Source of the DNA: Symbiodinium sp. CCMP2592
Lineage: Eukaryota > Sar > Dinophyceae > Suessiales > Symbiodiniaceae
Direction: 5' to 3'
Assembly: GCA_905221615.1 (NCBI GenBank)
Contig: CAJNDT010000506.1
Span: 124,001 to 188,000, forward strand
DNA: 64,000 nucleotides
Part shown: in pieces, positions 1 through 64,000 of the stretch
Numbering within the stretch: the first letter of the stretch is position 1
Layout of the letters: each line of letters begins with the position of its first letter
Position numbers and translations under genes: made by a program
Notes under the pieces: generated by a model
What the model was told of the DNA's origin: nothing
What the model saw: the letters and a program-made list of their open reading frames with translations, nothing else
Database searches by the model: none

Positions 1-919
1 TTCAAGCTATTCAACCAGCAAGGCCACCTGTCGTTTCGTGGGAAAGCGGCAGTGAGAGGAGCCATTGGCCTTTGGCCATCAACGATTCCGCGAAAAAGAA
101 TCTCTCGGATCCCCTGCGCCGTCTCACACCAAGTGCCTCCGAGCTGCACGAAACAAGTTCCAGGCCCAGGGGTTAAGCTCCTTGGCAGTTTAGAGTTTAG
201 ATGCTCAGAGCAGACCAGCGACTTTGCAAAATGTGAGCGCCAAGTCTTCCGACAGTTCCCTTTCTTCGCTTTCCGTGGGTGCCGGCTTCGAGCTGAGCAA
301 TTCACCGAGTCTCCCCACGTGGAGGCCCGAAGAGCCAAGAGCTCTGAACGAAAGCTTTCGGGTCCAAGACTTCCTCGAAGGCTGCGTAGCGCAGCGCCTC
401 ACATGGCAAAAGATGCATGCAAGTCTGCAAACATGAGCATGCCGTGAGGGTGGGGCCTGGGAACAGACCTCCGTGTCGGCCATGGTCAAAGCTTCTGGGT
501 CGTTGAGGAGAAGACGACTCAAAGCAAACGACGGCTCTGTTTCGATCTGAATCAAACTTGACAATGAGTGGGCTTGCGGCTTGCAGTCAGACCCAGCAGC
601 TGCAGTAAGGGCTGTCTCATTTAGACACTCAGGTAAGGAACGTGATGAAATCACACATTGCATCATGGCACAAGAGAGATTTTTTGCTCGCCTGCATCGA
701 CGGTTGTGTCGGCCGGTGGCCACTTTGCAACACAATCGATCGCGACTGCCGCATGATTTCCGACGCATGTGGGGGCTACGGCAACCTCATCCAGCCGCAA
801 AGACACAAATTGAAGCGTGCCAGCAGCTGTTCTTGCTGCCAGGCCAATACCTACGTGCACTGTGCAAATTCAAGGTTCACCTGCACAAAAACACTGGACA
901 CAGAGGTCGAGGTTTCAGC

Positions 920-1165
920 TCAGACATCGGAGTCTTCGTCTTCCTCCAGCTTGAGGGTGAAGTCAACGCCAGACACCGGAAACACTGTGCCGTTCCTCAG
1001 CTTGTGCTTCCGGCAGCCGTGCCATTTGCATCTCGCTTGTTTCAAAGCCCGACAAGCTCGAGTCAAGACGCTCCACCAGGTTGATCCCCTCGATCATATC
1101 CCCAACATCAGAGCGGAAGCAGGTGATGGGGGCCTCGCGACGCACGATCAAGAAGTCTTCGAAGA
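920..1165 (-). CDS. C-terminal exons of an unknown gene (tandem paralog 2)
   Basis: On the minus strand an open frame ends in an acidic tail (motif LKLEEDEDSDV) with a TGA at 920-922. Just upstream a second frame reads DFLIVRREAPITCFRSDVGD and then GINLVERLD. The frame changes between the two blocks, so a short intron lies near 1020-1060 or there is a frameshift. I do not recognise the product. I treat these as the last exons of a minus-strand gene whose upstream exons lie between 1.5 and 4.6 kb. No promoter or polyadenylation signal was identified. Confidence 0.4.
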
Positions 1166-1499
1166 CAGCCCCCAAACTTGCACGAGGCCTTCTGCACCCA
1201 GACGCGGTCAGAGTCCGTGAGCTGTGCCTGGCCTCAAAGGAAGCCAAGGGCTCTCTACCCTTCGCTCCGTATCACTGTCTTACTTGCACACAGCCAAAGT
1301 GCAGCATACGCCGCACCCGCATCACTGTCTCTCCGTCTCTCTGTGTTGTACCGTTAAAGCTGTACCAGGGGTTCCGGGCGCAGGGAGCCGCGGTTGCACA
1401 CCACGCACTCCAAGGCATCTTGCCAGAGTCGCATGCCACCACAGCCTCCCGCAGAAGCCCATCTGTTCATCTTCTCTCTCCAGGGCTTTACTCGTTCCT

Positions 1500-1650
1500 G
1501 GCCTCGAAGGTACTCGTAGTCCCGGCACCTCTTACCCTTCACCAGCTGCCCGCCACAGCGGTACTCACGATACTTCTGGCCTTGGAAGCGAGCCGGAGCC
1601 CTGTGTTCGGAAGTTCGGAAGGTCGTACGTGCGGGCAGGAGGCGAGGACC
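1500..1650 (-). CDS. Exon with EYRCGGQLVKG motif (paralog 2)
   Basis: The minus strand encodes FQGQKYREYRCGGQLVKG followed by KRCRDYEYL. A closely similar block, MEYRCGGQLVRG, lies at 6950-7030 on the same strand, so this is a paralogous exon pair rather than chance reading. Function unknown. Exon ends are approximate. Confidence 0.45.
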
Positions 1651-1719
1651 CACGTCATGATAACGCTTCAGATCCACCAAGCTCCTGAGATTCTAAACTC
1701 GACAGGGGAAGCAGACAGA

Positions 1720-1975
1720 TCAAGACGGCAGCTGTGTTTCTCCCCCGCCGAGGCTCACCCAGCCGGGCAGGCTGAAGGGATGTCGGCAGGTGATGTCCTC
1801 CGCCTGCGATGGTGGACGGAGACTCCACAGTCCACAGTCGACTGGGCAACATGTCCCGCTGAAGTCTTCGCGTCAGCAGCGCCACCTCCACTTTGGGGTT
1901 CGTTAGCTCCTTGTACTTCTTGCGAATCTCTCTGGTCGTCGGCTTCTCTCCTTACAATCAAGAAGCCTCGCGCAC
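1720..1975 (-). CDS. Exon with REIRKKYKEL and TCRHPFSLPG motifs (paralog 2)
   Basis: The minus strand reads KPTTREIRKKYKELTNP then KVEVALLTRRLQRDMLP, and a nearby frame gives EDITCRHPFSLPGW. The latter matches LEDTTCQHPFTLPGG at about 7.34 kb, supporting a tandem duplication of a multi-exon gene. The REIRKKYKEL stretch resembles helix II of a J domain, but no HPD loop follows, so I do not call DnaJ. Function unknown. Confidence 0.4.
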
Positions 1976-3369
1976 ACCCGTTGCAAAGCAGAAATGCAGC
2001 AAGGGATCGAAACCGTCGGTATTCGACCCCGGGGTAGGCCGGCTGAACCAGGACTAGGCCCGGATTGTCTTTCATAAGCTCCAGGCCTGGGACCCAAAGC
2101 AGCTGCACTTTCCAAAACTTCTACCACGGAAGTACCTGCACACCTCAAGATACAACAACACTAAAATCTGGATCCGTGTGACGGATCGGTTGCTGCTGTC
2201 TCTGATTCCAGCTTGGCCTACCGCTTCTGGAGATCTCCAGATTGAATTGTTCCCAACTTTGTTGTTTTTGAAGTTGCAGCTTTGAAGCCGCCATGCTGTC
2301 CGTCTTGGGTGTCGAACGCTGGGGGCTGACTTAGAGGTGTTTGTTCAACCATGTACAAAAGGGACATGGCCCCTGATCGCATCCCGGGGGGAATGAATGC
2401 TTCCGCGAGTGTGCTATGCCCGACACTACTATAAGGTCACGCTCGCGTATCTTGCCTGGCGGATTTCGTATCTGCAATGCGCATGAAACCCAGGGCCCTT
2501 CCAGCTTCTACAGGCGTCCGTACAGCATTGGGCTGTAGGGAAACACCACAATTTACAACGGTTTTGCAGGAAAGTTCGGGTGTCATGTAGCGAAAGCGCT
2601 CTGATCCGCACTTTGCTCTCTTCGACCAATGTCCGCCAGCTGCTTCAATCGAGAGCTCGCCCGTTTTGCTGCCGGAACGTTACGTTCAAACTGGCCCAGA
2701 GAAGACTTGGGCTTAGAACTTTGCTCGCGCACAAAGATGTGCCGACTTTTTCGAGAAGGCTGGCTTAGCTGGTTCAGCAAAATGGCTTGGATCATCTATG
2801 TGTTGACGCCGTCACGCGCCGCAAGGCGCAACAAAAAACATCATAGCAGGGTACTGTTAGACTGACAGGCGCAGAATCCCGTGGTCGCAGCCAGTTGCAG
2901 CAATCTCAACCAGCGATTCCAAGACGGTGCAAAGAGCAAAGGATACGTCACTACTTCCCCATAAACCCCCACCCCGAAGTCGGACGCACTGCTGAGCAAA
3001 GTAGTCATGTCTGGAATCAGAAGGGTGTAGCACCGCAAAGTTGAACAAACGTGGACAAAAACCAAGCTCTAGCAAGGGCATCGACGGTATTCGGCCCCCA
3101 GCCCTTCAGAGCCCCTTCTCGCAGGCAATCTGCGTGCGCCCCCGCCAACTACTTTCTCGACAGGCCAAAGTATCAGACCCAAGTGTCGCTGTTCCGACCT
3201 TATACCCTCTGCATGCCCCAGCTGCCTGCGGCGACCCAGGAGTATTTTCGATAGCTCATCCAGATCACCTCGATCTCCACCACCACCAGGTAGCCTCAGT
3301 CGAACAGGGTTTAATGCTTTCTCCGCCATTCCCCTCAGAGTCTAGGGCTGAAGGACGAGGAGACGCAGA

Positions 3370-3450
3370 GATCTTGCTCCTTTGTGCTGGCTCCAAGGAG
3401 CCATGGCCGCACTGGTCGATGGCAAAGTAGTGTGCCGGCCGCTCCTTCAC
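3370..3450 (-). CDS. Exon with AHYFAIDQC motif (paralog 2)
   Basis: The minus strand encodes KERPAHYFAIDQCGHGS. It parallels LAHYYAVDQCDAPYIAIF at about 8.5 kb, so it is an exon of the second copy of the same gene. Ends are not resolved. Confidence 0.4.
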
Positions 3451-3668
3451 ACGAGGCTGCTGGAGCAGTAGCGATGCGAGTGGATGAGATGACATCCTCT
3501 GCGTGTGTATGCATCGACACACGTTCTCTACAAGGCGAAGACTGCTTGGCTGGCAGCAGAGCTTTGCCTGACGGCGTCCTTGTCTTCATAATCTTCGTTG
3601 AACTCGGTGAAAGACACGGTCTTGTGCCGGTCCTTGTAGTATCATCGAGACGTTCGGGACGTTGAATG

Positions 3669-3713
3669 AGAGGAGGAGGAGGAGGAGGAGGAGGAGGAGG
3701 AGGAGGAGGAGGA
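3669..3713. repeat. (GGA)n trinucleotide microsatellite
   Basis: About 15 perfect GGA units. It encodes poly-Gly on the plus strand and poly-Ser on the minus strand. The long open frames crossing it are repeat artefacts. Confidence 0.95.
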
Positions 3714-4239
3714 CTGGCCGTAGTGAATAATAGCCGCCCCCACCTTCGCCCCCCCAAATCTTGTCCCAACCGTGTCTCTCGCGAGCTCGCCCGGCCCCGC
3801 AGCAGGAAACGGTTTTGTGAACATCTGGGCAACATACTCAGTCACGGTGCGTGCGCTCTCTGCATACACCGCTGCTGAACGTGGACTCGCGCCCGTTGCC
3901 CTACAAGTACGGATGTTCAAAGCTTGCAAGCATAAAATTGACACAGCGAAGGCAGGATGGCGGATGCAAGCTGCTGCAAGCTGTCTTGATGCACCGAGAT
4001 TCCCGAAATCCTGCTGATGGCGGATGCTCGAAAGGATCCCAATTTGCTGTCTTGTTGATCCGCTTGATGAACCTGGGCTGCAGCGCAACACAACACCGAC
4101 CAAGTGCTGACTTTGCTCACGAAGATCTAGAGTAATGGCTGTGAAAATGCAGATTCTCGGAATCATGGGAGCAACTTGGTGGAGCTTAAGCTATGTGCTC
4201 GATTGCTTGTGGCGCAAGGCGATGAGCTGGACAGGAATA

Positions 4240-4350
4240 GAAATGCAGAATGGACGTGAAGAGTCAGCACTGAGTAGCCGAGCCGCTTCTGTGAGTAGTC
4301 CGCCACCAGCCACTTGTCGAGCAAGCCACTGCTGACGAGCTTCTGCGCGT
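4240..4350 (-). CDS. Exon with LLDKWLVADYS motif (paralog 2)
   Basis: The minus strand reads DNAQKLVSSGLLDKWLVADY then SQKRLG. It aligns by eye to EVADALVKGNFVDTWMTVDY followed by SAAYKRG at 8.75-8.84 kb. The neighbouring upstream exon (4.46-4.55 kb) also matches in order, so exon order is conserved between the two gene copies. Confidence 0.45.
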
Positions 4351-4439
4351 TGTCCTTACAGTGGTGTCCGGATGGCGACCCCACCCCGATCACCTGCCCT
4401 TGTGCAAAAGACAGGGTGTCCCGTGGCTGCACGGCCGAG

Positions 4440-4560
4440 GCTCAGAAAGCCTTTCGCTGGGTTTCTTCCCATCTGTGTCAAGCACGATGTAGCTGCTGGC
4501 GAACTTGTAGTGCTGGTGCCGGAGGATCTGCGCAACCTGAGAGGACACCGCAGCCGCAGA
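4440..4560 (-). CDS. Exon with HQHYKFASSYIVLDTDG motif (paralog 2)
   Basis: The minus strand encodes VAQILRHQHYKFASSYIVLD followed by TDGKKPSERLSEP. The counterpart at 9.0-9.14 kb reads VEHLSRQHEYNFRNRYLIFD then SCRKS. This is probably near the N-terminal half of the protein. Function unknown. Confidence 0.45.
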
Positions 4561-4599
4561 GATTCTTTTTGTAGAGGGCTGGCTCGAGGAATCCGCCCA

Positions 4600-6940
4600 T
4601 GGAGTAAGGCAGTCCCCGAGAAAAAGCGTCCAAGGCGCCCTTACTTCCAGCTCTTTCCAGTGGTTCTCTTTCGCAATGACGGCGAAGCAAACGCCATCCT
4701 CGCTACCTGCGCTGTCTCTTCGTTTGCAGATTAATCTCCCACTCTCCCTCTCATTCACAGAAGACTCCATAATCCGGAACACGCGAGGTCAAGATCCATC
4801 CTCGATCCAGCCCAGATCCACCAAACCAGGCTTAGGCAGATTCGGGCACATCTGTAGCAAACCGTGCCAGCTTGAAGTGACGATTCTCTGAACTATGCTC
4901 CTGTAAGTCTGTAAGTGGTTCGGGAGGTCCTCCTCGACGACAGAACTACAACATTGCCCAGATCCAACCGGAGGAATCCGACGTGCCGGGTGATTTGCAG
5001 GGCTCTAACGCAGCGTGCAGCTGGAGTTTTCCACCGCGTACGATGCTTCAGCTCCTGTAGATGTCATGCCTGGAAAGTGTTGGTGCCCGGATCTAAATAT
5101 TCACCTTGCTGCTGTGACAATGCCACGTTCCATATGCCGCCCCAGCTGGGCGTACATGCTGCCGCGATGTCCTTGCTATTGACTATTGATCTGATGCCCA
5201 GTTTTCGCTGCGGCCCCGAAACCAAAACAGGTGGCACTATGCACCCTGCTGACCCTGAGACCCCGGAGCGCCTGAGCCTGCTGCGCAGGAGCCGGAGCCC
5301 TGACATGATTTTCACATGGAACGAAACCCATTCCTGGATTCTTAGACATGCATGCAGACGCCCAGCACCCCAAAGTATCATTGCCAGGGCACATCGTCTG
5401 TACAAGTGTCCTGGCTCGATGCGACGGCCAGAGTCCTGGAGCCACGCGGAGCCACGTGCTTTAGGAAGTTTTTGACATTATTGCCCGTCATCTGTCTCAA
5501 GGCTGAGGAGCAGCAGCTGTCACATGCTACTTACTCGCTGACAAGCTGCGCAGCCACTGACAAGCACAGCCGCAACATGGCTGCATGCGTAAAGTGTAGT
5601 GAGATCATGTCACCAAACTGAGACTGTGGATGCATGGAACGTGTACAGGTACAGGCTGCATGGCTGAAGGTGAGCATGGACGTCTGGATTCCTACAAACA
5701 AGTGCTGGACTTTGCACAAGCCTGCGGTGGTGATCACTAGAGCAATGCATGCGAGTGACTCCAAAACGGAGATCATGTCAAGAAGTGAGCTTCGTGATTC
5801 GAGCTGGTTGGGCAGCTGATTCCGAAAGGAGTGCGATTGAGGCCAGGACTGATGAGGCTTTCCGTCCACAAAAAAAGCGACGAGGTCCTTTTCATCGCTT
5901 GAACTGCCCGCACATCCAATTCAAACAATGAGACCGTGTTGGTCCCATCTTGACTGCCAGTAGCTACGGAACGAGCCCCTTGTACTCGGAGCCCATGGCT
6001 TCAGCATCCCGCCCGTTTTCGATGATAATAACCTCAGTCGACGGGACCAACCATTCGAGCCTAAACCCTAAACCAAAAAAAAAGAAAGCCCCCCCCCCCC
6101 CCCCCCCCCCGCAAAAGGCTCCCAGGGCCAAGGCATCTGACTTCAGCCTCGCCATGTCATACCTTCCGGATTCCGGCACGACACAGGGCAGACAAACAGA
6201 TCCTTCCTGGCGGGGCCCTGGCCTCACAGAGGTCAAGGGAGCATGCTGCACCCAAGACTTCTGCCAGTTGCTGAGGTGAGCCTGTGAGATAAAGCTACTT
6301 TTCACCAGACACACTCTCTAAGAGATGGATGCCCACGAACTTTGGCCTGTCGCGTGTTCTCACTGTTGCAGATCACACCTGAGCGGCACATCGTGCAACG
6401 GACTGGACTGAGAAGCCGGCAATGCTACGAAACGAAAGGACTGCGACTCTCGAACCGGTCTCAAGAAACCCTCTGCGGAAAGAGACGGTCGATTAAATGA
6501 GCGAAACAGACTCGAACAAGCAGACACGCAAATGAGTGCTCCTTTACTTCGCTCCATGACCACACAGCACCCAAGCCGTGCGACAGAAGCTACGGACCAA
6601 AAGACAAGATGCTGTTTCTTCCGCTGTTTGGGAAGGATGCCGAGCAAAGGCTTCCGGATTCAGGAATGTTCATAGACAAGTTCACAGCGAGAGGCCTTCT
6701 CCCCAATCTGTGAAGTATATCAGATGAGCAGCACTCCACCGCAGCTTCCCAAGTCCGCAAGCCGCCACACTTTCTGACATACCTCTGCAGGGATGTGTTT
6801 GGCTTGCATGAGACAGCAGCACCGGAGTCGAAGTCTCTAGGGCAACTTATGGCACTGCCGAGAAGCTGGAGCGATCTGCAGGGAACCCCTGCAAAGCAGA
6901 GCAGTGCTGGGCGCAGGAACGCACGGCCGCGAGGCCACAC
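4600..6940. other. No gene assigned; probable intron or spacer
   Basis: I see no exon here that I can support. A possible minus-strand piece near 6.15-6.28 kb (LSNWQKSWVQHAP, then SGRYDMARLKSDALALGAF) ends at a poly-C run (6090-6110). Two CCCTAAA-type telomere-like units sit at 6060-6074. Confidence 0.5.
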
Positions 6941-6949
6941 CCCCCGACT

Positions 6950-7040
6950 GGCCTCGAACGAGTTGGCCCCCACAGCGGTACTCCATAATCTGACTTCGCC
7001 CTGGGAGCCGCCGGTATCTGTGGATGTCCAGCAAGCAAGC
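6950..7040 (-). CDS. Exon with MEYRCGGQLVRG motif (paralog 1)
   Basis: The minus strand reads PGRSQIMEYRCGGQLVRG, the partner of the exon at 1.5-1.65 kb. After this motif the frame becomes unlike the paralog, so the exon probably ends near 6955. Confidence 0.4.
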
Positions 7041-7179
7041 TCTGCCTCTGTCAGATCACGCGAGCGGTATACTTCTGCCAGCTCTCGTTGTCGTCGTCAT
7101 GAGATGTCGCGTGGTGCTGCTGGTGGTATGCTTTGTTTAGGTTCGGTTTCACATCAGGAAGGTCCCAGAAAGGCTCCTG

Positions 7180-7232
7180 AGAGAGAGAGGGAGAGAGAGC
7201 GAGAGCGAGAGCGAGAGCGAGAGCGAGCGAGC
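7180..7232. repeat. (GA)n-rich microsatellite
   Basis: GAGAGAGAGG followed by GAGC-type units. It lies in a probable intron between the exons at 7.0 and 7.34 kb. Confidence 0.9.
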
Positions 7233-7329
7233 GCGGGCGAAGGACTCGAGACAAACACACCTGCATTGTTATTGTTTAGCCAAAATCAAGGGAAGCCTAC
7301 GCACCCCCCAACGCAGAGCGTACAAAAGC

Positions 7330-7445
7330 CAAGACCCGACCCACCTGGCAGAGTGAAGGGATGCTGGCAAGTAGTGTCTTCCAGCTTTACATCTCCTCTA
7401 AGCTGCTCGTTGAAGAATTTGGCAATAGGCCTGAGCAGCTGTAGG
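7330..7445 (-). CDS. Exon with TCQHPFTLPGG motif (paralog 1)
   Basis: The minus strand encodes LLRPIAKFFNEQLRGDVKLE then DTTCQHPFTLPGG, the counterpart of EDITCRHPFSLPGW near 1.75 kb. A GT immediately after the final Gly codon is a plausible splice donor. Function unknown. Confidence 0.45.
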
Positions 7446-8429
7446 CTTGGGCACCGAAAGCATCGACAGATCTGCGAAACATGTGTGATTGATGAAAAGC
7501 ACCACCGATCCCTCCTGGCACCGGTCTTTGCGGTGTGCACTCTTTCTTGCTTGGAGCAGATCATGTTTTGCGTTGGTAGGACATTCATTTACCATGACTG
7601 CACTGCCAACACTGTCAGCTCGTTCCTGCTGACTCGAACTCCGGCTGCACGAAAGCTGTGCCGGTCCACCTGGTGGTGGGCCGAGGTCGTACTCTTCGCG
7701 CCGCGATGCCCGGGAAGGAGGGAATGATCAGCACCTGAGTCTTTGAATGGCAGGTCACGACTTTCAACATCGGCTAAGCATCAGCTTCAGGGCTTGCGAG
7801 ATGTGGGGGTTTGTTCCTAGCAAGAGGTCAAAGTCTGTGTGCATGTGGAGAAGGCTTTTGTCCGTTCGTGTCCTCGTGCTTCGAGGCTGTCACTCTATTT
7901 TATCGTATCTTTTCTTCCTGGGCTCACGACATCTGACTACTGTCAGTTGCGCAAGTGCATCGCACAGAGGATCTGAGTTACGTGCAGAGGCTCGCAACGA
8001 ACTGAAGCATGACCAACAAGCTGTGTGCACCTGTAGCCTTGCATCCCGCCTACCACCAAGTGCCTTTGTTCTGCCGTTTACTGCCCTCTGCACCTATGCT
8101 TGCCCATTTTCTCTCTCACATCCGTCGGAGAAATGTTCGCCCCAGGCACGAGCCCCTCGTTGTCACGGAGCGCCTGCATCGCCTCCTGCCGACGAGAGCA
8201 AGGAAAGAACTCTCGTCTTTAGATCTGCTGATAGTCACAGACCTTCACAGCAGCCAGCAGCAATGGCGACCCGATTTCTCTAAATCAAACGAGGCGGCCT
8301 CTACCCATGAGTATCCGCGCTGCGTATACATGATCCTCAGGCCGATGCTGCCCCGCGCAAGCACAGTTTCCAAAGAGGCGTCGCCGTAACACAACAGATC
8401 GGGCACCCAACGTCCATCTCACAATCGAT

Positions 8430-8905
8430 CCGAGCGGCATGTCTGTTTGGAAAATAGCAATGTAAGGTGCATCACATTGATCCACCGCATAATAGTGAGC
8501 CAACTCAATATCTGCAGTTTGCGAATCGTCAAATGATCTGCCATGCGTATGACCTGGTCGGAACTTGTCCACGTCATCCCACTGCGCTGACATATTGACA
8601 CCTCGGTTGAAATCATTGTATAAGGCCCGAGAGATTTCGTCAGAGACACAGCCTTGGCCTACCCAAAGAGCTTCAGCCAGCAAGCAAAAGTGGACATCAA
8701 AACATGCATCCTTGGGGGCTGCTGTGGGGGGGAATCTGTTCACCTTCGAGGGACCACGCTTGTACGCCGCGGAGTAGTCGACGGTCATCCAAGTATCAAC
8801 GAAGTTACCCTTGACCAGTGCATCGGCGACTTCTTGCATGGGGCCCATGAGGTCCTCTCCTGCCCAGGGTACTGGTAAGGAACTTGCTACCAGATTCGGA
8901 TGCAT
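8430..8905 (-). CDS. Large exon of unknown gene (paralog 1)
   Basis: The minus-strand open frame is continuous from about 8905 to 8430. Its blocks in order are EVADALVKGNFVDTWMTVDY, FPPTAAPKDACFDVHFCLL, AEALWVGQG, and IELAHYYAVDQCDAPYIAIF. The last block is followed by QTDMPLGS. The pattern of an aromatic-rich strand followed by xTDM is reminiscent of the nucleotide-sugar site of some glycosyltransferases, but I cannot place it in a named family. Smaller paralogous exons at 3.4 and 4.3 kb support coding status. Confidence 0.6.
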
Positions 8906-8999
8906 GCCAGAGCGGTTTGTGAATCAGGCCTTTTGTGTCCTTGGTTCGTGAAGCATTGGCCGGAGAGGCGGAAAGCAAACAACAAATGTCTAGCTAAGC

Positions 9000-9150
9000 G
9001 GTTGACGGCCCTGCAATCGAAAAACCCGTGATGCTCTTCCGACAAGAATCGAAAATCAAATATCGATTTCTAAAGTTGTACTCGTGCTGCCGGCTGAGGT
9101 GCTCCACCTGGCACTTGGCTTCGTCACTCAGCCGCTTTGTGAGAAGAGAG
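9000..9150 (-). CDS. Exon with EYNFRNRYLIFDSCRK motif (paralog 1)
   Basis: The minus strand encodes KCQVEHLSRQHEYNFRNRYL then IFDSCRKS, partner of the exon at 4.44-4.56 kb. It lies upstream of the 8.43-8.9 kb exon in the same order as in the other copy. Confidence 0.45.
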
Positions 9151-9199
9151 TTGCACAGTGGGTAACCTACTTCTAGAGACGGCACTGCCAAGCACGCAG

Positions 9200-11790
9200 T
9201 TGAACAGGAGAAGACTGCAGCCTTGTACCGCCAATCAAACTACACCTGCTTCCAAGCAGCACGAATCTGCAGCTCACTGGCTGTTGTAGACACGGAGATC
9301 ATGGCTAGACACGCCATTTGAGGCTGGAGATTCAGCTTGGCCTGGCAGCCGTCAACTCGGACTGAAGTCCGCTGACACCGCAGGCACTGCTGTGATGGTC
9401 TGTCTACCTAGCAATTCTGCATGCACACACATATAATTGCGAGGGCGGTGAGGCCACGACAGCTGGCTGCACGTTTTTGGTCCTTGCTGCTTCCTGCAGT
9501 TCAGCCTGGAGATGCATCACACTGCTTCAGAGTCTAAATTTGCAAACTCCAAGCCACTGGAGACCTTGCCTGGGAGTTCTCTGGTGGGTCTTGGCCTTCA
9601 GTTCTTCAGAGCTGGACCAGTTCTTGCGTGCAGAGATTGCTTGCTCATTGTTCCTAACCGCGGCCAAAGATGCTCTTTCGGAAATCGTCTTCTCCAAACA
9701 TGGCCTCAGCTTGGCAGTAGCTGGAAGATACAGGATTGGAACGACTCCTGCGCCCCACTTCTGAGATCTCTGCATTTATGTAGAGAAACAGCGTCAGAAT
9801 GCCAGCCATGAAGAGCACCATCCATATCCGAAAGCCGCAACACGCAGTCATGCGTGCCAACCCCACCCATTATGCCGGCTCGATCCCAAAAGGCTGCTGG
9901 GAGGGGTACAGTGCGATCCTCGATGCAAGCATAAGGGCACCTGCAAGATTGCAGAGTCAGGTGCAATCCTTCTTCCTTATCTTTCCTTCAGAGTCGCATT
10001 CACATCAATTATTCCATCCGGGCTACTTTTTCATGCAACGCAAGGACTCGGCTGTGTCAGCGTCTGCTCAGGGCTTTTGCCAGGCGCTCAACACCACGCC
10101 GGCAGTCCTCTCCGTACCCGGCAGGCAGCAGGCATGACTGTTGGCAGCGACACCCCTGCCCGTAGCTGAAGCAGCTTATCAAAGCTCTTCCGAGTGTCGG
10201 GAACTCTTAGCTGTGCGACAGCAGTTCCTCTGTGGAGCAGGAATACGCGATGCGGAGATGGCCGTTCCCTTCCTTTCCAAAGACACCTTGGTCGAGGCGG
10301 AACGCTTGTCGCAATTTCTCGCAATCAGAGCACAAAGCCACAAGCTCCTTGGTGCTCACTATTACATGCATCGCTGGCCTCCATCTACCACAGCAATGTG
10401 GTGCTCGTCCAGGAGATGTCTAGCCTCATAGCACGATGGAATGACCAGCTGCACTCATACTTTCCGGGGGCACCGAAGGTCTGCATGCCGCAAGAAACAA
10501 GCTCCGCCGAATCCCCGAATGCAGAGACATCCGGGAAGACGTAGTAGGCACCTTCTGGGCTACCACCCGGCCTCGGAAGCGGAGAATGGCACAGCACAGC
10601 CAAAAACTGCGGACTGGCAGATTTTGTCGCGGCTAGGGCGGGTGGTTTAACATTTTTTGTAGCCGGCCGTGGCAGGGAAGCAGGAAAGAGCCTGTTGCTT
10701 CTAGACCCTGCAGAGAAAAGCCTGCAAAGCGCTGTTTTTGGTTTTTGACGCTCGACACCGGTCAAACAGGTAACGGCTTGAATGTGGCATTTATCTGCTT
10801 CATTGGCTGAAGCGGTGCCCCCATCTCGTTTGCTCATGGTTAGTACTGGCAGAAGATCTCGATCCGGCTCGAGTTCAGATAGAACTAGATCAAGTCATAA
10901 CTGTATTTCCTCGTTTTAAGTGGGTCCTCTATCTCGTTCTGCTGGTAGAGTGGGTTCCGCCAACTACTGCCACCTGTGGACGACTGCAGTATTGCACAAA
11001 CAGAACCAGTCGCTGTGGCGACCGAGGGCTCGACAAGTTGATGCCAGGGATGCTCTTCAGTCCTTGACTAGTGGACTCTTCGAACTATTGCCAGCATCTG
11101 ACTCCAGAACTATCGGCGCAAAGACAGATGCCAAGATTCCTTCGACGAGCACTGATCGTCTTTCGTTGTATTGCGCAAGCATTTCAGCCACGCAGTCTTG
11201 CGAAGAACGTAAGGCAGTGGTTCCTGCGTGCTGCGTGAACCTCGGGAAAAAAGAAAACGACAAGACCGGCAAAAGAATCTCTTGGCAGCTGCAGGAATGG
11301 AGCCCCTCTTCTGGGGCCACGGCGTGGGAGAACACGCTGAGTAGTAGTATCTGACGGACTGTCACAAGCCACTCACCGCAACCTTTGGCTTCGGAGTCTC
11401 CAGCCTAGTCTTGGCAACTTGTACAGCAGCCGCGGCATCGGGGCACAGAGCCCAACCAAGTCGCCATCCATCCATGGCCTTCATAGGTGATCACGCCGAT
11501 CATTGCATCTGACATCTGCACAATCTTCAGATGATTGAAGAACCGAAAATGAAGAAAACAACCATGGACCACAGTACTCATTCAATGCTCGAATGCAAGG
11601 CAAGTCACGTAGGTTTTGGAAAATGTGCTTGCTGCAAAACAACGCTCTGCCATACCTGGTCGAATTCCACAGACCCGCAAAACTCAGAGGAGCGTTGTAA
11701 CGTATCTTTCGGGCCCACCTTTGATGGCCAGGATAGACGGAGCGGTTGCTCCAGCACTGCCGCCGTAGTACAGCCTGGGAATAGCCGGAA
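9200..11790. other. Gene-free stretch
   Basis: No open frame with a recognisable or paralog-supported exon was seen on either strand. Base composition is unremarkable, with no tandem repeat until 11.79 kb. Confidence 0.5.
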
Positions 11791-11792
11791 GC

Positions 11793-11944
11793 AAGAGAGG
11801 AGGGAGAGAGAGAGCGAGAGAGAGAGAGAGAGAAAGAGACAGAGAGAGAGAGAGAGAGACAAAGACAGAGAGCGAGAGCGAGAGAGAAAGACAGAGACAG
11901 AGACAGCGACAGGGACAGAGAGAAAAAAAAAGTGAGTGAGTGAA
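11793..11944. repeat. Long (GA)n/(GACA)n microsatellite
   Basis: About 150 bp of GAGAGA, GAGC and GACAGA units ending in a short A run. Open frames across it on both strands are repeat artefacts. Confidence 0.95.
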
Positions 11945-11973
11945 TGAGTGAACGAAGACGACAAGGTCAACAG

Positions 11974-12352
11974 CATGTGCATGTGTACCGTGTATGTATA
12001 CACAAACGAACAGTATGAAAATACATGTGAATGTGTGTAGGTATGTATGTATGTACGCGTGTATACATGTTCGTATTTGTATGACACATGTATATGGGTG
12101 TGTGTGTATATGTATGCGCACGTGTATGTGTATGGGCATGTGTATGTGCTTGTGCATGTGTATGCCTAGAACTATGCCTATGCGTATGTGTAGGTGCATA
12201 TGTATATATGCAATAAACGCACATGCAGACGAAGCTATACATATGTAGATATATAGGTACGGATATGGATACTGACAGACACCCAGGTTTGGATACAGAT
12301 GTAGATGCAGATATATGAGCTACCATATACATGTATATATATATATATATTC
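11974..12352. repeat. TG/TA-rich degenerate microsatellite
   Basis: Runs of TGTATG, GTGTGT and TATATA with point variation across about 380 bp. A similar block recurs at 16.24-16.5 kb. Confidence 0.9.
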
Positions 12353-12359
12353 TTCTGGA

Positions 12360-13740
12360 GAGCAGGTTGCTGTGGGGCCTGGGTTTTTGTAGACCCGCTT
12401 TTTGTATCATATTTACATGCTAACAACTTCAAGCACTTGGAAAGTATGCGCAACATTACACCACAAAGTCCCGTACGCTTCTATTCCTGTGCAATGTATT
12501 CAAGGTCAGGTTTAGCATGTGTATAGTCAAACGTCAGCGGGTACGACACTGCGGCATCGAGTGGCTACGTATCCAAAGTTCCTCCCACAACAACTATCAC
12601 AGTCAGGAAACACCGTAAATACCGTGTATTCTGTACTTTATCAAACCAAGTCTTGGGGTAGGCCACATAGACTCGACATATCCCTCACGGAGCCGTATAT
12701 CTTATCCCCGCAATACTCTTCATCCCATCAAGCCAATCTACCCAACACCAGAACTCAACGCATCATCTGCTTTGGCATGCAGTGTTCGGTTGTTGGAGAA
12801 CCTGTACGCATTGAATTAGCGTACCTATTTGGCAGAGTGCACAGGCATCCAAACAAGTGTTTAGGTCAGTGCTTTGAATGTATTATTACATGTCAACAAA
12901 TATGGTTGAGATCAATATTATATGTATTAACATGTTTTATGACTGTCAAGGAGTCAAGGAGCCAAGGAGTAACGAAAAGCTGCCTGTGGTTAATAAGTCT
13001 GCTACTTGTCGAAGATGACTCAAATCCTGTTTGCGCATGTTCATGTCCTGCTGGCTGCTATAGCTACTTTCTCTTTGGTTACCCACAACCTACAATCCAA
13101 AAGAGCATCTGGATCAATATGAGATCTAGATCCGCACATCTGGTTGTATGGAGCCGCCGCTGACGCCTCGCTCGGGGAAGCTCGAACCCTTATGGTCCAG
13201 GCCTTTGCATGATCTTGCATGGCCTTCATGTCCACAAGTATCTGTATCAGAAATGTTTTGGTTTGATATCCAATCAACCCCTTCGTATACCTCCGGTAAA
13301 AAGGTGGCAAAGATTGGACCTCTGAGCTATGTTGTAACAACACTTGTGTTTACACGGGAAGACCAGCATACGCATATATGGTGCCGCGTCGCCGCGTCGC
13401 AGGCCCCCCCCCCCCCACCCCCCATGGTATGCCCCCCGCCCTTGCCCAGGCCAGGCCTCTCGTCCCAGCAAACAGTTATCCACGCAACTCCCCCCCAAAA
13501 CATACCTCTCCTTAGCAAACGGGGAGAGCGGGAGGGGTAACCAACAATCCATAGACCCACAAGACAGAGAACCACAGGGCCCCTTCCCCTTCCCCTCCCC
13601 TTCGACATACAGATGAGAATGATGGCGATGATGTTGTGCCCAATGATGTTGATGTGCTATTCCCAGTGTGGCTGTTGGTGGTACCTTTGCTTTTGTGTTG
13701 CTCTGGGCTTCGGCACCGCATGCTCATTGCTTTATTTGAG
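12360..13740. other. Gene-free stretch with dispersed repeat
   Basis: No supported gene. The segment near 12.61-12.68 kb (AACACCGTAAATACC followed by a CAAACCAAGTCTTGG type sequence) resembles 15.59-15.65 kb, so it is a diverged dispersed repeat. A poly-C tract lies at 13,403-13,424. Confidence 0.5.
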
Positions 13741-13825
13741 GACTCATGCTCTCACAGTCTTTTTCTGCACCAGTGGGCAGAGGTCACAAGTGCCAAGACT
13801 GCCGTTTTGGCATATCCATATCTGC
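13741..13825 (+). repeat. Direct repeat, copy 1 (about 85 bp)
   Basis: Begins GACTCATGCTCTCACAGTC and ends near TTTTGGCATATCCATATCTG. A near-identical second copy lies at 13,896-13,980, separated by about 70 bp that include a GAGCGAGCGACGG motif. Confidence 0.9.
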
Positions 13826-13851
13826 ACCGAGGCGTGGGCGGGCGTGGCGGG

Positions 13852-13894
13852 ATCTTGAGCGAGCGACGGTTCGCAATCGTCCTCAAGAAGACAA
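13852..13894 (+). repeat. 40-bp flanking repeat, left copy
   Basis: Contains CTTGAGCGAGCGACGG and TCGCAATCGTCCTCAAGAAG. An almost identical copy in the same orientation lies at 14,968-15,009. The two copies bracket the tyrosine recombinase remnant. Read on the minus strand it encodes FLRTIANRRSLK, a peptide I believe recurs in dinoflagellate predictions. Confidence 0.85.
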
Positions 13895-13895
13895 G

Positions 13896-13980
13896 GACTC
13901 ATGCTCACACAGTCTTTTTCTGCACCAGTGGGCAGAGGTCACAAGTGCCAAGACTGCCGTTTTGGCAGATCCATATCTGC
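13896..13980 (+). repeat. Direct repeat, copy 2 (about 85 bp)
   Basis: Differs from the copy at 13,741-13,825 at only a few positions (for example CTCACAC for CTCTCAC, and GGCAGAT for GGCATAT). Confidence 0.9.
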
Positions 13981-14014
13981 AGCTCCACCCATTCCACCCG
14001 GTAGTCGCTCGCGA

Positions 14015-14990
14015 TCATCCTCGCTGCAAAAGTTGAAACCACATGGCGGGCAAAATGCCCGTGGTTGTAAAGAACTCAACCCGGCGCACCACGTCAGCAA
14101 AATCCTCGAGAGGGGCGAAAACAAGAGAGCGGTGCAGCGAAGCCAGGCTAGGCAGGTACTGCACCGAAGAGACCTCCTGGATGTATATTTCCATAATCTT
14201 CGGCGTCAGCCATCTGCCACGGCGGCGCACAAGCTCGGAGTTTTCGTCTGCAAGCAGAAGCCAGGTCGCTCCGCCGGCTCGTAAAGAAGCAAGTTCCAAC
14301 CCAGGGCCGGAGGCCGAACTGCCGTAGGAAAGCTTCAAAGCGCAGCAGAGTTGCTTAAAGCGGTTGCGCAGAGTTTGGCCCGAAGAGGGCCACAGCCTTT
14401 CGTGAGGCCGAAGGCGGCCAAAGGCCAGAGTTATAATTTTCAAGACGTCGGGCTGATCAATCCTCACCGACTGGTGCCTCGCTGCAAGGAACCTCGTTTT
14501 CGGCTCATTGATGGTGAGGAAGGCGAAGTCGATGGTGTGCCAAACGTCGGAAAGGAAGGTAAGGTCCTTGCGGTATGCTAAGAGCCTCACCTACGCGGAG
14601 TAGCCCTCCCCAGGCGAGGGCGAGCATCCCAGCAGTTCTGGGCCAGCCCCACAACAGACTTGTCGAAACCAGAGCAAGGAGGACCTGCCAGGGCATAGCA
14701 ATATGATGCCGCCCAGGCTCGGCACGCTTCCATGAGAAAGCCAGATCCCAGGACGGCTGCAATAGCCGGCGAAGTTTCGGCACCTTTGCAGAATAGGCAT
14801 TCAAAAGCTCGCTGTAGTGGCTGTACAGGCGGTTGCTGTGGGAAGACAGAAGCGACCAGGAGCCAGGACGAGGAGCAGTGAGCCGGACACGCAGACCCCA
14901 CCAGCCGGAAGAGGAGCCGAGGGAGAGGACCTCCAGGGCTCCGAACAGCCAGGCTGGAGCCATGAATCTTGAGCGAGCGACGGTTCGCAA
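14015..14990 (-). pseudogene. Tyrosine recombinase remnant, frameshifted
   Basis: Two overlapping minus-strand frames together resemble the catalytic half of a tyrosine recombinase of retroelement type. The upstream frame (14,990 to about 14,590) ends in LALAWGGLLRVGEAL. The downstream frame (about 14,590 to 14,015) continues LAYRKDLTFLSDVWHTIDF and carries SLRAGGATWLL (Arg box), ELVRRRGRW (where HxxR or W is expected) and MEIYIQEV (Tyr). A single frame change near 14,590 splits the gene. The N-terminal half is short, so this is a decayed fragment of a YR-type mobile element, not an active gene. Confidence 0.7.
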
Positions 14991-15009
14991 TCGTCCTTAA
15001 GAAGACAGT
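14968..15009 (+). repeat. 40-bp flanking repeat, right copy
   Basis: Same motif as 13,852-13,894 with one or two substitutions (CCTTAAG for CCTCAAG). Same orientation. Confidence 0.85.
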
Positions 15010-15533
15010 GTGAAATTCGTGCTTAGCTTGTGATGTTCTTGCCAAAAATTGTATCGACCGTTGTCATACCCGGCCAAATTGCGGTTGGGTTCGTTAAAAG
15101 TAAGTTTGAGCACGAATTTGAATGATTTTCATTCGGGACTCTTGAGCAAGGGACCGGAGGAGAGTGCGGATGGGGATCATGACCACCATGTTGGTGGTCA
15201 TTATCATAACCAGAATATTCATCTCTGTCATTGGCTTTGGAGCTCAGGGCAGGTCGGAATCCAGTCGAACTGTATCACATCCTAAGGCCAAAACCCTTAG
15301 CAGCCGGACGCCCAACCATCAATAGCCATGGAAGGGGGCACAGCTGACCGCAGCCACAGGGGGGAGGGGAGGGGGGAGCCCACACCACAGCGAACCACAG
15401 GGGGAGGAGGGGGGGATACCATCGGGTGGGGGGGGAGGGGGGGCCTAGCAGCGCTGCACCATATATTCACCATATTCCACAAAAGTAAACCCTGTGTTTA
15501 TGAACAACTCTTCTGCTTATGAACAAGGCCAAG

Positions 15534-15545
15534 TGTTTATAAACA
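15534..15545. repeat. Palindrome TGTTTATAAACA, copy 1
   Basis: Perfect 12-bp palindrome. A one-mismatch version (TGTTTATGAACA) lies at 15,495-15,506. Confidence 0.8.
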
Positions 15546-16025
15546 ACCGACCACATAACATTGTGCTTCCCATACGCAGAAACACCGTAAATACCAGTGA
15601 TTGCATTGTTTTCTCAATCAAACAAGGTCTTGGTCTAAACCACATGAACCGATATGTTGATGTTGAAAAAGTTCAGTTAACGTACCAATGTGTCAGTGTG
15701 CAAGATTTGCAATAAGGTGAGGTTTGTGAATTTGTTGGTTGGAGTCAATGGCGAGGTCCTGGTGCTGCTGGGGTGAGGGTGGGGGAAGGGGGGGGAAGAA
15801 GTGTGGCTTGATGTTGGACAAAACCCCCCCCCCCCCCCCCCCCCCTCCACCGCTTCCCCGCGACATCACGGCATATATAAATGAATAGGAAGAAACATAC
15901 AACCAGCAGCACGTATAAGACAAGAAGACAAGAGTTAACTATAGTAGATCATATAATAGACACAAACGACAACGAGCAAATCCAACAAACTCAAAACGCT
16001 GAAAGCACGGTATACCGAAACGCAG

Positions 16026-16056
16026 TGTTTATAAACAAACCCTGTGTTTATAAACA
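16026..16056. repeat. Palindrome TGTTTATAAACA, copies 2 and 3
   Basis: Two perfect copies at 16,026-16,037 and 16,045-16,056, spaced 19 bp start to start. AACCCTGTGTTTA also occurs at 15.49 kb. Confidence 0.8.
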
Positions 16057-16554
16057 GACCGCGGGGGTTGAAACAATTCAGAGTTGATGTGTAGTTGGAA
16101 ACAAAAACGTGCGCGCATGCGCACCAAACGAGCGACCAACTGACACAGAAACCCGCGCACAACCATTCGAAACATTAAAAAAAACTGAAAATAGTGGGTT
16201 GCCAAAACGCAGCCCCCACAGCCTCCTCTTCTGTGTATATATATATATATATATGTATGTGTACAAATACATATATACGGTACATATATATATATATATA
16301 CTGTATATATGCACATGACATGCATTCATGCATGCATACATACATACGTACAGACATGGACACAGAGAGAGAGAGAGAGAGCCTGCGCACATACTTGCAC
16401 ATGAACATATGAACATGTACATAAATACATAAACATCTTATAAGGAGAGAGGGAGTGTGTGCGTGTGTGGGTGTGAGATTGTCTATATGCCTTTGCATGT
16501 GTCTATTACATCTATGCCCAAATCTGTATCCATATTTTCTAGTCTACATCCATG

Positions 16555-18350
16555 ACATATCTAAACAGTCGTCAGTTCGCCTGGTGTACGTTTCATCGCT
16601 GATCGCCATGAGATCCTTGGCTGCTCCACTCGGGCAAGCAAAAGCATGCACTTCCATGCATGTCACGGTCACCACAGCGCAACCAGGCAGATTGACTCAA
16701 TCAAGCCCGCGGAACCCTTCAGTGCAGCCGAGACGGGTCTGAAAGAAGAGAAGTCAGAATCCGAATCTGGATGAACCCTGCATTGATAGAAGGAACCTTC
16801 TCTTCAAGAACTTGGCTGATGCGCTTCAGCTCGTCGGATCCAGTGACGGTGCCCAGCGGATTTCCAGGCGAAGACAGCACGGCAAACTGCGAAAGCTGCA
16901 GAGTCTACGAAAAAAATGGATTTATGTGGTCTTGTCGTTCTATGGCACACCAGGGATGCCCTCCAATGAAGGAGCGGACACGAAGCTGCTAGCCTTTGTC
17001 CTGTGCGTCACGGCAGCATCGATTGCCTGCAGTGGTGGGAACATCAGGAACAGATGACGCGGCCAGCAGCCGTCCTACAAAGCAAACCCAAAGAGCCTCC
17101 GCTGTGAGGACACCGTTCTTCAAAGGCACCTCTACAGGCTTGCCACCTGCACAGTGCCACGAGCAAACTCCTTCAGACCGTGACCTGCCAATCGCAGGGA
17201 AGACAGCACACGAAGACCAGCCTGCCATCACCACAGCCTGCCCGGCATCGACTACTTTCGCCCTGTCGCTTGCTCCACTGGAGAGTCTAGCCAAGCCGCC
17301 CACTTCATGTTTGGCCAGTTCGGGGTTGGCACGATAACCTCATCACCCTCATTCAGGAAGGTGTGCAGGATCACGGTGACCTCGAAGGGAAGCACCGTGC
17401 GTATGCCAAAACTAGACTTGGATCTTCTCGGTTCCGACTGTATGTAAAATACGGCATTCATTGAGTCCAGACCGAACATGCCATAGTCTGCTGAAAGTCA
17501 TAGCAAGACCGTGGAATACTAAGTCCTGAAAGCGCAAGAGCTCTACCAGGATCCTGATGCAAAGACCTAAGAGAACTCATCGTGCTACGAAGATGTCGAA
17601 CGAAAGTTCTGATTGAAACCCTGCCTAAGGCCTTAAGGCATAAGTGGAACTGCTGGCAATGACTGCTGGGCTCTTGGTGCAACTCAACAGGATGTCGAAA
17701 CGATTCTGCATGTTGGGCGAGATCATTCCAAGAAGGTGCCTACTGCGATCGAAACAAAGCGCACTGCTGATCTTTGTTGGTTCAATGCTTGCCGGTCGGA
17801 TCAGAGACTGCCAGCTTTGAAAGGACGAGTCGCAGCAAGAAAGATGAATTGACAGTCCGATACGGATCAGCAGAACGCCCTCCGCACAATCGGACGACCA
17901 GACGGTTTGACAATGGGACGGCGAGACGACAGGAACACGAGTCCGGACAGCCTTGCATGTCGGGACGAGTGTTCGGCAGCAACATGGACTCCTGCCCTGT
18001 TCGTGAAGGCAAACGTGGGCAAACAACACGGACCAAGATGACCCAGGCTAGCCCTTACAGGGACAGCCGAGAGGCCGCTTCCATGCCACCGTTGCAAACC
18101 ACGAAGCGGTCTGGATCTACTGCCGACTCGTACTCCTCAGGGCACTTGGGCTTAAGATTCGACCTGCGCTTCCATTTCCAGCCCCGTTGCCTGTGATGCG
18201 CGCTCTGCCAGCGCGGACCGAAGTTGTGGAATTCCAGCCGCTGGGGCGTAATGTACATGGCCCTGACGAAGAGCTTCAGAACATGCCTCCTGGCTGTGGC
18301 CGAGCAGAAATCCCCCGCACACTGTCTCAAATGTGACGGTGGAGAGCAAG
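16555..18350 (-). CDS. PLP-dependent aminotransferase, class I/II (several exons)
   Basis: Scattered minus-strand exons match the fold-type I aminotransferase order. From the 5' side: 18.19-18.33 kb encodes EALRQGHVHYAPAAGIPQLR (the Y..G...LR block). 18.08-18.13 kb encodes FVVCNGGMEA. 17.30-17.40 kb encodes HTFLNEGDEVIVPTPNWPNM (the GDEV..P.P.Y strand). 16.76-16.91 kb encodes FAVLSSPGNPLGTVTGSDEL (the PxNPTG block). 16.56-16.64 kb encodes KDLMAISDETY (the DExY block that contacts PLP). The family transfers amino groups between amino and keto acids. I did not find the exon with the PLP lysine, so the 3' part may lie in the repeat-rich stretch below 16.5 kb or be lost. Substrate cannot be inferred. 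Confidence 0.7.
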
Positions 18351-18359
18351 TTTGTTCAA

Positions 18360-19990
18360 CGGCCGAGAAAAAGCAAGATGTGAGATGCTAATGCACGCAG
18401 AGCCTCGGAAACCGGTTCGTTGAGTTTGCAAAACTATATTTCACAGACCTGTGAGGGACTGCACTGGGATGCCAGCTATGACAATGTCAGGCTGACATCT
18501 GTGCATCGGGTCCTTGATGTGCGAGGGTGTGTCAAAGTCTGGTCGGCCTTACACAGCATTCGTCTTTGTCTGCAATCATGTCAGACATACATACAAGTGT
18601 TTGGAGATCTGTGCTCGCCACCTATGTGCCAGTTGATGACGTCTTTTCCCGCATCACGCAGCGCCATCGACTTGCTCATGACCTGACTGCACTTTGCCAT
18701 GCGGGTTGCCAACATGGATTGCCAAGACCTCTCCTACTCGTAGGATACAGAGCAAGTGCCATCAGTTCAACACGTGCACAGTGCGCATGAAAGGCCAACT
18801 GTTCCCCGGTCTCCAACAACCCCAAAGCGTTGCGGCAGACGAGACTGTAACACCACCATTGTTGCCAGTATTCGAAAAGCAACAAGCGACAAGGCAACTG
18901 TAGCAACGATTGCTTCGCCTAAAGCAGGTTGAGTGCAGAGCGCGATGAGCACGGGATGGTTTGTGGCTTGGTATATAGTTGCAGACACGGATCATGTTCG
19001 CGCACGGGTGACAGAGAAACTCGTTGCCATGATGCCGGTGACACTTGGGCTTGTGTGAAAATCTCCTCACGTGGGCAACGAATAGACGCACAAGAAACGC
19101 ATCGGGGCAGGCCTAGGGCAGCACCACCATTACGACAAAGTCGCGGGCACACGTGGCAAATCATGCAAACATGAAGGACCAGAAAAGACTGTAGAGAAGA
19201 GCCATCACACCAAACGTTACAACAGTGCATTCACCGAAACACAAAACGTTCGTTAAAATGTAACGACATGTGAAAGGTCGCACAAGATTTTGCATGTGTA
19301 CAACTAAAGATCTATGCAAGCGGCTTCTCGAATTCCACTCCCCGGAATCTGTAAGATTCTGCTGGCCAATCGAGGCTGCCATAGCGTCTTTTGCGCCATC
19401 GCAGACCGATCGCGTTTTCTAGTCTCAATCTGGCTGACTGATGCATGTGCAGGATACATGGCACGCTGCCGCAGTTGCTCACAATGGCTTTGGACCGCGT
19501 GCACGAAACATGGTTAGGTGGGCATCTGGTGCCTGCAAGGTTGTGGAGCTGTCGAGCCGGACCGGATGAGCACAGCTTAAAACAGCTCCAACAAAGCAGT
19601 AAAGGACGAAATATCCGTCCCCTAATTTCGCACTGCGGCTCCAACATGACTCCGTGACAATGCAACATGGTGCTAGCATGATTTTGGTGGGAACTACACT
19701 GGCCCGGCCTCCTTTTTGGTAACGAAGGGTGCGCAGCGTGCATTGCCCTTGGAGCGGTCAAACACTGACACGGCAGGAAGCCGCCTTCTCTCCCTTTAAA
19801 ACGGTACCCGCCTGAGGAGATCGTAGTGTTGAAACGTAAAGGGTTGGCCATCAAGGCATGCGCAGGCTATACACGAACGTTTGTTCTCATCGCCTTCGGG
19901 ATGCCAGTTCCCGCGCCCGCGGCACATGAATACAGAAATGTCGGAGGCCTCACTTGCATAGAAAGGGAAAGCCCTCCTTGAAAAGATGAG
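18360..19990. other. No gene assigned
   Basis: Stretch between the aminotransferase exons and the reductase gene. It may hold the aminotransferase N-terminus and the reductase 3' region, but no exon could be supported. Confidence 0.45.
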
Positions 19991-19996
19991 AAAGCT

Positions 19997-20653
19997 CTAC
20001 ATTTGAAACGATTCGGCATGCACGTGAACGTGAGCCCCCTTTGGGTCGCTGTGCTTCTTGGCGGCTTGGAAGCAGTCGTCGACTAGGGCGCCCGGGCCAC
20101 AAACGAACACGCCGATGTCAAGGATATCCCGTTTCTGCGCGCTCTGCACGGCAGCGGCGATGATCCCGGGCACGTCGGGTCGTCCCTTAAGGACATAGGG
20201 CGGCAAGGGGATGGATTCCTTTCCACTGTAGTGAAGCCGCCGGTTGTCTGGGTTGCGGTCGAAGTAGGCTCCACAAGTGCTGCTGAAGTACTCCCCGGCG
20301 ATATGCTGGAGCAAGGAGGCGGATCGGCAGCTCCAGACCACGTGGACGTCCTTGCCTTGGCGGATCAGATGGGGTACCATTGAGGCCGCCGGGGTCACCC
20401 CCACGCCGCCCACGACGAAGATGATGATCCGCATCGGCTCAAGAGACCCCAAGCCGCCACCATAGGGACCAGACATGTAGAAGGTCAGTGGCTTGTTGGG
20501 ACTCTGCTTTACAATCTTGTTGTGCAAAGCCTGGGTCCAGGTCTTGCCTGGGCAAACCTTCCAGATGAACTCCACCTCCGCATACTCCTTGTCAATGCCA
20601 CCGCACTTCCGAACGATGGCTGTAAACGGGTGGCTCAGTGCGCTCCCAGCGTC
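19997..20653 (-). CDS. Last exon: FAD/NADPH-binding domain
   Basis: Encodes LSHPFTAIVRKCGG (flavin HPFT motif), then FYMSGPYGGG, FVVGGVGVTPAASM (NADPH binding) and VFVCGPGALVDDC. It terminates QM-stop after a VHVHAESF tail. The acceptor is an AG at 20,654-20,655. The intron 20,654-20,782 has GT-AG ends and joins in phase 0 after GAWLS. FRE/NOX proteins end with the same order of motifs. Confidence 0.85.
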   Translation of the reverse strand, partial: DAGSALSHPFTAIVRKCGGIDKEYAEVEFIWKVCPGKTWTQALHNKIVKQSPNKPLTFYMSGPYGGGLGSLEPMRIIIFVVGGVGVTPAASMVPHLIRQGKDVHVVWSCRSASLLQHIAGEYFSSTCGAYFDRNPDNRRLHYSGKESIPLPPYVLKGRPDVPGIIAAAVQSAQKRDILDIGVFVCGPGALVDDCFQAAKKHSDPKGAHVHVHAESFQM

Positions 20654-23348
20654 CTCAGAAAAGCTGCTCTGAACTTTACGTCTATCCAAAATTGCACGTT
20701 GCCTCTAGCTCTAATCATAAGCTCATCCTTTCAACAAGGCTTGCCTCCCTCAAAAGATCAGCAAAGATTCCAGAGACGCCACGGAGAGCCAGGCACCGGG
20801 AAACAGGGTCGTCTTCTTCCGGAGCTTCACGGCGATGTGGGCCGGGCCCCCGTCCGCAGGAAGCACCCTGGCAGTGCCGACCACTCGAGCAGGAACCATC
20901 AAAACATCGTAGCGGCTGTACAGAAAGTCCCCAATCCAAAAAAATGCAGCTGAGCCGATCCAGGCCATGGCACCCCAAAAACCCCGACAAAGCATGCCGT
21001 CAACGTTGAGAGAGAGGATGTGCAGGTTCGCCACAATAACTATGACAGGTGCCAGGAAGTGAGTGACCTTGCAAAACACTGTACCACCGAACCCGGAAAT
21101 TGTTGATGCTGAAGGGAAACACAATAAGAATGCACACCAAGAGCGTGTAGGCGGTCGTCACCTGATGCTCCGGCAGCATGTCCGGCCCGAAGGCAACCAT
21201 GTACAGGATCCCATGCAGAAGCATGTAGATGCTGGCCACGGAGCCCACCACGTAGTGAGCCTTGAGTGTCTTTTCGTAGGAGATCTGATACATAGTCCAT
21301 GCTAAGGACCAGCGACGGGTTCCCAGGTAAGTGGCGATGGAGATCATGTATACCGTCATTCGGCCAATCCAGCCTGGCACGGTAAAATCGGGCAGGTAGT
21401 AGAGCTCGTAGTGGATCGCCCAGAAGGTGGAGAGCAGCGCGGTGGCCGTCAGGAACCAGAGCAACATCACGGCAACCCCGATCGGCATCTCCAGGTAGCT
21501 GTTCAAGAGGTTCCCTAGGCAACCTGTAAGAGGCTTGGCCACAATTGGCCTGCGGAAGATCCTGTCTTGCATGGCAGGGCTCATGAACACAGGAGACACG
21601 TGGTGGAGAAACCAAGGGAAAAGCACATAGGCAACGAAGGCCAAACCATCCAAAATGTTCTGCTCGGTGAATGCCTGCTCTGCACGTGGGTCACAGGAGC
21701 CCTTGATGGGGAGCCCATCGAGAGCACCCTTCGCATGAGCCATGGCAAAGTAAGCCGTAGCATCCTCTCCGCACATTGGCTCAATGACCGCAGTGCCAGC
21801 ATCATGGTCTGGCATGTAGAAAGTGAGGTCATAGACGTTCCCATGGACACAGGACCAGCAGTCTGTGGGGGTGTTGTGCTTGGCAATCTCGCTGAGGACC
21901 AGGGGTGTCTGTCTTCCCACGCTCTGAGGTACTGAAGTTCCGCCGTACTTCCCCATGAGAACCGCGCCCTTGTTCACGAGGATTTGCAGATAGGTCCACG
22001 GATGCTTCCCCACGAAGGACGTTGTACCATCGCCACCACACCATGCATGCACCGAGCCATCTCCGCCACTGTGCTTGTATGCAGACACATCGTAGACTCC
22101 ACAGCCCAGGACCATCCAACAGTCCGTGGGTGTGTTGTGCATCTGCAGCTCTGCGTCCGTCACGGTGGTCGCGGGTGGAGTCGGCTCGTCTGCTTGGCAC
22201 TGCCTTGCAGGGACCTGGCCAGTTGGCCCTGTCATTGACTCTGGGGCTGCAATGCCGTTGCCTTGGGTCGGCGTGGAACCACCGCTAGTGCAGCTTCCCA
22301 CACAGCCCTTCATGGTTGCGAAGCGCTTTTGCACCATCATCGTGATGTAGCTCTGGGGGTGCGATGCAGAGTCGAAGGACCGAGTCCCGTCTGCTCCACA
22401 AGAGGCCTGAATGCTCATCCGACCTCCTGAGTGCCGGTCCAGGTAACCTGCAATCGCAACACCAACTCACAGCCGAGAATCTATTGAGATCTAGGTTTGG
22501 GAAAATGAGCGTTAGACTGATAGACGAGGTAAATGCTCCGGGTGGCCGGTGACGTCCAGGACATAGCCGTGCACTGCCATCCAGCAATCCGCCGCGATGT
22601 TATGCTTTGCCACCTCGTCCATGGTCAGTGGAGCAAGCTGCACGTTGCCGGAGTCAAGTGCTGGCTGCTCGCCAGTGATCTTGCCCTGTGGGAAGCCGCC
22701 CTTCTGTGCTAGGGTTGTCATGTAGCCTACTTTGTGGTTCTTGTCGAAAGACCTCGTGGCATTGGCACCGCAGAGGATTCCGACGCTGGATGCACCGCCC
22801 GTGTGCTTGGGCAGGTAGGCTGTGACCTGAGGCAGAGGCCCAGACCGAACAAAGCAATATTTGTAGCAACAGGAGTGGCATGACGAAATGAGCCGCCAAG
22901 TCACATCCCAGATGATGCCTTCAGAGCCAAGGAGGATCCAACAGTCCTGAGTCGTAGAATGCATGGCCAGCTCCTCCCAAGCGATCAACCTGTCTGGAAG
23001 CATTCCTGCAGGAAGCTGGAAGGTGCAACCTCGTCCCAGAATTGTCGTCGTGGTCCCAACTTTCGTGATGCCATAATCGTCAATTGCCTCCTGGAGCTCA
23101 TCAGGTCCGTGCACGCAGTCGAAAGAGGCTGTTGCATCGAGCCCGCAAAGAGCGGCCACGTTGGCCCGGCCACCGTCATGTTGTGCCAACAAGCCCTCGG
23201 AGGCGTAAACATTTCCGTAGACGGACATCCAGCAATCCGCTTCCTTGTTGTGTCTCTGCAAGAAATCCGTGGAGCCGCCCGTGAGCGTCACCTGTGGCGC
23301 TCAAACCCCCCTAACAAGGCTAGGATGTCTACAAAATCTGACGAAACC

Positions 23349-23382
<34 letters not shown>

Positions 23383-25784
23383 AAAGAGAGCCAGCCGAAA
23401 AGACGAAAGGCATGGAAGAGAGTCAATGGAAGCCGCCTCGATGTTCGGCAACACCTGGATGGGCGAGGGCCGCGGGTAGGTCTTGGACGCGTCAATGGCC
23501 GACGCCTGGGCCGAGAAAATTGAGAAAAAACCCGTTTGACATGATCTCTCCCGCTCAATCCTCACCAAGCGGCGGAAGAGAGGGTGCCAATCTGGCCTCC
23601 TCCAATCCGGCTCAGGAGAGGCTTTGTCAGGTAGCTCATGGGATGATGCAAGTCGAACGTGGCTGTGGCATCCACCCCGCAAAGACCCAAAGACAAGAAG
23701 CTGCCGACGGGATGAGCTTTGGCCGCCCCCACAAAGGAGAAGACCTTTCCATGCACAGCCATCCAACAGTCCATCTCGGTGTTGTGGTCCTGAACCTGGT
23801 GAATTGTGTAGACCGGCAAACTTGAGGGAAGTGCGGGAGCCGGCCCTCCGGAACCTGCATAGCTAAGCTCCAGCTGAGGGGTGCCTTCCACCGTGGCCGT
23901 GTCACCCATCCACGAGACGGTGTTCAGCTTCGTGCCAAAGAGCCTCACGGCATCCAGCTGGCCGACATCCGCCATTTGAAACCCGACCGTGGCTTTGATG
24001 GAACCTGGTCGCAGGTTGGAGACGACGACCTTCACGTTTGCAAGGCCCTGGGCTGCCATGGCATCGTGCACCTGAGCACGCAAAGCTGGGAACACGGGGT
24101 CTCCATGTCAGTTGCCTCTGCGTTAATTAGTAAGGCGTGCTCTCTCAGTGCTCCTGCCTTGATCGCGAGCGAGGCCGATGTCTGCGCGCTAGTGAGGTCA
24201 TAGCTGGAGGCGACCAGATTCGGGAAGCTCAGATTATACCACATGGTTGCATTCTGAACTGTGGTCATCAAGGCGGTGGTGGTGGTAGTAACTGAAGTCA
24301 CTGGAGAACTTCCGCAGCCAGCTAGGTCACCAAGAACCAAAGCACCAGAACGCACGGACAGGTCAACGTAAGAGATGGGGTGGATGGCTTCAAAGGCTGC
24401 GGTTGCATCTGTGCCGCAAAGCTTCTCGATGGCCCCTTGCCCTCCTGGTGGAGTGTACCGGTCTCCTGTGTGGAAGGGTATGTAGTTGGTCATATCGTAC
24501 ACCTTGCAACGCATGGCCAGCCAACAATCTGACAGAACTGAGTGCCAAGACATCTCAGAGCTCGAGATCAGGTTCACGTTCTCCGTCGGAACTGTAGGGT
24601 TCAGGACAGAGGTCCCCCCTCCAATGTTCGAAGGTGGAGGGGTTGGTGTTGGTGCTCCCGGCGCTGTCGTCGAGGTTGGACTTGGCGTAGGATTGCGGTT
24701 GATAGTGGCATCATAGGTTCCCATGACCGGCATTCGCGAGATGTAGGAATCAGCATGGATGCTTCTGAAGGAGGTGGTCACGTCCTGGCCACACAGAAGC
24801 ATTGAACTACCAGCCGCATGCGTGCTGCGTAATGCGGTCATGTCCACCACCCAAGTGCCAATCCGGCCCCAGCAATCGTTCGGACTGGCATGAGCAGACA
24901 GCATCGAGGCCGTGATCGAGGTGTACTGACTGGGACCCGATGGACTTGGGCTCGGACTTCCAGATGGCGTCGTGGTAGGGACTGGCGCAGGTGCCGGGTA
25001 ACTGCCTTGCAGATTGCCCTTCATGATGATGTAGCCATGGTTCACCCCTTGGCCCAAGTAGGAAAACGGATGAAAGGCCCGATATGATGCTGTTGAATCT
25101 TTGCCACACATGGACAGGACATAAGCCTTGCCACCGGGATGATAGTGGGTGTACAGGGACACATCCATGACAACATTTCGACTTCCATCATCCATACTGG
25201 TCCAGCAGTCATCGGAAGATTTGTGCTGAGCTACCTCAGAGGCTTGGATGGCAGTCGCAGGGGCTGCAGGCAGGGAGCCTCCAACCGCACAATTGTTGCG
25301 CATGCCTTCGTCATCATCCTCGTCCTCGTCCTCGTCATCGTCATCGTCATCGCCATCCAGACGTCGAGCCGGGATCGAAACCGCAGTCCTGCAGATTTCC
25401 GTGGCGTCGCCGTCCGCAATGGATTCCTGCAGGTCTTCCAGGCCGTGAACACACCAGAATCCAATGGAACCGTCAAGCCCACACATCTGTTCAATCACTC
25501 TGCGGCCGCCCTCGTGGTTCGACAGCAAGCGTGTCACATCATATACAACCTGAGTCCAGCAGCGAGTGGAAACCTAAATCCACAACAGGAAGAGGACTTT
25601 GCAGCCAAGGTACCTTCTGCCGGTTCACCACAATCACGGTCCAGCAACTCGTGGTGGTGGCATGGTTCGCCAGCAGGTTTGGGATTTCGGCGGCCGTGCA
25701 GCTGTTGGCGCTTACGGGCTCAACAACTGCCAGGACCACCGCCAGCCACGTAAGGAGCCATGCATTCATGATCTCGGACCCCAT
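19997..25784 (-). CDS. Tandem cytochrome b5 array fused to ferric reductase/NADPH oxidase
   Basis: Multi-exon minus-strand gene of roughly 1,700 codons. An N-terminal signal peptide is followed by ten cytochrome b5-like modules, a ferric-reductase-like membrane core, and a FAD/NAD(P)H reductase domain. Each b5 module repeats a DCW block, an H[xx]GG-type first haem ligand, a CGxDxT..F block and a second His. All ten keep both His residues; module 2 has the canonical HPGG. The core has His pairs spaced H-x13-H and H-x12-H, as in NOX/FRE proteins, then GGVGVTP and CGPG nucleotide-binding motifs. By family knowledge the reductase would take electrons from cytosolic NADPH across the membrane; the array would then lie outside or in a lumen and could store or relay them. 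The topology is inferred. One apparent 1-nt frameshift lies at about 21,072. The start Met could be 25,784, 25,769 or 25,817. Confidence 0.85.
20783..22447 (-). CDS. Exon: b5 modules 8 (end), 9, 10 and membrane core
   Basis: Begins YLDRHSGGRM (second half of b5 module 8). Module 9 follows (YKHSGG then GKHPWTY), then module 10 (PDHDAG then MAHAKG). The ferric-reductase core comes next with hydrophobic segments, including FLHHVSPVF, MLLWFLTATALLSTFWAIHY and AHYVVGSVASIYMLLHG. The frame then shifts by one base at about 21,072 and continues VTHFLAPVIVIVANLHIL and RKKTTLFPGAWLS. Dropping the extra G restores the expected WYSVFK-VTHF join. The second His pair lies just after the shift. Confidence 0.8.
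22448..22546 (-). other. GC-AG intron inside b5 module 8
   Basis: The 5' end on the minus strand is GC (22,546-22,545) and the 3' end is AG after GATTGC. Splicing joins VLDVTG to YLDRHSGG in frame. No GT donor gives this join. Confidence 0.7.
22547..23291 (-). CDS. Exons: b5 modules 6, 7 and start of 8
   Basis: Module 6: LQRHNKEADCWMSVYGNVY, AQHDGG, CVHGPDE. Module 7: MHSTTQDCWILLG, then a GT-AG intron at 22,827-22,904 (78 nt) that joins GIIWD to VTAYLPKHTGG in frame, then KNHKVGY. Module 8 starts VAKHNIAADCWMAVHGYVLD. Removing the intron restores the same VYDVT-xY-H spacing seen in the other modules. Confidence 0.8.
23292..23565 (-). other. Intron with (GA)n microsatellite
   Basis: A GTGAGG donor near 23,565 and an AG just before 23,291 bracket a stretch with (GA)n at 23,349-23,390. 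The exact junction phase does not resolve with these ends, so alternative sites a few bases away are likely. Confidence 0.55.
23566..24094 (-). CDS. Exon: SEA-like spacer and b5 module 5
   Basis: The first part (FPALRAQVHDAMAAQG, VKVVVSNLRPGSIKATVGFQ) looks like an alpha/beta extracellular spacer, SEA-like by eye. Module 5 follows: VQDHNTEMDCWMAVHGKVF, AHPVG, LHHPMSY. The upstream junction with the preceding exon (between about 24,095 and 24,140) is not resolved; a non-GT donor is possible. Confidence 0.65.
24110..25549 (-). CDS. Exon: b5 modules 1 (end) to 4 and linkers
   Basis: Starts VVYDVTRLLSNHEGG (module 1, second His in CVHGLED). An Asp/Glu-rich linker coded by a GTC/ATC repeat (25,309-25,355) follows. 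Module 2: HKSSDDCW, HYHPGG, FHPFSY. Module 3: HASPNDCW, THAAG, IHADSY. Module 4: HSVLSDCW, FHTGDRYTPPGG, IHPISY. Pro/Ser/Thr-rich linkers separate the modules, as in secreted multidomain proteins. Confidence 0.8.
25550..25613 (-). other. 64-nt GT-AG intron in b5 module 1
   Basis: GTACCTTGG at the 5' end and GGACTCAG at the 3' end. Splicing joins VVNRQK to VVYDVT in frame, restoring a b5 module. Confidence 0.8.
25614..25784 (-). CDS. First coding exon: signal peptide and b5 module 1 start
   Basis: MGSEIMNAWLLTWLAVVLAV then VEPVSANSC reads as a signal peptide with a hydrophobic core and a small-residue cleavage site. LLANHATTTSCWTVIVVNRQ follows as the start of module 1. An in-frame Met upstream (25,817) adds MTFAASDSFVS. 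The signal places the b5 array outside the cytosol. Confidence 0.75.
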
Positions 25785-25819
25785 GCTGACAAAGCTGTCG
25801 CTAGCTGCGAAGGTCATGC

Positions 25820-28000
25820 GCGGAATGCATGTAATTGGTTACACAAGCATCTGCCGTGATCATATCTGCAGCACTGCATACAACGTGGATGTGGTCTGTT
25901 CTGCACTACGCTGCGACATTTGACCCTGTGTGCCCCGTCTGCAGCCACGTCAATGCTCGTTCACCAAGAAGCTACGACGAATAGGTCACCATACGGTACG
26001 TACGGCGTACGGTCACGGTACTCTGAAATTTTCGATCGGCCGCCGGACACGATGGCGATTAGCACCAAACTCGCCTCTGCGCCCCGATCATCCCAATGAT
26101 GGACATGGATGATATGTTAGAACCTGGACCCAGCAGGACGCAAAACTTGGTTGATCTGACACCATGTTCCCGGTAAGGCAAAGGCTTGCTCATTAGTTCA
26201 TTCCTTCCTCCATTTGCATAGACTTGGCCAAATCAGCCGTCGAGGGTCTGCTGCCCCTGCAGCATATTGCAAAGCTAGTTCTGGTTCTAGCTTGGTCTTG
26301 GTCGGTTGGAAGTTGGGAGGTTAACGGGGCACGTATGTAGCATTGCTTGCCGGTGCTTACCCTCTGCAAAGGTCATGGCCACCCCGTGCTGAGGGTTCAA
26401 AACGCTTCACTTTCGCAACTAAAAGGCTGCTTCTTTGCGTATCTTAACGGATAGTCTGAAACTTTACGTCTTCAATACGCTCGATGAGATCACCCCAAAA
26501 ACCAACGAACCCCGGATACTAGATTGTGGGTAACCAACCCAGCAGTTGAAAGAGGGTGGTTGATTCACGTCGGGTGGCAAACCCAAGGCGAGAACAGCAA
26601 ATAAGATGATTCGCTCTTAATTAAGCATTCTCGGAAGACTTGCTGGCCTTAAGCCCGAAAAGAAATGATGAGTGGCAGAAGATTGCAAACTCCAAACCTT
26701 ACACAGGTTCGCCCACCACAAATTTCGCAGCTGCACATGCACGTGGCCAAAAACAACAATAACTTCGGTGGGTGTAAAAAACAAAAACGCCCATGCAAAA
26801 AAACTACCATGTGGCATGGGCAGGGTGGATGGTTCTCCTTGCCTCTGAATCAATCTTTTCATCGGCGCGAAGAGGACCACCCATGGATTTCACTTGGTGG
26901 CCTACTAAAATGAATTTGTGAACGACAACTCCGGCCCCTCGCATGACTGGTTCTCACAACTCGGGAAACCTGTCAAAACTAAGACTCCAAACAAAGCGAA
27001 TGCGTTAGCAGACTGGTTCCCACAAAACCCACAATAAATTGGCGGTCATTCCGTGGTTGGGAAAACTCAAATCCTGAAGATTGGATTCCCAAACCTTCAT
27101 CGGACATTTTGGACCCGGAAATGATGGGTGCCCAAACCCAAACAGTTGATTGTCTCCGAAACTCCAACCTCCAATCGGGTGGACGCCCAAAAGAGATGAT
27201 GGGGGGCCAAGCCCGAAGAAACGTTAACTGTTCCTCCAAGCACCTCACACTCTGATGAAACGTGATGGGTTGCAGTGGACAAGTAACAATCTCGAAGGGG
27301 TGACTGGGGCTGGAAACCCCAAACACCAATAGCACAACCCGCATTGACATGATGATTGGAAATCATCGCGTTCTTGTCTCCATGTAGTAGATCAAGTCGC
27401 ACAAACCGTTGAACATCCACCTCTATGACAACTGCGTTCTCGACGCACTTGAACATTTTGTCCAAGTCCAGCAGCCGCATCCTTCTGAGCCCAAGTCCAA
27501 GGACAACTTTAAAAAATGTGCATCCGGTGCAAAGCCATAACCTTCGAAACGATGGGTGGTCAAGTGGTAAGCCCTAAAATCTCGCACCCACAAAACGAAA
27601 AACAAACCTTGTCGCGCAAAACCCTGAGCCGCAACGGGTAGCTTCAACGACTGGATCTCCAAAACTCCAAACCTGTCGGGTCGGTCGGGCAGCACCACAA
27701 CCAAGTTCCAAGCAGTGCGGCAGCATTGAAAGGTGGTGCGAAGCACTTTTCCTTCAGCGTGAATTCGTGCTTCGGAAGCCCTCCTCAGAAAAGTGCACCG
27801 GATGATGCGTTCAATTGATTGTTTGCACTTTTTGAAGCTCTTACCAGGTGGAATCGAAACTTTTCAAAGTAATATTACAAAAAAAAAAGTTTCTACGTTG
27901 AAACTCCCTCCTAGCTTTCTGTCAAAAGTGGCGAATTTCCATGATTCGCTTGAATATAGCGTCGAAAAAACGTTGGAAAATGCTTGTGTGAAACACTTTT
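25820..28000. other. Gene-free stretch
   Basis: Probably upstream region of the reductase gene plus spacer. Between 26.9 and 27.7 kb short phrases recur (CTCCAAACC, GGGTGGACGCCCAAA, TTCCCAAACC), suggesting a badly diverged minisatellite. No coding region supported. Confidence 0.45.
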
Positions 28001-28650
28001 GAAAGCCTGGATGAGGAGCCGAAGCAGGCAGACGATGAAGCAAGGGATGGGGCAAGGGATGGGGCAAGGGCTTCGGCACCAGGCGCTCTGGGAGTGCAGC
28101 TGTCCGCGGGCCAGTCGCCGGACCAAGTCCTGAGCCTTCTCTCCAAGAGACAGGACAACACGTTCATCAACAATTTCATCCAGATCCTCTGCTGCGGGGG
28201 GGCCACTGCCGTTGAACGCAAAGGACCCACAGTCCAAGCTGTCGAGGTCCTTGGCTTCCGAAGAGCCGTATGGGAAAGAGAAGAAAGCCTTGCCGGTGAG
28301 GCTTTTTCTGAAGCAGTTTGGGTTGTCGGATGCTGAACTGAAATCAATGATGCAATCAGGAGATGTGGACGTGGTGAAGGACGCCGAGAACCGGCTCTAC
28401 TGTAGCTGGAAAGAAATCACATGGCGTAAGAGGGACAGGCTCTCTAGATTTTGAGCACGAAATCCAATGAGGTTAACTATATACGGCCCAGTTTCAAGAA
28501 TTTCAGCATCAAGAGAATGTAGCTGTGACAACGGCGTCCCTGAACCAGTTTCTCGGAGAGATGTGCGCTGTTGTGGATGCCAAGACCCTGACGTTGGCCG
28601 GAGTGAAGAGCCAAATCAGCACGCTGACCAAGGTCGCAGAAAGTTAAAGA
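28000..28650 (+). CDS. Unknown small gene, two or more exons
   Basis: Plus-strand frames give VQLSAGQSPDQVLSLLSKRQ and DNTFINNFIQILCCGG, then in another frame LFLKQFGLSDAELKSMMQSG, DVDVVKDAENRLYCSWKEIT. After a probable intron (GTAAGAGG donor at about 28,428) a last exon reads FQHQENVAVTTASLNQFLGE, MCAVVDAKTLTLAGVKSQIS, TLTKVAES-stop at about 28,647. The amphipathic C-terminus may form helices. I do not recognise the family. Confidence 0.5.
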
Positions 28651-28657
28651 CAGGGTT

Positions 28658-28750
28658 ATGTACATATGTATGTGTACAAATATATTTGTATATATACTGA
28701 TATATATATATATATATGTATACATAAGTATATATATATAATATAATATC
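28658..28750. repeat. (TA)n/(TATG)n microsatellite
   Basis: TATATA and GTATAC-type repeats immediately 3' of the small plus-strand gene. Confidence 0.9.
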
Positions 28751-28782
28751 GTAGATTCACATGTTCTCAGCCTCTGAGGGAC

Positions 28783-28960
28783 GAGGTCACCTCCCTTCGT
28801 CAAACATGAACGGGGTGTGGGGGCAGCCTCGGCTTTGTGGTGCTTGGACTCTGCCTGGAGAGCCGGGGCTCCAGTTTTGCTTGCTTCTGTCATCTAGACA
28901 GAACACAGAGAGGGTCGAGGTCACCTCCCCTCGTCGAACATGAACGAGGTGTGGAGGCAA
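28783..28960. repeat. Imperfect direct repeat around GAGGTCACCTCC
   Basis: Two copies of GAGGTCACCTCCC followed by TCGTC[AG]AACATGAACG, at 28,783-28,828 and 28,917-28,960. Confidence 0.7.
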
Positions 28961-30390
28961 AACCTCAGCAGGCAGCCTCTGCTCTGTCGGCTGCATCTGC
29001 AACTCTTCTTCTGCGAGCACTGCCATTCTTGAAGTTCGTTGTTTGGTCACTGGTACCTTGCTTGGATTTGTGTCAGTGCTCTAGAGGGAGTGCACGTGTT
29101 TTTTACCTCTATACATCGTTGTCTGCAGACCCAACCGCTCAAAAACTCGCAACGTGTATCACGACCGCGTGGAAATGGAAGTTGTCCAAAGGTCCATAGT
29201 TGAGACTCTGGGATCGTGAGTTCTAATGCTGCAGGGGCGAAGAGGCGTCTTCCAACTGCGGAAGATCCGTCGGCTCTGCAAGTCTCTTGGTATATGGATT
29301 GGCAGCCTCTGCGCAGCCCGGGATCTAAGTCCGAGGACACAGTGGGAGCCCACCCGGAGGCAGAAGTAAGAGCAACAGGAGGCCGCCGCATCGTCACATA
29401 TCTCTTTCGTGTGTGCCGACCTACCTGTTGCGTTGCCACAGTCGGTGCAGAGTGCACTTCCACTACCATTGGAAAGGGTGGTAGACTGGTAGACTTCGCG
29501 TGGGGGGTTTGCCAGGCGTAGGAAACGGCCTGCCACAGGAAACGGCCACCGGTAGGAAACAGCTTCCACTAGGAAACCGTCGAAACTTTTTGCAGCATCT
29601 CTGCCGCAAGAAAGAAGATGCAGCAGGCAACAGACGAACAACGGATTTGACCAGCACAAGGAAACCGCCACCAGTGAGAAACACCCTTCGGAAGGAACTG
29701 TCCAGCCCGTACAGCCACAGCGTGTCTCACTTCTAATTGTTGTTAACATCCACGCACATCCGGGAAACACAATTCACAAGCTTGCACAATCCCCAAACTG
29801 CTTGACTTAAAGACGTTTCAGAACAGCCATCGAGGAAAACACCAGAACCGCAAACCGACGCCCTCAGAAACCACCTGAAGCTCAAACAACCCACCACTGT
29901 CAGACTCGTAGATTAGCAGAATTTTTTTTTTGGCGTGGGCGGGCCTCGTCGACTACGGCTGTAGCACTCGGTCCCTACAAACCAAACAAACCAACAAACA
30001 AACACAGACAGCGGTGAAACAGAGCGGTTCGTTAAAAAAGAGGCAATGGGCTAGCTGCGGCGCACAGGCTTTGCCGGTGTTGGCCGTTCAGCACGAGCTA
30101 CGGGGCCTCAGCGACCGATCCACAACAGCAAAAGGCCGTCGCCTAGAGCTGTCCAGGCCCACCGGTGGAGCCCAAAGTCGAAGCTCCGGCCGCCGTTCTA
30201 GTTCCGTCGAACAACGGTCGGCCCCGGGGTCCTGTTGTGTCACGATCGTGCACACAAAGTCAAACAAGTCCACGGTGGAAGTCACTTCCACCGGCAAGAG
30301 CTGAGAAAAGACCCTACGACGTATGTCGATGGTCAAAACAGTCTCCTGCCGGCCGGTATGCAGTTCCACACCGTCATTGAGCACTATCAA
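28960..30390. other. Gene-free stretch
   Basis: No coding region I can support. AGGAAAC-type short motifs recur at 29.52-29.69 kb, and a poly-T run lies at 29,920-29,930. Confidence 0.45.
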
Positions 30391-30399
30391 TGTCGAGGG

Positions 30400-30960
30400 T
30401 CATGGCCAAGAATCCAACAGGCGCTGCATGTCGTTGCCGCTGGTCGGGAAGTGGGATTCTCGCAACAGGTATAACAATTGATAATTGCGCTGCGCATACA
30501 ATTCCTGAAGGCGGTGAAAACCGTATCGGAGTGCATCTTGATCGGGCTCATGAAGATGCGGCATCAGCTCAGTGGAAATGAACGGGATTTGAATGCCTGG
30601 GCCGAGCCCACCCTGTTCAATGAAGGCCTCCGCTTCGTATCTCCAGTGGTCCTGGCCCCAAGGGTCTCCTAGCCGAAACCATGCGCGACTTCCATCGGGC
30701 AGGGTCTTCTCGTTTGTCTCTTGGGCCACCAAGTGGTGGATGAGAACCTTGGCCTGCCACTGGTAGCAGCCGCCCGAAGGCGCCACAGGGCAGCGTGCAG
30801 AAGGCCAGCGGACTGGATGGGAAGCGTGGGCGGCGCTTGCAGACCCCAGGGGACATCGTCCAGCGGGAGCAGGAGTCTGAAAGTGCCCTTGCACACGCCC
30901 GGGTATGAAAACATTTGAGGGTCGAAGTCACCACGTCTAGCTGGGAGAAGCCCACGATGG
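30400..30960 (-). pseudogene. Retroelement C-terminal domain, frameshifted (copy 1)
   Basis: Two minus-strand frames: MFSYPGVCKGTFRLLLPLDD, VPWGLQAPPTLPIQSAGLLH, AALWRLRAAATS, then DGSRAWFRLGDPWGQDHW, GGLGPGIQIPFISTELMPHL and YLLRESHFPTSGNDMQRLLD. The same order occurs on the plus strand at 57.9-58.6 kb, after a helicase. Function unknown. It lies 3' of element B on the same strand and may be part of it. Confidence 0.6.
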
Positions 30961-31980
30961 AAGCCTTCCGAGGAACGCTGGGGCCTGTCCGAGTGCTACG
31001 CCCACCTCGCGTAGAACCTCATCCACAGATACGGCAACCGGAGGCGATAGGTATGCCAGCGCCGGTGGCGCCGACAGCCAGCTATCCTTGCCGAGCAAGA
31101 GCTCGCTGCACACCTCGTGGGGGCGACAGCCAATGTGGACGGCCGCTAGGACAGGCTGCGTGGCCATGGCGAAAAGGGATCGCGTTCCTGCTGGCCAGCT
31201 GCACAACCTAAAAAGAAGGGAGGTAAGTATTACCCCCCTGAGCTGGGCGACCTCATAAGCCAAAAGAGTAGGTGCAGCATGCCAATCCAAGCCGTCTCAA
31301 CAGATGGTGCAAGCAAGTAAATTAAATAACGAAAGCTCACAATACTTGATCCCGCCGACGTCCGCCCCCCATGCTCCCCAGGCCGAGACCAAACCAGCGA
31401 GGGATCAAGGTGCTCTCCCGATTTCTCCGCCCAAGCATTAGAGGCATGTCAACGTGAAGATGACTAAACATGCATGCAAGTCGCAATAGGATGGGAGGCT
31501 AGCGGCTAGGGCGCTTCCCCCCCCCCCCGCGCACGCTTGAATAGAGGGCAGAGCACCGTGCGCAGAACCCCATGCCCTAGGAAGGCGACCACCCCTGCGC
31601 CGCATGCGCCCCCTGGTGGCGCACGACGGAAGTAGGCATGTAGCCTAAGACCTGGGCGCAAGGCAACACCGAGTTCCTTCGTGGCGACTCGTTCGCGGTG
31701 AGTGGAACGAGATTCCTTCGTTTCACTCCCCCCTCACCGCACCGTGGTGAAATAACCACCAAAAGATGCAAGTAATACTCACTCAAAATCCTCGCCAAGT
31801 CACTGGTCACTTACCGACGTGACGAGTATCGCACATCGCACCGATCTACCGAAACAGGAGAGGAAACGAGGGTGACCCCTCCCCCCCTCCCCCCTCCTCG
31901 TCCTCGCCTGAATGAGGCAGAAGACAACAGGCTAGGACGCAGAAAAAGAGGAGGCCGACGCCAAAACGCCATAGGGATTA
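30960..31980. other. Degenerate region 3' of element B
   Basis: Contains a short minus-strand frame (RPHEVCSELLLGKDSWLS, ALAYLSPPVAVSVDEVLREV), a poly-C run at 31,516-31,528, and the first copy of a duplicated piece at 31,622-31,700. No intact gene. Confidence 0.45.
31622..31700 (-). repeat. Duplicated coding piece, copy 1
   Basis: The minus strand encodes HRERVATKELGV then LRLHAYFRR. It parallels HRKRVATKELGV and GLHAYFRR at 31,992-32,070. The two copies are 370 bp apart in direct orientation. Confidence 0.75.
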
Positions 31981-33050
31981 CCGAGAGCTCACCCGGCGGA
32001 AATAGGCATGTAGCCCAACACACTGACGCTTGATTACTCCGAGTTCCTTCGTGGCGACTCGTTTGCGGTGGTTGGCTCGCACCACATGCTCTGGCACGGG
32101 CAGCCGGCCCGCAGCGCGCCGAAGCACCGCAGGAGGGCCGCTACGGCGGGGGGCCTCACTGCCCAAGGCGAGGTGGGCGACCAGCTCCCGATGCGATTCG
32201 GTCAGGCGGGTGGCCCGCACCAGCTCATCCGGATCGGGCGAGAAGGGCTCCACAGCGCCCGTGGCCTCCGCCAGCAACCGACTGAGTTCCCCTGCTACGG
32301 CTTGTTGCAGCACCGGGAGACAGATCGGCTCCCTCCTGCGCGCGAACATAAACGCCATCGTGAAGCCATACAACGCCCTGGGGGGCATCCGGCAACAGGG
32401 CACGCATAAGCGCACGCGCAAGTCTGCCTTCAATAGCTTCGAGAACGAAATACACCCAGTTGCGAGGCGTCGTTCTCGGGTCACGCTGATACCAGTGTAG
32501 TCGGTGGAGCTGTTCTGCAAGGTGGGTTTTGGCCTCATCAATGGCATAAAGGACCCGCTTCGCGGCCGCAGGCAAAGGCAATGCCACCTTGATGCAGCTG
32601 CCCAATGGCGTTCGCAGCAGTGCTGTTGATGGCATAATTGAGCATGCGCTTCGGCGACAATGCCGCCCAGGCCCGACCGGACGAGGGACACCCACGGCCA
32701 AGGATCTCTCGGGCCTGGACCGGAGGGAGCAGGTCAGCCCGACCAAGCGAGGCCATGAGGGCCTGCAGGGCTTCGTAATGCGCACCAACCAAGTCAAGCT
32801 CGACGGCTTGCGGGCCCAACGCAAGCAGACGCATGGGCCTGGTTAGATGGGCGATGCCCGTGCGACAGTAGTAGCGTCCTTGTGGCACCGACGCACTACG
32901 AAAGTAATCGTTGGCAACAGTCACTCGCGAAGGAACAGCTTGCCAAAAGTCACTGAGGGCTCGGATACCACGCAGATGGTGTGGACCCAACACTGCAAGC
33001 ACCCTGCCCAAATAATCGTAGCGCAGGGGCTCCGAATCAGGTAAGGTCAC
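31978..33050 (-). pseudogene. Element B: possible palm-polymerase-like segment, frameshifted
   Basis: Three minus-strand frames in succession. The first has FRSASVPQGRYYCRTGIAHL, AVELDLVGAHYEALQALM and KRMLNYAINSTAANAIGQLH. The second has VYFVLEAIEGRLARALMRAL and GVVWLHDGVYV. The last has EPICLPVLQQAVAGELSRLL. A DxxGAHYE strand, an INSTAANAI helix and a HDGVYV turn are spaced like motifs A, B and C of a palm polymerase (family A-like), but I cannot place it in a named family. It lies directly after the RNase H half of element B. Confidence 0.35.
31992..32070 (-). repeat. Duplicated coding piece, copy 2
   Basis: Second copy of the piece at 31,622-31,700, at the 3' end of the polymerase-like frames of element B. 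Confidence 0.75.
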
Positions 33051-33149
33051 AACCTCGCCAACCTCGGCTAGCTGCTGCAACGACACAGCAAGTTGTAGTC
33101 CGGTCCAGTGTCGCGCTGTGGGCTGCAAGGCCTCGAGGATGGCATTGGA

Positions 33150-33566
33150 CAGCCCTGCTGTAGGCGGGGCGACCGAAGGGGGTGCGTCGAAGATGCTGAC
33201 GTACAGGCACTGCGGCCTGGTGCTGCAGCAGCAAGGCGGCCTGCAGCGCTTCGCCCGCAAGCGAGTCGGCAACCGTATTGGCACTGCGAGGGACTTGCTC
33301 CCACTCGACACGGATGTGTGACCTAGCGATGCTGTCCCAAGCGCCTTGAAAGCGTTTGACCAGGCTAACACAAGTAGGCAACAACTGCTAGGTTGTCCCC
33401 CTGAATGTGGATCACTCGAATGGAGACACCATTGGCTCGGAGGGTTATAGCGTACTCGAGAGAACGGGAAGCGGCAAGTATTGCCGCTTCAGCTTCGGCT
33501 TCATAGGCGTCTGGGCAGGCAGGTAGAGGCAGGGAGCTGTTCTCCGTAACCGTTGTGTTTAGGAAG
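33150..33566 (-). pseudogene. Element B: RNase H, second half
   Basis: The minus strand reads FLNTTVTENSSLPLPACPDA, YEAEAEAAILAASRSLEYAI, IRVIHIQGDNLAVVAYL, a one-base frame change, then LVKRFQGAWDSIARSHIRVE and WEQVPRSANTVADSLAGEAL. This is the catalytic Glu helix, GDN strand and C-terminal Asp helix of RNase H. The first half is at 41.98-42.2 kb; the two halves join in frame when element A is removed. Confidence 0.75.
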
Positions 33567-33924
33567 GGCGCTGTGAGCGAAGTTTACAAAACTCAGTTCC
33601 CTCATCAGAAATTTTATTGCCCAGAAGATATATTGGGCAAACGGAAATATCGGCGAAGGTATAAATGCACCGACGGTATCCCCGGAGAATATATGGGGTA
33701 TAAATTCTCATATCTTGCTTTCGCCTCTTGGGACTCCAATCAAATGTATCCTCGCCACTTAATGATGAATATCTAAAGAGATAGCAACTGCCGAAAGGAG
33801 CACGCAGGATGTTTTCAAACGGATGGCGGCAGGCTCACGCAGGCATCTAATTCTTGAACAGGTCTTTGACGTGTCGGGAAGGCGCACCTGTGTGCCTGTG
33901 CCCCCCCTTCCGCAGGCCGGCACG

Positions 33925-35784
33925 TCACCAAGGAGACTTCTCTCTCTTTCTCTTGCCTCTGAAGCGTGGCCTGCCACCGACCGTGTCGCGGATGGAATCC
34001 ACTTCACGGCTGCTCAGCTGTGCACGCCTGGCTTCGTAAAGAGTGTGAAGAAAGGAAAGCGGCAATTCGGAGTACTGCACTGGGACCCGCAACTCCTCAG
34101 AGAAACGGTCGAAGATTTCGTTGGTTAAATCATCGGCCTCCTGATTTTCGTCCCGTGGACGCCATCCCAAGTTCAACCGCAAGCCGGCCTTCATGAGAAC
34201 ATGGGTGAGCTGCATGTTCACCATGAGCAAGGGCCAGCGCGTTGTAGAACCCTTGCGAGTCAAGCCCTCGTTAGACTTATTATCCGTCTGAGCTAAAACC
34301 TCAACCTTCATCAAACGCCTAGTTGGCCCGGCTTCAAGGTGACCGAAGATGTGCAGTGCGGCCAGCGTGGCCAGCAATTCAGCCGATGCCGAAGCCCACT
34401 GACTGTGACCTTCTGAGTCAAAGAGGTAAGGGGCCTCTGAGGGAGTAAGTCGAAGTGAGAACCATCTGGACTCCTGAGTTGTGCCTGCGCAATCCCAACC
34501 CCCAAGGACCACGTACCCGTCCGCGCACTTTGCATCAGCGCGGAAGGCCACGCCTGCTCTCTTGACCGATCTTGCTGCGGCGACCTTGAACGTCATGTCC
34601 CTGAACGTGAGGTCAAGATATTCAAGAGTAAGGATGACGGTGTCGGGCATCCGAGCGACTGAACTGTCGTTCACCGCTGCCCTCCAGCTGTAAAGCGGCG
34701 CAAGGTGTGCCTTAAGCCAAACCAAAAGCCGAGCAACGAAGCCCAGTCTCCCTAAGAACTCAGCAAACCTGCGAACCGAAACAACAAACTTAGAGGACCG
34801 AGCCTCAGCGATCCATTTCAAGAGCCACTGGCCCCGCGATTCCGAAATTCCAACCCTCTGGTCTGGATAAGAAAGTTCGTAACCCACAAAAGCCGAAGTG
34901 AGCCCACCGCGGAACTTCTTGTATGCGAAAGGTGTGCCAAACATCTCGAAGCATGCTAGCCACATGAGCAAATGATGAAATTTCTCCCTTCCTGCGAAGT
35001 TGGCGTGAACATCATCTACGAAGACGAGGTGATAGAACCACAAGGTCAAAAGAAAGCGCGCGGTGCAGCGGCCGATGATTCCGAACAATCTAGACCAAAG
35101 GAAGGCGGATGATGAAATACCGAACGTTCCTACCTTGTTGTACCAAACGACCGGCGTGTCGTTGCGCACCTTACAGCACAACAAAGGCCAGTCGGCCTCT
35201 CTGACAAGGAACAACCTGTGAGCCGCCGTCACATCGCCGGTGAGGCAAAAGGTGGCTTCCTGACTTTGCTTTGCGCTACGCACAAGGTGAACTACCTCCT
35301 GGGGTCCGGGATTAGATTGCTGATTAAGTAGCCTAATATTACTAATACCATTGTTGACATGCACACCGTGGGTGCCATCGTGTAATGGCCGAGCGGAGCC
35401 GTCTGGTTTAATCAAGGAACCTAAAGAAGCTATCCTAACCCTATCCCGCCCGTACTTTTGCTCAAGAACCGGCAGCGTGGAAGGCGCCATGCGCCCAAGA
35501 GCCTCTTCCTCTGCAAACTTCTTCTCAAGCTGATCCGACGTTTCGTTTGCCGACGAATAGTTCTCGCGATGCCACTCGACATCCGATTCATCGAGCTTGC
35601 GGGACTTGTGTTTGTACTCGTACACCTGTGGCAAGTGAGGCGCGGGGCAGTCATACGATCGCGACCCCGCTGACATAGGAGTCCTCCTGGCAAGAAACGG
35701 CTTTCCAATCTGGGTCCTGCAACAGCCGCGCTGTCGCAGACACAGCATGCAAGAAGAATGGCTGGCCACTCGGCACCACATCAA
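33925..35784 (-). CDS. Element A: reverse transcriptase-RNase H
   Basis: About 619 codons. LTGDVTAAHR (motif A Asp, residue ~184), FGISSSAFLWSRL (motif B-like), LVFVDDVHANF (motif C, FVDD at ~256-258). RNase H follows with AELLATLAALHIFGH, LAQTDNKSNEG and RPRDENQEADDLTN, then a basic tail GKRKREKSPW. The frame overlaps the upstream MTase/2OG frame by about 130 nt and is displaced by +1, so it is probably made by frameshifting, or the shift is a mutation. The first 25 codons are likely not translated. Confidence 0.85.
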   Translation of the reverse strand: MMWCRVASHSSCMLCLRQRGCCRTQIGKPFLARRTPMSAGSRSYDCPAPHLPQVYEYKHKSRKLDESDVEWHRENYSSANETSDQLEKKFAEEEALGRMAPSTLPVLEQKYGRDRVRIASLGSLIKPDGSARPLHDGTHGVHVNNGISNIRLLNQQSNPGPQEVVHLVRSAKQSQEATFCLTGDVTAAHRLFLVREADWPLLCCKVRNDTPVVWYNKVGTFGISSSAFLWSRLFGIIGRCTARFLLTLWFYHLVFVDDVHANFAGREKFHHLLMWLACFEMFGTPFAYKKFRGGLTSAFVGYELSYPDQRVGISESRGQWLLKWIAEARSSKFVVSVRRFAEFLGRLGFVARLLVWLKAHLAPLYSWRAAVNDSSVARMPDTVILTLEYLDLTFRDMTFKVAAARSVKRAGVAFRADAKCADGYVVLGGWDCAGTTQESRWFSLRLTPSEAPYLFDSEGHSQWASASAELLATLAALHIFGHLEAGPTRRLMKVEVLAQTDNKSNEGLTRKGSTTRWPLLMVNMQLTHVLMKAGLRLNLGWRPRDENQEADDLTNEIFDRFSEELRVPVQYSELPLSFLHTLYEARRAQLSSREVDSIRDTVGGRPRFRGKRKREKSPW

Positions 35785-37978
35785 GATCCGTACACTTGCC
35801 TCCCGAAGCAGCCTCTATGCAACTAAACCACTCCTTCCTAAGGACCCTTAACATCTCGGGAGTGAAAGGTGATTCCTTAAGGCGGCCTAGCGCAAGCTCC
35901 ATCGCCGTGCGCTTGATATCAGGCACGACGTCCGCTACAAAGTCTCGAAGCACTTGATGCATGGCAGTGGCGAACTCCAAAGCCTGCTTGGGCAGCAGGC
36001 CCCCCCTGGCTTCCGGAGGCCATCTAGTGGGTGAGCAGAGTCCAAAGCCATCCGTGATCGGCTGAGTTTTGCCATCCCACTCGAGGTTCAAAGGCAGCCC
36101 GATGTTGTGGCACTCCTGATGCTTGAAGGGCTCCGGTCTTTCGACCTCGCCCCCCTCCAGCACCTCCGAATCATCTGACTGGACCGCCTCAAGATCAGCA
36201 CTGTGCTCTTCGCCCGGAAGGACGAAACCATGCCCGCGAAGAAACGCGAGATCCTCATCGCATGCCTGAGTATGCTCCGATACACTGAAAGCTATGATGA
36301 CCAATCTCTTACCTTTCCAGGGCATTGTGAGGTGAAGATCGCGGTAAGCATGTATGTAGGTGGGTGTCTCACTGATCGGAAGAAGGTGACCACTTAAGCG
36401 CTTACCGTCAACAATCTGAACAGACTCCCCATCCTGGGCCTCGACCCAGATCTCTCCTCCTACGAAGTCAGTAACCCCTATTATCCCATTGGGCAAAGGT
36501 GCGTTCCTGGAGTCCTTGTGGGGCTTGGTGCCGGTGTTAAGGTAAAGGCTAATCGTGGTAAAGGGGTGCCCGGGCATGTTGCTACGCACGAAGGATGCCA
36601 ATGCTTCAGTGGAAGCCGGGAAGCCTTTGCACGCGGACCTGAGCCCGATCAGGCCTCCACCCTTCCGGTACAAGCCTGTCGAAAAGCTGCTAGGAACCCA
36701 GTTAGAGGACACCGCCGACCTAGGCGGAGTCTCATGCGGCAGCAGTTTGAAGAGAGCATGGACCTCGGCCCGAGTCGGGGCTCTCGATGAAGAAATGATG
36801 CGTGCGAACTCCTCGGCTTCAATGTGTTTCTTAACCCCCCTAGGTGCTGCCTTCGGTTGCGGTTGCCCCGAAGAGTCTGGCGACGGCAACAAAGTGGAAG
36901 GAGGTGCTTCCGACTCGATCAAGCCAACCGCCTCTACCCTATCTGTAACCGCCTCTACCCTATCGGAAACCACCTGATGCAGCCCCTGCGGCACTTCACA
37001 CAAATCCTGATGCTGCAGCCCCTGCGGCACTTCACACAAATCCTGATGCACCTCCTGCGTCGCCTCGTGGGATTCCTGCATTGGACCTGCCTCACCTGGA
37101 ACGGAGCTGTGCGGCGCTGACCCAAGTCCCCCCTGCGAAGCGGAAGCAAGCACAGCATGCGCAAGCCACTCACACAACAGAGGAGGATAGGCTGCTGATG
37201 ACTCGGTCGCCCAGCGGGAGCCTTCTCGGCCTGCAAGTACTTTGTCGTGTTTCCCGTGCGGGCAGCGTGGCGGCAACGGCCCCACGTAGCGATCGCTGGA
37301 GTCGAAGCGTGGCCATGAAGCAAAAGGCGGAGGCTGCTCGACAAAGGCCTGTAGATTAGTGAGAAGGCGGGTAGGTTTGGAAGTGGGAGCCTCAAAGCTG
37401 CATTGAAAGAATGCAAAAGTGATGGCCTGAGTGGAAACCTGGAGCTCACGCAGAGCTGGTAGCTGCCAAATGGAAGCCGGTAACTCGTGATCCGGCGTCG
37501 CGCCGAGATCCTCCGGGTGCTCCAGGACATACTGCCATGCAAGTTGACATGCCGTCACGGTCTGATCAAGAAAATAATTAGCCTGCTCCACCTGCTGCTT
37601 GTGCAAATTGCTTAACCATGGAAAACCTCTAGGATAAAATGCTGAACGTAGTGGCTTTGGCCCGGGGTGGCGATGCCGGACTCTGGAAAATGTCTCACAA
37701 GGAGGAGAGGCAATGAGGATCCAATCCCCTTCGCCAAGCAATTGAAAGATGTGCTGCCACAAGCCTTCCTTAGTCAAGTCATGCTCCGTGGAGCGCTGAA
37801 GATCGAACTGAAGAAGATTAGTGACATTGCCCAACGACTGAAGGTAAGAGCCCACATCACCTTTGCGATGGGGCCCCGCGAAAATGTAGAGCACACGAAG
37901 CCCGCTCGGACTGTACAGCTGAGGCTGGTATGCGATGTGATCTGATGTCTCAATGGTAGAAACCGAATCATGCGATAG
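35651..37978 (-). CDS. Element A: SPPC methyltransferase-like and TET/JBP-like dioxygenase fusion
   Basis: Residues numbered from a GTG at 37,894, although the frame is open back to the Gag stop. N-terminal part: LYIFAGPHRKGD (cofactor-loop-like) and LIASPPCETFSR (P-P-C at ~64-66), similar to the PC motif of cytosine methyltransferases. Central linker with short tandem repeats (~285-325). C-terminal part: YLNTGTKPHKDSRN (HxD, ~459-461), FVGGEIWVE, and YRDLHLTMPWKGKRLVIIAF (distal His ~521, basic residue ~530). That is the Fe(II)/2-oxoglutarate site pattern of the TET/JBP class, which oxidises methylated bases in known members. Activity and substrate here are unproven. Confidence 0.75.
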   Translation of the reverse strand, partial: LSHDSVSTIETSDHIAYQPQLYSPSGLRVLYIFAGPHRKGDVGSYLQSLGNVTNLLQFDLQRSTEHDLTKEGLWQHIFQLLGEGDWILIASPPCETFSRVRHRHPGPKPLRSAFYPRGFPWLSNLHKQQVEQANYFLDQTVTACQLAWQYVLEHPEDLGATPDHELPASIWQLPALRELQVSTQAITFAFFQCSFEAPTSKPTRLLTNLQAFVEQPPPFASWPRFDSSDRYVGPLPPRCPHGKHDKVLAGREGSRWATESSAAYPPLLCEWLAHAVLASASQGGLGSAPHSSVPGEAGPMQESHEATQEVHQDLCEVPQGLQHQDLCEVPQGLHQVVSDRVEAVTDRVEAVGLIESEAPPSTLLPSPDSSGQPQPKAAPRGVKKHIEAEEFARIISSSRAPTRAEVHALFKLLPHETPPRSAVSSNWVPSSFSTGLYRKGGGLIGLRSACKGFPASTEALASFVRSNMPGHPFTTISLYLNTGTKPHKDSRNAPLPNGIIGVTDFVGGEIWVEAQDGESVQIVDGKRLSGHLLPISETPTYIHAYRDLHLTMPWKGKRLVIIAFSVSEHTQACDEDLAFLRGHGFVLPGEEHSADLEAVQSDDSEVLEGGEVERPEPFKHQECHNIGLPLNLEWDGKTQPITDGFGLCSPTRWPPEARGGLLPKQALEFATAMHQVLRDFVADVVPDIKRTAMELALGRLKESPFTPEMLRVLRKEWFSCIEAASGGKCTDLDVVPSGQPFFLHAVSATARLLQDPDWKAVSCQEDSYVSGVAIV
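36974..37042 (-). repeat. Tandem repeat in linker of the fusion protein
   Basis: Two copies of about 33-36 nt encode QDLCEVPQGL twice. A nearby 24-nt duplication encodes DRVEAV twice. The repeats lie between the methyltransferase-like and dioxygenase domains. Confidence 0.8.
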
Positions 37979-37987
37979 TCACTCCTT
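37973..37987 (-). promoter_or_regulatory. UGA-CUA stop-codon readthrough context
   Basis: The Gag frame ends AAG GAG TGA CTA TCG. The stop is at 37,981-37,979 and the same frame stays open into the methyltransferase-like domain. UGA followed by CUA is a documented leaky context in some viral and cellular genes. Readthrough is inferred, not shown. Confidence 0.55.
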
Positions 37988-39238
37988 GGGCTTGCCGGTC
38001 TTAAGCTTATGCTCGGTCGCTGAGTGGGGCTGATAACAGCCCTTGACCCGGCACACGTGCAAGCGTTCGCATGAAGGATTGGTGCAGCCCTGCGAGTTGA
38101 ATGCAAAGCAGATGTCGCGGCCTTCCGGCGTGCGCCAAACCAACTGAAGGCCCTTAAGTGCCGGGTCCGAGGGGCTTTTGCCGTTCTTGCCCCCCTTGGA
38201 GTCTTTGCCCTTGCCGCCCTTTCCTGTCTTGCCTCCGTCCTTGCCGTCCTTGCCCTTGCCCTTGCCTTTGTGCCACTTGCGTGGTCGCTCAATGATGGAC
38301 AAGGCGAGCGGCGTCGTGAAGTAGGTCTCCTTAAGCTCCGCTGAAGAAATGACTGAAGCCAGAGCGCCTGCCAGAGTATAACCCTGATCATTGACCAGAC
38401 GGAAAGCCTCCTTGCGCAACCGGTGCTCATAGGCCAAGACTACTTCCCAAGGTGGCGAAAGTGAAGGCACATCGGCTGGCTGATGAGAAGTAGGCACTGT
38501 GAGCTGCGCGACCTTTTCGCCAAGGATGTAGTTCACGAAGTGGTCGAAGTCAGACAGCTTGAGATCCTGAAGCCACTGCTTGGATTTAAAGCGGGATGCC
38601 ATGCACAGCCATGTGAAAGCTTCCACGCGAAGGACCTTGCGATAAGCTTCTGTAGTAGTCGGGAGCTCACTCTTGGATTTGTGCTGAGTAATATGAATTC
38701 GCCCCGAAGCGTCAAGGCTGGACTGGATGCTCGTGGTGAGCGTGTTCTTCTTCGAAGTTATGGCATCCAAGGTTGAAGCCTGGGGCTCATTGGCTTCGCA
38801 CTCCTCGCACTTGAGAGCGAGGTACTCAGACGATGGAGTCTCCGACTCTCCCAGCTGCCCGTGAACGGCCGCTACCGCCTTGAGCATGGCTTGCCTCTCT
38901 GTGACTTGCAAGATTCGCGGCTGGCCTAACACTTTCGCCTCTGCTCGCGTTTCCGTCTCTTTGCTGATTACGTCGCGTGCAAGTTCCCATGCAGCGACGA
39001 CCCCCGCGATTTGTTGCCGCCCTTCAGCAGCCCCATCATCAAAACCAAAGTCCGCCTTCCCAGCAGCCCGAGCTTCCGGCCGGGAATCGGCGATTGCCTG
39101 GAATCGCCTAAGTGTTGTATGTCGTTGCACAATGCGATACTGGGCATCCAGAGACAAGCCAGCTTCTCCGAGCACAAACTGCAAGTCGCTATCTGCTTTG
39201 GTTATGAGCTCGCGCTTCTCGGCATCTGTGGCGGCCAT
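37979..39238 (-). CDS. Element A: Gag-like protein with CCCH finger
   Basis: 419 codons. The N-terminal half is mostly helical (KADSDLQFVLGEAGLSLDAQ). A Lys/Gly-rich stretch (HKGKGKGKDGKDGGKTGKGG) precedes zinc-binding Cys/His: CFAFNSQGCTNPSCERLH (C-x7-C-x4-C-x3-H), then CRVKGCYQPHSATEH. A basic spacer plus CCCH finger suits an RNA-binding nucleocapsid role. It lies one stop codon upstream of the next frame. Confidence 0.75.
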   Translation of the reverse strand: MAATDAEKRELITKADSDLQFVLGEAGLSLDAQYRIVQRHTTLRRFQAIADSRPEARAAGKADFGFDDGAAEGRQQIAGVVAAWELARDVISKETETRAEAKVLGQPRILQVTERQAMLKAVAAVHGQLGESETPSSEYLALKCEECEANEPQASTLDAITSKKNTLTTSIQSSLDASGRIHITQHKSKSELPTTTEAYRKVLRVEAFTWLCMASRFKSKQWLQDLKLSDFDHFVNYILGEKVAQLTVPTSHQPADVPSLSPPWEVVLAYEHRLRKEAFRLVNDQGYTLAGALASVISSAELKETYFTTPLALSIIERPRKWHKGKGKGKDGKDGGKTGKGGKGKDSKGGKNGKSPSDPALKGLQLVWRTPEGRDICFAFNSQGCTNPSCERLHVCRVKGCYQPHSATEHKLKTGKPKE

Positions 39239-39464
39239 TGCGACAACAGTAACTAACTCCAGCTACTCCTGATGCGAAGGCCGCGCCCCGGCCTGTGGCC
39301 CTGTAGGACTTGGATTGCTAGCCGCCCTGAGGCCTTTAGCTGCACTGCGATGTGTCCACCCGTCGCCCTGAGGCCTGTGACAGGATGCAGAATCCGTCGG
39401 CACCTCACGGCCTGCGCCGAGTGAGACTTCCTCCTGCTTGAACAGCGCCAGCACGTGCACTTAA

Positions 39465-39562
39465 TCAGCATGAACTGTTATCGCGAATCCACTTCAAGAC
39501 GCCCTGAGAAAAGTCAGCATGGACTGTTATCGTGGATCTACTTCAAGGCGCCCTTGCATAAG
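39465..39562. repeat. 49-bp tandem repeat between recombinase and Gag
   Basis: Two copies of a unit beginning TCAGCATG[AG]ACTGTTATC. They lie in the 400-bp gap between the recombinase stop and the Gag start. Confidence 0.85.
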
Positions 39563-39635
39563 CAACTCATGCCAACTTCTGGCTAGGACTTGCAGGGCAC
39601 AGCCTATGCACAGCAGTCGAAAGCATCTTTTGCCT

Positions 39636-41690
39636 TCACATCGACTCGCTCCCACTGTCACTGCTGGAGGGGTCTGATTCCTCCTCTCCGGCCTGAGCCT
39701 TCATTCTTGCTTTGCAATCTTTGCAAATGTTATCGACGTCCTCCGCGCCGACATGATTGACAAATTTTACATCGTAACAATTCTCAGGTTTGACATAGCA
39801 GCCCAACATGTGCAAACGCCTCAGGCCTGTGGTGCGAGAGGTAACGATGAAGTAATTCCCCCGGCTGCCTGGCATCGAGACCTGCTCGACCGGAGAAGGT
39901 GGTGCCGCAACACCCACTTCCAATGCCAGAGTTGGCCACGATCCGCCCAAGCCTTTGGATCCCTCGAGGAGGGTGTGACGGCGACGAACCTGAGATTCGC
40001 TCTCCCCCGCCTTAGCTGCATAGTCCGTCAAAGCCTTGATGGAATCCACCTCGATGTAGTGCTTAGGCTGTCCGGTGACAAGAGAACAAGCAATGTGACT
40101 CTGGAGACGATGCACAACCTGCCTAGAAGTGCGAATGTAGGTTGCAGAACCTTCGCCACCTACCTTCCAGCGACCCAGATAATCAAGCTCCCTGGGGTCG
40201 ACATCGATGGCCGCTCCGACCGAACTAAGGAAGTTCCTCGCAGAATGGCCCGTAAAATGACTGGAAGTGTATCCTGGGAGCAGCGGACGCTGATCATTGG
40301 CCTTCCAGGTGCGCCCCTCACGCTTGGGCGTCTTCAACTCACTGAGAACTTTGCGGAAGTAAAGGGCCACCGTGGAGGAAGGCACCGACTTCTCAAGGGG
40401 TTCCGTGAAACCTTCATTGGCCTTCAAAACCAAATAATCCCTCTCAAAATCGAAATCCTTCCAAAGTGCATATCCGACCTTCAGCCAATCATGCCCTGTC
40501 AGAGAGATACTCCGTTCCACGAAGACCTTGACGGTGTGGGTCCTTTTGTCGGGCCCTGTAGTCTTGGACCGCGCGAGATCAATGCTAAGCCCTCGCTCGT
40601 CCAGAAGCATGGTCTGCGGCAGGAGCCCCTGAACATCATCAGCCCGAAGCGATCCCCAAACCATCAATAAGCAAACAAAGCCCAATGCTCTCAAGTAACT
40701 AGGCTCCCCAGGCGTGCAAACGAAGATCTCACATGCGAGGATGATAGCAACGGTGAGCATGCTGGCTGGCTGCTCCGGCGGTGCCGCCGAAACCAAATCG
40801 GCTGTGTAACTTTTGAGCTGCGCCTGCCATGTGGGATCCTGAGATATCTGCTGCGTGGACGGCACGCGCCCTACACCCTCAATTACACTGAGAGAGGCTT
40901 GCAGGCTTTCGAGAACTGTCTTTCCACATCCTTCCTGGAATCGTTCATTGGCATAATCTAGCACATCAGCTACCCCTTCCGGATAACTTCTGCCACGGCT
41001 ATAAAGCAACCATTCCCGAAACTTATCCCAAGCCCTAAAGCGATTCCTCAATGTCTTGGATCGACGGGTCCCGAACAGCCGTGGCCAGGCTTCCTCGGCA
41101 TTGCTGACCCCTGCAAGCACCTTGCACACCGGCAGTTGCGCCTCCTGCATGATGGCTGCAAGACGCAATGCATACTCCTGCCGAAGTCGTATCTCTTCAG
41201 TGGCCCTGGCACCGCGATCTACGACCCTATCAGTAGCTAACTTCCGCTTGCGAAGAACCGGAAGCAACGCAAGTGGACTCTGAAGTGCGATCTGATTGTA
41301 ATGCTCATGCAAGCTAAGGCCAGTTCCCGGGACACTGGGCAAGCACTCTGTCAAGCGCCTCCTTGCTTCCCTGCGCCCACTCGCAACTGTGCGGGCATTG
41401 TCTGCATGCCATTCAAGAAGTGCATCCGCAATCAACTGCAGGCTACTTTCAAGAAGCGTGTTATCGCAAGCCCTAAGCAATGATACAAGCTCTTCCCTCG
41501 TGTCGAATGAGGCATACAATTTCTCAGGCGTGCTAAACCACTCTTCAAGGCGGTTGCGGTATGGTGGCACTAAAGCGGGCCATCCGAGTCCTGTGCCACT
41601 CATGGCCGACCATGGGCCGCAGGGCCACCCTTCTACCGCTTTCGTAGTCCTAAGGTAAGGAGCTACCGTGAAACTAAGCTGCCCAGTCAT
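39636..41690 (-). CDS. Element A: tyrosine recombinase
   Basis: 684 codons. Catalytic set present: WGSLRADD (Arg ~349), TGHSARNF (HxxR, ~482-485), LGRWKVGG (Trp ~508) and ATYIR (nucleophile Tyr ~518), about 10 residues apart as in the family. The N-terminal region (RFRAWDKFREWLLYSRGRSY) fits a core-binding domain. The tail has CKDCKARMKAQ and an acidic Ser-rich end. In YR retroelements this enzyme integrates the circular DNA copy. The frame is intact with no internal stop. Confidence 0.85.
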   Translation of the reverse strand: MTGQLSFTVAPYLRTTKAVEGWPCGPWSAMSGTGLGWPALVPPYRNRLEEWFSTPEKLYASFDTREELVSLLRACDNTLLESSLQLIADALLEWHADNARTVASGRREARRRLTECLPSVPGTGLSLHEHYNQIALQSPLALLPVLRKRKLATDRVVDRGARATEEIRLRQEYALRLAAIMQEAQLPVCKVLAGVSNAEEAWPRLFGTRRSKTLRNRFRAWDKFREWLLYSRGRSYPEGVADVLDYANERFQEGCGKTVLESLQASLSVIEGVGRVPSTQQISQDPTWQAQLKSYTADLVSAAPPEQPASMLTVAIILACEIFVCTPGEPSYLRALGFVCLLMVWGSLRADDVQGLLPQTMLLDERGLSIDLARSKTTGPDKRTHTVKVFVERSISLTGHDWLKVGYALWKDFDFERDYLVLKANEGFTEPLEKSVPSSTVALYFRKVLSELKTPKREGRTWKANDQRPLLPGYTSSHFTGHSARNFLSSVGAAIDVDPRELDYLGRWKVGGEGSATYIRTSRQVVHRLQSHIACSLVTGQPKHYIEVDSIKALTDYAAKAGESESQVRRRHTLLEGSKGLGGSWPTLALEVGVAAPPSPVEQVSMPGSRGNYFIVTSRTTGLRRLHMLGCYVKPENCYDVKFVNHVGAEDVDNICKDCKARMKAQAGEEESDPSSSDSGSESM

Positions 41691-41980
41691 GCGTCACAAC
41701 GATGCTTGTGAATGCTAGCCCCATACAATCAAAATTTTCCCTGCTCCTGAGCCTGAGCTCTGCGTCCATGATAAGCATTGAGATTGTGCGCGCACTCAGC
41801 TTCTGGCTCAATTCTGAAAAGCGCACGATGCGTGAAATAAAATAGAAACTCAAAACTGCTAGATAAAACTTTTCTCTTTGAAACTGCGGAGATCTTCGAG
41901 TTGGTCTAGTCGAGGGAACTCCTCCTACCCACAGAGACACCCCGCCCCGCCCACCCAAAACGTTTACTCTAAACAGCGCC

Positions 41981-42684
41981 GCCGGGCAAGCCCGGCAGGG
42001 CAAGGTGATGTCCGCGGCGCCCCGGACGAACTGGTGCCACACAGCGACGCCTGCACCCCCAGCACTTAAGTGGCGCTTACAGCCTCCATCAAATTGCACG
42101 TATAGCACGTCAGCAGGATACTGCCGCACATGGGCAGTCAAGTAAGCTCCAGCAGGGATACTGCAGAGAGCCGTGACAAATGCATGTATACGACCGCAGG
42201 AGCAAGGGCGATGCTCAACCCGCACATTGGGTTGCGAGGCATCATGCGCAAGATAAAGCAGGCCAACCTCAAGGGCGTGCGCGTCGAGCACTGCGACCTG
42301 GGACCCCTCGGCAAATTCGATGGTAGTGCAGACAGCGTGCTGCTGACCCGTGGCACGACGGCGCTCCCTAGAGAAGGCATCCACCGCAGACACTCGAAGG
42401 CCGCGTGAGAAGAGGCAGCCGCTTTGGGGGGCATTCCGAAGACACTCCGGCGGAGGGCCAAACACTGACCGATACCTCGACGTCGCACCCCAGTATGTGG
42501 CACTAGCGATGGCAACGGCATGACACAAAGGCCCCCGCTCGGAGGTCCCATTAGGCGGGGACCATCCCGGGGCCCACATGGCGCCAAGCTCACGAAGATA
42601 TCGGCGAGCTGACGCAATGAGTTCCAGCGATGTGGCAGCATGCTTTCCAGTGGGCAACCGAGCCCAAGCAGCCGTGCGGAACAA
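41981..42684 (-). pseudogene. Element B: RNase H, first half, and preceding linker
   Basis: The minus strand encodes a linker (FSRERRRATGQQHAVCTTIE, PCSCGRIHAFVTALCSIPAG) then VLYVQFDGGCKRHLSAGGAG and VAVWHQFVRGAADITLPCRA. QFDGG is the first catalytic Asp strand of RNase H. The frame reads PAALF and then runs into element A sequence. The continuation FLNTTVTENSSLP is at 33,566. Confidence 0.7.
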
Positions 42685-43013
42685 GCCAGCACCGGGCAGT
42701 CAAGAAGCCAGTGCCGAACGGAGTTTTCAGCCCCTCCACACAGCAGGCACGGGTGCTCAAGGTAGTGCGCCGCTGGCAAAATCGCACCGATGCGCCGGGG
42801 CGTAGGAGAGACTTCATCACAAGGCGCTTCCCACCACTCATCGCCGTCATCAAGCAAATAGGGGGCAAGAGCCTCAACACGACACCTGAACCACGACTTA
42901 TGTTCCGTCCAGCCGAGAACTTGGAGGCAACCCCGGCAGTAGCTGCCCTGGGCCGAATGGCCTAAACGACGCAGGCTTTCTTTGGGGGGTAGATTTGACG
43001 GCACCGTGCACAA
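42520..43013 (-). pseudogene. Element B: zinc-knuckle region after RT
   Basis: LRRLGHSAQGSYCRGC, GAILPAAHYLEHPCLLCGGA and ENSVRHWLLDCPVLACS give a CxxC..H..C finger like the zf-RVT of many LINEs, between RT and RNase H. The frame is lost near 42.53 kb and the next section continues in another frame from 42,684. Confidence 0.6.
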
Positions 43014-43823
43014 TCCACGGGACGGGTGTAAAACTGTCGGTATACAAGACCGGCGTCAGCTTCTTCAGCGACAATCCATCGAAGCGCGTAAGCCCGTGAC
43101 ACCGCGCTGGCAAGACTGGCAGGGCACGACAAGATGCCGGAAACCCACTGCAGGCCCGCTGCGGCCCATGGCTGTTTAGCAATTTTGTCAAGCAGGTATT
43201 GCACTGCATGGAGATCTTCGGTTTCGACGATACACCGCCTATAAAGCTTGCGTACATGTGACAGCGACTCATCAATGGAGCCACTCCTCCAAGCGTGAAA
43301 GTTGGAGCTAACCAACTCGTGCACATACTGACGCAGCGTGCACCTGACCGGCTGAGCAGCGCTGCAGCCGTCTAGACTGGCCGTAACCTGAGCTAATGCA
43401 GCAGCCAGGAGCGGGCTATCGCGAGCAAGAACTGGGCGCATACCCCCGACAGCGGCAACAGCAAGCCTAGGGACAAGCCGGGACAAAAAGCCCAGCCTCC
43501 CCAGAGGGCAGGACATGCGCCAAGTGCCGGGCTGCGGCAGCTTGAAAATACGAAACACACCGTCGACATGCTTTGCCTCTAACCAAGGCCGCCCCCCACC
43601 TAGGACATACCGGGCACATGCCACCAGGGTGCGCTGTTGCTCTCCCGCATCGGGCGGAATAACCTGCTGTGTATACTGGAGGCAACTTTGCAAATATGCC
43701 CGACAGCAAATGGCGCGCTCCGGCAGAGACTGCCGGAGAGGCTGGAAAAGTCGCCTTTTGCGTGCGATAGATGAAGCCGCCTTCTGGCCAGTGAGAAGGA
43801 CTTGCGCCCTAGAAATTTTTGCT
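42962..43823 (-). pseudogene. Element B: RT thumb/connection
   Basis: The minus strand starts at the inversion breakpoint with VGAKISRAQVLLTGQKA and continues SLPERAICCRAYLQSCLQYT, VDGVFRIFKLPQPGTWRMSC and VSSNFHAWRSGSIDESLSHV, ending in CARCRQIYPPKK. No catalytic motifs are expected in this section. It rejoins the inverted segment as PIQVG-AKISRAQ if that segment is turned around. Confidence 0.6.
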
Positions 43824-44473
43824 CCCACCGTTGCGGATGCGCCAGGGGCTGGCCATGGGGCGGGCGTCGTCAGTTCTCTTGTTCTGCATTGCCATGGACC
43901 CTCTGATTTGCTCCCTGCAGTATGCCCCGGGTGCGTCGGCTGAAAGCATACATGGATTTCACCTCGCTTCGCACGGCAGGATTCCATGTTTTGACGCACG
44001 AATGCTTCTCGGCCTCCCCGCTTCCCTCCCCGGTAGCTGAGCATCTCCGTCATGCACTACCGTCCGGCATCATTCTGCTGGCCCCACCTGACCTCCTTGC
44101 CCTTCTTCCGCCGGCTCGGGAACCTCGCGTCATTGCGGCTAGCTTCACAGAGGTTTGTCGCCAGGTACTCTGGTCCTGCCCACCGCACGTGCCTAGTGTT
44201 CGGTGGTACCACTGCATGTCTGGTGATATGCACCTCCTGGCCACGCAGCGCCCTGCAGGCTTATCTGACAGGCCACTTCAACGACAACGAAGTCATTAGT
44301 TCTTTTTTGCTCGCTCCGTGCAAATGTAAGTGCAAGTCTTCTATGCTCTTTGGACGTGCGCCGGATCCCAGACAGGTGACCTTATTGGATGCCACACCTT
44401 GGGGACCCAAGCTTTGTACTGAGTCAGCCTCCGTGCTAGGTTTCATGCTCTGGGGCGCGCCGATACAGGTGGG
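43824..44473 (+). pseudogene. Element B: inverted RT segment (motifs B to E)
   Basis: RT motifs appear on the plus strand, opposite to the rest of element B. RMRQGLAMGRASSVLLFCIA (motif B), LKAYMDFTSL (motif C, normally AYMDD, here missing one Asp), then KSSMLFGRAP and SASVLGFMLWGAPIQVG. The breakpoints carry CCCACC (43,824-43,829) and GGTGGG (44,468-44,473), an exact inverted hexamer. Turning the segment round restores a continuous RT across both junctions. Confidence 0.7.
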
Positions 44474-45030
44474 CAGTGAGGCTGCTCCCTATATCCTCCC
44501 TGGATGCGATGTAGTGATCGACGCCCATAAAGCAGATGGATGGAGTACTGTCGGACCCACTGCGGGACACGCAGCCTTTGCAGGACTTCGAGCAGCCAGC
44601 CAGGGTTGACCCGCTCGAAAGCTTTGGCCATATCTGTGAGCAGCACGTTACAAGACTGCGTTTCGGATAAGATACAATCTTGAACCATCATAAAATTCGC
44701 CGGAGCTTCCTTGAGATGGCTGACGAGAGCTTGCGACTGGTTAAGGCAAGGGGCAATAGCCGCCATCATAGACGCAAAGGCTGCGGAGTCAATAATGCGA
44801 GCAGCTGTATCCGGCATGTCAAGGGGACGGAAGTTATCCGCGAAATGGCCCGCATCGGCTTTGGGTATGAAGGTCAATGCCTGCGTGGGTGGGGGAGCAA
44901 GCCCTATAACAATATCAAGGAAATGAGCATGGAGCACGCGGGCAGACTCAGAAGGGAGCTGTCGATAGCACTCGTAGGGACAGCCATCGGGTCCCGCCGA
45001 AGAGTCCCCCGTGCGCAGGAGGTGGAACAT
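44474..45030 (-). pseudogene. Element B: RT, N-terminal motifs
   Basis: GDSSAGPDGCPYE (template-grip motif), LTFIPKADAGHFADNFRPLD (motif 2), and VLLTDMAKAFERVNPGWLLE (motif A, Asp ~133). It ends RIQGGYREQPHC at the inversion breakpoint. The frame differs from the endonuclease upstream. Confidence 0.75.
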
Positions 45031-46817
45031 AATATCTTCTTCCTGCGGGAGGGGACATGCTGAACCGGCTGAGGCGTATACGCGTTCAGGACAAGCTCCC
45101 AGTCAGGGGAGTAGTCCGGCGGAGACTGCTGCCAAAAGGCGCGTGTTGCCCGCAAGGCAACGTCTACCTCCCCCAGGGTTGAACAGGGGGATCCGTCCGC
45201 ACGCAGTACCTGTGCAGTACCGAAGGACCCAAGGGAAGATCGGTGAAGATCCCATCTAGGGTGTTTGTGCGGCATGCGCGCACCAAGCTGCCGAGGATCC
45301 TTGATAACCGGTGGAGGAGCGGCATTGACGGTTTCAAGGGTCATCAGCTGCATGACAACTTGCTGCACCTCCACAGCACTCAGCCTGACCGGTTGCCCTT
45401 GCGTATGAAGGGTCCGGGTAGTGAGCAGGTGCTGAAAGGTCTCAAAGATAGACCACGGTATGAGAAAGGAGGCAGCATTTGGCCGCTGCCTTTGCCGTTT
45501 AAGGAGGTAGGGAAGTGCCCCTAACCTGCCCGCCGAAACATGACTAGCAGCATGCTCCAATTCCCCTGCCCACCATACATGAAAGAGACTCTGCAGGTCT
45601 TGTAGTGCGGGCGAGTCAGGAAGAAGGGCCTTAAGGCGCTCCAGGCGCACTTTAGCCGGATGCGATGAATGCCCCGGTATGCGTGTAGCCGGGGAAGCTG
45701 CCGGCTGTTTAAAGGCACGTGTCGGTATCGCACGATAAGCCGCGGCTCCGACGTCATTGGCGAGCATACGTGCTCGACGTACTCGAAGAGTGACGACGCC
45801 ATGGCCCTGTGTGAGCGTGTGGGGCCAAAATACTCGACTCCGCAGGTTGCGACAACCTTCAGCTTCCTCATTATGCAAAATCTCGTCCAGGCAGGATGAG
45901 ACCCCACCAGACCGATACGTTGGGGAACAAACAGAGACCTTGCGCAAGAGACCTTCCGCACAAAGCAACTCCCACAGACCTGGTTGCTTGGTCGCCATAC
46001 GATTGAAGTCACCCGCGACAAAAAGCTCATCCCGGTGAGGCCGAGACGCGAGGTACGACAACAAGGCCTGTCCCACTTCAACCACCTTGTCGGGATGAGC
46101 ATAAACGCAAATGATCTCACAACGCTGAGCAAAATACTGAATACTGGCCGTAAGAGCAAACCCAGGCATGATCTCTGTTTGAGACACCAGCGTAAACGGA
46201 GCCGGGACTAGGATGGCCACCCCCGAGCTGCAAGTGCCTGAGATCGCAGGTGACGCCGCAATGGCTGCACGCGGGAAGGTATGTGCAGCAGTGATGGGAC
46301 CACCGGCATCCCAGTTTGTCTCCTGAAGGCATACCGGCCCTCGCTGGAGAAGGCTGCAAATTGTTTTGGTTTTGCATTTGGCAGCGACACTCGTCCAAGT
46401 TCTGTAGCTGGACACATTCCAGGTAGACACTTGCAACGCGAGGCCATAGCCTTTCTTGGGATCAGGAGCGCACTTGGTAGTGATAACGGGCTGGACCAGC
46501 GCAAGTATTGCGCCTCCAAGCTCGGCTTGCAGTGCGGCCACATCCACATTTTGCGACGAGTAGCCCAACACGAGTGGCAGCAGGTGGACGCCCTCCTGCG
46601 AGGGACTAGGAAGCGAAGGTGGAGCAACCGTCCATGTGTCCAGCAATCCAAGCAAGCACTGATTGACAGTCGCCTGCGAAAATACTGGAGGGGTATTCGT
46701 ATAAGACAGTGCATCCCGAAGAGCTGATAAGGTGGGGAAGGAGATGGGGGCCTTGCAAGTGCCAAATAAGGTTGAGTGACCGTACGCGACAACGTTTAAG
46801 GTTAGCTTGCTGTGCAA
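44904..46817 (-). pseudogene. Element B: APE-type endonuclease
   Basis: 637 codons. LQVSTWNVSSYRT (Asn ~134), VCLQETNWDAGG (Glu ~166), ICVYAHPDKVVE, ELFVAGDFNRMA (Asp/Asn ~270-272) and YRSGGVSSCLDEIL. These are the ExoIII/APE fold motifs that nick target DNA in LINEs. The final residue set (SDH-like) is not clearly seen. The end of this section overlaps the RT start in a different frame. Confidence 0.75.
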
Positions 46818-46886
46818 CTAAAAACTGGAAGCAGCGAAGAAGAGACACTTTCACTGGAGGGTGTAAGAGGGAGGAGATGGCAACCG

Positions 46887-47732
46887 TCATCCCCCTTTGA
46901 GCGCAACACAGGAGGTTGGCCCCGGCACGTAACCGGGCACAATCATTACTGCTACCTCGTTCTCAGTTGCAAAAGCAAGCTTGAATAATGCGGCGCGCGT
47001 ACGATGTGTGGCATCAAGGTCGTCGGGGAAACGGGCAATAGGTGTGAGAAGAACTGGCTGCAGGGGTGGCCACTCGACCTCATATAAGCAAACTCCGGTA
47101 GGCTGACCGGGACAAGCGTGTAAGATGCGCGATATGATTCTTTTTACACCATGCTCAAGGTGGGAGGCATCAAGCTCCCATGTCGACAGATCGTCGGGAA
47201 TGAACGCATTACCTATAATCTGCAACAGGGCAAGGAGAATTGCCTGGGCCGGCGGAAACTGGCCGAGTATTGTCAGCGGCCCGCCAAGGTGACTCAAAGC
47301 ACAGGAGACATCGCGCGTGGTGCTGTTAAAAAGGAGCACTGCAGCTAAGTCAGCTAAGTCGGGTTGAAGGTAGGCTGAGAGTGCCTCGTAGTCACCAGTG
47401 GGGAGTTGCAAAGTAGGGAAAAGGGGTGGGCTGGGGAGAGCAAACGTTTTATCAACGGAGGCTCCATCGGCAACTTCAGCTCGGAACCACATGGCTCCGG
47501 ACAAGGCGGGGGGAACAACGATGAGGCAGACAGTGCTTGCAGGGCCAGCAACAGCTTCGGGCTTAAAGGCCCATGACGCTAGCTTCCCATCAACAAGATG
47601 GATAAAGACTATAATACGGCCGTCCAGTGCCATGGAGATCAGCAACGGATATTTTCCGCAAAGCGCTGCAATTTGAGAACTGAGAAAGAATCTGCGATGT
47701 TGTGATGACAGCTGGAACAGACAGGGACGCAC
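46887..47732 (-). pseudogene. Element B: linker between methyltransferase and endonuclease
   Basis: 281 codons without a recognised domain (RRFFLSSQIAALCGKYPLLI, VFIHLVDGKLASWAFKPEAV, LSTWELDASHLEHGVKRIIS). Ends GG-TGA, with an ATG overlapping the stop (ATGA). The same frame then has further stops before the endonuclease section. Confidence 0.5.
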
Positions 47733-49059
47733 CTAAGTTACGGAAAGTGTCTCGTATCCTCGCGTCAAATGCAGCCGGCAGCTGTGCAAGAAGTTGCGAG
47801 GTAGCCTCAGGCGGCTCATAGATAAAATCCGAACCACTGCCGCCGAGGCCGGAGTTCGATAGCGGTACCCAATCAACACTGGCAAACGGCTTTTGACCGA
47901 CAGATGGTCTGCCAACCTTGATATGGGCGACTCCATGCCAGAAGGCAGGTGCGAGAAGACCTTCCCCTAATGGCTGCGGCATGATGTCTTTCTTCCAGCT
48001 TTCGGCATGAGCTAGAGGGACCCGCTTAGCACTCACAGAGGCGTCAATTAGCTCACATACAGCTTGCTTTAACTTCTCATAACAAGCACAAAGATCTTCA
48101 GGGGTGGGCACGGCCGCAATGGGGTGACAATTGACAAGGTCAGTAACGACAAATCGCCGCACAACGCTCGGTATAAATGAGTTCCCGGCGAGCGAAGCAA
48201 TGAGGCTATGAGAGGCAGAGCGTGGTACAACTCGAAAGGCCTCGAGAAGCTCAAGGTCAGCCAGCAGCTCATGGAGCCTGATAGGGCGAAATGGAAGCGA
48301 TGTCGTTTGGAGATAGACAAAGAGCGGATCAAGGGAATCTTCGAGGCTCTTGTCAATGTAACCATTGCGGGAATTGCCGGCATTTACAAAGGTTGTACAA
48401 TCGGAGAGCAAGTGTGCAGGAAAAAATTGCTCCCACGGTAGTGCTGGGAAGCGCTGCTTTTGTGCCAACGGGCTACAGCAAGCAGCTTCAAAATTAGCAC
48501 AGCTGCCGAAGTAAGACACTTGATATAACAAAAACCGTGGATGATACAGGGCAGTGGTTAATCGAGGATTGCCATCTGGGGTCTCTCCTCGTGGCCGCAT
48601 AAAAGGGGGGAGAATTGCACGTGAGAGCTGCCCCCGATCATCAGTGACAAGTGCGGGCGACCATCCGGCATCTAACCGGGAGATGACCTGTCGCTGCACA
48701 CCCGTAACAGGTTGGATGGCCCGTGAGAAGAAAGAGCGCTTGCGCGATGCAACCTTGCCGAAATCGACGGCATCAGCAACAGCGTGTGCATCCTGAGGGA
48801 GCCCAAGGCACATGGCAATATGTTGCTGAAAAATAGGCTTCATAGAGCCAGCATTCTCGACAAGTGGCTGAATGGCGACCTTTGGTGATAGGATGAGCTG
48901 AAGCGCGCGAACAGTTGCCCAAACATAGTAAAAGGCAGAGCTGCGCGGCCCTGTCAGACCCAGATGACCCTTATTGTAGCCAGCGAAGGTCAAGTCCGGG
49001 CAAGGCGAACCTGCAACTACATAAACGCAAGCTAAAGTAGCATCGCAGAGCTGAAGCAT
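47590..49059 (-). pseudogene. Element B: DNMT3-like cytosine-5 methyltransferase
   Basis: Motif IV VVAGSPCPDLTFAGYNKG (catalytic Cys ~20), motif VI LVENAGSM (~67-73), motif VIII SRKRSFFSR (~105-113), and motif X LAGNSFIPSVVRRFV (~290-303). Motif I (VISLFDGACTA) is at the end of the upstream section near 49,280, so a frame change near 49.27 kb splits the enzyme. GSPCxDL is closest by eye to DNMT3-type enzymes. Recruitment of DNMTs into retrotransposons is known in some eukaryotes; that this one is such a case is my inference. Confidence 0.75.
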
Positions 49060-49217
49060 TTCCTTGATTTTCTGGCAGGAATTTGCGAGGACGTCTACAA
49101 CATCTTTAAGGTAGGCGACAGGGTACCCGCTACCACAGTCCTGCCATTCCCCTTGGATGTCAAAGTGACGCAGGACAGAGATGAGGTCACGTATATGGCC
49201 ACACCTCTCAACCGCGA

Positions 49218-52200
49218 TCAGTGCACTAGGCTGCTGCTTGTAACAGGACTTGATGTGTCAGCTGTACAAGCTCCGTCAAAGAGCGAGATGACAGCATATG
49301 ATGCAGGGCTCACGGAGCCGCAGGCGGAGAGCTCCTTGGCTGACCGCGCCAGGCCAATAAAGCCGGATGATCTTCGATATTCAGAAGCGATAGTATTTCG
49401 CAACTGTCGGACCACTCTGTCAGTTGCAGCAGTTAGCAACACAGCAGGCCTGGAGACTTTGGCAGAGTCAGGTGCCGCTTCAGTTGGAGGGTGTCTTTTT
49501 CTAGAAGGATCATCAGGTCTGGGAAATTCCTCATCGGAGTCCTCAACAGTGACAACTTGGCGCTTATCATCCTCCGTTGCCAAGGGCATTGGCGTGTCGC
49601 GATCCGTTGGGTCGGGAAGAGTACTACCACCACTGGGTGCCTCGGGCGTCGGAACCAATGGAGCTAAATGCTGATCAACCAGCGACCCTATTCCCGCCAC
49701 AGACACAGCAAGGGAAGACGAGGCTTTAGGCAGAGAAAGGTAAGACGCGGCATTGATGTATGCCTGCTGCACGCGTCTACTGGCTGCGGTAGCTGCTTGC
49801 ACAACAACCGTTGTAACCGATGACTGTGTTCCGATCTCCTCTTGCCACTGTGCAAAAGAGAGGGCATCCTTGGCATAGGAGGCACACCCGACTGGCAAGT
49901 GGTCATGATAGACAAGCCGCAGACCCTGCAGATTGTCATAAGAGTAAGCGAGCCCACAGTCAGCGAACTCGAGCGTGCAGTAGTGTTCTCTGCGCGGGCA
50001 ATGAATGACGAGAGCCTGTACGCGGAACCTGGTGCTGCTGAGATCGTCCAGTGTAAGTTCATGGCCCAGCAAATCATAAGCAGCGCTTTTGTAAGACGAG
50101 CTATGAGACTCCAAAACGAAAGCGCAGGATCGAGGATAGTGTAAACCATCAGGCTTGAGTGGCATGTGGCAGACATCGCAGGTATGTTGGCATACACCGG
50201 TCATGACAATTCGATCAACTGAGGACTTAACCGCCGCATCGAAGTTGACGAGGATATCGTCGTGCGCTCCTAGGTCGGTTAGAAGAACGGTATATTGTGC
50301 ATGCTTAGCCAGCCGAAGAGCAGCCTGATTACCAAGGCGGTTGTTACAGGCACACTCAGATTTGATCTTTAATGCAAGGTTGGTCTGAGAAACACTCTGC
50401 AGAAAGGGGAGTGCATTCTCGATGGTGTCATTGACCGAGTGTAGTCCTGCGGGGTCTTTTGGGTGATAAGAGAAGAGTGCATCAACAAAGCCTTCACGGA
50501 GCTCTTTGCTCCAGTCTCGAGTGACAAGTCCTGCTCCGACAGCAATGAAGGCACTTTGGATGCTGCTTGGCGTTTTGGTGAGCTCTTCTTTGGTGAGCCT
50601 ATTAAAGGCCATGACCCTGAAGGCGCACGCAAGGTGGCACACTATGGAATCAAGCCGAGCGGAAACCTGGAGTCTAAGCGCAGCCTCGGTGACCCTCACT
50701 GGCAAAGGTGCAGGTTGAGGCGGCGAGACAACACGAGCTTCGTTACCTGCCTTAGCGGCGTCATCTCTGTTGTTGACTTTGGCAGTTTGTCCCGACAGAC
50801 CTATTCCTTTGCTAAAAGTCTGGGTAACGGAAGTATTCCGCAGCCCTTTCGCACAGGCACCGGCCGAACCAAAAGCTGCTGAGTTGCAGGGAGCAGCATC
50901 ACCTTGGGGCTGGGCTGTGTCACTGTGGGGAATGACTTTCGTCAGCTTACTTGGCTGATTCAAAGCAACTGTCTCGACAGACTGCTTAGAAAAGAAATTA
51001 AGAGGCATTTGGGCTGCAACTAGTTTAGCCCGATCAGTGTCACAGCTCGTGGTGCCCGTGTCACCCCCTTTCCCAACAGGCTTTAGTGCGTCTCCAGGAT
51101 GATCCTTCCTATGCCCGGCAAGAGCTGTACAGACGCTGCGGGATATATTTCCAGCACGGGCAGCTGCAGCCTCTGCCGCAGATGTAGGGGCTGCAGGCGC
51201 ACGGGAAGGGACGGCAATCTGCGGCAGAGCTTCCTTAGCGTCATTGGACGGCGGCTTGTCATGAGCAGGAATGGGGTGCTCATCAGGAATTAGCGAAGGG
51301 CAAACTATAGTACCCAGAAATGAGATAGAGACCTTGTCGTCGACACCAAAAACAGCGGCATAATCACTCCTGTATGGGGCAACAAGAATTGCATCTCCAA
51401 AATTGGTCAAGTAAACGCCACCTGTGTAGGATACGTGTACTTGCTGTCCTTGCTGGACGAACTGCGGGAGAAGGACACTTCCTTTGCCTGCCAAAGCATA
51501 GGCGGCGTAACGAACGCCACGAACGTCAGCACCTGGAGGTTCACCAGAGAGTTCGAGGTCATGGTGTGGCCCAAAAATTCCAGGGGCTTCACAACCGTGG
51601 TCACTCGAATCCTCATTGTTGCTGGGGCAGTCCTTCAGTGCCTGCAGAATAACAGCATGGTGGTGACCTCCTGCTGCTGCAGCGCTTTTAAGGTTAATGT
51701 GCAAAATTGGTACAGGTTCCTGAGTTGCGACGCATTCATACTGCAACACCTTAAAGCGAGCAGAGTAGGGGTAGTGCTCAATCGCTGATTTGTCATCAGC
51801 GCTAACTGGCATGAAAAAGGTTAACCTGGTGGCAGGGACCTCGTGAGCGTTACTGTATCGCCTCCAATGCTGCTCGGGCTTTTCAAGGATGGTACGCTTG
51901 GCAGCAGATGGTAAAAGCACACTGGTGTCTTTAATGAAGTCTTCAATTAATAACCCAGTATCATGTGCACCATAAGCTGACCATAAGGTCGCTTCATCAG
52001 CGGCCGCAATGACAACGTGCAAAGCAACCTCCTGGATCCCTTGACAATCAAGGAAGGCATGTCTAACATATGTCGGAATAACTCCCATACTTCGGAAGAG
52101 TTGTCGCCCCTGCTCAATAGTAATTGTTCCTTGGAGTGATCTAACTTGTAGGTGAATCTCCGGGACAACAGAGGGGCAAACACACTCGACGAAGTAGGAC

Positions 52201-52646
52201 CGAGTGGTGAGGTGCGTGCCTGGACAGTGATTCCTTGGGATGAACTTGAATGCACCTCGAACCTTGCTCTCAGGCAAATCAACAGCATTGCGTCGCAAAG
52301 CACCAATAAAGGCTTGGTAGCGAAGTGGTGTGGTGCGCAGCACGAGATGTTGTCTCACAACGCACGCAAAGATATCATGTTGATATGCTTGCCGCATTAT
52401 AGCATCAATATGCTGACCTTGATGCATAGAGGCAGGAATGTTGCAAACTGTCAAAGCCTGCAACTGCTCAAATGCATCAAGGGAGAGTGAGGAAGAGAGG
52501 TGGCTAAGGACATCACACGGCAGCTGCGAAACATAAATGTGGAGATTGGGAGAAGCGCCTCTAGAGCAAGCAGCATTAGCAAGCGACACATATGTTTCCA
52601 ACATTCCAATGACACGTGCCGCAATGTCAGCGCTGCCGAATGCCAA
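49218..52646 (-). pseudogene. Element B: large N-terminal section with USP-like domain and DNMT motif I
   Basis: 1,142 codons. Residues ~764-910 show ECAC and TCDVC zinc-binding pairs, then HCPRREHYCTLEFADCGLAY and SYDNL, resembling the His box and zinc ribbon of ubiquitin-specific proteases. An obvious N-terminal Cys box was not found. The Pro/Asp-rich stretch (EDSDEEFPRPDDPSRKRH) follows. The section ends YAVISLFDGACTA, motif I of the methyltransferase. Earlier parts are unrecognised. Confidence 0.55.
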
Positions 52647-53350
52647 ATGTGACCCCCAGCATGCGATCCTGTGTTTTTTTTTCGAAAGAAAACCTGGTCA
52701 CGTAGCTTGGCAAATCCCATATACATCCAATCATCTGCAACGTTGACCGGCAAAAAGCCAAACGCAGCACTAACCGAGATTTGCCACGTTACATTCCCCG
52801 AGTCCACATAGCCTTCTTGCGGTGGCCGTTCAGCATCATGGCGCCGAAAGGTGGCCCACACCGGGAAGGCTTCATGGGACGGAGCTCCAATCTTTGCCGG
52901 CACAGGCGAGGGAACAAGATCTTGTTGTTCTCTAAAATGATTGATACGGACACTATAGTCAGAAGAGGACAAATACTTCTTCCTGACATCATAGTAAACA
53001 ACGTCCTGCGGGAAGCCTTTAGGTGTTGAAAAAACGACTAACACTTCATTCGAAGCGTCAATCAATGTTAACACCTCTTTAACACGCTGCGGGATAGGAT
53101 CGATCATGACAATGCGCATGTGAGGTTTGATGGTACCGGCAAGAGCAGCAACATCCTCAACCCAAGAAGTACAAACACGATCAATCTTCGCAGCAAAGGC
53201 TTCACCCTCTTCCACAACAGAGGGGAATGAGGCAAACAACACATCAACCTTAAGATCCATCGTAACAAGTTTTTCAAGAAGATGTCTCCAGAGTTGCTTG
53301 CACGTTTCCCGAGCTGCAACATCACGCGCCGTCATTCCTGACATGATCAA
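52451..53350 (-). pseudogene. Element B: most 5' section
   Basis: 299 codons beginning MIMSGMTARDVAARETCKQL, with alpha/beta-looking strands (VDVLFASFPSVVEEGEAFAA, MRIVMIDPIPQRVKEVLTLI). The frame is lost at a run of nine T (52,674-52,682 plus strand) and coding continues in the next section in another frame. No domain recognised. Confidence 0.5.
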
Positions 53351-54210
53351 GGAATCCGAAAGCCCAAACCGCCCTTATCGAAAGGAATTGCAGGCTGTCA
53401 CAATGTTACCAAATGCACAAATGGCCTTTGTTGGAGCTCAAGCACTGGCAAAAAGCCGACTGACGTATGTCAGAAGGACACAAACCTGCGTGAAAGATGA
53501 TCTCAAGCAAAGTGGAAGTTAGCAACTCTCGAAAAAGCAATGATAGGCGTTTAGCCAAGGACCAACACTCTGCTTGGTGTCCTTCAATACTCAAACTGAA
53601 GACTTACCCCCCAAGGGTTGCACGATAAGCGCAGTGGCGGTCCTCAAGCCCGCTCCTCTTACACAAGCTGAGAGACACCTTGGAAAGTTCAAACGCGCTA
53701 CGAAAGTCTTAAGGGCCTCCTTTCCCTGCGTTCTCACAGAAAGGAGCTCTAGAAAACTAGAAAGCCCACCATCGGCTTTCACCTTAACACAGCCGTCGCT
53801 CAGCAGCGCTTGTTATCACTTTAAACCTATTTCTTGAACTTGGAAGGTCGGATTGTCGCCACACTTGGTGACCGACACCTAAGAGAACTTGCAGGAGCTT
53901 TCACGTTCTCACTGCTTCACTTGGATTCTTTCCCTTCAAACCGCTTCGAGAGCATCTGGCAAAAAGACTGGAAGTGCCTATAGCCCAAATGATTTTTTGC
54001 AAAGAAAAAGAATATTTTATTTTATTTACAAAAGAATTTGTATTTAGCCTTTGAAGGGTTTATTAGAACCACTAAACACTGGAAATGCGCACGAAAAACA
54101 GGAATTTGTGCTGCAGAAGGCATTGGAAAGTAATCTGCGGGGCAGTGTTTGGAATGCAAATGAAACTCTGGTCCGCGGAAAGTCGAAGTGACACAAGTTG
54201 CCATAGCAAA
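53351..54210. other. Spacer between two divergent elements
   Basis: Lies between the 5' end of element B (minus) and the 5' end of the helicase element (plus). Part of it is AT-rich (54.0-54.1 kb). No gene or clear promoter motif seen. Confidence 0.5.
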
Positions 54211-54215
54211 CGTTA

Positions 54216-55612
54216 ATGTGCGAGTCCGGGCGCTTCCACCAGCGGCAAGATTCCAAGTCCGAGAGACAAACGCAGGTGTTTGTCGAGATCTGTGCCTTGA
54301 TACGCAGGATTTACAGGCATTCTCTGGGGTTGGAATGCCTGCCCAGGATGATACGGTGTGGTTCTTTGCGCCCACTGTGCCAGGACAGTCCTTACTGTAG
54401 GCGCACGCGTGAGTCAGTGGGCGTCATCTTTGTCACGGAGCCTTCTACCGATGCCCAGGAAGGGTTCTCTGTCTTCACTAAGGAGTTTAGCCGACTTCAT
54501 ACGGGGAAGTTGGCATTTTGCCGCAACACATGCGCGGCCGAGAGTTCTGGCAGACCTTTGTTGACGCTTGTCATGAGGAAGGAGACGGCAGCACCATTGG
54601 GGACTCGCAACTCTGCCGCCGCTTGGCTTGTCCTCGACGGTTTTGGCGGAGTGGGCTGCCGAGGTTGTCCCACTTCTGCTCTCGAAGCTTGCACACCTGG
54701 CGACGCTGCCGCGTCCAAGACCTCCAAAGCGTCGCACGGCAGAACTCTTGGCAGCTCTCCACTCTTTGGTGCGCAGGCACGGCAGGAGATGTTGTCACCA
54801 CTTGGGCATACCTGGGGGCGGTCTTGCAGCTGCCTTACTGGCATTCGAATGCGCAGTGTTGCTTCAACGCTAGCATGAAAACACCCAATCCGGTGACTCA
54901 CTACGGGAAGTCTTGCAGCCGCATGAGGAAGCCTTGGGAAAGCGCATCCTTGCTCTCCATCCAGCGGCTAACGCTGATCCCAGCCGAGTTGCACACGTTG
55001 GCCGCCCTGATGGGACAAACATTTTGCCGCCACATCTGCTCAACAGCCCGGATGGCCTCCTGAGTGGGCACATCTCGGCCATTCTGGCCGCCCGGGCACA
55101 AGGCCGCAGCTCGCTCAGCATCCTAGGCTGTGCTGGATCTTCCAAAACTTTTTCTCTGTGGTGCGCCCTGGTCTGTCTGGATGCGGTGTTGGAGCAAACT
55201 GTGTTTTGGACAGCACAGCAGCATTCAGCGCTCATTGTGGTTGTGCGTATCGCCTCCAACCTCTTAGCCGATGCCCCACACTGGCTGCGCCCACTCGTAG
55301 TTGTACGGAGGGTCTCTGGCGATGCTGAAATGATAGACCCGTCCTTTGACGCCTTTCACTGAAGCTGCCGAACACCAGGCGGCAGGGCTGGGGGACATTG
55401 CCACGACTCAGCCAGAAGCAACGGGGCGCAGCGCACGTCTTGCCTCCCCTTCAGTCAGCAGTGCTCATATGCTGCTGCTCACGCAGGGGTCCGCCGCGCT
55501 GCAGCTCCGTTATGCCTCCTACAGCAAGGTTAAAACTTTCCTCAGCAGCGCGCATGTCATTGTGATCGATGAGGGGCAACAGGAGGGTGGTGGAGAAAAT
55601 CCACCGGAATAG
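54216..55612 (+). pseudogene. SF1 helicase element: N-terminal part with Walker A and B
   Basis: Several plus-strand frames. About 54.91-55.36 kb: ILPPHLLNSPDGLLSGHISA, LSILGCAGSSKTFSLWCAL (Walker A, Ser in place of the usual Gly before Lys), then a one-base frame change near 55.35 kb and FLSSAHVIVIDEGQQEGG (motif II, DEGQQ as in the DEAQQ of UPF1-like SF1 helicases). The 54.2-54.9 kb frames are too shifted to interpret. Confidence 0.6.
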
Positions 55613-56125
55613 CCACTGGCGTGAGTCGGTCGGGGTGTGGGCACACTCGATCACCGATTTGGGTGATGCCAGAATAAGGGAAGAAGTGTTTCATCCCTTG
55701 TCGGGTGACCCGACACCCACGGAGCTCTTGCAGATCCAAGTTAAGACTGACCTCAACTTCGTCCTCACTTCTAAAAAGGCACTCTGACAACTCTCGACAC
55801 ACGGTGATGCTGGCGCCCGGCGGCGGCTCAGCGCCCTGATGGCCATTGTGGCGATGCCCCAGGCTCGTCCACCTGACTGTGTGAAGTGGCCCCTGCGGGG
55901 TAGACTGCACCAAGCCTCGCAGCGCCGCGGCGAGTCGGCCCGGAGAGATAGGCTGCGGGGCCAGCTGGGCGACTCCACGAGTGCCGACGGGCTTGGCAAT
56001 GAGTCGGGCCAGGGTGCGAAGTTGGACCTCACCTTTACCACCGCCAGCAGGTTGCCGTGGGTCCCCCATGCGGATAACAAGCTGGCCTGCGGCATTCGCA
56101 AAGATGGCAGCTGAAGCAGGCTGTG
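55600..56125 (-). pseudogene. SF1 helicase element: inverted segment with motif III
   Basis: On the minus strand: SAAIFANAAGQLVIRMGDPR then QPAGGGKGEVQLRTLARLI. QLVIRMGDPRQP is motif III of SF1 helicases, expected about 15-20 residues after DEGQQ. It runs opposite to the flanking plus-strand parts, so about 0.5 kb is inverted. The exact breakpoints are not resolved. Confidence 0.6.
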
Positions 56126-57056
56126 TCGGCATCCCATAGTGAGGCGATGCTGTGCTACCTCAACCGCCTGTCAGCTGTCGGCGCAATACTTGCGCTGGCC
56201 AATACAGCTCTGCAAGCTGAAGGCCTAGCCCCCATCAATGGAGTTTGCCTAAATTTGGCCCTGGTTGCCTCCACGAGGCTGCTGGCCGATCTTTATTTAC
56301 TTATAACCGCCGTCAGATACCCTCAATCCATTATCATGCACAGGGCCTGTGACGCCTCTCCATGCCCGATTACCATCGGCAAGCTGGCTGCGGATACCAC
56401 TGCGCGGCGACTTCAGCGGATCGCGGCGGATGGCACTCATCAGCCGGGAGTGTATTTCATCCGACTACCAAAGCATACATCCTCGGCCATGCACCCACCC
56501 AGAAGGCCTAGTGGAATTGATCTGTCCTTCTGGTTCTCGCCTACAATGTTTGCGGGCATCGTTTTGCAGTCAGGCCGGACGGAAAATCACAGTCGTCACA
56601 CCTACCACTCGGGTTTTTGACTCCCTCAAGCATGGTCTTAGCCTCAGCAATGCGCGCCCTGCCAACGCTGACACTGGTGACGCGCACCGGGTAGTGGCTG
56701 AGGGCACATCCTTTGCGGAGTTCATATTAGACTGGTTGCCAGAGCTCCCTCCTCCGGGACAACTCACCACCAAGGCGCAGGCCGCATCCCTCTTCTCCTT
56801 CTTTTATGGAGAAGACGCCCACCAGCAGCTCACGGCCGGCAGCACGCGGCCCACGGGCCCATTGATCATCGCCTCTCCCTCTCATTGGTGGGGCATTGTC
56901 GCTGCATTGGAGCTCCGCTCTGTCCTTCATCACACCCACATCCAATGGGAGGAGCTGTACAGAGCTTATGGGCTTGCCAAGCTTGGGCTACCAAGCCCCC
57001 CACGTGAGGATAAGGAGACCGCCCAGGAGTTTTACGAACGATGGAATAGTCCGTGA
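56123..57056 (+). pseudogene. SF1 helicase element: C-terminal RecA-like part
   Basis: SASHSEAMLCYLNRLSAVGA then, after a frame change near 56.5 kb, GRKITVVTPTTRVFDSLKHG (motif IV/IVa-like strand), DTGDAHRVVAEGTSFAEFIL and LPELPPPGQLTTKAQAASLF. Matches the second helicase domain only loosely. Confidence 0.5.
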
Positions 57057-57059
57057 ACC

Positions 57060-57880
57060 GCGTTCCTTCGCTTTATACCCGGTTCAGCTCCTCCTTCGGG
57101 GTGTGGACTTTGAGCACAGTGGACCTTGTGGCCAAGCCATCACGGCGCGACCATTCTAGCTGGTCATCAACACCGATTGCCCCATCTTCGGATGATTGCT
57201 GGAGTTTACTACCCCACCGAGGTTCGGGCTCCATCGCCTCTGTGAACACAAAGGAGGGGGCGTGCCTCTCCCCAAAAGGCTATACAGTCACTCCGCTCCA
57301 CTCACCACCGGTCTCTCATCGGGTCACACATGACTTGCGCGTACCGTGTGCCGGGGCCAAGCCGGGCATCAGAGTCGATAGTCATTGCCGTGCCGGGAGC
57401 AGCTATCGCCTCTGATACGATCAATACCACGCTGCTTGGGAGGTTACAGCGCTATGTGTCGTCGCAGATACGCCATTCCTGCCCTGAAGCGGTCTTGCTA
57501 CCGCCGGTTGCTACTACGGGCCTTCAACGCGCCCTCTATGATCCGGCGGGAAAGGTCCGCCTGGACCCGGACACCAGAGAGCCTGCCAAAGAGGATCCGG
57601 CGCTGCACAAGGGAAGAGAAAGCAGGGTAAGGCAGAGTTGGATAGCAAATGCTGCAGTGCCCCAGCACAGTCTATTCCATCGACCGGCTGCTGAAGTCTG
57701 CCCCTAGCTTGGTCACGCCGAAGCGTGTCATGCTGCTCTGCAAATTCATCCTCATCTTCTGCCGGTACACACTGGCTGGCAATTGAAGTAAAAACCCGGC
57801 ACAAGGCGACAAGGCGGGGTTTCGACTGCGTCCAATCTGTCGCTGCCCGCTTGTGAAGTCAAGCTCAGCATTGCGGACCG
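57060..57880 (+). other. Degenerate stretch inside helicase element
   Basis: Short plus-strand frames (SIVIAVPGAAIASDTINTTL, LLGRLQRYVSSQIRHSCPEA) without recognised domains. Confidence 0.4.
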
Positions 57881-57881
57881 A

Positions 57882-58605
57882 TTGATGGTGGGCTTTGAGA
57901 ACGGACTCCTTCCGGCCAGACGCGGTGAGTTCGAACCGCGCATGTTCACGTGTCCTGGCTCCTATCGCGGCACCTTTCGACTGCTCTTCTCACTTGTGGA
58001 CATTCCGCTGGGGTTACAAGCTCAGCCGTCGCTTGCGATTCAGGCTGCCGGGTTACTGCACAGCGCCCTGTGGCGTCTTTGCGCTGCGGCCACCTCCGAA
58101 GACTGGGATCTCCGCGCGGTTGTCGCATACTGGATTCGTGAAAAAGAAATTTTACTTTCCGACCCGCCTGTGGCGCTTTGCGCACTGCGACGCAGTTGAG
58201 GCCTCCTTCAGAGGTTGGTCGCGAAGGGGAAGAGTCGAGCACAGACACCACCGGATGGCACACACCCCTGGTTCAGGCTGGGGCGCCCTCGGGCGCAGGA
58301 CCGCTGGAACGCTGCGGCGGAGGAGTTCCTCAGAGAAGGGGGCCTCGGGCCCGGCCTCCAACTTCCCTGCATATCCACGGAACTGATGCCACACCTTCAT
58401 AGCGAAGACGACGACAATCACCAGTTCGCCTTTTCACGTTTACGAAGAGAACTGTCAAATGCTGTATCTTTTGAAGCAGAGTCACTTCCCCTCGAGTGGC
58501 CGTGACATGCAACGCCTACTCGACCGCTGGCTGGCTCCACCTGGTGACCTCCGCCCTTTGCGACCTGGGACCGACGACATACGTCGTTGTGCATTGCTCT
58601 GAGTA
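57882..58605 (+). pseudogene. Retroelement C-terminal domain, frameshifted (copy 2)
   Basis: MFTCPGSYRGTFRLLFSLVD, IPLGLQAQPSLAIQAAGLLH, SALWRLCAAATS, then DGTHPWFRLGRPRAQDRW, GGLGPGLQLPCISTELMPHL and MLYLLKQSHFPSSGRDMQRL. Two frame changes. Stop near 58,602. It is the counterpart of 30.40-30.96 kb on the other strand, so the two elements belong to one family. Confidence 0.6.
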
Positions 58606-59119
58606 ACATTGAGTCTCACGGGACGGGCAGGCGGCAAGGACAGAGGAGGCCCTTCCAAGCATCCTAGAGAACAGCTTCCGGAATTGGCTCCGTAATTCGA
58701 GCGTTCTTTTGGCCCATGTGTTGCAACGATGTCCGACGTGGAAGCACCTCCTGTTCCTCCCCCTCAAAGAGTGGAGTTGCCGCAGGAGTGTAGAACGTCC
58801 TTCGTAAATAAATGGTCCTTCCTCGTCTGCCTGTTGCTAGGAGACTTTGTCCGCCCGTCTGGCCCGCCTGCGACAGGAGCGTCAGGATGCAAAGGTGTGG
58901 TATTGTCTGCGTGTCTACAAGATGTCTTGATTGTCTTTCGTCCAAAGCAGGTAGAAGCGCGCGTAGAGTCGCTAAGATCCTGAAAGCAGAGCAAAAACGA
59001 CTTTGCAAGGCATGGTTCTGTCTGCTGCCCCGTCGAATGTAGATGTTTGAACTTGCCCAGGCCAAAACAGTAGCACGGCAGCTTTCTGAATCGCAGTAAT
59101 TAACCCTTGTCGTTTCTCA

Positions 59120-59615
59120 CACGATGGCGCGAATGTTTTAACGCGCATTGAGCCCGGCACTGAGAGTGATCAGCGGTCAGTGAGCTTCGCTGTCGCCTCT
59201 CTGGTGTTGAACTGTTGCCCCAGCAGCGAGTATCTGTTGAGCAGTGACTAAGCTCTGCCAGCTTTTAGTACGTGAGTCAGTGAGTGTGAATGAGTGAGCT
59301 TTGCTGCGACGAACGGCTGCCTGCAGCGCGTAAATTCTTCTTCGGTGTCGGGTGAGCAGTGACCAAGCTTCGCTCTTTCTTTTCCAAGGGAATGAATGTT
59401 TACGGCTTTGAGCCCGGCGCTGAGAGTGGTCAGCGGTGCGAGCCCTGCCGAAGCAGTGGGTGAGAGAGCTTGGCTGTGGCCCGAACTGTTGCGTGGCAGC
59501 TAGTAACTTCTTCGTCTTCGGTTGAGCGTGAGCGGTTCAGCAGTGTGCAAGCCTTGTCTGAGGCAGAGCACGAATGTTTTACGGGCTTTGAGCCTGGCAC
59601 TAAAAGCGATGACTC
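59120..59615 (+). repeat. Diverged sub-repeats within the 3.35-kb unit
   Basis: Three copies of a motif GAATGTTTTA then TTGAGCCCGGCACTGAGAG and GATCAGCGG, near 59,124, 59,390 and 59,570. Spacing is irregular and short open frames across it look incidental. Confidence 0.7.
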
Positions 59616-59619
59616 TGCG

Positions 59620-60190
59620 GAGTGGGGTTTGCCATCTGGCAATGAGGTCTGCCATCTGAGCCAGTGAATGTATGAGCATTGCCCAAACTGTTGCCTGAGC
59701 AGCTGGTAAACTTTCCGGCTAGTCAGTGACGAAGCCTTGCTTTGACGTAATCCCAGCCTTCTTTTTCTGAAGGCCACAAAACGTGGTTGCGTTGCGGTGT
59801 AGGGTTTAGGATGAGTAAGTGAGCCTTGCTGTAGTCCATGTGGGCAGCCAAAACTCTTTGTTGACATCTAGCAGGTTTTTCCGAATGCACGAATGTGAGC
59901 CCGTCATATCATGCTCATTCGCTTCTGAAATGTTGAGCCTGTTGCAAGGTCGAAGCTGAGCGCCGTAGTCTTTTACGTAGAGCAACGCGCAGCATGGGAA
60001 ATCTGGATCCGAAATTGTCCGCTTGCAGAAAGCTAGGACAGGCAGACTCTATTGATCCGCCGCAGTTTGATTCGAGATTGTATGCTGCAGGGTGTGAGGA
60101 TACAGACGAGGGAACCTGAACGAGCCCAGAGGTGGCGGGCAAATGATTTCACCCTTAGGACAAAGCCGGTGGTATAATACTCAGCTGCCA
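59620..60190. other. Gene-free part of the tandem unit
   Basis: No supported coding region. A small inverted repeat ACTCAG-ctgccaa-CTGAGT lies at about 60,178-60,196 and again near 63,537-63,555. A GTAGGGTTTAGG telomere-like string lies near 59,800. Confidence 0.5.
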
Positions 60191-60249
60191 ACTGAGTTTG
60201 ATTGACTCCGGCATGTCTGGGACCTTCCACCGTTCTAATAGTGTTATAC

Positions 60250-61080
60250 TACCCAAAGGGTGTGTAAGTGGGTTCCCTTGGTTTTTGCAGCAGATGGGGT
60301 GGGTTCCCTGTGGGTTCCCTTGTTTTTTGCAGCACTTCAGGTGGGCTACATATGGGTTCCCTTGTTTTTTGCAGCATTTCGGGTGGGTCTGTGTATGTTC
60401 TTCATTGAGCTTTCTTGTAGATTCCCATGGTTTTTGCAGCATGGACGGTGGGTTCCCTGTGGGTTCCCTAGTTTTTGCAGCATTTTTAAATGGGTTCCCA
60501 TGGTTTTTAACAATATCGACGGTGGATTCTCTGTGGGTTCCCTTGTTTTTTGCAACACTTCAGGTGGGCAACATATGGGTTCCCTTGTTTTTTGCAGCAT
60601 TTCGGGTGGTCTGTGTATGTTCATCACTTAGCTGTCTTGTAGATTCCCATGGTTTTTGCAGCATGGACGGTGGGTTCCCTGTGGGTTCCTTAGTTTTTGC
60701 AGCATTTTTAAGTGGGCTCCCATGGTTTTTCACCGTCGATACGGTGGGTTCTTTGTTTGGTTCCCGGGTTTTTGCAGCATTTGAAGTGGGTTCCCATGGT
60801 TTTCCAATAGGCTCTTTTGGCTTTTGCAGCATGTCAGCTGGGTTCCCTGTGGGTTTCCTAGTTTTTTGCAGCAGTTTTAATGGGTTCCCATGGTTTAACA
60901 GCATCGACGGTGGATTCCCTGTGGGTTCCTTGCTTTTTGCAGCATTGCAAGTGGGTTCCCATGGTTTTCCCAGCATATATTGCGCAAAGGTCTGGGTGGG
61001 CTCCCTTGGCTCTTGCAGTGTGTCAGCTCGGTTCCCTGTGGGGTACATGTGGGTTCCCATGGTTTCTCCAGCTCGCGCAT
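60250..61080 (+). repeat. Minisatellite of GTGGGTTCCC / TTTTTGCAGCA unit
   Basis: About 20 diverged units of roughly 35-50 bp, each built from GTGGGTTCCC[AT]TGG followed by TTTTTGCAGCAT. Long open frames on both strands follow from the repeat and have no other coding support. Confidence 0.85.
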
Positions 61081-61084
61081 TATG

Positions 61085-61994
61085 TTTCAGAGAAGAGTGG
61101 AACTGAAGAAGATGTTCAGGACAGTGGCTGCAGGTGTGGCCCAGTTCCATCGCACATCTTGCGCTGCATTTGGATTTGCTGCTTTGAAGTAAGGCTGCAA
61201 AAAGCACGTCTGCTATCTGCAGTTTGGGTCGAGACCAAAGACGTTAAACAGGCTCACCTCTGATGCACATGAGGCTCGCCGCCCTCCTGTGGTAATGCTC
61301 TTGATAAGTTTGCTGCAGCTAAATGCTGGCACGCTGATGCGAGGATTTTGCGGCATCTACTGGTAGATGTTAATCTCAGCTTGTAGCTTCAACTGTTTCG
61401 ATTGCTTGCTGTACGTGGGCTGTTTTTGCGCTGGGAAGCTCCACTTGCAGGAGCTCTTTTTTCCTACAGAATCGTAGGAAGCCTCGAAGGGCCTCCCCTG
61501 TGCGGGAAAGATCTTGTACGAACAAGAACAGAAGCACTTGTCTTGAAACGGCAGCCGATGGCAAGTTTGGCAAATTTTCCAAAAGTATCTCACATTTCAC
61601 AGCATGTTGGCTTTCTTGGACGTTGATCCAAACAGCATGCGGAAGGAATTTTGTTTTTCCGTGCAGTTTTCCAGCTGAAACGGGTTCCAAAAAGCAGCTC
61701 TAGTCCGGGCACCGAAACGGGGCTCCCGATTTTGGCTTTCTTCGTTGGACATACAAGCTCACGCAATTCGGGGCCCCAGATTAGAGCTCAGATTTGGGAG
61801 CCATTTCTGGGGCCCAGTTATGCCGTTTTTTCGTCGAGCAGATGCCACATCTGCGTGCACAGCTGGCCGTTGCGTGCAACAGTATATAAACCTCGCCAGC
61901 TCTGTTTTGCATTTTGCCGGTGTTCCTTCAAAACTCAAAATAACAAGTGGAACGCTCGCAAACATGTGAACCTTGCAAACAGAACTTTCTCACA
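61085..61994. other. Unique spacer ending the tandem unit
   Basis: Between the minisatellite and the next copy. Short open frames only; none supported. Confidence 0.5.
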
Positions 61995-64000
61995 CAGAGG
62001 AGGCCCTTCCAAGCATCCTAGAGAACAGCTTCCGGAATTGGCTCCGTAATTCGAGCGTTCTTTTGGCCCATGTGTTGCAACGATGTCCGACGTGGAAGCA
62101 CCTCCTGTTCCTCCCCCTCAAAGAGTGGAGTTGCCGCAGGAGTGTAGAACGTCCTTCGTAAATAAATGGTCCTTCCTCGTCTGCCTGTTGCTAGGAGACT
62201 TTGTCCGCCCGTCTGGCCCGCCTGCGACAGGAGCGTCAGGATGCAAAGGTGTGGTATTGTCTGCGTGTCTACAAGATGTCTTGATTGTCTTTCGTCCAAA
62301 GCAGGTAGAAGCGCGCAGAGTCGCTAAGATCCTGAAAGCAGAGCAAAAACGACTTCGCAAGGCATGGTTCTGTCTGCTGCCCCGTCGAATGTAGATGTTT
62401 GAACTTGCCCAGGCCAAAACAGTAGCACGGCAGCTTTCTGAATCGCAGTAATTAACCCTTGTCGTTTCTCGCACGATGGCGCGAATGTTTTAACGCGCAT
62501 TGAGCCCGGCACTGAGAGTGATCAGCGGTCAGTGAGCTTCGCTGTCGCCTCTCTGGTGTTGAACTGTTGCCCCAGCAGCGAGTATCTGTTGAGCAGTGAC
62601 TAAGCTCTGCCAGCTTTTAGTACGTGAGTCAGTGAGTGTGAATGAGTGAGCTTTGCTGCGACGAACGGCTGCCTGCAGCGCGTAAATTCTTCTTCGGTGT
62701 CGGGTGAGCAGTGACCAAGCTTCGCTCTTTCTTTTCCAAGGGAATGAATGTTTACGGCTTTGAGCCCGGCGCTGAGAGTGGTCAGCGGTGCGAGCCCTGC
62801 CGAAGCAGTGGGTGAGAGTGCTTGGCTGTGGCCCGAACTGTTGCGTGGCAGCTAGTAACTTCTTCGTCTTCGGTTGAGCGTGAGCGGTTCAGCAGTGTGC
62901 AAGCCTTGTCTGAGGCAGAGCACGAATGTTTTACGGGCTTTGAGCCTGGCACTAAAAGCGATGACTCTGCGGAGTGGGGTTTGCCATCTGGCAATGAGGT
63001 CTGCCATCTGAGCCAGTGAATGTATGAGCATTGCCCAAACTGTTGCCTGAGCAGCTGGTAAACTTTCCGGCTAGTCAGTGACGAAGCCTTGCTTTGACGT
63101 AATCCCAGCCTTCTGTTTCTGAAGGCCACAAAACGTGGTTGCGTTGCGGTGTAGGGTGTAGGGTTTAGGATGAGTAAGTGAGCCTTGCTGTAGTCCATGT
63201 GGGCAGCCAAAACTCTTTGTTGACATCTAGCAGGTTTTTCCGAATGCACGAATGTGAGCCCGTCATATCATGCTCATTCGCTTCTGAAATGTTGAGCCTG
63301 TTGCAAGGTCGAAGCTGAGCGCCGTAGTCTTTTACGTAGAGCAACGCGCAGCATGGGAAATCTGGATCCGAAATTGTCCGCTTGCAGAAAGCTAGGACAG
63401 GCAGACTCTATTGATCCGCCGCAGTTTGATTCGAGATTGTATGCTGCAGGGTGTGAGGATACAGACGAGGGAACCTGAACGAGCCCAGAGGTGGCGGGCA
63501 AATGATTTCACCCTTAGGACAAAGCCGGTGGTATAATACTCAGCTGCCAACTGAGTTTGATTGACTCCGGCATGTCTGGGACCTTCCACCGTTCTAATAG
63601 TGTTATACTACCCAAAGGGTGTGTAAGTGGGTTCCCTTGGTTTTTGCAGCAGATGGGGTGGGTTCCCTGTGGGTTCCCTTGTTTTTTGCAGCACTTCAGG
63701 TGGGCTACATATGGGTTCCCTTGTTTTTTGCAGCATTTCGGGTGGGTCTGTGTATGTTCTTCATTGAGCTTTCTTGTAGATTCCCATGGTTTTTGCAGCA
63801 TGGACGGTGGGTTCCCTGTGGGTTCCCTAGTTTTTGCAGCATTTTTAAATGGGTTCCCATGGTTTCTAACAATATCGACGGTGGATTCTCTGTGGGTTCC
63901 CTTGTTTTTTGCAACACTTCAGGTGGGCAACATATGGGTTCCCTGGTTTTTTGCAGCATTTCGGGTGGTCTGTGTATGTTCATCACTTAGCTGTCTTGTA
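61995..64000 (+). repeat. 3.35-kb direct tandem unit, copy 2 (cut by window end)
   Basis: Repeats the sequence from 58,641 onward with few substitutions and includes the start of the minisatellite (from about 63,610). The unit is truncated by the window edge, so copy number is unknown. Confidence 0.9.

What the first reader, a model, noticed from the sequence alone, without database searches (positions are those of the whole stretch)
19997..25784. Ten cytochrome b5-like modules fused to a ferric reductase/NADPH oxidase core
All ten modules retain both haem-ligand histidines, follow a signal peptide, and precede a core with two His pairs and FAD/NADPH motifs. That would put up to twelve haems and one flavin in a single chain, a possible outward electron relay or store. 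The individual families are known; a ten-module array of this kind on a NOX/FRE core is, as far as I know, not described.
Basis: partly seen in the sequence, partly recalled or inferred. Interest (0 to 1): 0.88.

Follow-up and report, generated by a model that had tools for sequence, protein, structure and literature searches.

The report
Ten-haem b5 array on ferric-reductase core
An algal (dinoflagellate) gene encodes one very long membrane protein that seems built to push electrons out of the cytosol through up to twelve haem groups, a layout shared with a related alga but, as far as we could find, never studied.

Summary
On the minus strand, 25784-19997, an eight-exon model (1709 aa) encodes a signal-like start, ten cytochrome b5 modules and a seven-helix ferric-reductase/NOX-type core with four haem histidines and a FAD/NADPH end. 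Symbiodinium natans has the same ten-module protein (80% identity, 99% coverage; mislabelled Duox2), and two transcript-like contigs of unnamed origin join modules 5-10 to the core in one frame. In 48 of 48 complete modules from nine proteins both haem histidines and a cysteine pair are kept; 34 of 34 outer-part cysteines match S. natans. Chromera velia has the same core with one b5, which groups with module 10: the array apparently grew outward from a b5-core fusion. Loop charges put the array outside, NADPH inside. Best reading: a trans-membrane reductase feeding an extracytosolic b-haem relay. It fails the NOX His-119 test and has no DUOX domains. Acceptor unknown; Chromera is reported to lack ferric reductase activity. 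This copy has one unexplained frame change near 21,080. New variant of a known kind.

The parts
25614..25784 (-). exon 1: start codon, signal-peptide-like hydrophobic stretch (residues 8-26), first half of b5 module 1
25418..25694 (-). b5 module 1 (split by intron 25613-25550); haem His69/His92, Cys47/Cys80
25043..25255 (-). b5 module 2; His194/His217, Cys172/Cys205
24731..24922 (-). b5 module 3; His301/His322, Cys283/Cys310
24353..24574 (-). b5 module 4; His417/His447, Cys399/Cys435
23856..24256 (-). non-b5 domain of about 105 aa between modules 4 and 5 (split by intron 24157-24072); conserved in P0001 and P0004, no Pfam match; SEA-like by eye only
23616..23816 (-). b5 module 5; His641/His664, Cys623/Cys652
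23437..23505 (-). small exon 4 (linker; matched in frame by P0001)
23082..23282 (-). b5 module 6; His748/His771, Cys730/Cys759
22707..22991 (-). b5 module 7 (split by intron 22904-22827); His847/His870, Cys827/Cys858
22332..22634 (-). b5 module 8 (split by intron 22546-22448, GC donor); His938/His962, Cys920/Cys949
21975..22169 (-). b5 module 9; His1058/His1081, Cys1042/Cys1069
21711..21908 (-). b5 module 10, nearest the membrane; His1147/His1170, Cys1129/Cys1158; groups in the module tree with the single b5 of Chromera velia
21008..21644 (-). membrane helices TM1-TM6; haem ligands His1330/His1344 (TM4) and His1395/His1408 (TM6)
21060..21085 (-). reading-frame change between TM5 and TM6 with no room for an intron; nine of nine family relatives that cover it (P0001-P0003, P0005-P0010) read through
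20918..20983 (-). TM7
20654..20770 (-). last intron (GA donor, AG acceptor)
19997..20653 (-). last exon: FAD/NADPH end (HPFT 20632-20621, GPYGGG 20470-20453, GGVGVTP 20410-20390, CGPGAL 20101-20084), conserved C-terminal ESFQM, stop

Best explanation
It is a single-chain outward electron conduit of a dinoflagellate. The seven-helix core takes electrons from cytosolic NADPH through FAD to an inner haem (His1330/His1395) and an outer haem (His1344/His1408). Instead of giving them straight to oxygen or iron, the outer haem hands them to b5 module 10, which ends 22 residues before TM1, and from there through up to nine more disulfide-stabilised b5 modules on flexible linkers outside the plasma membrane or in a vesicle lumen. 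The array works as a relay that carries, and briefly holds, one-electron equivalents for an extracytosolic acceptor, most likely ferric iron or another metal complex. Shown here: gene structure, ten intact b5 signatures, conserved haem and cysteine residues, core motifs, relatives with the same architecture. Inferred: origin from a one-b5 ancestor, haem loading, topology, disulfides, direction of flow. Guessed: the acceptor.
Against: No biochemistry, localisation or expression data for any member were found. Chromera velia, which encodes the one-b5 relative, is reported to lack ferric reductase activity and to take iron up non-reductively (PMC7676907, passage), which speaks against ferric iron as the acceptor at least there. 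The array model is poor (mean pLDDT 43.9, three-sequence alignment) and modules 9-10 of P0006 are under pLDDT 60, so haem-to-haem distances are untested; linkers of 22-54 residues (150 between modules 4 and 5) may be too loose for fast transfer. TM3 is only weakly hydrophobic (0.5-0.9). FAD_binding_8 is matched in 1 of 9 relatives only. All three N-glycosylation sequons lie in the outer part, but that part is over two thirds of the chain, so this says little. The window copy has one frame change. The disulfide idea rests on pairing and conservation, not on a measured distance.
Confidence: 0.6

Rival explanations
1. A superoxide-producing NADPH oxidase: oxygen is reduced at the outer core haem or at the exposed b5 haems, giving the extracellular superoxide known from Symbiodinium.
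For: Cultured Symbiodinium make extracellular superoxide, inhibited by about 20-30% by the NADPH oxidase inhibitor DPI (PMC2939047, abstract and passages). Core fold and profile are nearest to NOX/DUOX among solved structures. The Thr-178 position is kept in 9 of 10.
Against: The NOX-marking His-119 is Tyr in 9 of 10 and Phe in 1 of 10; Gly-179 is Ala in 8 of 10 (criteria from PMC3591440 and PMC9421330). preNOX proteins lacking His-119 are thought by those authors able to make ROS, so this is not decisive.
Confidence: 0.17
2. A haem-handling or sensing protein: the b5 array binds, stores or senses haem or redox state outside the cell, and electron flow through the array is not its purpose.
For: Ten haem sites without visible catalytic partner; Ser/Thr/Pro-rich linkers between modules 2, 3 and 4; an acidic run of 15 Asp/Glu between modules 1 and 2.
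Against: Fusion to a conserved four-His, NADPH-motif core in the family including the one-b5 Chromera protein points to electron transfer; the module next to the core is the one that groups with Chromera's.
Confidence: 0.13
3. Gene-model or pseudogene artefact: two neighbouring genes read as one, or a dead copy.
For: One frame change at about 21,080; Effrenium and Durusdinium database models cover only parts.
Against: S. natans has the whole protein as one model; continuous ORFs on transcript-like contigs; identity to S. natans stays high after the frame change (266 of 321 residues, against 177 of 204 core residues before it), so decay, if any, is very recent.
Confidence: 0.05

Closest known systems
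Symbiodinium natans protein named Duox2 (P0001), with Effrenium voratum P0003 and Durusdinium trenchii P0004
   Same: Same architecture as far as each model reaches, 62-80% identity; S. natans has all ten modules
   Different: Database entries only, one of them wrongly named; P0003 shows modules 6-10 plus core, P0004 modules 1-7 and part of 8 without core (partial models)
Chromera velia b5-ferric reductase (P0007)
   Same: Signal-like start, b5 module, same seven-helix core, ESFQM end
   Different: One b5 module instead of ten
DOMON-FRE clade of eukaryotic ferric reductases (PMC3591440, section 13)
   Same: One or two outer DOMON domains, predicted to bind haem, on a ferric reductase core
   Different: DOMON, not b5; at most two; no ten-fold array
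CYBDOM proteins such as Arabidopsis HYP1 (PMC10784544, passages)
   Same: Works alike: trans-membrane haem pair feeding an outer b-haem domain, reduces Fe(III)
   Different: cytochrome b561 core fed by ascorbate; one outer haem
NOX/DUOX NADPH oxidases
   Same: Four-His haem core, NADPH end, fold
   Different: His-119 missing; no EF-hand or peroxidase match; extra helix and b5 array
Bacterial decahaem conduits (MtrC and kin; features recalled, titles and abstract starts only)
   Same: About ten haems in one outer chain for electrons leaving the cell
   Different: c-type haems, unrelated fold, separate membrane partner

Membership tests
Cytochrome b5 domain (PF00173) | profile match over curated cut-off in each module | tested here: met
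   10 stretches in the whole protein; 9 modules singly at 31.8-61.2 bits, cut-off 23.7; module 4 not scanned singly but the best stretch in its ORF
Cytochrome b5 domain (PF00173) | two axial haem histidines | tested here: met
   10 of 10 in the window, 48 of 48 complete modules in the family
Cytochrome b5 domain (PF00173) | b5 fold with haem pocket | tested here: inconclusive
Ferric reductase domain superfamily | four haem histidines in two helices | tested here: met
   10 of 10 proteins
Ferric reductase domain superfamily | Pfam Ferric_reduct over cut-off | tested here: inconclusive
   window 26 bits vs cut-off 28; P0006 36.2 bits; 9 of 9 relatives match at E up to 1
Ferric reductase domain superfamily | NADPH-binding end (NAD_binding_6) | tested here: met
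   29.5 bits vs 22.2; 9 of 9 relatives at E up to 1
Ferric reductase domain superfamily | FAD-binding domain (FAD_binding_8) | tested here: inconclusive
   no Pfam match in the window, 1 of 9 relatives; HP of HPFT kept in 10 of 10; fold match of P0006 to NOX dehydrogenase domains
NOX (ROS-generating) | His-119 of TM3 | tested here: not met
   Tyr 9 of 10, Phe 1 of 10
NOX (ROS-generating) | Thr-178 / Gly-179 | tested here: inconclusive
   Thr in 9 of 10; Gly in 2 of 10, Ala in 8 of 10, the window among them (placed without gaps)
NOX (ROS-generating) | (V/I/L)xGP(F/Y)G motif (PMC9421330) | tested here: inconclusive
   window reads M-S-GPYG: core of the motif present, first place Met
DUOX | peroxidase domain and EF-hands | tested here: not met
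   no such Pfam match at E up to 1 over 1707 aa
DOMON-FRE / CYBDOM | DOMON domain | tested here: not met
   no such Pfam match at E up to 1; outer domains are b5
Metal reductase by function | NADPH-dependent reduction of outer Fe(III) or Cu(II) | not testable with these tools
   needs an assay

The most novel reading that the evidence does not exclude
Chromerid and dinoflagellate algae evolved, by outward duplication of one b5 domain, a eukaryotic counterpart of bacterial decahaem conduits: a single polypeptide with twelve b-haems and a flavin that moves or stores cytosolic reducing power many nanometres outside the cell, possibly to reduce iron, the cell covering or, in coral symbionts, the host-symbiont interface.
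Probability: 0.35. Interest if true: 0.92.

Novelty: new variant of a known kind. Interest (0 to 1): 0.74.

Why it matters
Long multihaem electron wires are known from bacteria and are c-type (recalled). A conserved, genetically encoded b-haem array fused to a NADPH-driven membrane core would be a eukaryotic solution to the same task, in algae whose iron acquisition and extracellular redox chemistry (superoxide, coral bleaching) are open questions. It gives a defined gene to test, a one-haem starting point in Chromera for comparison, and it corrects a misleading Duox label.

Tried and rejected
Gene fusion artefact: rejected on P0001, P0002 and P0005. DUOX label: rejected, no peroxidase or EF-hand match. 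Second copy in the window: tblastn of the protein finds only this gene. A very short intron to explain the frame change: rejected, because nine of nine family relatives that cover it keep residues there that such an intron would remove. Plastid targeting: no transit-like stretch seen by eye, not tested with a predictor; no signal-peptide predictor was run either. SEA-like domain: no Pfam match for three orthologous copies at E up to 10. RNA genes: none found. NCBIfam gave only weak reductase matches. The three protein searches scored only the 7982, 7993 and 7996 candidates sharing most words, so further members may be missed; the third returned P0007, P0009, P0010 and one weak b5-less ferric reductase, P0011 (E 2.9e-9), which carries no b5 match and was left out of all family counts. 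In the module tree 16 of 45 inner branches are open, long branches meet (P0005 module 6 with P0010 module 2 among them, inside the group that holds Chromera's b5), and P0005 module 4 joined module 3 rather than 8 (89/75), which does not fit strict order. Four of 52 module matches were dropped from the conservation count as incomplete (under 60 aa). Rows of the structural aligner do not exclude unlisted families. The five b5 structures that lack the second Cys are close kin of each other, a small control. Papers: PMC3591440 section 13 and passages; PMC9421330 part 1 of section 5 and passages; PMC7676907, PMC10784544, PMC9524095, PMC13069887, PMC2939047 and PMC4083563 passages only; all others search listings only.
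Full report
WHAT IS THERE. The gene lies on the minus strand; the ATG is at 25784 and the stop codon ends at 19997. Six-frame reading breaks into long pieces. Joined at splice sites they give eight exons and 1709 aa. The seven donors are GT, GC, GC, GC, GT, GC and GA; 7 of 7 acceptors are AG followed by G. Symbiodinium is reported to use GC and GA donors beside GT, with AG often followed by G (PMC4083563, passage), so the splice sites fit a dinoflagellate of this kind. Three splice sites were set by alignment to the S. natans protein. My first model, used for the Pfam and homology searches, was 1707 aa.

THE FRAME CHANGE. Between TM5 and TM6 (about 21,060-21,085) the frame changes with no room for an intron. 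The nine family relatives that cover the place (P0001-P0003, P0005-P0010) read through it. Identity to S. natans is 177 of 204 core residues before and 266 of 321 after it. A sequencing or assembly error and a very young lesion are both possible; I cannot tell which. Intact copies exist in relatives.

MODULES. Pfam finds ten Cyt-b5 stretches (E 2.3e-115). A profile built from the ten, run on the window protein and P0001-P0011, finds 52 module matches in the window and P0001-P0010; 48 are complete, from nine proteins. In 48 of 48, seven positions never vary: a His before the first Cys, Cys-Trp, haem His 1, Cys-Gly, haem His 2. Ligand spacing in the window is 23 residues in seven modules and 24, 21 and 30 in the others. 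The second cysteine (CG) is absent from the five closely related b5 structures aligned and from the two; the first (CW) is present in the two and absent in the five. The window modules are only 19-45% identical to each other (45 pairs, median 34), so the array is probably old. In the outer part 34 of 34 cysteines and 38 of 39 histidines are unchanged from S. natans while serine keeps 71 of 106. A pair of cysteines per module and an even, fixed total fit disulfides in an oxidising compartment; that is inference.

TOPOLOGY. Seven hydrophobic stretches, placed by eye, follow the array (TM3 is weak, hydropathy 0.5-0.9). Loops TM1-2, 3-4 and 5-6 carry more K+R than loops TM2-3, 4-5 and 6-7 in 10 of 10 proteins (closest case P0008, 12 to 7). 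With an N-terminal hydrophobic start this gives N outside, C inside: the array is extracytosolic, the NADPH end cytosolic. Fungal metalloreductases also carry one extra helix before the core (PMC3591440 section 13).

RELATIVES AND ORIGIN. First search: five proteins, P0001 S. natans (80% identity, 99% of query, 1707 aa, named Duox2), P0002, P0003 Effrenium voratum, P0004 Durusdinium trenchii, P0005. Second: also P0006, and Chromera velia P0007 and P0008. Third: also P0009, P0010, and the distant P0011. All three scored only about 8000 candidates each. P0002 and P0005 are single ORFs of 1078 and 1103 aa on contigs of 3427 and 3500 nt; the window has five introns in that stretch, so these contigs look like RNA. 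Chromera P0007 has one b5 before the same core; P0008 starts inside a b5. In the module tree Chromera's b5, P0005 module 6 and P0010 module 2 join the module 10 group (96/96), and P0005 module 5 joins the module 9 group (99/97). So the membrane-proximal module is probably ancestral and copies were added in front of it. The tree has 67 columns, 13 of 45 inner branches well supported, and long branches inside the module 10 group.

MECHANISM. Transfer from cytosolic NADPH to the outer side through the haem core is the described activity of this superfamily (PMC3591440, passages). The next step, outer haem to module 10, is inferred from the short distance in sequence (22 residues from module end to TM1) and from the DOMON-FRE and CYBDOM precedents. 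Linkers between modules 6-10 are 30, 24, 54 and 22 residues; between modules 1-4 they are 54, 40 and 52 and partly Ser/Thr/Pro-rich. This suggests a tighter inner relay and a looser outer part. The missing His-119, which those authors link to oxygen handling in NOX, fits an outer haem that gives its electron to another haem rather than to oxygen. [quoted passage not shown]

NOVELTY. Searches of the open-access library for b5 plus ferric reductase in dinoflagellates, tandem or multiple b5 domains, diatom fusions, Duox in dinoflagellates, Chromera, Pfam names and multihaem b5 arrays gave no description of this architecture in the titles and abstract starts listed; lists were capped (15 of 49, 12 of 145, 12 of 24, 12 of 550) and subscription papers are not covered. 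The parts are known; the ten-fold outer array on this core is, as far as these searches go, not.

Noticed in passing
window 24256-23856 (-): A conserved domain of about 105 aa with two N-glycosylation sequons at its start sits between b5 modules 4 and 5 in three orthologues and has no Pfam match.
   Followed up: partly
window 31978-52697 (-): A long run of large minus-strand ORFs; of eight scanned, one (44904-46817) matches Exo_endo_phos (E 3.2e-7) and seven match no Pfam family at E up to 0.01; by eye retroelement-like.
   Followed up: partly
window 60159-61106 (+): ORF with a repeated phrase (FLQHFGWATYGFPCF-like), probably a DNA tandem repeat read as protein.
   Followed up: no
window 25308-25357: Hexamer repeat in the stretch that encodes 15 Asp/Glu in a row between modules 1 and 2, also acidic in P0001 and P0004; could bind metal.
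   Followed up: no
window 23349-23390: AG/CT dinucleotide repeat inside the intron 23436-23292.
   Followed up: no
C-termini of P0001-P0003 and P0005-P0010: The last residues are ESFQM in eight and ESFQL in one of these nine relatives, including both Chromera proteins; the distant P0011 ends differently. NOX enzymes also end in a conserved aromatic stretch (recalled).
   Followed up: no
database record P0001: Symbiodinium natans entry named Duox2: the window orthologue at 80% identity has no DUOX-defining domain, and the Pfam domains listed for P0001 are Cyt-b5, Ferric_reduct and NAD_binding_6 only.
   Followed up: yes
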